The notes under the pieces were generated by a model. That model worked only from the letters and a program-made list of their open reading frames with translations. It made no database searches and was not told the origin of the DNA. Shown one piece after another: positions 1-38,451 of a DNA stretch of 38,451 nt; position 1 is the first letter of the stretch; every line of letters starts with the position of its first letter. Source of the DNA: Thiobacillus sp. (GTDB lineage: Bacteria; Pseudomonadota; Gammaproteobacteria; Burkholderiales; Thiobacillaceae); assembly GCA_019459325.1 (NCBI GenBank), contig JAIBFA010000077.1, positions 1-38,451 of the forward strand, written 5' to 3'. Made by a program: the position numbers and the translations under genes.

Positions 1-1093
1 TTGGGGTGTGTATCCCGGCTTGGGATGGGGTGGGTGCTATTTTGTTGTGTGCGGGTATATGTTCGGCAGCGTGCTTATCGCCCGCGTGGTCCACGCTGGC
101 GTCCATCATGGCCGCGTGGTGGGCCAGGAACTGCTTACCGAGAGCCAATCCTTCAAGCTCTTTCTCTCGCGTCCGAATCTCTTCCTGCTGAGCTTCAATG
201 CCATCGGGGTCGCCTCCCATCGTGTCCAGATCGCGGAGGGGCTGGCGCTGAACCAGAATTTGAGACGCACTCAGTTGCCGAATATCGTCCAGCCGCTTGC
301 GCCACTGGATCACGTGCTCAACCGTGACAGTGAAGGCCTGGGCCAGCACTGCTGCCTCGTCGACGACCACTAGACGAGGCTCCTCATGCCGCCCGTTACT
401 CCACTGGGCCAGCGTAGGCCCATAGCTCGGATGGGCGGCAATGACAATGCGCGTCTCAATCGCCAGTTTCTGGTGGTCCAGCCAAGAGCATGGCTCGGTA
501 GCTACCAAGTCGATCCCCAGTACGTCAGCCTTCCGGTGAAGCTTCAGTATCTTTTCCTGATCTAGCTCCGGGGTGCACTGTGCACGGTTCATCATGGTAC
601 TCAGACCGTGCGGGCAGCGTTGGCACAGCATTGGCTGAATCAGGCGCCGCAGCTGACTAAGTTCGGTGGCAACGCCCATTTTCTGGCAGTGGGCGGGATG
701 ATCGCGAAGGTCGGTACGGCCCCGGTACATCATGGCGTCATGCCCCCCGGCAGCGACAACCGCTTCATGTATCTCTGCGGCTAACCGGTGATCGCGAACC
801 AGAAGCAGGAGCCCGATATCAGCCTTGGCTGCCAGTTGCGCTACCGCCCGGGTTTTGCCCACCCCAGTTGTAATCTGCAAGGCCAATGGAGCCGGTACCT
901 CGGGCTTCGGCAACTGAGGTTTTTTCGTTACTTTGGCCTCTCGGCTAATCTCGTTCTGATCACGCCACTGGCGCAGGGTGTCGAGATGTCGACGATGACG
1001 CTCGAATGCGCCTGCAATCTCGTCGCGCGTCCGTTCCGCAGCCTGGTCAGCTGGTAGGGGGAAAAGGCTTCGTGAGGTCTGTAGGGTGTTCAC
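1..1093 (-). CDS. DinG/XPD-like P-loop helicase-type ATPase (3' end beyond window)
   Basis: A leftward reading frame stays open from a GTG at 1093 to the left edge, giving 364 residues with no stop, so the gene is truncated by the window. The GTG has a GGAG ribosome site about 9 bases upstream; a second in-frame GTG lies 36 bases further up. The N-terminal 65 residues are charged and look helical. A Walker A motif (TTGVGKT) is at residues 75-81 and a Walker B/DEAD-like motif (VVVDEAA) at 242-248. Between them are cysteines at 136, 157, 160 and 173, plus one at 202, and a segment IVIAAHPSYGP just before motif II. In XPD/DinG helicases a four-cysteine iron-sulfur cluster sits between motifs I and II, and an 'IVxxNHxLL' segment precedes motif II. 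I infer a member of that superfamily-2 group, probably an island-encoded helicase. The substrate is unknown and the second RecA domain is not visible. Confidence 0.7.
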   Translation of the reverse strand, partial: MNTLQTSRSLFPLPADQAAERTRDEIAGAFERHRRHLDTLRQWRDQNEISREAKVTKKPQLPKPEVPAPLALQITTGVGKTRAVAQLAAKADIGLLLLVRDHRLAAEIHEAVVAAGGHDAMMYRGRTDLRDHPAHCQKMGVATELSQLRRLIQPMLCQRCPHGLSTMMNRAQCTPELDQEKILKLHRKADVLGIDLVATEPCSWLDHQKLAIETRIVIAAHPSYGPTLAQWSNGRHEEPRLVVVDEAAVLAQAFTVTVEHVIQWRKRLDDIRQLSASQILVQRQPLRDLDTMGGDPDGIEAQQEEIRTREKELEGLALGKQFLAHHAAMMDASVDHAGDKHAAEHIPAHNKIAPTPSQAGIHTP

Positions 1094-1254
1094 CTGGTTC
1101 TCCGGAAAGGGGGAACTGGGTGAAGGCACCGGTTTTATTTTTGGGCGGCAACCTGTCGACGAAGTGTCTCAACAGCGGGCATTACGGTGCGAAATGTCGC
1201 TTTGATATGCGAAGATTCTGGTTGACCATCGAACTGACAGCCCATCGGACAATA

Positions 1255-4200
1255 ATGACAAACCCGTTTTTCGAGCGGCCAATCCTGAATTCGCCCTACG
1301 AGTACCCGTCTCGCCATTGGGAACTGGATAGCAGCGGCCAGCCGACGCAGCAGATCATCGAGACCCGCCGCCTCGCGGAGTTCATCACGCCGATCCCCAA
1401 ACCCAAGAAACAGAAGGGGGCGGCCAAGCAGGGCGACCTGATCTTTGACGAGGGCAAGGGCCTATCCACCGAGGACCAGCAGTACAGCCACACCGCCATC
1501 ATCAACGCTGTCCGCCAGGAAGTGGACAAGTGGCGGATGATCCCCAACCCCAATGACTGGCACGTCACGCCAGAAACCACCCGGCTGCTCCAGCACTGGC
1601 GGCACCACAAGTTCAGCGGCATCCGGCCGTTCTTCTGCCAGGTCGAGGCTGTCGAGACCGCCATCTGGCTGACCGAAGTCGCGCCGCAGATCGGCAAAAA
1701 CGGTGAGCGCTTTCTGGAACACCTGGCCAACGCCAATAACGCGGCCAACCCGGAGCTGATGCGTCTGGCCCTCAAACTCGCCACCGGTGCCGGAAAAACC
1801 ACCGTTATGGCCATGCTCATCGCCTGGCAGACCGTCAACGCTGTCCGACATCCCAACAGCAAGAAATTCGCTCGCGGCTTCCTGCTGGTCGCACCCGGCC
1901 TGACCATCAAAGACCGCTTACGCGTACTCCAGCCCAACGACCCGGATAGTTACTACCGCAGCCGCGAACTGGTGCCCAGCGACATGATGATCGATCTGGA
2001 ACGGGCCAAGATCGTCATCACGAACTACCACGCGTTCAAGCTACGCGAGCGCATCGAGCTTTCCAAGGGCGGCAGGTTATTGCTGCAAGGCCGGGGCGGT
2101 GATCCTCTCGATACCCAGGAAACCGAGGGGCAGATGATCCAGCGGGTCATGCCCGACCTCATGGGCTTGAAAAACATTCTGGTCATCAACGACGAAGCCC
2201 ACCACTGCTACCGCGAGAAACCCGACCATGCCGCTGAAGACGTTGATCTGAAAGGCGATGACAAGAAGGAAGCCGAGCAAAATAACGAAGCCGCCCGCTT
2301 GTGGATTTCCGGACTCGAAGCCATCAACCGCAAGTTAGGTATCGCCCGCGTCATCGATCTGTCGGCCACGCCGTTCTTCCTGAGCGGATCGGGCTATGCC
2401 GAAGGCACGCTGTTCCCATGGACCTTGAGCGATTTTTCGCTGATGGATGCCATCGAGTGCGGAATCGTCAAGCTGCCGCGGGTGCCGGTGGCCGACAATA
2501 TCCCGGGCGGCGAAATGCCTATGTTCCGCAATTTGTGGGAACACATTCGCGCCAAAATGCCGAAAAAAGGTCGTGGCAAGGCCGAAGGGCTGAATCCACT
2601 CGACCTGCCCACCCAACTTCAGACGGCACTTTTGGCTCTTTACGGTCATTACGAAAAGACCTATGAGCTGTGGGCTGAAAAGAAGGTACCCGTTCCGCCC
2701 TGTTTCATTGTCGTCTGCAACAACACCTCGACCTCCAAGCTGGTGTACGACTACATCTCTGGTTTCCAGCAGCCCCACCCGAACGGCAGCAGCAAACTGG
2801 TCGAAGGTCGCCTAGCCTTGTTCCGCAACCATGACGAACATGGCAACCCGCTGGGACGTCCGCGCACTTTGCTGATCGACAGTGAGCAGCTCGAATCCGG
2901 AGAAGCGCTCGACGATAATTTCCGCAATCTGGCTGCTGACGAGATCGAACGCTTCCGTAACGAAATATTCGAACGCGGCGGCCAACTCGCAAATGAACTA
3001 CGCGCAGGCAAAACCCTGGACGATGCCACCCTGCTGCGTGAAGTTATGAACACCGTCGGCAAGGCCGACCGCCTGGGTGACTCCATCCGCTGCGTGGTGT
3101 CCGTCTCCATGCTAACCGAAGGCTGGGACGCCAACACCGTCACCCATGTCCTCGGGGTGCGTGCCTTCGGCACTCAGTTGTTGTGCGAGCAGGTTATTGG
3201 CCGCGCGCTGCGCCGCCAGTCCTACTATCTGAATGAAGATGGACCCGATAAAGGTCTCTTCAGCGTCGAATACGCCGACGTGCTGGGCATTCCGTTCGAC
3301 TTCACCGCCAAGCCCGTGATCGCGCCACCGCAGCCGCCGCGCGAGACCATCCAGGTCAAAGCTGTTCGGCCCGACCGCGATGCACTGGAAATCCAGTTCC
3401 CCCGGGTACAGGGTTACCGTGTGGAGCTTCCGGAAGACCAGCTTTCCGCCGAATTCGACAACGACTCCGTGCTCGAACTTACGCCAGAGCTAGTGGGGGC
3501 CACCCAAACGCGTAACTCGGGCATCATCGGTGAAACAGTTGATCTGAATCTGATTCATACCGGCGATGTTCGGTCCTCGCAGGTTATCTATGAACTGACC
3601 TCGCACCTGCTGTTGAGCAAGTTCCGCGATGCAAACGGAGAGCCAAAACTACATCTGTTCGGCCAGATCAAACGCCTGGCTCGCCAGTGGATCGAAGGCT
3701 ATCTGGAGTGCAAGGGCGGCACCTACCCAGCGCAACTCAAGTACAAGATGCTGGCCGATATGGCATCCGAGCGTATCGTTGCCGCGATCAACCGCGCCAT
3801 GCTCAAGGCAAAACCCGAGGAGTCCGTGCGTTTCATCAAGGCGGTACTCGACCCATATAACCCGACCGGCACCACCGCCCACGTCAATTTCAACACATCG
3901 AAGACCGACCGCTGGGAAACCGATTCTCGCCGCTGCCACCTCAACTGGGTGATTCTCGACAGCGACTGGGAGGGCGAATTCTGCCGGGTGGCTGAATCCC
4001 ATCCCAAGGTGCGGGCCTACGTCAAAAACCACAACCTCGGTCTGGAAGTGCCGTACCGATACGGCTCTGAAACGCGCACCTACTTGCCAGACTTCATCGT
4101 CCTGGTGGACGACGGCCACGGCGAGGACGATCCCTTGCACCTGATCGTCGAGATCAAGGGCTACCGGCGCGAAGACGCCAAGGAAAAGAAATCCACCATG

Positions 4201-4371
4201 GACACCTACTGGGTGCCAGGCGTGAACAACCTCAAGCAGTATGGCCGCTGGGCCTTTGCCGAGTTCACCGAGGTGTACCAGATCGAGTCCGACTTCCAGA
4301 AAAAGGTCGAATCCGAGTTTAACAAGATGATCGAAGCCGCGGCTACCACGCTGACGGTGAAGGGCAACTGA
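1255..4371 (+). CDS. Type III-like restriction subunit: DEAD/DEAH helicase plus PD-(D/E)XK endonuclease
   Basis: This 1038-residue protein is the ATP-dependent cutting subunit of a type III-like restriction-modification system. The helicase core shows Walker A ATGAGKT (about 178-184), DEAH (about 313), the SAT motif in DLSATPFF (about 370), and motif VI QVIGRALRR (about 646-654). The C-terminus has a PD-(D/E)XK nuclease site: P945-D946, then E966-I-K968 followed by G. All key residues are present, so it should be active. The frame is open from 1006, but I chose ATG 1255 because the N-terminal sequence from there (MTNPFFERPI) looks natural while the upstream part does not and would overlap the divergent gene. 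An ATG at 1207 is a second option. The stop is followed after one base by the methyltransferase start, so both are made from one transcript. Family members of this type act only with their partner methyltransferase. Confidence 0.93.
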   Translation: MTNPFFERPILNSPYEYPSRHWELDSSGQPTQQIIETRRLAEFITPIPKPKKQKGAAKQGDLIFDEGKGLSTEDQQYSHTAIINAVRQEVDKWRMIPNPNDWHVTPETTRLLQHWRHHKFSGIRPFFCQVEAVETAIWLTEVAPQIGKNGERFLEHLANANNAANPELMRLALKLATGAGKTTVMAMLIAWQTVNAVRHPNSKKFARGFLLVAPGLTIKDRLRVLQPNDPDSYYRSRELVPSDMMIDLERAKIVITNYHAFKLRERIELSKGGRLLLQGRGGDPLDTQETEGQMIQRVMPDLMGLKNILVINDEAHHCYREKPDHAAEDVDLKGDDKKEAEQNNEAARLWISGLEAINRKLGIARVIDLSATPFFLSGSGYAEGTLFPWTLSDFSLMDAIECGIVKLPRVPVADNIPGGEMPMFRNLWEHIRAKMPKKGRGKAEGLNPLDLPTQLQTALLALYGHYEKTYELWAEKKVPVPPCFIVVCNNTSTSKLVYDYISGFQQPHPNGSSKLVEGRLALFRNHDEHGNPLGRPRTLLIDSEQLESGEALDDNFRNLAADEIERFRNEIFERGGQLANELRAGKTLDDATLLREVMNTVGKADRLGDSIRCVVSVSMLTEGWDANTVTHVLGVRAFGTQLLCEQVIGRALRRQSYYLNEDGPDKGLFSVEYADVLGIPFDFTAKPVIAPPQPPRETIQVKAVRPDRDALEIQFPRVQGYRVELPEDQLSAEFDNDSVLELTPELVGATQTRNSGIIGETVDLNLIHTGDVRSSQVIYELTSHLLLSKFRDANGEPKLHLFGQIKRLARQWIEGYLECKGGTYPAQLKYKMLADMASERIVAAINRAMLKAKPEESVRFIKAVLDPYNPTGTTAHVNFNTSKTDRWETDSRRCHLNWVILDSDWEGEFCRVAESHPKVRAYVKNHNLGLEVPYRYGSETRTYLPDFIVLVDDGHGEDDPLHLIVEIKGYRREDAKEKKSTMDTYWVPGVNNLKQYGRWAFAEFTEVYQIESDFQKKVESEFNKMIEAAATTLTVKGN

Positions 4372-4372
4372 T

Positions 4373-7180
4373 ATGGCCAAGAAACCCAAGACTCCGCTGA
4401 CCGTCGAAACCCTCAAGCACGACGAGGCCACCCGCAAGAACATTCCCACCGCCGAATACCAGTCGGTTATGCAGAAAGAAGAGCAGTCGCCCGTTCGCGT
4501 CGCCTACGAGCGCCGCAACCGCGACCTCGACCCGCAGCTGGTCTGGCGCGGCAAGGACGAACAGGACTGGTCCGACCTCGTCGTTCACGCGCCGCCGCTC
4601 TACATCCAGGAGAAGGTCCACCCCAAGGTGCTGATCGACGACCTGCGCCGCCGTAGCGAAGCCGATGAAAAGGCCGCTGATCTTCAGGTGGACATGTTCG
4701 CCGACTTCAACGGCCTGCCCAACGACGACGCCAAGACGGAGTTTTACCAGCACGACGCCCATTGGGCCAACCGCATGATCCTCGGCGACAGTCTGCAAGT
4801 CATGGCCAGCCTGGCCGAGCGCGAAGGCCTGCGCGGCAAGGTGCAGTGCATCTACTTCGATCCACCCTACGGTATCAAATTCAACAGCAACTTCCAGTGG
4901 TCAACAACAACTCGTGATGTGACTGATGGAAAGGCAGGGCATATCACACGCGAACCTGAGCAGGTGAAGGCGTTCCGGGATACCTGGCGCGACGGTATTC
5001 ATTCGTACCTGACCTACCTGCGAGATCGGCTTACCGTGGCGCGTGATCTGCTAAATGAGTCCGGATCAATCTTTGTGCAGATCGGCGACGAGAATGTCCA
5101 TCGATTGCGAGCTGTAATGGACGAGGTTTTTGGCGATGAAAACTTCATTTCTCTGGTGACGCTCACAAAAACCACATCTGCGACGAGCGACTACCTGCCA
5201 GGGGTCGCAGATCATGTAGTGTGGTTCAGCAAAAACAAAGCTGCTTGCAAGTACCGCCAATTGCACAAAGAGAAAGCCGCAGGTGGGGATGGTTCTGCAC
5301 ATTATGGCTCTGTGGTATTTCCTGGCGGAGAACGGCGTTCTGCTACTCCAGAAGAGCGGGCTGGAAGGCTTCCAGAAGGAGCAGCGCTGTTTACTCCAGA
5401 TCAGCTGCAATCGACCGGTAGCCACGGAAGCGAAAAAGGTGCTGGAGCTGCATCTTGGTTTGATGTCGAGTGTGAAGGTCGTGTGTTTAGGCCGACTATG
5501 CAAAGCATTTGGAAAACTAGCCAAGCCGGCATGACACGACTTAAGGCTGCGGGGCGCCTGCTGCCGCAGAAAAATTCGCTCCGCTACTTGAGGCGAATCG
5601 ATGATTTTCCTGCTTATGTCCTCACTAACGTATGGACCGACATTGGAGGCGCAGCCGATAAACGCTACGTTGTCGAAACGACACCTAAGATCGTTGAGCG
5701 CTGCATCCTGATGGCAACTGACCCAGGCGATCTCGTGCTCGACCCCACGTGCGGTTCCGGCACCACCGCCTACGTCGCCGAACAGTGGGGCCGTCGCTGG
5801 ATCACGCTTGACACTTCGCGTGTCGCCCTGGCCCTGGCCCGCGCCCGCATTATGGGTGCACGCTATCCTTACTATCTGCTCGCCGACAGCCGAGAAGGCC
5901 AGTTCAAGGAAGCCGAAGTCACCCGCACCGCGCCCTCCAGCCAGGCCACGAACGGCAATATCCGCCAAGGCTTTGTCTATGAGCGGGTGCCGCACATCAC
6001 GCTGAAATCCATCGCCAACAATGCCGAGATCGACGTTATTTGGGACAAATTCCAGCTGACGCTGGAGCCGCTGCGCGAGCAACTCAACAAGGCGCTGGAC
6101 AAGCAGTGGCAGGAGTGGGAAATTCCCCGCGACTCCGACGCCAAATGGCCCGATGCCGCGAAAAAACTGCATGCCGACTGGTGGCAGGCCCGTATCGCCC
6201 GCCAGAAGGAAATCGACGCCTCCATCGCCGCCAAGGCCGAGCACGAATACCTGTACGACAAGCCCTACGAGGACAAGAAGAAGGTCCGCGTCGCTGGGCC
6301 GTTCACCGTCGAAAGTCTCTCACCCCACCGCGTGCTGGCCGTGGATGAAAACGACGAGTTGATCGACCGTGCAACAGAACCTGAACCAGGCTACGGCGAG
6401 GAACGAGACTTCGTTCAGATGATCCTGGAAAACCTCAAGACCGCCGGCGTGCAGCAGGCCCACAAGGAAGACAAGATCAGCTTCACCGCGCTGACCCCGT
6501 GGCCTGGCGACCTCGTCTGCGCCGATGGGCGCTACTTCGAGGGCGGGGAGGAGTCCGGCACCGAGAAGCGCGCCGCCATCTTCATCGGCCCCGAGTTTGG
6601 CACCGTCTCGCGCCCCGATCTGGTGGCCGCCGCCCGCGAGGCCGGCGATGCCGGTTTCGACGTACTCATCGCCTGCGCCTTCAACTACGATGCCCATTCC
6701 TCCGAGTTCGACAAGCTCGGTCGCATCCCCGTGCTGAAGGCCCGCATGAACGCCGACCTGCACATGGCCGAAGACCTCAAGGCCACCGGCAAGGGCAACC
6801 TCTTCGTCATCTTCGGCGAACCCGATATCGACATCCTCGAAGCTGACGGTGGCCAGGTCCGTGTCAAGGTCAACGGCGTCGACGTCTTCCACCCCAACAC
6901 CGGCGAAGTCCGCAGCGACGGCGCCGAGGGCATTGCCTGCTGGTTCATCGACACCGATTACAACGAAGAAAGCTTCTTCGTTCGCCACGCCTACTTCCTC
7001 GGCGCCAACGACCCTTACAAGGCGCTCAAGACTACGCTTAAGGCCGAGATCAACGAAGACGCCTGGGCCACGCTGAACAGCGACACCTCGCGGCCGTTCG
7101 ACAAACCCAAGTCTGGGCGGATTGCGGTGAAGGTCATCAATCACCTTGGGGATGAGGTGATGAAGGTGTTTCGGGTGTAG
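4373..7180 (+). CDS. Type III-like DNA methyltransferase (Mod), beta class
   Basis: This 935-residue site-specific DNA methyltransferase is the modification and recognition partner of the upstream restriction subunit. Catalytic motif IV (DPPY) is at residues 163-166 and the S-adenosylmethionine site (DPTCGSGT) at 457-464. The order of DPPY before the FxGxG-like motif defines the beta class, which usually methylates adenine N6 (or cytosine N4). The roughly 290 residues between the two motifs hold the target-recognition domain. The long C-terminal part (about 500-935) has no motif I recognise but is typical of these large Mod proteins, which bind Res. About 4895-5690 is visibly poorer in GC and uses different codons from the flanks, suggesting exchange of the recognition domain. 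The gene starts one base after the Res stop, and a 13-base gap leads to the next gene. Confidence 0.93.
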   Translation: MAKKPKTPLTVETLKHDEATRKNIPTAEYQSVMQKEEQSPVRVAYERRNRDLDPQLVWRGKDEQDWSDLVVHAPPLYIQEKVHPKVLIDDLRRRSEADEKAADLQVDMFADFNGLPNDDAKTEFYQHDAHWANRMILGDSLQVMASLAEREGLRGKVQCIYFDPPYGIKFNSNFQWSTTTRDVTDGKAGHITREPEQVKAFRDTWRDGIHSYLTYLRDRLTVARDLLNESGSIFVQIGDENVHRLRAVMDEVFGDENFISLVTLTKTTSATSDYLPGVADHVVWFSKNKAACKYRQLHKEKAAGGDGSAHYGSVVFPGGERRSATPEERAGRLPEGAALFTPDQLQSTGSHGSEKGAGAASWFDVECEGRVFRPTMQSIWKTSQAGMTRLKAAGRLLPQKNSLRYLRRIDDFPAYVLTNVWTDIGGAADKRYVVETTPKIVERCILMATDPGDLVLDPTCGSGTTAYVAEQWGRRWITLDTSRVALALARARIMGARYPYYLLADSREGQFKEAEVTRTAPSSQATNGNIRQGFVYERVPHITLKSIANNAEIDVIWDKFQLTLEPLREQLNKALDKQWQEWEIPRDSDAKWPDAAKKLHADWWQARIARQKEIDASIAAKAEHEYLYDKPYEDKKKVRVAGPFTVESLSPHRVLAVDENDELIDRATEPEPGYGEERDFVQMILENLKTAGVQQAHKEDKISFTALTPWPGDLVCADGRYFEGGEESGTEKRAAIFIGPEFGTVSRPDLVAAAREAGDAGFDVLIACAFNYDAHSSEFDKLGRIPVLKARMNADLHMAEDLKATGKGNLFVIFGEPDIDILEADGGQVRVKVNGVDVFHPNTGEVRSDGAEGIACWFIDTDYNEESFFVRHAYFLGANDPYKALKTTLKAEINEDAWATLNSDTSRPFDKPKSGRIAVKVINHLGDEVMKVFRV

Positions 7181-7193
7181 CATCTTCCATAAG

Positions 7194-7952
7194 ATGAACG
7201 AGACACCGCTACACCTCAAAGCTGCGCCTATCGTCGAGGCCGTGCTGGACATCGACTGTGATATGCCGCTGACGATGGATGTTGCTGCGCTGGAGGCGCC
7301 GGCGCGAGTAGAGTACGGCGAGCAGTACCCGAAGTTCCAGCCACAGTTCATGCAGGAATTCATGTTCGAGGCACCCGCGGAAGGAACCGCGAAAGTGACT
7401 AAGAGCAGCCGGGGGGTCCAGGCGCTCCAGTTTTTGCAGGATGACGGCAAGCAGTTGGTGCAGGTGAGGGCGCAGGGGTATTCCTTCAATCGGCTCGCGC
7501 CTTATGGGAGCCTGGACGATTACCTCCCGGAAATGGAACGCACCTGGCAGTTGTTCACAAAAATCGCCCAGCCCGTCAAAATCCGCACGGTGCGCCTGCG
7601 CTATATCAATCGGCTGCTCCTGCCTCTTGAGGCGGGGCGGATCGAGCTGGACGAATACTTGGCTCATGGCCCGCTCCTACCCAGCGACACGGGTCTGGAA
7701 CTTACCGGCTTCGTTCATCAACATTCGGCAGTGGAGGTCGGGACGGGTAATCAGGTCCACCTGGTACTGGCGGGGCAAGCGCCAGAGCAAGAAAAGCTTC
7801 CCGTCATCTTCGATATTCAGGCTTTCCACTCGGGGGATTTGGAACCTTCGGACTGGAAAGGTATTCTGTTGAGGGTCGAGTCTTTGAGACGCCTGAAAAA
7901 CTTGGTTTTTAGAAAGTCCTTAACTGAAAAATGTTTGAATCTGTTTCGGTAG
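7194..7952 (+). CDS. TIGR04255-family protein of unknown function
   Basis: A 252-residue soluble protein that starts 13 bases after the methyltransferase gene. The N-terminal block APIVEAVLDIDCD (residues 10-22) and the later FxRLAPYGSLDDY and TVRLRYINRLLLP segments match what I recall of the sporadically distributed TIGR04255 family. That family has no established biochemical role and often lies near restriction or other defence genes. No catalytic motif, signal peptide or membrane segment is visible. The last 22 bases overlap the start of the next gene, which points to translational coupling. I infer an accessory part of the restriction operon; a regulator or a sensor of the system is possible but not shown. 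Confidence 0.8.
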   Translation: MNETPLHLKAAPIVEAVLDIDCDMPLTMDVAALEAPARVEYGEQYPKFQPQFMQEFMFEAPAEGTAKVTKSSRGVQALQFLQDDGKQLVQVRAQGYSFNRLAPYGSLDDYLPEMERTWQLFTKIAQPVKIRTVRLRYINRLLLPLEAGRIELDEYLAHGPLLPSDTGLELTGFVHQHSAVEVGTGNQVHLVLAGQAPEQEKLPVIFDIQAFHSGDLEPSDWKGILLRVESLRRLKNLVFRKSLTEKCLNLFR

Positions 7953-8467
7953 TCAGTCTCGGCATTGGCGCGATCTATTCGTTGTCAGGCGCTGGCAGCG
8001 CGATTTCACCAGAAGCGCAAACCGTGCAGTCTGCGGCCGTCCAGATTGCGCGAGCCGTGGAAAGCTCACAAGCGTTATTTGGGAGCAAGGCGGCAGCGAT
8101 TTCCCAACTTTGGCAGCTGGCCAACGAGTTTGCCGAAGCGGATTGGGATGGTGACGGTGCGCTGCCGCTGGATCACGCGGCCATTCACAATGCTGTCGCG
8201 TTCATTCGCGCTTTGCCGGATCGCGTCCCTATGCCCGAGTTTGCGCCAGAACCAGACGGCTCGATTTCCCTGGACTGGATTCGGTCGCGGACAAGCGTGT
8301 TCTCACTGAGTATTAGCGCGAGCCACCGGTTGGCGTATGCGTGGCTCGACGGGACGGATCAGGGGCATGCTGTGGCGCGTTTCGAAGGTGGAAATATCCC
8401 GCCTCGTATCCTTGAAGGAATTGAAGGGATCGTCAAGCTTGGCAACGCTGCCGTCCGGTCTGCCTGA
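7931..8467 (+). CDS. Hypothetical protein with W-DGDGA-P and PDG-I-LDW signatures
   Basis: A 178-residue protein that I cannot assign to a named family. Its first 22 bases overlap the end of the TIGR04255 gene. Residues 1-60 are small and alanine/serine-rich. The middle contains ADWDGDGALPL (about 75-85) and EPDGSISLDW (about 108-117), followed by a beta-rich segment that includes SISASHRLAYAW. I recognise this arrangement from many small uncharacterised bacterial proteins that precede a second small gene like the one here, so the two probably work as a pair. No catalytic residues are evident. The following gene overlaps its 3' end by about 29 bases, so both are likely translated together. 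Confidence 0.7.
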   Translation: MFESVSVVSLGIGAIYSLSGAGSAISPEAQTVQSAAVQIARAVESSQALFGSKAAAISQLWQLANEFAEADWDGDGALPLDHAAIHNAVAFIRALPDRVPMPEFAPEPDGSISLDWIRSRTSVFSLSISASHRLAYAWLDGTDQGHAVARFEGGNIPPRILEGIEGIVKLGNAAVRSA

Positions 8468-8852
8468 GTGGGTCGATGACGACGAAGCGCTGGCGAGGTT
8501 CCTGACCTCGTCCAGCCAGTTCAACTCGTTGATGGTCAAACCCACGGCTTTTTTACCCAATCCGAAAAACGGAGAAACATCCGTATTCCGGCATGCAGCG
8601 GATCCGCGCGACGCGTTATGGGAAATTGGCGCGGCTTACGTGGCGGGCGACCGTACCCTGCATGGGGTAGCCGTCTTCAAGGCAAGGCATGTGCGCGAGG
8701 CTGGACTTGAAGTCAAAGCACATGAGCCACCCCCCAGGCACGCCAACATTGTGGACTGGCCTGCGACAGGACTGGATCAGCAAATGATCAAAGCCGAACA
8801 AAAGGAACGCGCCCTGGTCATTGCCAAATTCGCTGAGCTTGTCTGCCAATAG
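8439..8852 (+). CDS. Hypothetical protein, probable partner of the preceding gene
   Basis: A small protein of about 137 residues with no function I can name. The start is uncertain. I chose TTG 8439, which has GAAGGG about 12 bases upstream and leaves a 29-base overlap with the gene before. In-frame ATGs at 8337 and 8370 would give a longer overlap and an unnatural N-terminus. Recognisable blocks are GLPEWVDDDEALARFL, NSLMVKPTAFLPNP and a C-terminal EPPPRHANI segment followed by a lysine/glutamate-rich helix. It looks soluble and has no membrane segment. It lies 39 bases before the helicase gene in the same direction. The overlap with the preceding gene suggests the two proteins are made in equal amounts and may bind each other. 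Confidence 0.65.
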   Translation: MATLPSGLPEWVDDDEALARFLTSSSQFNSLMVKPTAFLPNPKNGETSVFRHAADPRDALWEIGAAYVAGDRTLHGVAVFKARHVREAGLEVKAHEPPPRHANIVDWPATGLDQQMIKAEQKERALVIAKFAELVCQ

Positions 8853-8891
8853 CCATTGCGGCTGGATTCCCATGCCGGAAACTGCCTGTTA

Positions 8892-10964
8892 ATGAACTTC
8901 CTTATCGCGGACACCTTTACCGACAGTCTCGCCAAGCTCACGGGCGATGAACAGAAGAGCGTTAAGACCACGGCCTTCGACCTGCAACTGAACCCGTCCA
9001 ATCCGGGTATGAGTTTTCACAAGCTCGACAAGGCTCGGGACAAGAGCTTCTGGTCAGTGCGGGTGAGTAGCGACATCCGCCTGATCGTGCATAAGACGGC
9101 GTCCAGTCTGCTGTTGTGCTACGTGGATCACCATGACAAGGCCTACGAATGGGCCGAACGTCGCAAGCTGGAAGCGCACCCGACAACCGGAGCGGCTCAG
9201 CTCGTCGAGATCCGGGAAACGGTGCAGGAAATCACCATCCCGAAGTATGTCGAGGTCGAGCGTGCTGCCCCGGCAAAGCCACGACTGTTCGATCATGTCG
9301 CAGAAGAAACTCTGCTGAGCTATGGCGTGCCGGTGGAATGGCTGCCGGATGTGCGCCAGGCTGACGATGACAGCCTGCTGGAGTTGGCAGGCCACTTGCC
9401 GGGAGAGGCGGCCGAGGCCTTGCTTGAACTGGCTACGGGTGGCACGCCGCAGATAAGTCCACGGGTAGTTGCTGGCGTTGACCCCTACAGCCACCCGGAC
9501 GCCCTGCGACGCTTCCGGGTGATGAACGACGTCGAGGAGCTTGAGCGGGCGCTGGCGTACCCTTGGGAAAAGTGGACGACCTTCTTGCATCCCGCCCAGC
9601 GGCAGTGGGTAGAGCGCGACTACAGTGGTCCCGCGCGTGTTTCCGGCTCGGCCGGTACGGGGAAGACTATCGTAGCCCTGCACCGCGCTGTGTTTTTGGC
9701 TCGCAGTCAGCCCGAATCCCGTGTGCTACTGGCCACGTTCTCTGACACATTGGCGAATGCGCTGCGCACGAAGCTCCGGCGTCTGATCAGCAATGAGCCT
9801 CGATTGGCGGAGCGTCTGGAAGTCCACGCCATGAATGCGATCGGTGAGCGGCTCTACGAACAGCGATTTGGCCGCCCCCGAATTGCATCGCGGGATCAAG
9901 TCAGACAGTGGCTGGAAGAGGCCGCAGCCAAGGCAACCGGCCTGAAGTTCACGCTCAATTTTCTGCTGACCGAGTGGGAAGACCTGGTGGACACCTGGCA
10001 GCTGGACAGCTGGGAGGCGTACCGCGACGTGAAACGCCTAGGGCGCAAAACCCGCCTGCCCGAGGCCCAGCGTGCCGCGCTCTGGTCGGTGTTCGATGCC
10101 GTCCGCGGCCGTCTCAAGCATGAAGAGTTGATCACCTATGCCGGCCTGTTCAATCGGCTGGCCGAGGATCTGGCCGGCCGCAAGCACCCGCCCTTTGACT
10201 ACGTGGTGGTCGACGAGGCGCAGGACATTAGCGTGGCCCAACTGCGGTTCCTGGCAGCCATGGGCGCAGACCGGCCCAATGCACTGTTCTTTGCTGGCGA
10301 TCTCGGCCAGAGGATCTTCCAGCAGCCTTTCTCCTGGAAGTCGCTCGGGGTGGACATACGAGGTCGCTCGCGCACCCTGAACATTAATTACCGCACCTCA
10401 CACCAGATCCGGGCGCAGGCCGATCAGCTGCTGGGGCCGGAGGTGGCCGATATCGATGGCAATGTGGAAACGCGGCGCGGCACAGTTTCCGTATTCAATG
10501 GCCCGGCGCCCTCCATCCGGATATTCGACAGCCAAAACGAGGAGGGCAGTGCAGTCGCCGCCTGGCTGGGTGACCGAATGAAGGAAGGACTGGCCCCGCA
10601 CGAGATCGGGGTGTTCGTGCGCTCCAATTCGGAGCTGGAGCGTGCCAAGGTGGCCGTGACCATGGCCGGGTTGCCTTACAAGGTCTTGGACGAGCACGTG
10701 GAAACGGTCAGCGGCAAGGCTTCCATCAGTACCATGCACCTGGCCAAGGGCCTGGAGTTCCGCGCCGTGGTGGTGATGGCCTGCGACGACGAAATCATCC
10801 CCCTTCAGGCGCGGATTGAGGACGTGGCGGACGAGGCCGACCTGGAGGAGGTTTACAACACGGAACGCCATCTGCTGTATGTGGCGTGCACCCGTGCGCG
10901 AGACCATCTGCTGGTGACGAGCGTCGACCCCGCATCCGAGTTTCTGGAGGACTTGGGGGCTTGA
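8892..10964 (+). CDS. UvrD/Rep-type superfamily 1 helicase with N-terminal RelE-like domain
   Basis: A 690-residue protein with two parts. Residues 1 to about 95 resemble a RelE/ParE/HigB-type toxin fold: a MSFHKLDKARDKSFWSVRV strand region, then DIRLIVHK and a final CYVDHHDKAYEWAERR. The rest is a UvrD-like DNA helicase with Walker A SAGTGKT (about 252-258), motif II VVDEAQD (about 438-444), the MHLAKGLEF segment (about 614-622) and motif VI YVACTRARDHLL (about 662-673). The frame extends up to a TTG at 8856, but ATG 8892 gives the natural start of the RelE-like domain. It is the last gene of the operon and ends 4 bases from a convergent gene. Known proteins of this layout are annotated only as helicases. 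I infer a DNA-acting effector or repair module for the restriction cassette; whether the RelE-like part cleaves RNA is unknown. Confidence 0.9.
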   Translation: MNFLIADTFTDSLAKLTGDEQKSVKTTAFDLQLNPSNPGMSFHKLDKARDKSFWSVRVSSDIRLIVHKTASSLLLCYVDHHDKAYEWAERRKLEAHPTTGAAQLVEIRETVQEITIPKYVEVERAAPAKPRLFDHVAEETLLSYGVPVEWLPDVRQADDDSLLELAGHLPGEAAEALLELATGGTPQISPRVVAGVDPYSHPDALRRFRVMNDVEELERALAYPWEKWTTFLHPAQRQWVERDYSGPARVSGSAGTGKTIVALHRAVFLARSQPESRVLLATFSDTLANALRTKLRRLISNEPRLAERLEVHAMNAIGERLYEQRFGRPRIASRDQVRQWLEEAAAKATGLKFTLNFLLTEWEDLVDTWQLDSWEAYRDVKRLGRKTRLPEAQRAALWSVFDAVRGRLKHEELITYAGLFNRLAEDLAGRKHPPFDYVVVDEAQDISVAQLRFLAAMGADRPNALFFAGDLGQRIFQQPFSWKSLGVDIRGRSRTLNINYRTSHQIRAQADQLLGPEVADIDGNVETRRGTVSVFNGPAPSIRIFDSQNEEGSAVAAWLGDRMKEGLAPHEIGVFVRSNSELERAKVAVTMAGLPYKVLDEHVETVSGKASISTMHLAKGLEFRAVVVMACDDEIIPLQARIEDVADEADLEEVYNTERHLLYVACTRARDHLLVTSVDPASEFLEDLGA

Positions 10965-10968
10965 TTGC

Positions 10969-11241
10969 TCAATCGTCCCAGGCTGAGAAGGACGTGCTGG
11001 AGTACGTGTCCACGCTTGTTCCCGCGTCACATGACGGCCAATGGCCATGTTGGCTCAGGTCTACACCATAAGGGTTCCCCTGCACGTCCAGGTTACTACA
11101 CCCGATAATTGGCAAGCCTGTGGCTGGATTTGTGCCAAGGCAGTAATCCTCGTTCAGGTTGGCTGTCGTTTCGGCGTCGATATTAAATAAGTCTTCGCCA
11201 CCCCAGCCGAGCCAACCAAACAAACTACTGAAAATAGACAT
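10969..11241 (-). CDS. Small island-associated hypothetical protein
   Basis: A 90-residue leftward protein. The frame extends seven codons further up, but ATG 11241 is chosen because AAGGAG lies 6 bases ahead of it. The N-terminus (MSIFSSLFGWLGWGG) is hydrophobic and glycine-rich. The middle contains NPATGLPIIG and a GNPYGVDL segment, and the tail is rich in serine and aspartate. Proteins with this layout are common in integrative elements, but I know of no function. It follows the DUF6573-like gene by 54 bases on the same strand and meets the helicase gene end to end with 4 bases between the stops. Confidence 0.7.
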   Translation of the reverse strand: MSIFSSLFGWLGWGGEDLFNIDAETTANLNEDYCLGTNPATGLPIIGCSNLDVQGNPYGVDLSQHGHWPSCDAGTSVDTYSSTSFSAWDD

Positions 11242-11295
11242 AGCGTTCTCCTTAAGGCACATCCAAATTCATCGCCCCCAGTGGGCGCTGAGTTA

Positions 11296-11715
11296 TCAGT
11301 CTTCCCCGTGCAACATAATGGTCATCACGGGTTCACCGCGGTCACCTGGGCCAATCAACATTTGCAGACTCACCTGCTCCGGGTGGGTAGAGCACCTGTC
11401 CTTGGGAATCCTATGGATCAGGAAAGTTAACCGGTCTCCACTGCTTCGCCTTGCAGCGTGGGCTGCCAGGAAAAGCACATTCCATTGGCGTGCAACCGCG
11501 TCCTGGCAAACCTTTTCGTTATCTTGGTCGGACCAGTCAACGCAGTCCACCCAAGCTGCCCGAGTCATAGCTACCGGATAGCGGAACCCCGCCTCCCTTG
11601 CCAACTCACTGACGTCCACTAAGACCCCGTCTTCCAGCGCTTGGGCTCTTGTGTAGGTATAAATCGGCGCTCCAAAGAGGTCAGAGTAAGAATCGTGGTT
11701 GTTCATGTCATTCAT
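11296..11715 (-). CDS. DUF6573-family island protein
   Basis: A 139-residue protein read leftward from ATG 11715, which has AAGGA about 8 bases ahead. An internal ATG three codons in is also possible. It begins its conserved part with FGAPIYTYTRAQALEDGVLV (residues 14-33), has a central W/D-rich stretch and ends with IGPGDRGEPVMTIMLHGED. These blocks match the DUF6573 family as I remember it, a family found on plasmids and integrative elements with no known function. It is the first gene of a two-gene leftward unit with the small protein downstream. Its upstream side is the hairpin-rich non-coding stretch. Confidence 0.8.
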   Translation of the reverse strand: MNDMNNHDSYSDLFGAPIYTYTRAQALEDGVLVDVSELAREAGFRYPVAMTRAAWVDCVDWSDQDNEKVCQDAVARQWNVLFLAAHAARRSSGDRLTFLIHRIPKDRCSTHPEQVSLQMLIGPGDRGEPVMTIMLHGED

Positions 11716-12384
11716 GGTTTTCCTTTCACAGCTACCGGGTTCCTAGATTCCGAGCCCCCTAAGCCTTTCCCGGTTTCGGCGTAGGGGGGAGCTGGTGCTG
11801 CCACCGTTTCCCTGAGTTCGTTGCCCTGCGACACATTTGGCTCTGGAGATCAGGAGAGACTGCAAGGGGCGCAGCCAAAGCCGCAGCCATCAGGACCGGG
11901 TGTAGGAGCGCATGGAGTGGGAACCCCCTTGTGGGCTCGCCAGCCAGAGCCACTGTCGCGTGAAAAGGCAAGAAATCAGGGTGGGCAGCGATTGCCACGT
12001 GCGCAGGAACTGGCTCAGCGGCTGTGCCGCAGTTTCAGCCACGGTCTGCGAAACAGTCCGTGACAAAACCGCCCGCAGGGCAATCGTGGTGTTGTGACAC
12101 GACGATGATGGTTGGCAAGCTCAGCGCGCAGCCCAAAGGGCGAAGAGGAGCCGTGCCACCGGCGCCGGCAAACCGAAGGTGTGCCGAGTAGAGGTGAGCA
12201 TGGGGGAAGGCCGCAGGCCGCAGCCCCATGAGCAGCGCCATTGCCCTAGCAATGCCTGCGAATGGCGGGGGTGCCAAAGCACGACACGCCGACAGGATGT
12301 GAACGCAACATCCGTCGTCGAGCGTGAGGCCGTCCAAACGGCCGATCTGCTTTGGGGGCGGAGCCCGCGCCCCGGAGCCGCAGG

Positions 12385-12477
12385 CGCACGGGAATCTACC
12401 GTGAGCCCAGAGTCGTAGACGACGGGCCAACGCCAGCGCCGCGTTCAGCGGTGTGGGGCACGGTAGATTCCCGTGCG
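12385..12477. repeat. 19-bp perfect inverted repeat whose arms are themselves hairpins
   Basis: Arms 12385-12403 and 12459-12477 are perfect reverse complements (right arm CACGGTAGATTCCCGTGCG) with 55 bases between them. Each arm also folds on itself, because CACGG pairs with CCGTG across a 7-base loop. The region can therefore form either one long stem or two copies of the same small hairpin. It is the longest perfect inverted repeat in the island part of the window and lies within the non-coding stretch. Confidence 0.8.
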
Positions 12478-12605
12478 GTGAGCGCTGCTCCGCACATAGG
12501 GGCGCCATGATTTGTTCAGACGCGCGACTCGTCCAGATGTCAGAGCCTGCTTGGATCCGTTCAGGATACAAAGAAGCAGGCGTCGTCTGATAAGCGTTTC
12601 CAGGT

Positions 12606-12648
12606 GTTCACCCCTCCTGTACGACCCGGGGCGATTGGATGGGTGAAC
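12606..12648. promoter_or_regulatory. Inverted repeat upstream of the winged-helix gene, possible operator
   Basis: GTTCACCC at 12606-12613 and GGGTGAAC at 12641-12648 are perfect inverted copies, 27 bases apart, about 50 bases ahead of the ATG at 12697. The left copy also belongs to a small GGTG-tt-CACC hairpin. The placement fits a dimeric regulator site in the promoter region of the 12697 gene. No clear -35/-10 pair was found, so this is tentative. Confidence 0.35.
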
Positions 12649-12669
12649 GCGTTGGACGTCGCTATACCT

Positions 12670-12694
12670 CTTATCTACAAATGCTGGAGATAAG
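12670..12694 (+). promoter_or_regulatory. Hairpin covering the ribosome binding site of the 12697 gene
   Basis: CTTATCT (12670-12676) and AGATAAG (12688-12694) form a 7-bp stem with an 11-base loop that ends two bases before the ATG at 12697. The ribosome site GGAGA (12686-12690) is partly inside the stem. Translation of the gene may therefore depend on the fold being opened, or the same repeat may be a protein operator. Confidence 0.5.
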
Positions 12695-12696
12695 AA

Positions 12697-13530
12697 ATGG
12701 CTAAGCGGGACGGCCGCGAAATCGCGTTGGCCAACGAAGAGCGGGTCCTAAAGTCGCTATTCAAGTTTGGCTGGCTACGCACCAGGGACATCGCGGCATT
12801 GCACTGGATGCCAAAAATGAAGCGCGAAGGCCTTGGCTTCGAGCCCGTCCAAGTTGCGGTTTCGCCTACAGCACGGCGGATGGCGCAGCGTACGTTGCGG
12901 CGGCTGAGACAGCGTCATATGGTCGTGTGGATTCAGGCTCCTGACGGGAGCACGATCTTCGGCCTTTCAGAGGCTGGTGCGCGTCGGCTAGTGAGTCTTG
13001 GGATACCCGCAAAGTCTGGGAAAGACTTGATCCGCCGTGTCAGCCTTTCGCACTTCCACCACCGGCGTATAGCCAATGAGGTCGCCATAGGCGCGCTGTT
13101 GCAGGGATTCCGGGCAAACACCGAGCTTGAAATCGCCGCCGGGCAGTGGCTTGGTGGTAAGGACGGGGTGGCCGGTAAAAAACCCGATGTTGTAGTACGG
13201 GATGGACGAAAAAATACTTGGTTCTGGGAGATTGAAAGAAGCGCTCGCAATAAGGCCGGATACGCTTCCCTGATTGAGGCCTTGCTGGCCATGTGGCCTG
13301 AAGACACGAGACAGGCAGGGCCTGCCTCGCTATCCGACGGCCATAGACTTCACCAAGTGGTATTCCTGGCGAATGCGGCGTTCATCGAACGTGTGTGCAA
13401 CGATCTTCTGAAGGCCGGATGGACAGGGGACATGGTTAACCAGCGAATTGCTAGTGTGAAGGTGCTATACGTAACAGAGGCCAAATTTATTGCGTACAAG
13501 GACAGGGCAGAGGTGGCATCTCCTGCTTGA
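12697..13530 (+). CDS. Winged-helix, nuclease-fold-like protein of the replication-relaxation type
   Basis: A 277-residue soluble protein starting at ATG 12697 with GGAGA 6 bases ahead. Residues 1-100 look like a winged helix: a 'LRTRDIAALHW' segment, a helix MAQRTLRRLRQRHMV, and a wing leading to FGLSEAGARRLV. An HFHHRRIANEVAI segment (about 114-126) follows. The second half has KPDVVV (about 163-168) and FWEIERSARN (about 176-185), a spacing that resembles a PD-(D/E)XK nuclease fold. This layout (DNA-binding wing, histidine helix, PD...E.E) matches what I know of the Replic_Relax group found on plasmids and integrative elements, some of which act with relaxases. It sits alone next to the hairpin-rich region, which could hold its DNA target. 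The family assignment is by pattern only. Confidence 0.6.
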   Translation: MAKRDGREIALANEERVLKSLFKFGWLRTRDIAALHWMPKMKREGLGFEPVQVAVSPTARRMAQRTLRRLRQRHMVVWIQAPDGSTIFGLSEAGARRLVSLGIPAKSGKDLIRRVSLSHFHHRRIANEVAIGALLQGFRANTELEIAAGQWLGGKDGVAGKKPDVVVRDGRKNTWFWEIERSARNKAGYASLIEALLAMWPEDTRQAGPASLSDGHRLHQVVFLANAAFIERVCNDLLKAGWTGDMVNQRIASVKVLYVTEAKFIAYKDRAEVASPA

Positions 13531-13591
13531 GATCGTACCCGGATACAGTTATCCGGAATTCAGACTGCACCACACCAGGTGGGTCGCCCCG

Positions 13592-13613
13592 GGACCAGCC
13601 AAGAGGCTGGTCC
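13592..13613 (+). terminator. Strong hairpin downstream of the winged-helix gene
   Basis: GGACCAGCC (13592-13600) and GGCTGGTCC (13605-13613) pair perfectly over 9 bp with loop AAGA, 62 bases past the stop at 13530. There is no T-run on either side, so it is a terminator-like or 3'-protecting hairpin rather than a canonical intrinsic terminator. Confidence 0.45.
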
Positions 13614-13650
13614 GGCCAAAGGGTCTTGCTCTAACGACGCATTCGCTCTT

Positions 13651-13676
13651 AAAACAAAAGCCCGCCGAAGCGGGCC
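13651..13676 (-). terminator. Rho-independent terminator of the toxin-antitoxin operon
   Basis: Read leftward, GCCCGC-TTCG-GCGGGC (stem 13660-13665 with 13670-13675) is followed by TTTTGTTTT (13659-13651). It lies 21 bases past the antitoxin stop, so it ends the leftward transcript. Confidence 0.9.
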
Positions 13677-13696
13677 TAAGCGGCTAAAGCGGCAAC

Positions 13697-14050
13697 TTAT
13701 GCAGCTCTTCGCTTTCTAGTGCTTGGCTTTGTAGCGCACTCAGCCTGAGCCTGATGCTCTTTTAGTTTCTCAGCCACCATCGCGTTCCAAAATTGCCTTT
13801 TCTCGCCGTCAATGAAGCGCTGCAAAATTTGCTTCATCAGCGTTTGATAGCCCATGCCACCATTCAAGGCCGAGATGGTTTTTAGATCCTCAATCATCGT
13901 TTTCTGCATGCGAATTGAAATAAGCTGCGTACCGGCAGCCGCATCAATCTCTTGGTCGATGTCGACTTCGCTGACCTTCACGAAGGCCTCATCCGCGCCC
14001 AAAATTCGCTCATCCCAAGCTTCATCCGTTGATGCTATGGTCTTGTTCAT
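13697..14050 (-). CDS. BrnA/CopG-like antitoxin (ribbon-helix-helix)
   Basis: A 117-residue protein, start ATG 14050 with GGAG about 10 bases ahead. The acidic N-terminal half (to about residue 40) would wrap a toxin. Residues 42-80 read as a ribbon-helix-helix: strand QLISIRM, helix KTMIEDLKTISALNGG, then a helix QTLMKQILQRFI. The C-terminal tail is rich in K, R and A. It lies 123 bases downstream of the BrnT-like gene on the same strand. That toxin-then-antitoxin order is the usual one in BrnTA modules, where the antitoxin also represses the operon. An intrinsic terminator follows. Whether the antitoxin matches this toxin exactly is inferred from position. Confidence 0.75.
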   Translation of the reverse strand: MNKTIASTDEAWDERILGADEAFVKVSEVDIDQEIDAAAGTQLISIRMQKTMIEDLKTISALNGGMGYQTLMKQILQRFIDGEKRQFWNAMVAEKLKEHQAQAECATKPSTRKRRAA

Positions 14051-14173
14051 TCCCGTGCTCCAGCTCTATAAGTAGTTTAAAGTATGTAAGTAAGTACTGA
14101 TATTGGCTAACGACCAGAACTGTGTAGATACGTTATCGGCGTTTCTAATTAGAATGTTTAGAGGAAGTTTAGT

Positions 14174-14461
14174 TCACTGGCCGTATTTTTCATATATACG
14201 AATTTCGTTCGCATCGGGCGGGAAAGCGCTTCGTAAGTAAATCTTGCCCTTATCCAAGATAAAAATAACCTTCAGCTTGCGGCCGCAATTGGTCTCAGCG
14301 ATGAACCATAGGGTCGGCGGGTCCGTGCGGTGCTGTTCTCGCGGGTCTTCAAGGGGTTTCCCGCAGCGGTTGGTAAAACATTCATGCACCTCCTGGGGCG
14401 TAACAGAATGCTTATACGCCAGTTTGTGCTCAATGTTTTCGGAGATAACTATGTGCGCCAT
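14174..14461 (-). CDS. BrnT-like toxin
   Basis: A 95-residue basic protein, start ATG 14461. It has the BrnT/RelE-superfamily feel: N-terminal IEHKLAYKHSVTPQEVHECF (residues 10-29), a central TLWFIAETNCGRKLKVIFIL strand pair, and a C-terminal IYLRSAFPPDANEIRIYEKYG. In BrnT the H..V...EV, GR.LKV and R.A..P....Y positions are conserved and the protein is a ribonuclease. Some databases call such proteins ADP-ribosyl-dinitrogen reductase hydrolase, which I think is a misnomer here. It is the first gene of the pair, directly behind a good promoter. Such pairs commonly stabilise mobile islands. Confidence 0.75.
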   Translation of the reverse strand: MAHIVISENIEHKLAYKHSVTPQEVHECFTNRCGKPLEDPREQHRTDPPTLWFIAETNCGRKLKVIFILDKGKIYLRSAFPPDANEIRIYEKYGQ

Positions 14462-14491
14462 AGGGCAGGTCCGGCAATTTCAGTTGGTTCA

Positions 14492-14520
14492 GTGTATATA
14501 CACATCACGCATTCTGTCAA
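14492..14520 (-). promoter_or_regulatory. Promoter with palindromic operator for the toxin-antitoxin pair
   Basis: Read leftward, a perfect -35 TTGACA (14520-14515) is followed after 16 bases by TATACA (14498-14493) as the -10. The -10 is inside a perfect 12-bp palindrome GTGTATATACAC (14492-14503). The toxin ATG is 31 bases further on. A palindrome over the -10 is what an autoregulating ribbon-helix-helix antitoxin would bind. Confidence 0.75.
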
Positions 14521-14729
14521 GCATATTGCATTACACATTGTAGATACCACCGCCGGCCAAGGGAAGCAAAACTACGGTCAAAAAAGCCGGATGGCAGGCG
14601 CCGCGCGATATCCGACAGAGAAGAAATGGCGCAAGGAGGTGGCGCCATCTAAATTGTTACGACCACAGGAGAGCCTCATCGAAGCTCCCTGTTGAAAGGT
14701 GGCTACGATTACCGAGGCTTGGGGCTTTT

Positions 14730-15044
14730 TTATTCAGCGCCACCCGTCAGTACGTAGTCAGCATTTTGCCGTTCTGCGGCTAGAGTGGCATTCATTGCGG
14801 CCACCTGAGCGGACGCAAACGCAAGCGCACGCCCAAGGTCAGTTTTAGGGCCACCGCTGGATCGGCCGTACACGCTGCGCGCGATAGTAATACTTCGCGG
14901 GTCGTGGCCAGAGCCCATTTTGCCGTCTTCAAAAACTGGCTTAGCCCAAACGCGCACATAGCCACCCCACCGTCCGGCAGACTTGGCTGAACGCACGTCA
15001 ACAACATACTCAACGACAACTTTCTCAGCTTTGCTGGTTTTCAT
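14730..15044 (-). CDS. Small island hypothetical protein
   Basis: A 104-residue leftward protein, start ATG 15044 with GGAG about 9 bases ahead. It contains EKVVVEYVVDVRSAK (7-21), GGYVRVWAKPVFEDGK and an alanine-rich helix ALAFASAQVAAMNATLAAER near the C-terminus. No domain or catalytic motif is recognised, and it has no signal or membrane segment. It lies between the toxin gene and the AlpA-like regulator and may be co-transcribed with the latter, which ends 77 bases before its start. Confidence 0.6.
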   Translation of the reverse strand: MKTSKAEKVVVEYVVDVRSAKSAGRWGGYVRVWAKPVFEDGKMGSGHDPRSITIARSVYGRSSGGPKTDLGRALAFASAQVAAMNATLAAERQNADYVLTGGAE

Positions 15045-15121
15045 ACAAGAACTCCGGTAGTCAGTAACCGGGGAACTCCAGTTTTGAACTGCTACCGAAG
15101 GTGTAGCGACTGCACTTAAAT

Positions 15122-15370
15122 TCAGTGCATTTTTTCAATCAGACTTGTTTTTGTAGGCCGCCCACGTTTTCTGCGCACCGTCTGAACTGACTGCGAGGTA
15201 TGAGCATCGATAAACTGCTGAATCCCTTGCTCAGTGAAACGAATCACCCTTGGCCCAAGGCGCACCACCGGTGGCAACTCGTCGAGTTTTCCCTGAGACA
15301 GTTTGTTGTACAGGGTCTGCCTGGCCATCCCGAGTAGTTGTGCGGTTTCTTCAATCGAGTACAGCTTCAT
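15122..15370 (-). CDS. AlpA/excisionase-like helix-turn-helix regulator
   Basis: An 82-residue DNA-binding protein. ATG 15370 is preferred over a start six codons further up because GGGAGG lies 4 bases ahead and the homologous part begins with MKLYSIEETAQLLGMARQTL (residues 1-20). This is the winged helix typical of MerR/AlpA/excisionase proteins: helix, turn, recognition helix QTLYNKLSQGKL, then a wing RLGPRVIRFTEQGIQQFI. The tail VRRKRGRPTK resembles an AT-hook. It is about 260 bases from the attachment site, the usual place of a recombination-directionality factor, so it likely controls excision or integrase expression. The repeats at 15531-15567 are candidate binding sites. Confidence 0.8.
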   Translation of the reverse strand: MKLYSIEETAQLLGMARQTLYNKLSQGKLDELPPVVRLGPRVIRFTEQGIQQFIDAHTSQSVQTVRRKRGRPTKTSLIEKMH

Positions 15371-15374
15371 TTCG

Positions 15375-15401
15375 CCTCCCAGCAGCAATGTTGATGGGAG
15401 G
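15375..15401 (-). promoter_or_regulatory. Hairpin sequestering the AlpA-like ribosome binding site
   Basis: In the leftward transcript CCTCCCA (15401-15395) pairs with TGGGAGG (15381-15375) across a 13-base loop. The right strand of the stem is the ribosome site itself, four bases from the ATG at 15370. Translation should be low unless the stem is opened. Confidence 0.55.
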
Positions 15402-15530
15402 TGTATCGAAGGGATTTATCCAACGCAGTCTTTACGGCGTTTGACTGGAGATGCCATATTCGGCAGGATGTGCGTGCCGCTATCCCGATCTAGGGCGCTA
15501 CATTCCTTGCTACAGTTGGTTCAAGATCAG

Positions 15531-15567
15531 CGGTAAATGCCGGTAAATTAAATTAGGACACGGTAAG
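15531..15567 (+). repeat. Phased CGGTAA repeats beside the attachment site
   Basis: CGGTAAAT occurs at 15531-15538 and 15541-15548, and CGGTAAG at 15561-15567. The start-to-start distances are 10 and 20 bases, so all copies face the same side of the helix. They lie about 70 bases inside the island from the tRNA fragment, a typical place for excisionase or integrase arm sites. Confidence 0.5.
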
Positions 15568-15633
15568 CACAAGCTATTGATAGAAAAAGGGGTTTCGCCA
15601 AACCCTCTGATTTGATGGGTGTTTTTAAGGTCT

Positions 15634-15677
15634 TGAAAATCCGCGTGTCCTTGGTTCGATTCCGAGACTGGCCACCA
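15634..15677 (+). tRNA. Partial tRNA-Phe (3' half), island attachment site
   Basis: The sequence TGAAAATCCGCGTG followed by a T-arm (CTTGG-TTCGATT-CCGAG), acceptor strand ACTGGCC, discriminator A and encoded CCA is the 3' half of tRNA-Phe from the GAA anticodon loop onward. The upstream bases cannot form the anticodon stem, D-arm or 5' acceptor strand, which should begin GGCCAGT, so this copy is not a functional tRNA. It is the duplicated att site at the far end of an element that integrated into the tRNA-Phe 3' end. A spurious protein frame crosses it on the other strand. Confidence 0.85.
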
Positions 15678-15684
15678 AATTCGA

Positions 15685-15722
15685 ACGGCTTCCCGTGGTT
15701 TTTTCCACCGGAAGCCGTTTTT
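15685..15722 (+). terminator. Native terminator of tRNA-Phe
   Basis: A near-perfect 14-bp stem (15685-15698 with 15705-15718, one C-C mismatch) has a TTTTTT loop and is followed by TTTTT. It directly follows the tRNA fragment and so marks the original chromosomal side of the insertion. Confidence 0.9.
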
Positions 15723-15956
15723 GCTTTATGTAATGTCTGCATTCTGCGTGCAGTTCCATTCCGCAACAGGCCACGACACGTGATGCAGGAAGGGAGAATG
15801 GAATCAATACGGCTTACCCGCCCCTTGCCTGAAAATCATCAACTGAGCCCTGTCGGCATCGGGACAGAATAATAATTAGCATCTGGTGTTTGCTGGTATT
15901 CATAAGCTGTACTAATGTGAAGCTGCTTTTCCCTCAATAAAAACCAGGAGACAGCT

Positions 15957-17108
15957 ATGAGCAAGAAAGACAGCAAACCATCCCCCCAAACCGAGGCCAC
16001 ACTGAGCCGGCGGAAGTTTCTCGGCGCAGCGGCGGCGACAGCGACCGGCGCAGCGACGCTCGGTTTTCCCTCGATCGCAAAGGCGCAGGCACCGATCAGT
16101 CTGCGCTTCCAGAGCACCTGGCCGGCAAAGGACATCTTCCACGAATATGCGGTGGACTTCGCCAACAAGGTCAATGCGATGTCCGGCAAGGAACTCCGTA
16201 TCGAGGTGTTGCCGGCGGGGGCGGTGGTCAAGGCCTTCGACCTGCTTGATGCGGTGAACAAGGGCACGCTGGACGGCGGTCACGGCGTGGTGGCCTACTG
16301 GTATGGCAAGAACTCTGCTGTGGCGCTGTGGGGCTCCGGCCCGGCCTTCGGCATGGACCCCAACATGGTGCTGGCCTGGCACTACTACGGCGGCGGCAAA
16401 GAGCTGCTGGATGAAATCTACAAGGGCATGAATATGGACGTGGTGTCGATGCTCTACGGCCCGATGCCGACCCAGCCCTTCGGCTGGTTCAAGAAGCCGA
16501 TCACCAGCGTCGAGCAGATGAAAGGCGTCAAGTTCCGCACGGTGGGCCTTGCGGTGGACATGTACAAGGAGATGGGGGCCGCGGTGAACCCGCTGCCCGG
16601 CGGCGAGATCGTGCCGGCCATGGACCGCGGCCTGCTCGACGCGGCCGAATTCAACAATGCGTCTTCAGACAACCTGCTCGGGTTCCCGGACGTGGCCAAG
16701 GTCTGCATGCTGCAGAGCTTCCACCAGTGCAGCGAGCAGTTCGAGATCCTTTTCAACAAGAAGAAATACAACGCGCTGAATGCCGAGCACAAGGCCATCA
16801 TCAAGCATGCGCTCGAAGCGTCGTCGGCTGACATGTCCTGGAAGGCGATCGACCGCTACTCCAAGGACTACATCGACATGAGCACCAAGAAGGGTGTCAA
16901 GTTCTACAAGACGCCCGACGCCATCCTGCGCAAGCAGCTGCAGGCCTGGGACAAGATCATGGCCGCCAAGAGTGCCGAGAACCCCTCGTTCAAGCGGGTG
17001 CTCGACTCGATGCGCGCTTTCGCCGGCCGCGCGGCGCGCTGGCAGAACGACACCAACGTGGACTACAAGATGGCGTACAACCACTTCTTCGCCAAGAAGA
17101 AGGGCTAA
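15957..17108 (+). CDS. dctP: TRAP transporter solute-binding protein (DctP/TakP-like)
   Basis: A 383-residue periplasmic receptor. ATG 15957 has AGGAG 6 bases ahead. A twin-arginine signal (SRRKFLG, residues 17-23, then an alanine-rich core ending AKAQA near 45) shows export by the Tat route, a feature of several TRAP receptors. The mature part has the conserved layout of the mannitol/chloroaromatic/oxo-acid TRAP receptors: PAGAVV about 87, the WGSGPAFGM block, then FRTVGLAVDMYKEMG and the PLPGGEIVPAMDRGLLDAAEF block (about 205-225), whose arginine normally binds the substrate carboxylate. dctQ and dctM follow. The downstream enzymes act on tartronate semialdehyde, hydroxypyruvate and glyoxylate, so I infer a small hydroxy- or oxo-acid as substrate; it is not proven. 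Confidence 0.92.
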   Translation: MSKKDSKPSPQTEATLSRRKFLGAAAATATGAATLGFPSIAKAQAPISLRFQSTWPAKDIFHEYAVDFANKVNAMSGKELRIEVLPAGAVVKAFDLLDAVNKGTLDGGHGVVAYWYGKNSAVALWGSGPAFGMDPNMVLAWHYYGGGKELLDEIYKGMNMDVVSMLYGPMPTQPFGWFKKPITSVEQMKGVKFRTVGLAVDMYKEMGAAVNPLPGGEIVPAMDRGLLDAAEFNNASSDNLLGFPDVAKVCMLQSFHQCSEQFEILFNKKKYNALNAEHKAIIKHALEASSADMSWKAIDRYSKDYIDMSTKKGVKFYKTPDAILRKQLQAWDKIMAAKSAENPSFKRVLDSMRAFAGRAARWQNDTNVDYKMAYNHFFAKKKG

Positions 17109-17127
17109 CCTGTCGCCATAGTCTCGC

Positions 17128-17159
17128 ACGGCCGCCCGCCCAGGACGGGTGGCCGTTTT
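17128..17159 (+). terminator. Intercistronic hairpin between dctP and dctQ
   Basis: ACGGCC-g-CCCG (17128-17138) pairs with CGGG-t-GGCCGT (17146-17156) over a 7-base loop and is followed by TTTTC. Located 20 bases past the dctP stop, it probably acts as a partial terminator or mRNA stabiliser that keeps receptor levels above those of the membrane subunits. Confidence 0.65.
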
Positions 17160-17185
17160 CTGCAGCCATTCCAAGAACTCACGTC

Positions 17186-17806
17186 ATGCAGAAATTGCTG
17201 CTCTTCGTCGACAAGGTAAGCACCTTCGCCGGCCGGTTTTTTGCCTGGTCCATCATCGGACTGACTTTTCTGATTTCCTGGGAAGTGTTTTCCCGTTACG
17301 TCCTCAACACCCCGCATCCGTGGGCGCTGGACATGCAAATCATGCTCTACGGCATCCTGTTCATGATGGCCGGGGCCTATACGCTGGCGCATGGCGGGCA
17401 TGTGCGCGGCGACGTTCTGTACGGATTCTTCGCGCCGCGCACCCAGGCCAGTATCGATCTGGTGCTCTATGTGGCGTTCTTTCTGCCGGGAATTTTTGCC
17501 CTCACCTACGCCGGCTGGATCTATGCCAACGAATCGCTGGCCATCCACGAACAGACCTTCAGCCCCGACCCGCTGCCGCTGTACCCGTTCAAGTTCGTGA
17601 TTCCGGTCGCCGGATTTTTCCTGTTGATGCAGGGGATCGTCGAAATCCTGCGCTGCATCATCTGCCTGCGCGACGGCGTCTGGCCCTCCCGCGTCGAGGA
17701 CGTCGAGGAAGTCGACGTCGACAAGCTCAAGGAGATGGTGAAAGTCAAAGACGAGGACATCGCCCAGCTGGATCGGTACGTGGTGAAGCGGGAGATCAAG
17801 CCGTGA
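17186..17806 (+). CDS. dctQ: TRAP transporter small membrane subunit
   Basis: A 206-residue inner-membrane protein with four predicted hydrophobic segments: about 17-35, 50-68, 92-115 and 135-155. The EVFSRYVLN motif after the first segment (about 33-41) is the hallmark of DctQ subunits. The C-terminal 45 residues are charged and cytoplasmic (VEDVEEVDVDKLKEMVK). It joins with DctM to form the membrane part of the transporter. The ribosome site before ATG 17186 is weak. The stop overlaps the GTG start of dctM by four bases (GTGA), implying coupled translation. Confidence 0.9.
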   Translation: MQKLLLFVDKVSTFAGRFFAWSIIGLTFLISWEVFSRYVLNTPHPWALDMQIMLYGILFMMAGAYTLAHGGHVRGDVLYGFFAPRTQASIDLVLYVAFFLPGIFALTYAGWIYANESLAIHEQTFSPDPLPLYPFKFVIPVAGFFLLMQGIVEILRCIICLRDGVWPSRVEDVEEVDVDKLKEMVKVKDEDIAQLDRYVVKREIKP

Positions 17807-20004
17807 AGAAGGAACTCCGCTTCGGATTCGCATTGATGGCGATCATCCTGATCGCCGTCGCCGTGTTCCTGCCATGGGGAAACCTCACCAACGGACATCT
17901 GGGCCTGCTCATGCTGAGCCTGGTGGTGGTGACCATCATGCTCGGCTTCCCCACGGCGTTTACCCTGATGGGCATGGGCATGATCTTCGCCTGGTTCGCC
18001 TACCGCAGCAGCAGCCCAGACCTCGCGGTGGCCCAGACGCTCGACCTGATGGTGCAGCGCGCCTACGGCGTGATGACCAACGACGTGCTCATCTCCATCC
18101 CGCTGTTCGTGTTCATGGGCTATCTGGTCGAGCGCGCCAACCTGATCGAAAAGCTGTTCAAGTCGCTGCATCTGGCGCTGGCGCGCATTCCCGGTTCGCT
18201 CGCCGTCGCCACCCTGGTGACCTGCGCCATCTTCGCCACCGCCACCGGCATCGTCGGCGCGGTGGTCACGCTGATGGGCCTGCTGGCGCTGCCGGCCATG
18301 CTGCGCGCGGGCTACAGCGTCAAGCTGTCGGCCGGCGTCATCACTGCGGGTGGCTGCCTCGGCATCCTCATCCCGCCTTCAGTGCTGCTCATTGTCTACG
18401 GCGCAACGGCCGGGGTGTCGGTGGTGAAGCTGTATGCCGGTGCGTTCTTCCCCGGCATCATGCTGGCCCTGCTCTATGTCGGCTATGTGATCATCCTGGC
18501 CAAGTTGAAGCCAGAACTCGCCCCCCCCTTGCCGGAGTCCGAGCGGGTCGTCCCGCTGCCCCCCGGTAACGCCCACATAGCCGCGCGCTTCGGCAAGCAT
18601 GCCCTGCCCGCCTTGATGCGGGCGGCATTCGCAACACGTGACGCCGGCGTTTCCAAAGGCCATGTCATGCGCGAACTGCTGACCGCGCTGCTGCCCGCCA
18701 TCGTGTTCATCGTCATCATGGGGCTGGCCTGGCAGGCCCTCACCAAACCGGATGCGGCAACCGACACGTCCTTGTTGCAGGAGATGGGCATGGTGAGCGA
18801 GGAGTCGACGGAGACCCCCGCTCTGGATGAACCCCAGGCCGAGGGCATCTCGGAGCCTCCGATAGAGGAGCCTGTTGCCGACGGCGTGCAGGAACCGCCG
18901 CCCGAAGCACTCCAGGAACCCATGGCTGACACCCTGCAGGAGCCGCCAGCCGATGATCTGCAGGAACCCGAGGGCGCAGCCCCGCTGGTGGAAGAAGCGC
19001 CCGCGGAGACACCGCTCGGGGCCGGGAACGCTGCGGCGGATGCCGCTGTCGAGCGCATGCCCGCCCCCTCCGCGTACTGGAAAGTACTGGCCGGCGGCCT
19101 TGCGGTCCTGTTCGTGGTCTACGCACTCTTCACCTTCGCGCGCTTTGAAATATTCAAGATGCTGCTGACCTCGTTCTTCCCGCTGGCGATCCTGATCCTC
19201 GCCGTGCTCGGCTCCATCGTGTTCGGTCTGGCCACGCCGACGGAAGCGGCGGCGATCGGCTCCTTCGGCGGATTTGTTCTGGCAGCGCTCTACCTGTCGC
19301 TGAACACGTCCCGCGAAAAGCGGCGCAGCCTGCGTGCAACCTGGATTCCGCTGTGGATGCTGTTCGGCGTCTCCGTGGTCTGGTTCTTTCTGTTCAAAGC
19401 CGGCATTCTGCCCACGGCGCCGCCGGACTGGGTGGGCTGGATGTCGATGGCGGCCATGGGCGTGTGGTGCCTGCTGGCCGTACCGCAGGTAAGCATGCTG
19501 CCCACGGTGAGGGAGTCGGTCTATCTCACCGCCAAAACCTCGGCCATGGTGTGCTGGCTGTTCGTCGGCTCTTCGATCTTCTCCGCCGCCTTTGCGCTGC
19601 TCGGAGGACAGGCGTTGATCGAGCAATGGGTGCTGTCGCTCGACATGACGCCGGTCCAATTCATGCTGTTGTCACAGGCCATCATCTTCATCCTCGGCTG
19701 GCCGCTGGAGTGGACCGAGATCATCGTCATATTCATGCCGATCTTCATTCCGCTGCTGGCGCACTTCAACATCGACCCGCTGTTCTTCGGCCTGATGGTG
19801 GCGCTCAACCTGCAGACGGCCTTCCTGTCGCCGCCCGTGGCGATGGCTGCGTTCTATCTCAAGGGCGTGGCCCCGCCGCACGTAACCCTGAACCAGATTT
19901 TCGCCGGCATGCTGCCGTTCATGGGGATTCAGGTGATCGCCATGGCGATGCTCTACATCTGGCCGCAGATCGGCATGTGGCTGCCGAGCGTTTTATACAA
20001 GTAA
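17803..20004 (+). CDS. dctM: TRAP transporter large membrane subunit with acidic repeat insert
   Basis: A 733-residue multi-spanning permease that moves the solute with a sodium (or proton) gradient. GTG 17803 overlaps the dctQ stop; the frame is open further up to 17149 but that part only shadows dctQ. Conserved DctM features include GFPTAFTLMGMG (about 48-59), SIPLFVFMG (about 99-107), the ITAGGCLGILIPPSVLLIVYG loop (about 183-203), the ATPTEAAAIG block (about 478-487) and the final FLSPPVAMAAFYLKG. Ordinary DctM proteins have about 430 residues. Members of the larger FcbT3-like branch are longer, and here an extra stretch at about 315-422 is rich in E, P and A with four 8-residue repeats. 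It probably forms a soluble loop between membrane helices. Confidence 0.9.
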   Translation: MKKELRFGFALMAIILIAVAVFLPWGNLTNGHLGLLMLSLVVVTIMLGFPTAFTLMGMGMIFAWFAYRSSSPDLAVAQTLDLMVQRAYGVMTNDVLISIPLFVFMGYLVERANLIEKLFKSLHLALARIPGSLAVATLVTCAIFATATGIVGAVVTLMGLLALPAMLRAGYSVKLSAGVITAGGCLGILIPPSVLLIVYGATAGVSVVKLYAGAFFPGIMLALLYVGYVIILAKLKPELAPPLPESERVVPLPPGNAHIAARFGKHALPALMRAAFATRDAGVSKGHVMRELLTALLPAIVFIVIMGLAWQALTKPDAATDTSLLQEMGMVSEESTETPALDEPQAEGISEPPIEEPVADGVQEPPPEALQEPMADTLQEPPADDLQEPEGAAPLVEEAPAETPLGAGNAAADAAVERMPAPSAYWKVLAGGLAVLFVVYALFTFARFEIFKMLLTSFFPLAILILAVLGSIVFGLATPTEAAAIGSFGGFVLAALYLSLNTSREKRRSLRATWIPLWMLFGVSVVWFFLFKAGILPTAPPDWVGWMSMAAMGVWCLLAVPQVSMLPTVRESVYLTAKTSAMVCWLFVGSSIFSAAFALLGGQALIEQWVLSLDMTPVQFMLLSQAIIFILGWPLEWTEIIVIFMPIFIPLLAHFNIDPLFFGLMVALNLQTAFLSPPVAMAAFYLKGVAPPHVTLNQIFAGMLPFMGIQVIAMAMLYIWPQIGMWLPSVLYK
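18886..18981 (+). repeat. Four 24-bp tandem repeats within dctM
   Basis: Units start at 18886, 18910, 18934 and 18958. Each encodes a variant of (L/V)QEP(P/M/E)xxx, for example VQEPPPEA and LQEPPADD. The preceding ISEPPIEE-PVADG part looks like a decayed copy. The repeats keep frame and are divergent at wobble positions, so they are old enough to have drifted. Confidence 0.85.
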
Positions 20005-20037
20005 GACCCGCCTGACTCAGGCCGTAAGGAGAGGACA

Positions 20038-20916
20038 ATGAACGTCGCATTTATCGGCATGGGCATCATGGGCAAGCCCATGGCCATCAACCTGAAAAAA
20101 GCGGGGCACACGGTAATCGTTCACGGGCGTCGTGCGGAAACCATGGCACAGCCGGTGGAGGCAGGCTGCACCCGCTGCGCCTCGCCGGCCGAGGCTGCCT
20201 CGAAGGCCGACATCATCATCGTCATGGTGTCGGACACGCCGGACGTCGAGCAGGTCCTGTTCGGCGAAAACGGCGTCGCCGCGGGGGCCCGGCCCGGCTC
20301 GGTGGTGGTCGACATGAGCACGATATCGCCCACTGCGACCCGGGTGTTCGCGGAAAAACTGAATGCGCGCGGCATCGACATGCTCGACGCGCCGGTGTCG
20401 GGCGGCGAGGTTGGCGCGATCAACGCCACGCTGTCGATCATGGTCGGCGGCACGCCGGAGGTGTTCGAGCGCGTCAAGCCGGTGTTCGAAGCCCTGGGCA
20501 AGAACATCGTGCGGGTCGGCGACATTGGCGCCGGCCAGGTGGCCAAGGCCTGCAACCAGATCGTGGTGGCGGTCACCATCGAGGGTGTCGCCGAGGCGCT
20601 CACCTTTGCGCGCAAGAACGGCGTCGACCCGGCCCGCGTGCGCGACGCGCTGATGGGCGGCTTTGCCGGCAGCCGCATCCTCGAAGTGCACGGCAAGCGC
20701 ATGCTCGACAACGACTACACCCCCGGCTTCAAGACCAAGCTGCACCAGAAGGACATCAACATCGTGATGCAGACCGCGAAGGAACTCGGTCTCGCGCTGC
20801 CGGGTGCAGCGCTGGTGATGCAGCACCTCAACGCGCTGATGGGTACCGGTGATGCCGAACTGGATTCGGCGGCCGTGATGAAGGTCGTCGAGCGCGAATC
20901 CGGCATGGAGCGCTAA
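20038..20916 (+). CDS. glxR: 2-hydroxy-3-oxopropionate (tartronate semialdehyde) reductase
   Basis: A 292-residue NAD(P)H-dependent enzyme of the beta-hydroxyacid dehydrogenase family that reduces tartronate semialdehyde to D-glycerate. AAGGAG precedes ATG 20038. Signatures in order are the Rossmann motif FIGMGIMGKPMA (5-16), the substrate loop DAPVSGG (117-123), and the catalytic lysine K170 in GQVAKACNQ. The GGFAGSRIL segment (about 211-219) is typical of GlxR/GarR rather than of 3-hydroxyisobutyrate dehydrogenase, which is the main alternative. The stop overlaps the start of the next gene by one base. With the next two genes it forms a glyoxylate/glycerate branch fed by the TRAP transporter. 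Confidence 0.9.
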   Translation: MNVAFIGMGIMGKPMAINLKKAGHTVIVHGRRAETMAQPVEAGCTRCASPAEAASKADIIIVMVSDTPDVEQVLFGENGVAAGARPGSVVVDMSTISPTATRVFAEKLNARGIDMLDAPVSGGEVGAINATLSIMVGGTPEVFERVKPVFEALGKNIVRVGDIGAGQVAKACNQIVVAVTIEGVAEALTFARKNGVDPARVRDALMGGFAGSRILEVHGKRMLDNDYTPGFKTKLHQKDINIVMQTAKELGLALPGAALVMQHLNALMGTGDAELDSAAVMKVVERESGMER

Positions 20917-21866
20917 TGCGCCGTCGCATCGTTTTTCTCGATCGCAAGAGCCTGATCGCCGACATGCGTGCGCCGTCCTTCGCGCACGAGTGGATCGACT
21001 ACGACCAGACCGGCCCGGAGGAAGTGGTGTCGCGCATCCAGGATGCCGACATCGTCATCGTCAACAAGGTCAAACTCTCCGCCGATATCCTGGCACAGGC
21101 GCCCGGCGTGAAAATGATCGCCGTCTCCGCCACCGGCACCGACATCGTCGATCTCGCGTATTGCCGCGCGCACGACATTGTCGTGTCCAACATCCGGGGT
21201 TACGCGGTGCACACCGTTCCCGAACACGCCTTCATGCTGATGCTGGCGCTGCGCCGCAATCTGGTGGGATGGCGCGAGGACGTGCGCGCCGGTTTATGGG
21301 AGAAAACCGACCAGTTCTGCCTGTTCACCCGTCCGATGAACGACCTCTACGGCAGCACGCTCGGTCTCATCGGCTACGGCTCGCTCGGCCATGGCATGCA
21401 GAAGCTCGCCGAGGCCTTCGGCATGAAGGTTCTGATCGCCGAGCACAAGAACGCCACGACCATTCGTGCAGGCCATACGTCCTTCGACAGCGTGCTCGCC
21501 GAGGCCGACGTGATTTCGCTGCATACGCCGCTGACTTCCGAGACGCGGCACATGATCGCTGCGCGCGAGTTCGGGCAGATGAAACCGACCGCCATTCTCA
21601 TCAACACCGCGCGCGGCAGCCTGGTGGACGAGGCTGCGCTGATCGAGGCGCTCACGTCCGGGCAAATCGCCGGCGCCGGCTTCGACGTGCTATCCGTCGA
21701 GCCACCTCGCGACGGCAATCCGCTAGTTGACCTCGACCTGCCTAACTTCATCCTCACGCCCCACGTTGCCTGGTCCAGCCGCGAGGCGATGCAGACGCTC
21801 GCCGACCAACTGGTCGACAACATCGAGGCCTTCGTTGCCGGCAGGCCCCACAACGTCGTGACCTGA
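20916..21866 (+). CDS. hprA: D-2-hydroxyacid dehydrogenase, probable hydroxypyruvate reductase/glycerate dehydrogenase
   Basis: A 316-residue NAD(P)-dependent dehydrogenase. The start ATG shares a base with the preceding stop (TAATG). It has the Rossmann motif GLIGYGSLG (about 150-158), the active-site arginine block LINTARGSLVDE (about 227-238), the acidic residue in DVLSVEPP (about 257-264) and the catalytic histidine in TPHVAW (about 286-291). The whole length fits the glycerate dehydrogenase (HprA) subgroup, which interconverts hydroxypyruvate and D-glycerate. Together with the upstream reductase, two different C3 aldehydes or ketones would be channelled to glycerate. No glycerate kinase is in the window. 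Another 2-hydroxyacid specificity, such as glyoxylate reductase, cannot be excluded. Confidence 0.85.
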   Translation: MRRRIVFLDRKSLIADMRAPSFAHEWIDYDQTGPEEVVSRIQDADIVIVNKVKLSADILAQAPGVKMIAVSATGTDIVDLAYCRAHDIVVSNIRGYAVHTVPEHAFMLMLALRRNLVGWREDVRAGLWEKTDQFCLFTRPMNDLYGSTLGLIGYGSLGHGMQKLAEAFGMKVLIAEHKNATTIRAGHTSFDSVLAEADVISLHTPLTSETRHMIAAREFGQMKPTAILINTARGSLVDEAALIEALTSGQIAGAGFDVLSVEPPRDGNPLVDLDLPNFILTPHVAWSSREAMQTLADQLVDNIEAFVAGRPHNVVT

Positions 21867-21884
21867 ACCATGATTGGGGAAGAA

Positions 21885-24071
21885 ATGAGCCCACGCATCG
21901 CGGTAGCCGGCCTGCAGATCGCAAAACCCCTTTACGACCTGGTGCGCGACGAGATTGCACCGGGCACCGGCATCGGCAGCGACCGTGTATGGCAGGGCTT
22001 CGCCGACATGCTGCGCGAGTTGACACCACGCAACCGTGCCCTGCTGGCACGGCGTGACGAACTGCAGGCGCGCATCGATGCCTGGCATCTGGCGCGCAAG
22101 GGCCAGCCGCACGATGCCGCGGCCTACAAACGCTATCTATATGACATCGGCTACCTGTTGCCGGAGGGCGATGACTTTGCCATCGAAACAGAAAACGTCG
22201 ACGCCGAGATCGCCCGCATCGCCGGCCCGCAGCTTGTGGTTCCGTTGAGCAACGCCCGCTACGCGCTGAACGCCGCCAATGCGCGCTGGGGCAGCCTGTT
22301 CGACGCCCTCTACGGCACCGACGTCATCCCCAGCGAAGGCGGCGCCGAGAAGAAAGGCGCCTTCAATCCGGTGCGCGGCGCCCGGGTCATCGCCTATGCC
22401 AAGGCTTTTCTCGACGAGGCCGCGCCCCTGCGGGAAGGCAGCTACATTGATGCCATCGCCTATACGGTGAGGGCCGGGCAGCTCGCGGTGGCGCTGTCGA
22501 GCGGGGCCCATACGGGACTGCGCGACCCCTCGCAATTCAGGGGATACCAGGAAAGGGCGGGGGCGATCGGTTCGCTGCTGCTGGTGCACCACGGCCTGCA
22601 CATAGAGATTCATTTCAACACCGACCACCCCATCCACGAACTCCACCCCACCGGCATCCGCGACATCTTTCTGGAAGCGGCCCTCACCACCATCATGGAT
22701 TGTGAGGATTCGGTGGCCGCGGTGGATGCTGCAGACAAGGTGAATGTCTATCGCAACTGGCTGGGGCTGATGAAGGGCGAGCTTTCAAGCAGCTTCGACA
22801 AGGGCGGCAAGACCCTGACCCGCGCCCTCAACCCGGACCGCCGCTATCTCTCGCCCGAAGGCAGCTATTTCGAAATTCCCGGCCGCAGCCTGATGCTGGT
22901 TCGCACCGTCGGCCACCTGATGACCACCGACGCGGTGCTGGACGAGGCAGGAAACGAGGTGTACGAAGGCCTGCTCGACGGCCTCATCGTCAGCTATTGC
23001 GCACTGCACGACCTGAAAGCCCCCTGCGGGCTGCGCAACAGCCGCAGCGGCAGCGTCTACATCGTCAAGCCCAAGCAGCACGGCCCGGACGAGGTGGCCT
23101 TGACGGTCGATCTGTTCGCGCGCATCGAGGCCGTGCTGGCGCTGCCGAAAAATACGCTCAAGATCGGCATCATGGACGAGGAGCGCCGCACCACGCTCAA
23201 CCTCAAGGAATGCATTCGCGCCGCGCGCGAGCGGCTGATCTTCATCAACACCGGTTTTCTCGACCGTACCGGCGACGAGCTCCACACCTCGATGGAGGCC
23301 GGACCCATGCTGCGCAAGGGCGAGATGAAATCCGCCGCCTGGCTCCGTGCCTACGAAGACTGGAACGTGGACATCGGGCTGGCCTGCGGCCTTGCAGGCC
23401 GGGCGCAGATCGGCAAGGGCATGTGGACCATGCCCGACCGGATGGCCGACATGATGGCGGCGAAGCAGGCGCATCCCGAGGCCGGCGCCAGCTGCGCCTG
23501 GGTACCTTCGCCCACCGCCGCCACCCTGCATGCCATCCACTATCACCGCGTCGACGTATTCGCGTGCCAGGCGGCGCTCATGCAGCGCGAACGCGCCTCG
23601 CTCGACGATTTGCTGGCGATCCCTGTGGTGGCGAAACCGAGCTGGTCAAGCGAGGACATCCAGAGCGAACTCGACAACAACATCCAGGGGCTGCTCGGTT
23701 ATGTGGTGCGCTGGGTCGATCAGGGCATGGGCGCGTCCAAGGTGCCGGACATTAACCATGTTGGTCTGATGGAAGACCGGGCGACGCTGCGCATCGCCAG
23801 CCAGCACATCGCCAACTGGCTGCATCACGGCGTGATCAGCGAAACCCAGGTGATGGAAAGCTTGAAACGCATGGCGCGGCTGGTGGATCAGCAGAATGCG
23901 GGGGACGCCAACTACATCAACATGGCACCGCACTACATCAGCCTCGCCTTCCAGGCCGCGCAGGACATGATCTTCCACGGCCGACGCGTGCCCAACGGCT
24001 ACACCGAACCGACCCTGCACCGGCGACGCCGCGCGTTCAAGGCTGCCTTGCGCGGCGGCGAGACAGCGTGA
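21885..24071 (+). CDS. glcB: Malate synthase G
   Basis: A 728-residue enzyme (E. coli GlcB has 723) that condenses glyoxylate with acetyl-CoA to give malate. ATG 21885 is chosen over 21870 because GGGGAAG lies just ahead of it. Family blocks visible are [18 protein letters not shown], the [16 protein letters not shown] region with acidic residues for magnesium, the [15 protein letters not shown] strand, and the THMEAGPM-like loop (here [15 protein letters not shown]). It is the last gene of the transporter-reductase operon and shows that glyoxylate is an expected intermediate. The stop is 28 bases from the end of the convergent response regulator gene; no clear terminator is seen between them. 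Confidence 0.95.
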
Positions 24072-24099
24072 CGATCAATCCTGCGCGGCGACCGCAGCG

Positions 24100-26307
24100 C
24101 TAGCCGGCAGCCAGGCGCTCATTGTGGCCGAAGCCACGCCCGTGATCCCCCAGCAGCGCCGTAGCTTCGTGCCCTGAAAGCGGGGCACTGTAATAGAAAC
24201 CCTGCACTTCATGGCATTGCATCTGCTGCAGGCGCGCACGCTGGGATTCGGTTTCGACCCCCTCGGCGACGACGTTGAGATTCATGCCGCGTCCCATGGC
24301 AACCATGGCGTTGACGATGGACATGTTCTCTTCGCGATCGAGATCCTGCACGAAGGACTGATCGATCTTCAGCGTGTGGATGGGGAAGCGCGACAGATAT
24401 TTGAAGGAGCTGTAGCCGGTGCCGAAGTCGTCGATGGCGAGGCGGATGCCGGCGGCGGAAAGGCGTCCAAGCTTGATGGCATTAGCTTCGAAATCGCGCA
24501 TCAGGAGGCTCTCGGTGATTTCCAGTTCCATCTGGTGGCCGTCGAGCGAATACACCTGCACCGCACGCATGACACTGTCGACGAAGTCGGGGCTTTCGAG
24601 CTGGCGAGCGGAAATGTTGACCGACAGCCGCACCAGCGGCAGCCCGGCCTTGCGCCACTCGGCCATTTGCGAGCTGGCCTGGCGCAGCACCCAGTCGCCG
24701 ATGGGAACGATGACGCCGCACTCTTCGGCCACCGGGATGAAATCGATCGGGGTCAGCAGGCCGCGCTGCGGATGCCACCAGCGCAGCAGGGCCTCAAAAC
24801 CGCGCACTTCACCGGTGACGGTATCGACCTGCGGCTGGTAGAACAGGACGAATTCGTTGCGCGCCAGCGCGCGGCGCAGGTCGGCCTCGATCTGCATACG
24901 CTCGGAATAGGGCGCCTGCATGCCGGATTCCCAGAACTGCAGGCGGCTGCGGCCCTGCGCCTTGGCCTGGTACATGGCGATTTCGGCCTGGCGGATCAGG
25001 CTGTCGATCATGTCGCCGTCTTCCGGCGCGACGCAGGCCCCGATGCTGACCGAGATATAGATTTCGTGGCCCTTGACGTAGACCGGCTTCGACAGCACCT
25101 GGATGATCTTGCGGCAGATGTGTTCGACGTCGCTGCGCGACACCAGGGTGGGCAGCAGCACGGCGAATTCGTCGCCGCCCAGGCGCGCCAGCGTATCGCC
25201 TTCGCGCAGGCACTGGCGCAGCCGTGCGCCGACCGCCAGCAGCAGTTCGTCGCCGATGGTGTGGCCGAGCGAGTCATTGATGACCTTGAAGTGGTCGAGG
25301 TCGAGGCTCAGCACCGCCAGCGGTTTCTGGGTGCGCTTGGCCTGCGCCAGCATGAGGCCGAGGTGGTCGCGGAACAGCGCACGGTTGGGCAGACCGGTGA
25401 GCAGGTCGTGATAGGCCTGATAGTGCACGGTTTCCTCGGCCTGCTTGCGTTCGGTGACGTCCTTGGCGACGCCGTAGCTGCCGATGAAGCGCTGCTCGAA
25501 CGGGCTGGCTTCCTCGTCGTACATGCCGGTGGCGGTGAGCTCGACCGACTTGCAGCGGCCGGTCATCAGGCGCGGACGCCGCATCCCCGGGTTGCACTTG
25601 AGGCGGATTTCGATGTTGCGCGCGCTGCGGTCGCCGGCGCGCCGCTCGTTGAACACATGCTCGGCACGGGCGATGTCGTCTTCGTGGATCACCAGGCTGT
25701 AATGCTGGCCGAGCAATTCCTCGTTGCGGTAGCCGAGCAGGCTTTCGACGCGGTCGTTGACGAAGGTGAAGCGGCCGTCGCAGTCCAGCGTGTAGATGAA
25801 ATCAGGCGAGCTGTTGACCAGAAAGCGATGCCACTTTTCCGACTGCTGCAGGCGCTGCAGGATGTGGTTGTTTTCCTTTTCCAGACGACGCCGCGTCAGC
25901 GTGTTGTCGATGCGGCGCAACAATTCTTCGGGTTCGTAGGGTTTGCGCACGAAGTCGGCCGCGCCCCCGCGCAAGGCGCGGATCGCGGCATCGATGGTGC
26001 TGTCGCCGGACACCACGATCACCGGCGTATCGGCGCTGCGGTCGGCGACGAAGCGCAACACTTCGTTGCCGTTGAGGTCGGGCATGCCGAGATCGAGCAG
26101 GATCGCATCGAACTGCTGCTTGCCGATGGCGATCAGCGCCTCGCAGCCCCCGTTGGCGGCCACCACATCGTAATCACGGGAAGCGAGCAGACGCGTGAGT
26201 CCCTCCAGAATCAGCGGCTCGTCGTCCACCACCAGAAGGCGCGGGCGCACCGGAAAGCTGCTGACCGTGCTGCGCTGCGGGGGGGATTCGATGGGATCGT
26301 CTGACAT
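24100..26307 (-). CDS. Response regulator with PAS, GGDEF and EAL domains (c-di-GMP turnover)
   Basis: A 735-residue cytoplasmic signalling protein. An N-terminal receiver domain has acidic D28-D29, phospho-acceptor D72 (LLLDLGMPD) and the RKPYEP lysine near 122. A PAS domain spans about 150-285. The GGDEF diguanylate cyclase motif is intact at 377-381, with an inhibitory RxxD site (R368-D371) five residues before it. The EAL domain has EALLR (505-509) and DDFGTG (626-631), so both synthesis and breakdown of cyclic di-GMP are possible. AAGGAG lies a few bases ahead of ATG 26307. It starts 21 bases after the kinase gene, so the pair forms one operon. The target process (motility, biofilm) is not evident from neighbours. 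Confidence 0.93.
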   Translation of the reverse strand: MSDDPIESPPQRSTVSSFPVRPRLLVVDDEPLILEGLTRLLASRDYDVVAANGGCEALIAIGKQQFDAILLDLGMPDLNGNEVLRFVADRSADTPVIVVSGDSTIDAAIRALRGGAADFVRKPYEPEELLRRIDNTLTRRRLEKENNHILQRLQQSEKWHRFLVNSSPDFIYTLDCDGRFTFVNDRVESLLGYRNEELLGQHYSLVIHEDDIARAEHVFNERRAGDRSARNIEIRLKCNPGMRRPRLMTGRCKSVELTATGMYDEEASPFEQRFIGSYGVAKDVTERKQAEETVHYQAYHDLLTGLPNRALFRDHLGLMLAQAKRTQKPLAVLSLDLDHFKVINDSLGHTIGDELLLAVGARLRQCLREGDTLARLGGDEFAVLLPTLVSRSDVEHICRKIIQVLSKPVYVKGHEIYISVSIGACVAPEDGDMIDSLIRQAEIAMYQAKAQGRSRLQFWESGMQAPYSERMQIEADLRRALARNEFVLFYQPQVDTVTGEVRGFEALLRWWHPQRGLLTPIDFIPVAEECGVIVPIGDWVLRQASSQMAEWRKAGLPLVRLSVNISARQLESPDFVDSVMRAVQVYSLDGHQMELEITESLLMRDFEANAIKLGRLSAAGIRLAIDDFGTGYSSFKYLSRFPIHTLKIDQSFVQDLDREENMSIVNAMVAMGRGMNLNVVAEGVETESQRARLQQMQCHEVQGFYYSAPLSGHEATALLGDHGRGFGHNERLAAG

Positions 26308-26328
26308 GGGGGTTCTCCTTGAGCCGGG

Positions 26329-28299
26329 TTACATAGACCCGTAGCGTGTTGTCGTGAGCGGGGCCTGGCCGTTCTGCAAGGTCGGCAGGCGGATCAGGAA
26401 ATGGGTGCCCTGCGGCGTGCTGGTGCAACTGAGATGGCCGTTCATGCGCTCGACCAGGCTGCGGCTGATGGTCAGACCAAGCCCGGCATGATCGCCGCCC
26501 TTTTCGCTGACCACCGGTTCGAACAAGTGCGAGGCCACCGCGGACGGCAGGCCGGGGCCCGTATCGGCCACTTCGATTTCGACTTGGCGCTGTCCCTCTG
26601 CCATGACCAGCCGGGTGGTGAATTTCAAGTGGCCGCCGGCGTGCATGGCCTCGACCGCATTTTTGGCCAAATTGAACAGCACCTGCTTCAGCAAGTCCTT
26701 GTGTAGCGGCATCGGCGGCACATCGGGGTTGAGGTCGATCTGCACATTGACCTTGTTCGGCGTGAACAGGGTGCCGAGCGCCATTCGCACCAGTTCGGAG
26801 ACGATGCTATTGACCGACACCAGCTCGAGCGCGGCAGCGGGCGATGCGCTTTCTTCAGCCGCGGTGATGCCGCGCACGATGCGCGCCACCCGTTCGATTT
26901 CGTCGCCGATGATGCCGAGATCGCGCTGCACCGCCGAATCCGTGCCCAGACGATCGGACAGCAGGTTGACGTAATTTCGCATGATGGTGAGCGGGTTGGC
27001 CACTTCGTGAATGGCGCGCCGCACCCGGTCACGCGGGATGCCGTCACCCTGCGCCAGGGGCACCGCAGGCACCGGCGCGACCGCAGCCGAAACCGGCATC
27101 AGCGCCTCGCCACACTCGGCCAGCGTGAAGCGCCAGAGCGGAGACATGCTGAGGTCGGGCAAGGGATCGCCCACCACCAGCACGCCCACCAGGCCATCGT
27201 TCAGCGCCAGCGGCTGGCACATGAAGCGCGACACGCCGAGCAGGCGGGCGATCTGATCGTCGACCAGCGCTGCATCGGCCTCGCCGCGCTCGAACAGCTG
27301 GGGGGCGCTGCGCGCCAGCGCGCGCGACAGGGATGAATGGCCGTCGTCCGGCGGGATCGCCAGCGCGCGCAGGCCAGCCGCCGCTGGAATCAGCGGCGTG
27401 AGCCGCAGACTGCTGTCGGTGGCAGGGGCAAACAGGCAGGCGCGTTCGATGCCGAACAGCGCATGCAAGGCGTCCTGCAGCAGGGCAAACACCTGTTCGC
27501 TCCCCTGCGCCCGGCGGAAATGGCTGTGCAACGCCGACTGCGCCGCCTGCCCGGCATACAGCCGGGCGAGACGATCGAATCCCGCCCCATTCGTCTGCGC
27601 CATCGCATCGACCAGCCCGAAGCGCTGTGCCAGCTGGCGTGTCTGGATCTGACTGTCGGCCAGCAACTGGGCCGCTTCGCCCGCGCCCATCTGCAGGGCG
27701 GCGAGCGCGGCGCGCACGTCCACGCTGTCCACCGCATCGGCCCGGGTCACGAGTTGATAGGCCAGCTGGACGATGCGCACCAGCGGATGAGCCGCGCGCC
27801 CGCGTGCCAGCGGCTCGGCGTGATAGCGCACGGCGTCGGCCAGCCAGCCGTCGGTGTCGAGTTCGGTCAGCCAGTCGGCGGCGTGCGCCGGCGGCGCAAT
27901 GTCCATATCGAGATAATCCGCCAGATTGTGGGCGAGGCCCGCGGTCCAGGCCGCCTCGCCATCGGCCACGCCGGAGCGCACCACCAGCGCCTGCGCCAGG
28001 TGCGCCACGCCGATCGACTGCCGCCAGCGCGCCGCATAGGTCGCCTGCGCAGCCCCCACCGCGACCGGCGCAGCCAGCAGCAGCGCCCGCAGCAGATCCT
28101 GCTGGTGTGGGCCGAAATCGGGGGGCAGCAGACGCAGACGCAGTGCCAGCACCGGGTCGCAACGCACGCAGGCCGCAAATTCCGCCTGCGCGGCCTCGCC
28201 TCGCATCAGTAGTTCCAGCGCTTCGGCCACCACACCGGGGGCACAGAGACACGCCGTTAGCTCCGATTTCTTTAGTAAATTATCCGGAAGTTCTCGCAT
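26329..28299 (-). CDS. Sensor histidine kinase with HDOD-like and GAF-like N-terminus
   Basis: A 656-residue soluble kinase and the likely partner of the response regulator encoded next. It has no membrane segment or signal. The first 220 residues resemble an HDOD domain (AEFAACVRCDPVLALRLR, then AWTAGLAHNLADYLD), though without a clear HD metal pair. About 250-400 reads as a GAF-like sensor region. The kinase core begins with the phospho-acceptor H431 in IHEVANPL, then the N box NLAKNAVEAM, G1 box DTGPGLP and G2 box GLGLTISRS. The HEVANPL box is slightly unusual next to the common HE(I/L)RNPL. Start ATG 28299 lacks a visible ribosome site and lies only about 10 bases past a possible -10 element. 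Confidence 0.88.
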   Translation of the reverse strand: MRELPDNLLKKSELTACLCAPGVVAEALELLMRGEAAQAEFAACVRCDPVLALRLRLLPPDFGPHQQDLLRALLLAAPVAVGAAQATYAARWRQSIGVAHLAQALVVRSGVADGEAAWTAGLAHNLADYLDMDIAPPAHAADWLTELDTDGWLADAVRYHAEPLARGRAAHPLVRIVQLAYQLVTRADAVDSVDVRAALAALQMGAGEAAQLLADSQIQTRQLAQRFGLVDAMAQTNGAGFDRLARLYAGQAAQSALHSHFRRAQGSEQVFALLQDALHALFGIERACLFAPATDSSLRLTPLIPAAAGLRALAIPPDDGHSSLSRALARSAPQLFERGEADAALVDDQIARLLGVSRFMCQPLALNDGLVGVLVVGDPLPDLSMSPLWRFTLAECGEALMPVSAAVAPVPAVPLAQGDGIPRDRVRRAIHEVANPLTIMRNYVNLLSDRLGTDSAVQRDLGIIGDEIERVARIVRGITAAEESASPAAALELVSVNSIVSELVRMALGTLFTPNKVNVQIDLNPDVPPMPLHKDLLKQVLFNLAKNAVEAMHAGGHLKFTTRLVMAEGQRQVEIEVADTGPGLPSAVASHLFEPVVSEKGGDHAGLGLTISRSLVERMNGHLSCTSTPQGTHFLIRLPTLQNGQAPLTTTRYGSM

Positions 28300-28309
28300 G
28301 TCATTGCTA

Positions 28310-28337
28310 TATATAATAAATTTTGCTACACCGTCAA
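28310..28337 (-). promoter_or_regulatory. Candidate promoter of the kinase-response regulator operon
   Basis: Read leftward, TTGACG (28337-28332) and TATATA (28315-28310) are separated by 16 bases. Transcription would start only a few bases before the ATG at 28299, giving a nearly leaderless message, which fits the lack of a ribosome site. The surrounding AT-rich stretch leaves other -10 choices. Confidence 0.45.
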
Positions 28338-28457
28338 TCTTGGGCTATAAAATATCTGGGCCGGTGCCATGAACTGTTGTTTTCAAGTTTTGACTGACAT
28401 GTCCGTAGATCGCCCATGGTGTTAAATTCCTGCCGCCCCTCATTGAAACGAAAGCAT

Positions 28458-29426
28458 ATGAAAGCTGTACTGTCCGGATTGATTTTATTGTGTGTGCACA
28501 CCGGCGCCGCGGCGCTCGATGGCAACGCGTCCCTGCAGTGGAGCGATCAGATCGGCACGCCCGTGACCGCCCCGCAATCGACGCCCGACTACGCGTCGAT
28601 GCCCGAATTGAGCGCGCAATCGGTGCTGGTGTTCGACCAGGCCAGCGGCCAGCCGCTGCTGGCGAAAAACGCCACCTTGCAGACTCCGATCGCCTCGATC
28701 ACCAAACTGATGACCGCCATGCTGGTGATGGACGCCGACCAGCCGCTGGACGAAAAGATCACCATCACCTCCGCCGACCGCGACACCCTCAAGGGCACCG
28801 GTTCGCGTCTGGCCATCGGTTCCAGCTATACGCGCGGCCAGCTGCTGCATCTGGCGCTGATCGCCTCCGACAACCGCGCCGCGCACGCGCTGGGGCGCAC
28901 CTACCCGGGTGGGCTGGAGCGCTTCGTCGCCACCATGAATCGCATGGCGCGCGCACTGGGCATGCAGGATACGGTGTACGTCGAACCCACCGGATTGTCG
29001 AGCGGCAACCGTTCTACCGCGCTCGACCTCGCCAGGCTCGCCAATTACGCCCATCAGAATTACCCTGAAATCCGCCACATCAGCAGCACCGGCCATTACA
29101 CACTCGGCACCCAGCGCGTAGTGCTGAAGAAAAAGCACCAGAAGGCGCGCGTGCTGTATCGCCCGGTCGCATTCAACAACACCAATCGATTTACCCGTGC
29201 GGAAGACTGGCACATCGGCCTCTCCAAGACCGGCTTCATCAACGAGGCCGGCCATTGCCTGGTGATGCAGGCGCAGGTCGCCAACCGCGATGTCATTATC
29301 GTACTGCTCGACGCGCAAGGCACCAACCGCCGCGCCGGCGACGCCGCCCGCATCAAGCGGTGGCTGGAATCCGGCAGCCTGACGCACCGCGTCGACAACC
29401 GCCACATTCCCGCCTCGCGCACCTGA
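28458..29426 (+). CDS. pbpG: D-alanyl-D-alanine endopeptidase (penicillin-binding protein 7-like)
   Basis: A 322-residue periplasmic peptidase of family S11 that cuts D,D cross-links in peptidoglycan. A signal peptide covers residues 1 to about 19 (MKAVLSGLILLCVHTGAAA). ATG 28458 is preferred over a start at 28416 because it begins this signal. The three penicillin-binding motifs are complete: S80-I-T-K83, S137-D-N139 and K257-T-G259. Length and the absence of a C-terminal amphipathic anchor fit PbpG rather than DacA-type carboxypeptidases. It is transcribed away from the kinase operon and is followed by a strong hairpin, so it is probably a single-gene unit. Confidence 0.9.
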   Translation: MKAVLSGLILLCVHTGAAALDGNASLQWSDQIGTPVTAPQSTPDYASMPELSAQSVLVFDQASGQPLLAKNATLQTPIASITKLMTAMLVMDADQPLDEKITITSADRDTLKGTGSRLAIGSSYTRGQLLHLALIASDNRAAHALGRTYPGGLERFVATMNRMARALGMQDTVYVEPTGLSSGNRSTALDLARLANYAHQNYPEIRHISSTGHYTLGTQRVVLKKKHQKARVLYRPVAFNNTNRFTRAEDWHIGLSKTGFINEAGHCLVMQAQVANRDVIIVLLDAQGTNRRAGDAARIKRWLESGSLTHRVDNRHIPASRT

Positions 29427-29443
29427 ATTTCTTCTGCCCAGGC

Positions 29444-29485
29444 AGATCGGGCTTTCACGGGCACCCGCCCGTGAAAGCCCGATCT
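29444..29485 (+). terminator. 19-bp perfect hairpin after pbpG
   Basis: Arms 29444-29462 and 29467-29485 (right arm GCCCGTGAAAGCCCGATCT) pair without mismatch around loop ACCC, 18 bases past the pbpG stop. Only CATTT follows, so the U-tract is weak, but the very stable stem should end or protect the transcript. Confidence 0.7.
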
Positions 29486-29575
29486 CATTTGGCGTGCCCA
29501 TCTGGGAGGCGCCCTCTGCGCCGGGCTCACGCGACGGCGTTATGATGAACGCCCCAGCCGCCCGCCTTCCCGTGA

Positions 29576-30532
29576 ATGTCGCCCGATCTCGCACAGCAAC
29601 TGCTGCTTAAAACGCTGCTGCCCCTGTCCCTGCTGATCGCCGCCGGCGGGATCTGGCCGCGCTGGCAGTCCGGCATCTCCATCGTCGGCTTGCGCGGCGA
29701 GATCAACCGGCTGGTGCTGAACTTCTTCGCGCCCATGCTGTTCTTCGCCGCGGGCGCCGCCGCCACGGTCGACCTCGCCATCCTGCAGGTACCGCTGATC
29801 CTCGGCGCCGCCACCCTGTTCGGCCTCGGACTCGCCGCGCTGGCGCTGTTCGCCACCCCGCTCGGACGGGGCCTGTCGCGGCCGCAGTGCGGCGCCATCA
29901 TGCTGGCGTCCGGCTTCGGCAACGTGCTGTTCTTCGGCTATCCCTTTCTCACCACGGTGTTCGGCGAATCGGGCGCGCGCTATCCCTTCTTTGCCGACAT
30001 GCTCTCCACCACGCCGCTGGTGTGGTCGCTCGGCGTGTGGATCGCCTTCCGCTGCGGCAAGCACACCGAACATGCCTCGTTCCTGAGAATGTGGCTGACG
30101 CTGCCGCCGGTGTGGGGCTTCGCCGCCGGCATCGCGGTCAATCTTTCCGGCGCGGCGCTCGACCCGCTGGTCGAGGCCGCGCGCTGGGCAGGCAGCCCGA
30201 CCATTCCGTTGATGCTGTTCGTGCTGGGCCTCACCATTCCCTGGCACGACCTGCGCCCGCAAAAGGCTGTCTTTGTCGCGCTCGGCATCAAGCTGGCGCT
30301 GATGCCGCTGCTGGCGCTCGGCATCGCGCTGGCGTGGCCGGGCAAGCTCACCGAGCCGGGCGAGGCGGCGGTGCTGGAAGCCGCCATGCCGACCATGGTG
30401 ATGGTCATCGCGCTGGCCGACCGCTTCGGGCTCGACACCCGACTGGCAGGCCTCATCATGGGCTGGTCAACGCTGGTGGGATTGGTTACGCTGCCATTCT
30501 GGCTTGTCGTCGTGAAAGGCATCGCATCATGA
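29576..30532 (+). CDS. AEC-family permease
   Basis: A 318-residue inner-membrane carrier of the auxin efflux carrier (AEC) family with about ten hydrophobic segments. Typical features are the NFFAPMLFFAAGA region (about 49-61), GFGNVLFFGYPFL (about 116-128), and a C-terminal EAAMPTMVMVIALADRFGLD segment (about 267-286) close to the family's AxPxA...A..Y block. Bacterial members move malate, malonate or other small organic acids. The stop overlaps the start of the following reductase gene (ATGA), so a substrate linked to tartronate semialdehyde or a related hydroxy acid is inferred. The start ATG 29576 has no strong ribosome site. Confidence 0.85.
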   Translation: MSPDLAQQLLLKTLLPLSLLIAAGGIWPRWQSGISIVGLRGEINRLVLNFFAPMLFFAAGAAATVDLAILQVPLILGAATLFGLGLAALALFATPLGRGLSRPQCGAIMLASGFGNVLFFGYPFLTTVFGESGARYPFFADMLSTTPLVWSLGVWIAFRCGKHTEHASFLRMWLTLPPVWGFAAGIAVNLSGAALDPLVEAARWAGSPTIPLMLFVLGLTIPWHDLRPQKAVFVALGIKLALMPLLALGIALAWPGKLTEPGEAAVLEAAMPTMVMVIALADRFGLDTRLAGLIMGWSTLVGLVTLPFWLVVVKGIAS

Positions 30533-31419
30533 AAATCGGATTCATCGGCAGCGGCATCATGGGCCGCCCCATGGCGGAAAACCTGCTGCGCGCGGGGCAC
30601 CAATTATTCGTCTACGGCCGCCGCTTCGACCGCCTCGAACCGATGCTGGTCGCCGGCGCCCTCGGCAAGGGCACGCCCGCCGAAGTCGCCGCCGAAGCCG
30701 ACATCAGCTTCACCGTTGTCTCCGACACCACCGACGTCGAACAGATCATCCTCGGCGACCGCGGCTTGGTGCACGGCGCCCGCCCCGGCCACACTATCGT
30801 CGACATGAGCACCGTGTCGCCCTCCGCCACCCGCCGCATCGCTGCCGCGCTGGCCGAACGCGGCGTCCACATGCTCGACGCCCCGGTGTCGGGCGGCGAA
30901 ACCGGCGCGCGCGAAGGGACGCTGTCGATCATGGTCGGCGGCGAAGCGCCGATCTTCGAAAAAGTGCGCCCGCTGTTCGAAATCCTCGGCAAGAACATCG
31001 TCCACGTCGGCGGCCACGGCGCCGGCCAGGTCGTCAAATGCTGCAACCAGATCGTCGTCGGCCTCACCTTCGAGGGCGTCGCCGAGGCGATATTGCTGGC
31101 ACGCCGCAACGGCGTCGACCCGGTCAAGATGCGCGAAGCGCTGATGGGTGGCTTCGCCGGCAGCCGCATCCTCGAAGTTCACGGCCAGCGCATGCTCGAC
31201 TCCAACTACAAGCCCGGCTTCAAGGTCAAACTGCACCACAAGGACATGGCCATCGTCATGGACAACGCACAGGAAACCGCCACGCCGCTGCCGGGCGCCG
31301 CGCTCATTGCGCAACAGATGAACGCGCTGATGGGTGCCGGCGACAGCGAACTCGACTCCTCGGCCATCATGCGCGCGCTCGAACGGCTGACCGGCGAGAA
31401 TCTCGGCAACGGCAAGTGA
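30529..31419 (+). CDS. Second 2-hydroxy-3-oxopropionate (tartronate semialdehyde) reductase
   Basis: A 296-residue beta-hydroxyacid dehydrogenase, paralogous to the enzyme at 20038-20916. The two align without gaps over the first 180 residues, and 49 of 70 positions from 111 to 180 are identical by eye. It has the Rossmann motif FIGSGIMGRPMA (5-16), DAPVSGG (117-123) and catalytic K170 in GQVVKCCNQ. The GGFAGSRILEVHG block supports the GlxR/GarR subgroup. It is translationally coupled to the AEC permease upstream. The two copies may serve different uptake systems or differ in cofactor or substrate; sequence alone does not decide this. Confidence 0.88.
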   Translation: MKIGFIGSGIMGRPMAENLLRAGHQLFVYGRRFDRLEPMLVAGALGKGTPAEVAAEADISFTVVSDTTDVEQIILGDRGLVHGARPGHTIVDMSTVSPSATRRIAAALAERGVHMLDAPVSGGETGAREGTLSIMVGGEAPIFEKVRPLFEILGKNIVHVGGHGAGQVVKCCNQIVVGLTFEGVAEAILLARRNGVDPVKMREALMGGFAGSRILEVHGQRMLDSNYKPGFKVKLHHKDMAIVMDNAQETATPLPGAALIAQQMNALMGAGDSELDSSAIMRALERLTGENLGNGK

Positions 31420-31571
31420 GCGGCAAGGCGCGCGTCGATGCGGGGGCGTGCGAAACACGCGGAATAGCCGCACAAAAATTGCCCGCGAACGAAACCGCGA
31501 ACGCAACACCGGGTCAAATGCTGATCGATCTGCTGGAAGCGCTCGTCGACGAAACCGGACGTTCGCGCTAG
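31416..31571 (+). CDS. Possible 51-residue small protein
   Basis: A short frame begins with GTG inside the last codons of the reductase gene (GTGA overlap) and ends at 31571. The C-terminal half (MLIDLLEALVDETGRSR) could be a helix; the rest is unremarkable. The overlap and same orientation are the only support. It may equally be the unselected tail of the operon. Confidence 0.3.
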   Translation: MSGKARVDAGACETRGIAAQKLPANETANATPGQMLIDLLEALVDETGRSR

Positions 31572-31637
31572 GCGCCTGAACAAAACCACCCCCTGGGGCT
31601 TTTGCTTCCTGCGGGTCTTTCGCTCGAAGGGAATGCC

Positions 31638-32207
31638 ATGCTGCGAGCCCGACAGTCGACGCTCCTTCTCGTTTCGTTGCTGAGCGCCCCGGTTTGGGCA
31701 GCAACTTACCAGCTTGACCCCAGCCATACCTTCCCGCAATTTGAAATCGATCATCTCTGGTTTTTCACCGAGCGCGGCCAATTCGCACGTGTTCAGGGCA
31801 GCCTCGAATACGACGTCAAACAACATACCGGAATCCTTGAAGTCGTTATCGATGCCACTTCGCTTGACACGGGAAACGATGAACGTGACGCCGTCCTCAA
31901 GGGGGCAGGCTGGTTCGATATCAGCCGCTACCCAACCATCACCTTCCGTAGCCAGCGCTTCATATTCGAGCAGGACCAGCTGGCGGCGATTGAAGGCAAA
32001 TTGACGATGCTGGGCATGGCGCAGCCGATGAGGCTGGAGATCGCCCGGATCCAGTGCGTATTGAATCTGGCTTCCAGAAAGCGGCGTTGCGAGGCCGATG
32101 CAAGCGGAACGCTTCAGCGTTCCCGCTTTGGTATGCGCACCGGCCAACCCTTTATTGGCGATGAAGTCAGGCTACGCATCCAGGCAAGGACTTATCCGGA
32201 AAACTGA
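31638..32207 (+). CDS. YceI-family periplasmic protein
   Basis: A 189-residue exported protein. ATG 31638 begins a signal peptide ending about WAATYQ (residue 22), with GAAGGG about 8 bases ahead; a longer frame to 31602 would spoil the signal. The mature part has the YceI lipocalin-like barrel signatures: YQLDPSHTFPQFEIDHLWF at its start, FDISRYPTITFRS in the middle, and an LTMLGMAQPMRLEI strand. YceI proteins bind isoprenoid-type lipids, and some respond to pH or osmotic stress; the ligand here is unknown. The gene stands alone between the reductase operon and gabD. Confidence 0.9.
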   Translation: MLRARQSTLLLVSLLSAPVWAATYQLDPSHTFPQFEIDHLWFFTERGQFARVQGSLEYDVKQHTGILEVVIDATSLDTGNDERDAVLKGAGWFDISRYPTITFRSQRFIFEQDQLAAIEGKLTMLGMAQPMRLEIARIQCVLNLASRKRRCEADASGTLQRSRFGMRTGQPFIGDEVRLRIQARTYPEN

Positions 32208-32279
32208 ATGTCAATGCAGGTCACGCATGTAGGTTCGGGTAAGGCACAATGACCGCTCAGCCTTGCACAATATGGGGGA

Positions 32280-33746
32280 ATGCCACCTATCGTGAAACTC
32301 ACCGACTCCACATTATTCAGGCAACAGGCGCTGATCGGCGGCGAATGGCAGGACGCTGCCGACGGCGCGCACTTCACTGTTCATAACCCGGCCAATGCGA
32401 AACTCGTCGGTCACGCGCCGCGCTGCAGCGCAGCCGACACCCAACACGCAATCGAAGCCGCGCACGCTGCCTTTGCCGGCTGGCGCGACACCCCCGCCAA
32501 AACCCGCGCGCAACTGCTGCGCCGCTGGTTCGACCTGATCCTCGCCCACCGCGACGACCTCGCCGCGATCATGGTGTCCGAGCAGGGCAAGCCGCTCGCC
32601 GAGGCGCGCGGAGAGATCGACTATGCGGCGAGTTTCATCGAGTGGTTCGCCGAGGAAGCGCGACGCGTCTATGGCGACGTGGTGCCGTCGCCGTGGGCGG
32701 ACCGGCGCATGTTCACGCTGAAGCAGCCGGTGGGGGTGGCCGCGCTGATCACGCCGTGGAATTTCCCTGCTGCCATGCTCACCCGAAAAGCCGGCGCGGC
32801 GCTCGCTGCCGGCTGCACGGTGGTGGCGAAGCCGGCGTCGCAGACGCCGTTCACCGCGCTGGCGCTGGCCGAGCTGGCGCAGCGCGCAGGGTTGCCGCCG
32901 GGCGTGCTGAACGTAGTCACCGGCGACGCGGCGATGATCGGCGGCGTGCTGACTTCGCACCCGCGGGTACGCAAGGTGTCGTTCACCGGCTCGACCGCGG
33001 TAGGCAAGCAGCTTCTCGCACAGAGCGCTGGCACGCTCAAGCACGTCTCGCTCGAACTCGGCGGCAACGCGCCCTTCATCGTGTTCGACGACGCCGACCT
33101 CGACGCGGCGGTGGCGGGCGCACTTGCCAGCAAGTACCGCAACAGCGGGCAGACCTGCGTGTGCGCCAACCGAGTGTTCGTGCAGGACGCGATTTACGAC
33201 GCCTTCGCCGAAAAGTTCAGCGCCGCGGTGGCGCAGCTGAGGGTAGGGGAGGGCTTCATGCCGGGCGTAGAAACCGGCCCGCTGATCAGCACCGCCGCGC
33301 TCGCCAAGGTCGAAACCCACATCGCCGCCGCGCTCGCTCACGGCGCGACGCTGCTCACCGGCGGCCATCGCCACGCGCTCGGCGGGCAGTTCTTCGAGCC
33401 GACGGTACTCGCCGGCTGCACGCCCGCCATGCAGATCTGCCGCGACGAGACCTTCGGTCCGGTGGCGCCGCTGATCCACTTCCGCGACGAAGCCGAAGTC
33501 ATCCGCATGGCCAACGACACCGAGTTTGGGCTGGCCGCCTACGCCTACACGCGCGATCTCGGCCGCGCCTGGAGGCTGGCCGAGCAGCTCGACTACGGCA
33601 TGGTCGGCATCAATGCCGGCGTGATTTCCACCGCCGAGGCGGCGTTCGGCGGCGTCAAGCAATCAGGGCTGGGGCGCGAAGGCGGGCGCAGCGGCATCGA
33701 CGAATACCTGGACAGCAAATATGTGAATCTGGGAGGGCTGGGGTGA
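32280..33746 (+). CDS. gabD: Succinate-semialdehyde dehydrogenase (NAD(P)+)
   Basis: A 488-residue aldehyde dehydrogenase that oxidises succinate semialdehyde to succinate in 4-aminobutyrate and related catabolism. GGGG lies just before ATG 32280. The cofactor region ITPWNFPAAMLTRKAGAALA (about 156-175) and FTGSTAVGKQL are present, the general base is E259 (VSLELGG) and the nucleophile C293 (GQTCVCANR). The second cysteine two residues on (C295) matches the redox switch described for E. coli GabD. The stop overlaps the next gene's GTG start. No GABA transaminase is in the window, so another semialdehyde remains possible. Confidence 0.88.
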   Translation: MPPIVKLTDSTLFRQQALIGGEWQDAADGAHFTVHNPANAKLVGHAPRCSAADTQHAIEAAHAAFAGWRDTPAKTRAQLLRRWFDLILAHRDDLAAIMVSEQGKPLAEARGEIDYAASFIEWFAEEARRVYGDVVPSPWADRRMFTLKQPVGVAALITPWNFPAAMLTRKAGAALAAGCTVVAKPASQTPFTALALAELAQRAGLPPGVLNVVTGDAAMIGGVLTSHPRVRKVSFTGSTAVGKQLLAQSAGTLKHVSLELGGNAPFIVFDDADLDAAVAGALASKYRNSGQTCVCANRVFVQDAIYDAFAEKFSAAVAQLRVGEGFMPGVETGPLISTAALAKVETHIAAALAHGATLLTGGHRHALGGQFFEPTVLAGCTPAMQICRDETFGPVAPLIHFRDEAEVIRMANDTEFGLAAYAYTRDLGRAWRLAEQLDYGMVGINAGVISTAEAAFGGVKQSGLGREGGRSGIDEYLDSKYVNLGGLG

Positions 33747-34189
33747 GCACGCGCGCAGCCCGCATCGAAAACCTTCCGCTGCGCAGCCTGCCCGGCGCCC
33801 TTATGACACCGGTTTTCGCCGTATTCGTGCTGTGGAGCGCCGCGCCGGAAACCGTCCAGGCTGCGCTGCCCGTGCCCAAACACCTGATCAGTCCCGGCAC
33901 GCCCGGGATCGAAGATCCGGATTACCTTGTTCAGCGCTATCTGGATGCAGTGGATCGGGGAGAACTGAAGATATTCGGCCAAACGCTTGCCCGCTCCATG
34001 ATCGTCCCGGCCCGCGTCGAATATGTCTACGAGCTTTCCAGCCGGACGACCCGAATCAAGGTCCACTCGAATCTGAAAGAGCCGCTTCCGGTGCCTGGCC
34101 AGCCTGATTGCCGGATTCTGGGGGTGGGTGCGGTCTTGGAGGACGGCATCATCACTGAAATTGAATCCCACGTCTGGATAAAGCCGTGA
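33743..34189 (+). CDS. Exported hypothetical protein
   Basis: A 148-residue protein whose GTG start overlaps the gabD stop (GTGA). The N-terminus has a hydrophobic stretch PVFAVFVLWSAAPETVQAA (about 22-40) that fits a signal peptide; the alternative ATG 33803 would start directly at it. The mature part contains EDPDYLVQRYLDAVDRGELK, then RVEYVYELSSRTTRIKV and a C-terminal ILGVGAVLEDGIITEIESHVW strand pattern. I do not recognise the family. It may be co-translated with gabD but has no obvious functional link. Confidence 0.65.
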   Translation: MSTRAARIENLPLRSLPGALMTPVFAVFVLWSAAPETVQAALPVPKHLISPGTPGIEDPDYLVQRYLDAVDRGELKIFGQTLARSMIVPARVEYVYELSSRTTRIKVHSNLKEPLPVPGQPDCRILGVGAVLEDGIITEIESHVWIKP

Positions 34190-34207
34190 GCGCTGCCAGC
34201 TGACAGC

Positions 34208-35110
34208 ATGAAGCCGGCCGGCCCTTCACGCACCCTCATCGTCATCGGCGCCGCCAGCGGCGCCGGCGCGCCCGATTGGGCCACCGCCGAGGGGCCGGAC
34301 GCGCTGCGCCATTATCGGGTGTTTCACGACACGCCGCTGCAGCACGTGGAGTGGGATTCAATCCTGCGCGTGCCGCGCGAAGCGCAGGCCACGCCGCTGC
34401 ACGCCGTCGCCGCGCTCGGCGCGCGGCTGGCTGCGGAAGTCGAACGCGTTCTCCATGCCGGCCATTTCCCGCTGGTGGTCGGTGGCGACCATTCCTGCGC
34501 GATCGGCACCTGGAGCGGTGTGCATCATGCGCTGGCGGAGCGCGGGCCGCTCGGCCTGATCTGGATCGATGCCCACATGGACAGCCACACTTTCGCCACG
34601 ACGCCGAGCGGACAGATTCACGGCATGCCGCTCGCCTGCCTGCTCGGCCACGGCGAAGCGGCGCTCACCGCGATCGACGGCGCGGAGGCCAAGCTGCGCC
34701 CCGAGCACGTGTGTCTGATCGGCGTGCGCAGTTACGAGGCGGGCGAGGCCGCGCTGCTGCACCGGCTGGGGGTGCGGGTGTTCGACATGGATGAAATTCG
34801 TCTGCGCGGGTTGGCTGCGGTGTTCGACGAGGCGCTCGCCATCGTGCTGCAGGGCACTGCGGGCTTCGGTGTGAGCGTGGATCTCGACGCGCTCGACCCC
34901 GAGGAGGAGCCAGGCGTGAGCACGCCGGTGCCCGGCGGCCTGCATCGCGCCGAACTCGCCGCGGCCTTGTCCCGTTTGCGCGGCAACCCGGCCTTCGTGG
35001 CGATGGAGATCGTCGAGTACAACCCGCGGCGGGACCACAGGCACGCCACCGCCGACGCTGCCGGCGCGCTGGTCGACGCGATCACGCCGCTGAAGCCCGC
35101 CCCGCGCTAG
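34208..35110 (+). CDS. Arginase/agmatinase-family ureohydrolase (arginase-like)
   Basis: A 300-residue binuclear manganese hydrolase. All metal ligands are visible: H95 in GGDHS, D121-A-H123-M-D125 with a following H127, and D225/D227 in SVDLDALDP. The EIVEYNPRRD segment near the C-terminus is typical of arginases (E-x-N-P), which split arginine to ornithine and urea. The length matches RocF. It sits 18 bases after the exported hypothetical gene and faces the convergent rhodanese fusion gene, with only 3 bases between their ends. Agmatinase or guanidinobutyrase activity is the alternative; no urease or other arginine genes are nearby. Confidence 0.85.
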   Translation: MKPAGPSRTLIVIGAASGAGAPDWATAEGPDALRHYRVFHDTPLQHVEWDSILRVPREAQATPLHAVAALGARLAAEVERVLHAGHFPLVVGGDHSCAIGTWSGVHHALAERGPLGLIWIDAHMDSHTFATTPSGQIHGMPLACLLGHGEAALTAIDGAEAKLRPEHVCLIGVRSYEAGEAALLHRLGVRVFDMDEIRLRGLAAVFDEALAIVLQGTAGFGVSVDLDALDPEEEPGVSTPVPGGLHRAELAAALSRLRGNPAFVAMEIVEYNPRRDHRHATADAAGALVDAITPLKPAPR

Positions 35111-35113
35111 CGG

Positions 35114-36477
35114 CTATTCGAACTCCATTGCCCGATACACCCGTCCGGCATTGCTGCGCGCGAGCTCGTCGGCGGTGTGCAGGTGCAGGTAGGACGACTG
35201 GTCGACCTTGTAGGCGTCGTCGAGCGAGCCGCCATTCTTGATGACTTCGGCGACTTTTTCGCGCAGGTGCACCAGGTAGTCGCGCGTCCACTTGCGCACC
35301 GTCGCCATGTCGGTGGGTCCGCCGTGGCCCGGGATGACGGTCTCGGCGCCCAATGCCTCGAACTTGTCCCAGGTCTCGATCCACTTGGCGGTGTCGGTGT
35401 CCTCGAAGATCGGCAGCATGCGGATGTGGAAGGCGGTGTCGCCGGCGATCACCAGCTTTTTCTCGGGCAGCCAGACCATGCTGTCGCCGTGGCTGTGCGA
35501 GGAACCGAGGTGCAGTATCTGCAGGTTCCACGTACCCATTTTCAGGTCGAGCCTGTCGTTGTAGAGCTTGTCCGGCATCACGAACTCGGTCTTGAAGGCC
35601 TTGTCGCGCGCGCGGGCACGCATGACCTCCAGCGAGTCGTAGCCGGTCTTTTCCATGTAGGCCGCGGTGTCACGGTGGGCGATGATGGTGGCGCCCTGCT
35701 CCTTCCAGTATTTGGAACCGAGCATGGCATGGCCCTGGCTGTTTTCCAGCACCACGTATTTCACCGGCTGGCTGGTGCGCTTCTTGATTTCCTCGTGCAG
35801 GCTTTGCGCCAGCAGGTAGTTGTCGCCGGCGTTCACCACCAGCACGCCGTCGTCGGTGATGACGAAGGACAGGTTGTTGTTGTGGCCGGAGTTTTCATAG
35901 GTGCCCGGCGCGGTGGCGCCGATCGCCGACCACACGCCGGGAATCACTTCCTGCGGCAGGTCGTAGAGGAAGGACGCGGGCGCCTTGTCGAGCAGGCGCA
36001 CCGGCAGGCCGGCGCGCTTCCAGTTGACGAAGCCGTCGCGGTAGTTCTTCACGTTCTTGTAGCCGAGCTTGATCAGCGTCTCGGCGGCGAGCGGACTGCG
36101 CTGGCTGACGCCGCAGTAGACGACGATGGGCGTGGTCTTGTCCGGGGCACCGCCACCTCGATCTGGAATTCCAGCTGGCCGCGCGTGATGTTGAAAAAGA
36201 GCGGCGCGTCGATGTGGCCCGACAGCGCCAGCTCGGCAGGCGTGCGCACGTCGATCACCACGGTTTTGGGCTGCGTCTTCAGTTGCGCCAGCAGGCCCGC
36301 GGTGTCGAGCTGCGGCACCCGCTCGTTGGCTGTGTCGAGCACGCGTTGCGCGGCCTGGGTGACTGCGGGGGCTTCGGGCGGGGGCATGATGACAGCCGAA
36401 AGGTTTTGCGCCTGCGCCATGGAACCCGACAGCAACACGGCAGGAAGCAGAGCACGCAGAAAACGGGAAGGCTTCAT
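35114..36477 (-). pseudogene. Frameshifted rhodanese-metallo-beta-lactamase fusion, exported
   Basis: Two leftward frames together encode one exported protein of about 450 residues. The first begins at ATG 36477 (AAGGAG six bases ahead), with a signal peptide ending about AQAQ and the first half of a rhodanese domain (TVVIDVRTPAELALSGHIDAP). The reading frame is lost at the C-run 36147-36144. Adding one C restores the second half of the rhodanese (VVYCGVSQRSPLAA with the catalytic cysteine, then GYKNVKNYRDGFVNWKRAGLP) and runs into a metallo-beta-lactamase domain. The usual HxHxDH of that domain reads NSQGHAML, while later ligand motifs (HSHGDS, GDTAFH, PGHGGP) are kept. The break is a homopolymer change, so it is either a recent pseudogene or a sequencing error. 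Confidence 0.85.
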
Positions 36478-36525
36478 CTCAGTCTCCTTTTGTTTTTCCC
36501 GGCCCCGGGGCCTTGTCAGTTCATT

Positions 36526-37164
36526 CTAGTCCGACGTCATGCCGACGAAGGGATTCTCGCGACGCTCGTGTCCGAACGTGGACATCGCACCGTGTCCCGG
36601 CACGAAGCGCACATCGTCGCCGAGCGGGAACAGCTTGTCGCGGATGGCTGCCAGAAGCGCCGCGTGATCGCCGCGCGGAAAATCGGTGCGGCCGATCGAG
36701 CCCTTGAACAGCACGTCGCCGACAAAGGCGAGGCGCGCCTGCGGCTGAAAAAACACCACATGGCCGGGGGTGTGGCCGGGGCAATGCAGCACGTCGAATT
36801 GGATCGAGCCGACCTCCACCCGGTCGCCGTCGTTCAGCCACTGGTCGGGGCTGAACGCCACCGCTGGCGGAAATCCGAACAGCTCGGCCTGCTGCGGCAA
36901 CAGGTCGAGCCAGAACTGCTCTTCGTGCTGCGGGCCGATGATGGGGAGGCCGAGTGCGTCGCGCAATTCCACTGCGGCGCCGACGTGGTCGAGGTGGCCG
37001 TGGGTGAGCAGAATCTTTTCCAGAGTGAGGCCGCGCTGCGCGACTTCCGCCAGCAGGCGCTCCGCCTCGCCGCCGGGATCGATCAGCGCGGCGCGGCCCG
37101 CTTCGTCCCACACCAGCGAGCAGTTCTGTTGATACGGGGTGACGGGGAGAATGGTAAATTCCAT
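36526..37164 (-). CDS. MBL-fold hydrolase, glyoxalase II/YcbL-like
   Basis: A 212-residue cytoplasmic zinc hydrolase. The frame is open further up, but ATG 37164 begins the natural N-terminus MEFTILPVTPYQQNCSLVWD; an ATG three codons earlier is also possible. The metal site is complete: THGHLDH (about 57-63), the HCPGHTPGHV block, FVGDVLFKGSIGRTDFPRGD, and the final VPGHG. This matches the small YcbL-like branch of glyoxalase II, which hydrolyses S-lactoylglutathione or related thioesters. It is divergent from the thioredoxin-HEAT gene and lies 48 bases upstream of the rhodanese fusion, with which it may share a transcript. Confidence 0.88.
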   Translation of the reverse strand: MEFTILPVTPYQQNCSLVWDEAGRAALIDPGGEAERLLAEVAQRGLTLEKILLTHGHLDHVGAAVELRDALGLPIIGPQHEEQFWLDLLPQQAELFGFPPAVAFSPDQWLNDGDRVEVGSIQFDVLHCPGHTPGHVVFFQPQARLAFVGDVLFKGSIGRTDFPRGDHAALLAAIRDKLFPLGDDVRFVPGHGAMSTFGHERRENPFVGMTSD

Positions 37165-37220
37165 GCAGCCCATTATCCTGCCACGCCACCATTCAACCAA
37201 TCGCATTCGACCCATCGCCC

Positions 37221-37859
37221 ATGCCCGCACCCGACGCCCTGCTGCTGATCTCCACCCACTGCCCGCATTGCCCGGCGATGCTGTCCGCACTCGCCGATCT
37301 GGTGAAGCAGGGCACGATCGGCCGCCTCGAAGCGGTCAATCTGGAGCAGCATCCCGAAGTGGGACAAGCGCTCGGCGTGCGCTCGGTGCCGTGGCTGCGC
37401 ATCGGACGCATCGAACTCGCCGGCGTGCACGGCAAGGCCGAGCTCGCCGAGTGGGCGGCCAAGGCCGACAGCGAAGCCGGCCTGGCCGATTACTTTCACA
37501 TGCTGCTGAAGGAAGGCCAGTTGCCCAAAGCACAGGCACTGATCGAGGCCGACCCCGCCCTGCTGGCGGCGGTGCTGCCCATCGTCGGCAATGTCGACGC
37601 CAGCCTAAACGTGCGGCTGGGCGCCGGCGTGCTGCTGGAAAACTTTGCCGGCAGCGACGCCCTGCGCGCGTTGCTGCCGCGCCTGGGCGAGCTGTCACAA
37701 CATGCGGATGCGCGGGTGCGCGCGGATGCCTGCCATTATCTCGGATTGACCGGCGATGCCGCCGTGAAGTCGTGGCTGGATGCACGACTGACCGACGATG
37801 ATGCCGACGTGCGCGAGATCGCGGCCGAGAGCCTGGACAAGCTGCCGTCTGCTGCCTAG
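37221..37859 (+). CDS. Thioredoxin-fold protein with HEAT-repeat C-terminus
   Basis: A 212-residue soluble protein. Residues 1 to about 80 form a thioredoxin-like domain with an STHCPHCPAM active site: CPHC at 14-17, the DsbA-type dipeptide rather than the CGPC of thioredoxin, and the cis-proline loop RSVPWLRIG (about 54-62). From about 90 on there are helical pairs of HEAT type, for example SLNVRLGAGVLLENFAG, ADARVRADACHYLGLTGD and DDADVREIAAESLDKL. The repeats would serve protein binding, so a disulfide-linked or redox-switched adaptor is plausible. It has no signal peptide, so it acts in the cytoplasm. A strong terminator follows. Confidence 0.85.
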   Translation: MPAPDALLLISTHCPHCPAMLSALADLVKQGTIGRLEAVNLEQHPEVGQALGVRSVPWLRIGRIELAGVHGKAELAEWAAKADSEAGLADYFHMLLKEGQLPKAQALIEADPALLAAVLPIVGNVDASLNVRLGAGVLLENFAGSDALRALLPRLGELSQHADARVRADACHYLGLTGDAAVKSWLDARLTDDDADVREIAAESLDKLPSAA

Positions 37860-37905
37860 TCGCAGGCTGGCCCCGCTCCGCCTTCGCTGCTATAGTTTCG
37901 GCCAT

Positions 37906-37934
37906 ACCGCCCGGGCTTCGGCCCGGGCGGTTTT
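37906..37934 (+). terminator. Rho-independent terminator before rnk
   Basis: ACCGCCCGGGC (37906-37916) and GCCCGGGCGGT (37921-37931) form a perfect 11-bp stem with a TTCG tetraloop, followed by TTTT and, after CA, another TTTT. It ends the thioredoxin-HEAT transcript about 47 bases past its stop and 30 bases before the rnk start. Confidence 0.92.
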
Positions 37935-37963
37935 CATTTTGCGCCCTGCTGAAGGAGATCGTC

Positions 37964-38380
37964 ATGGAAATCACGAACCGCCCCGCCATCACCGTATCTG
38001 AGCGCGATCTGGAGCGCCTCGAAGCGATGCTCGCGAGTCTGCCGGACAACCAGCCCGGTGCGGATGCGCTGCGCGAGGAACTCGATCGTGCGCACATTGC
38101 GCCTTCGGAACAGATGCCGCCCGATGTCGTGACGATGAATTCGCGCATCCGCTTCGTGGTCGAGCCTGCCGGCAAGGAAGTGGAAAAGACCCTGGTGTAT
38201 CCCCGCGACTTCACCGGCCAAGCGGATCAGCTGTCAGTGGCCGCCCCGGCCGGCATCGCCGTGCTCGGCCTCGCGATCGGCCAGCACATTGAGTGGTGCG
38301 TGCCGGGCGGATCTACCGTGTGCGCACGCATCGTCGACGTTAGCTATCAACCCGAACGGGCCGGCAATTACATGCTCTGA
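37964..38380 (+). CDS. rnk: Regulator of nucleoside diphosphate kinase
   Basis: A 138-residue protein of the Rnk branch of GreA/GreB-like factors, which bind RNA polymerase in the secondary channel. AAGGAG stands 6 bases ahead of ATG 37964. A short helical N-terminal part (to about 50: ERDLERLEAMLASLPD) is followed by the FKBP-like GreA C-terminal fold: VTMNSRIRFVVEP, LVYPRDF and ISVAAPAGIAVLGLAIGQHIEW-like strands (here LSVAAPAGIAVLGL). The short coiled coil fits Rnk, which does not rescue stalled polymerase as Gre factors do. It starts just after an intrinsic terminator, so it needs its own promoter or read-through. Confidence 0.9.
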   Translation: MEITNRPAITVSERDLERLEAMLASLPDNQPGADALREELDRAHIAPSEQMPPDVVTMNSRIRFVVEPAGKEVEKTLVYPRDFTGQADQLSVAAPAGIAVLGLAIGQHIEWCVPGGSTVCARIVDVSYQPERAGNYML

Positions 38381-38451
38381 TCCGGTGGGCGTTGGGCGCG
38401 CCACGTCCACACTTCTTTTTCCCCTCTGCGCCCCATGTGCGTCCCCCCCCC

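Follow-up and report, generated by a model that had tools for sequence, protein, structure and literature searches.

The locus considered here raises the question of whether six closely packed genes of Thiobacillus sp. form one extended restriction system, or a restriction system inside which something else is carried. They occupy positions 1255-10964 of the window, i.e. the whole stretch of 38,451 nucleotides that was analysed, and are listed below together with the two junctions at which cargo may be lodged.

1255-4371, + strand: Res, core gene 1; 1038 aa; BPTD_3080-family type III-like restriction endonuclease (helicase and nuclease)
4372-4372, + strand: slot 1, the Res/Mod junction; empty in the window
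4373-7180, + strand: Mod, core gene 2; 935 aa; type III-like DNA methyltransferase
7181-8891, + strand: slot 2, the Mod/UvrD junction; interchangeable cargo position
7194-7952, + strand: TIGR04255 family protein, cargo gene 1; 252 aa
7931-8467, + strand: HP1, cargo gene 2; 178 aa; small protein, profile A4
8439-8852, + strand: HP2, cargo gene 3; 137 aa; TTG start; small protein, profile A5
8892-10964, + strand: UvrD, core gene 3; 690 aa; UvrD-like SF1 helicase, possible RelE-like N-terminal domain

The reading that we favor, with a probability of roughly three in four, is that Res, Mod, and UvrD constitute a type III-like restriction-modification (RM) operon that functions as a carrier, cargo being lodged at two positions inside it, the second of which is occupied in the window by a cassette of TIGR04255, HP1, and HP2.

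All six reading frames are open on the one strand, with internal stops absent, and the distances between successive genes (+1, +13, -22, -29, and +39 bases, 5' to 3') as well as their coordinates agree exactly with those of the original prediction. Terminator-like sites are present across the region at chance level (10 found versus 10.4 expected). The same six-gene order is repeated in L120, an IMG/VR contig, and, judging by that recurrence, the arrangement is not accidental. The proposal that the operon lies on a mobile island fared less evenly: it is favored by the homology to the one same-genus genome compared, which starts at 16026 and concerns a 20-kb stretch of that genome, by the first 1254 bases of the window, which have no counterpart there, and by a Replic_Relax match at 12697-13530, while the absence of any detected tRNA within the window speaks against it.

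Identity of the Core Genes

Type III RM systems are characterized by ATP-dependent cleavage that needs two unmethylated sites in inverted orientation, and in beta-class methyltransferases the DPPY motif precedes the GSG motif. The window Res combines the SF2 helicase and PD-(D/E)XK nuclease domains by which a type III Res is recognized: it matches the NCBIfam family NF046055 ("BPTD_3080 family restriction endonuclease"; 1357 bits, cut-off 800) and the Pfam domains ResIII (3.6e-9) and RE_endonuc (4.3e-5; 23.7 bits, cut-off 23.4), and it carries GAGKT at 178, DEAH at 313, and EIK at 966, the last within the nuclease-domain match. Mod, which adjoins Res at a distance of 1 b as a beta-class Mod of a type III system does, corresponds to the PADLOC model PDLC03632 MTase_III (E=0) and to Pfam N6_N4_Mtase, with DPPY at 163 followed by DPTCGSGT at 457. 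The operon thereby shares with classical type III RM systems of the EcoP15I type an N6_N4_Mtase Mod and a Res with ResIII and RE_endonuc domains; it differs from them in that its Res, which has an NCBIfam family of its own, is barely seen by the PADLOC REase_III models (E 2e-4), and in that a UvrD-like third gene is added.

The product of this third gene had been described as a RelE-UvrD fusion. Its helicase portion is borne out by the Pfam UvrD-helicase/UvrD_C match and by the motifs GTGKT at 255, VVDEAQD at 439, and TMHLAKGLEF at 614; for the N-terminal portion, in which a RelE-like domain is plausible, there is a sub-threshold, HigB-like Pfam match (E 0.007; 17.2 bits versus a cut-off of 27) and no sequence match in the PDB. 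UvrD also resembles the GajB models (8.8e-24), and an assignment to Gabija was rejected, GajA being absent among the PADLOC matches listed for the other eight window proteins scanned. With respect to the Hma models of PADLOC, Res matches REase_III models only, and none appears among the best 25 of 54 matches of Mod or the best 25 of 48 matches of UvrD.

Survey of Related Loci

A total of 105 loci was examined, comprising 80 genome, 19 viral, and 5 plasmid loci and the window; the genome loci were picked by Mod similarity as the top 80 among at least 533 matching stretches. Many loci of the set come from metagenome bins, and it includes near-copies (L104/L119 and L110/L116). Res, Mod, and UvrD lie in order on one strand in 76 of them, which were retained; the 29 others lack UvrD (26), Res (5), or both (2, counted in each). 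When a junction of <150 b is regarded as empty and one of >=150 b as filled, slot 1 is filled in 47 and empty in 29 of the 76 loci, and slot 2, whose length ranges from 2 b to 9.9 kb, is filled in 61 (150 b to 9.9 kb, mostly by unrelated genes) and empty in 15 (2-43 b). Both slots are filled in 43 loci and empty in 11, and small cargo is common in slot 1. Owing to remnants of Mod, the measured slot is too short in L059 and L064 (slot 2) and in L054 (slot 1), which leaves the counts of filled and empty slots unaffected. Comparison of these loci shows a conserved core with co-varying genes, cargo that changes independently of it, and a cassette that occurs elsewhere as well.

The Three-Gene Cassette

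The first cargo gene belongs to the TIGR04255 family (E 7.7e-32), and in 20 loci it directly precedes HP1 and HP2, in that order. A search with the HP2 profile gave the same result, HP1 and TIGR04255 lying alongside in 7/7 other genomes, of which three had contributed to the profile and four had not; the three genes are a coherent cassette. The mutual adjacency that had been expected of the last four genes is thus confirmed for these three, and adjacency to Res/Mod holds for UvrD (see below) more than for the cassette, which lies within the operon in only 4/20 cases, beside ruined core genes in 2/20, and in 14/20 without a core gene in the DNA compared, although 7 of these 14 come from stretches that are no more than 5 to 12.5 kb long.

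A toxin or nuclease signature was found in none of the three proteins by PADLOC, Pfam, NCBIfam, and PDB sequence searches, and a PDB sequence search with the three cassette profiles likewise gave no credible match. The proteins of the window cassette are unmatched in PHROGs; HP1 and HP2 are unmatched in the plasmid collection, and TIGR04255 is unmatched in the phage collection and has one distant match among the plasmids. Because no PADLOC model fits the cassette, a role in defence is assigned to it by association. The predicted fold of HP1 (pLDDT 72) has no structural match. The AF2 model of HP2 (pLDDT 93) has KptA/Tpt1 as best matches (E 0.06, TM 0.38; none at E <=0.001), a weak and not significant hint of a KptA/ADP-ribosyltransferase fold, and its comparison with viral proteins returned nothing useful. 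A His-Ala pair is invariant in HP2. Kinship of HP1 with the RmrA/capP-like slot-2 protein of L052 was ruled out, the two having no similarity.

The missing toxin and nuclease signatures, and the frequency of small cargo in slot 1, would suit a cassette that controls the RM core or keeps it in check, for example by limiting self-restriction, and does not attack phage; we regard this as unlikely, considering that the cassette usually occurs without this RM core and that the slot is common to genes of known defence systems. An extended restriction system was one of the two options of the original prediction. A single system of all six genes, with the three small ones serving Res/Mod as dedicated subunits, would agree with the overlaps between the genes and with the identical order in L120, but is quite improbable in view of the 14/20 cassettes without a core gene in the DNA compared and of close cores that hold different cargo or none. 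Cores that resemble one another most have, in the majority of cases, different slot-2 cargo, and in those nearest to the window, L025 (15% apart) and L026 (19%), slot 2 contains an AAA-type ATPase and LmuB.

UvrD as a Probable Component of the Core

The other option of the original prediction, a second defence module riding on Res/Mod, comes close to the favored reading, in which, however, the rider consists of three genes and not of four, UvrD probably being part of the restriction core. In 15 of the 76 loci, UvrD follows Mod directly, at 2-43 b, without cargo. Among 300 genomes of the order, a sample that overlaps the survey (L026 is the locus of G135), UvrD was located at 11 places, at 9 of which it lies beside Mod (once as a fragment), the remaining two being at contig ends where adjacency to Mod is not assessable. 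It is not obligate in this operon, as it is absent in the DNA compared from 26/105 loci, 19 of which have at least 7 kb downstream of Mod.

A length filter left 57 of the 76 cores, in which the distances of the core genes co-vary, with correlations of 0.89 (Res versus UvrD), 0.79, and 0.78 (Mantel 0/2000 each); because the comparison covered genes of the operon only, these values may reflect co-evolution or a common genome history. A module of four genes, TIGR04255-HP1-HP2-UvrD, added to Res/Mod would explain why the four are contiguous in the window, L120, L046, and L084, but it is, if anything, slightly less probable than the six-gene system, given the loci with UvrD directly behind Mod, its correlation with Res (r 0.89), and the 14/20 cassettes beside which it was not found. 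Furthermore, the UvrD 5' scrap behind the cassette of L017 and the broken UvrD of L018 seem to be what remains of an earlier slot.

Cargo of the Two Slots

Cargo genes were assigned by a mechanical procedure that slightly favors the core strand, and those of >=90 aa number 183 on that strand versus 7 on the opposite one. They form 107 clusters, of which 37 are present in several loci and 70 in not more than one; the cassette genes of L046, which lies in G390 of a class sample that also overlaps the survey, are excluded from this set, and family tallies cover 106/107 cluster representatives (69 + 37). Only 1/37 multi-locus clusters mixes the slots, compared with 2000 shuffles in which the number of such clusters averaged 23.8 and never fell below 14, and the two slots draw on nearly separate gene pools; the test is not free of descent, because slot-1 cargo is common to related cores such as L110 and L116.

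Single PADLOC models matched by slot-2 cargo are Dsr1, LmuB (Lamassu), IetS (2e-32), HerA, and short pAgo (short Argonaute), and PDC-M32A+B, PDC-S06, QatA-D, and HEC-06 are found there as well, QatA, B, C, and D occurring in order in L036. Slot 1 contains SoFic, PDC-S02, PDC-S13, and HEC-01. As is characteristic of embedded defences, the cargo lies between core genes on the same strand and is exchangeable, and the core also exists without it. Remnants of the bordering genes adjoin or lie within the slots: UvrD 5' ends in L046 and L084, Mod 3' ends in L059 and L064, and a Mod 5' end in L054. That the slots gather random passenger DNA, none of it selected for defence, as the many clusters confined to one locus might suggest, is hardly credible in the face of the strand bias, the ordered Qat genes, and the slot-specific pools.

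Relation to Known Systems

The embedding of defences in RM operons is already known. Defences embedded in type I RM operons are described for PrrC (PMC12707154), DarTG2 (PMC12255303), and TgvAB (PMC11411939), the embedded pair of the last being protective by itself. These cases are alike in that a separate defence lies between RM operon genes; the window differs in its type III-like host operon with a UvrD-like third core gene, which belongs to a family with two slots and different cargo pools. The same principle of guilt by embedding underlies the HEC and PDC candidates (Payne et al. 2024 preprint, as described in PMC12988326, PMC12255303, and PMC11411939), and the PDC-M32, PDC-S06, and HEC-06 families are present in these slots; an embedding host named there is Hma, and TIGR04255-HP1-HP2 has no fitting PADLOC model.

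A further likeness is to PDC-M32, a PADLOC candidate of two genes, A and B, that occupies the same slot 2 in L066, L104, L105, and L119, its A model fitting a 367-aa protein of L066. A weak resemblance connects the C-terminus of A with HP1 and B with HP2 (E 4e-5 and 3e-4, probability 69 and 40), the gene order also being the same, while the N-terminal part of A differs and is unrelated to TIGR04255 by hhalign. Membership was rejected: since HP1 matches in PADLOC over 69 residues only (7e-5) and HP2 and TIGR04255 are unmatched, the cassette is possibly a distant relative of PDC-M32. We found no published description of the operon's slots or of the TIGR04255-HP1-HP2 cassette.

Proposed Model and Its Implications

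In the carrier model, and going by what is known of the families, Mod would mark self DNA, Res would translocate along and cut unmarked DNA, and UvrD may unwind or process DNA in the same reaction. The cassette, by association, would be an independent anti-phage module, probably abortive-infection-like, which would profit from the promoter of the RM operon and from being transferred together with it, and could take over once phages escape restriction. A more far-reaching version, to which we give somewhat less than even odds, is that of an evolved carrier with two position-specific bays, which draw on separate gene pools and receive new contents through recombination at the conserved gene ends on their borders. 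TIGR04255-HP1-HP2 would then be a three-gene anti-phage system not described before, in which HP2 is possibly ADP-ribosyltransferase-like, and would spread on its own as well as in the bay.

If the carrier reading is true, UvrD is a frequent third gene added to this type III-like group, and one widespread restriction operon would serve as a ready index of new defence systems, in which anything lodged at the Mod/UvrD or the Res/Mod junction would be a defence candidate. The window cassette and many unnamed neighbors would then be open to direct tests, and the remnants of core gene ends provide a concrete, checkable hypothesis for how defences may be swapped within an operon while its core is left intact.

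The Res-Mod-UvrD core

The six genes lying between 1255 and 10964 (+) were borne out in both their positions and their tight spacing, and family searches agree with the gene names of the original prediction, except that the RelE domain proposed for the helicase is weakly supported. When public genomes were scanned with an alignment of Mod, a type III-like methyltransferase, at least 533 stretches matched, of which the best 80 were taken. Viral contigs gave 19 loci, and with five plasmid loci and the window the survey total is 105. In 76 of these, Res (of the BPTD_3080 family), Mod and a UvrD-like helicase follow one another in this order on one strand. The Res–Mod interval (slot 1) is shorter than 150 bases in 29 of the 76 and the Mod–UvrD interval (slot 2) in 15; 11 loci have neither slot filled and 43 have both. 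On a Pseudomonas avellanae plasmid the three genes are directly adjacent with none between, and plasmid loci of Gemmobacter, Rhizobium and Sphingomonas carry differing genes in the two intervals. Because the helicase adjoins Mod at a distance of 2 to 43 bases wherever slot 2 is empty, it is a regular third gene of the Res-Mod operon, though not an obligate one: UvrD is absent from 26 of the 105 stretches examined, 19 of which extend at least 7 kb downstream.

A search of 300 genomes from the order to which the window belongs found UvrD at E 1e-100 or better in 11, the window's own counted, and it adjoins Mod in nine, the pair in G129 consisting of fragments of both; in the other two (G241, G242) the contig ends before adjacency is decidable. 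A manual count over these genomes gave 15 places with a Mod relative at 60% identity or more. UvrD lies downstream at nine of them; in G295 and G075 a contig end is no more than 3 kb away, and UvrD was not found beside the Mod relatives of G129 (contig 27), G038, G146 and G258.

At locus L159 (648-8011) two ORFs interrupt Res, and Mod stops early (query residue 609). Helicase relatives that are 31-50% identical occur at L167, L016 and L015; those on E. coli and Thermus plasmids stand beside a large methyltransferase and a DEAD helicase, and the neighbors of the Qipengyuania one are a small gene and genes for a RecB-like nuclease and a DUF4011 protein.

Cargo of the two slots

Mechanical gene calling placed 183 cargo ORFs of at least 90 aa on the core strand vs 7 on the opposite one, and these group into 107 sequence clusters. 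Just one of the 37 multi-locus clusters was found in both slots, vs a mean of 23.8 and a minimum of 14 slot-mixing clusters in 2000 label shufflings, a contrast that shared descent inflates. In slot 2, strong PADLOC matches were obtained to Dsr1 (E 0), LmuB (2.9e-165) and HerA (4e-257), accompanied by short Argonaute (7e-143), IetS (2e-32), the candidate families PDC-S06 (2e-190), PDC-M32A (1.4e-138), PDC-M32B (1e-51) and HEC-06, a BrxH/DrmD-like helicase, and QatA, B, C and D in order. By manual count, the proteins so named and their cluster mates cover 19 of the 64 loci with a delimited, filled slot 2 (79 loci with UvrD minus 15 empty), near-copies (L104, L105, L119) being among the 19. With proteins scanned singly at the limit used, PADLOC gave no match for the slot-2 proteins of L053, L089 and L096, the second slot-2 gene of L052, or the cassette genes of L084 and L120. 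In slot 1 the cargo is often one small gene; Fic/SoFic proteins form a 10-locus cluster there, and PDC-S02, PDC-S13, HEC-01 and GmrSD-like proteins also occur.

Downstream of Mod at L055, L072 and L078, with no UvrD within 8-10 kb, are gene runs of alike lengths (about 390, 270, 229 and 410-420 aa), possibly, judging by length alone, a larger unnamed cargo system.

Exchange of cargo between cores

Across 57 complete cores, pairwise distances, compared among the operon's own genes, correlate at 0.89 (Res-UvrD), 0.79 (Res-Mod) and 0.78 (Mod-UvrD), values equalled in 0 of 2000 permutations. Cargo does not track this relatedness, though shared cargo is somewhat commoner in closer cores, since the median core distance of cargo-sharing pairs lies at the 23rd percentile for slot 2 (29th for slot 1). 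The cores nearest to the window's are L025, at a distance of 15%, and L026, at 19%; their slot 2 holds instead an AAA-type ATPase and LmuB, respectively. Of the 25 most similar core pairs (distances of 5 to 21%), L046/L084 alone was seen to share a slot-2 gene of at least 90 aa. Duplicated ends of the slot-bordering core genes were found at five loci:

L046: UvrD start remnant, first 75 residues
L084: UvrD start remnant, first 50 residues
L059: Mod end remnant, last 28 residues
L064: Mod end remnant, last 37 residues
L054: Mod start remnant

We infer that these strong remnants were left behind when recombination took place at the ends of genes. At its limit of E 0.01, this search also returned three weaker matches, in slot 2 of L101 (18 residues, E 0.005) and, outside the operon, at L025 (E 0.001) and L093 (E 0.005). 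Slot 2 of L046 (12940-20146) contains two cargo blocks with the 75-residue UvrD start between them, as if a newer block had joined behind an older one.

Distribution of the TIGR04255-HP1-HP2 cassette

In the window operon, slot 2 holds a TIGR04255 gene and genes for two small proteins, HP1 and HP2, and the three were found together in the same order at 20 loci. The cassette lies within the operon in the window, L046, L084 and L120; at L018 it sits in a ruined core, with a Mod end before and a broken UvrD after it, and at L017 a 29-residue UvrD start follows (E 1e-5). Core genes were not found in 14 of the 20 stretches; 7 of these 14 span 5 to 12.5 kb, which limits the absence there. The HP2 profile reached seven other genomes, HP1 and TIGR04255 adjoining in all seven; it was built partly from G070, G140 and G193, and G295, G763, G787 and G791 are independent of it. 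The TIGR04255 profile matched six viral loci, one being in the profile itself, and four of the other five have both partners, the fifth (L156) having a marginal HP1 only (E 0.005). With HP1 as a single-protein bait, seven other genomes of the order were found, five with TIGR04255 upstream, one without it (G221) and one cut off (G277). The cassette is rare: HP2 occurs in 5 genomes out of 300 from the order and in 4 out of 398 sampled across the phylum, each count including the window's own.

On a cyanobacterial plasmid (L166, 6001-7831), a TIGR04255 gene precedes two small genes in the neighborhood of a type I RM system; these two gave no match to the HP1 and HP2 profiles.

Possible function of the cassette

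For the three cassette proteins of the window, no sequence relative was found in PDB and no full-length match in PADLOC, Pfam or PHROGs. The C-terminus of PDC-M32A weakly resembles HP1 (hhalign E 4.4e-5, probability 69), as PDC-M32B does HP2 (E 3e-4, probability 40), and the pairs have gene order and slot in common; weak singly, the two resemblances are jointly suggestive. Because the remainder of PDC-M32A is unlike TIGR04255, HP1 and HP2 may form a fixed pair whose partner varies. KptA/Tpt1 proteins have an ADP-ribosyltransferase-like fold and are nearest to the structure model of HP2 (pLDDT 93), a match that is not significant (E 0.06, TM 0.38). As a working guess, by association, the cassette would be an abortive-infection-type module.

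Surroundings of the operon

The source genome is 88% complete in 112 contigs, the window being one entire contig of 38,451 bases. Homology to the same-genus genome G167 begins at window position 16026; to the left of that point G167 has, beside the same TRAP-transporter locus (L172, 9481-14704), two large genes that by eye are HsdM- and HsdR-like, so that the site may be one where restriction loci vary, perhaps a chromosomal hotspot for them. Downstream of the operon, at 13697-14461 (-), a CopG-like antitoxin gene (a weak PF12441 match below its cut-off) and a 95-aa neighbor, BrnT-type toxin-like by eye and without a Pfam match, are possibly a toxin-antitoxin pair.

Relation to known embedded defenses

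Separate defenses inside RM operons are established. Described cases are PrrC embedded in EcoprrI (PMC12707154), DarTG2 between hsdS and hsdR (PMC12255303), TgvAB embedded in an RM operon (PMC11411939) and type I systems that enclose another defense (PMC12629846). The PDC candidates originate from guilt-by-embedding (PMC12988326). The literature search returned no paper naming BPTD_3080 or TIGR04255 and none recognized as describing the Res-Mod-UvrD operon, which a preprint by Payne et al. may cover. Since embedding is established and the operon itself was not found in that search, the Res-Mod-UvrD operon would be a new case of a known principle.
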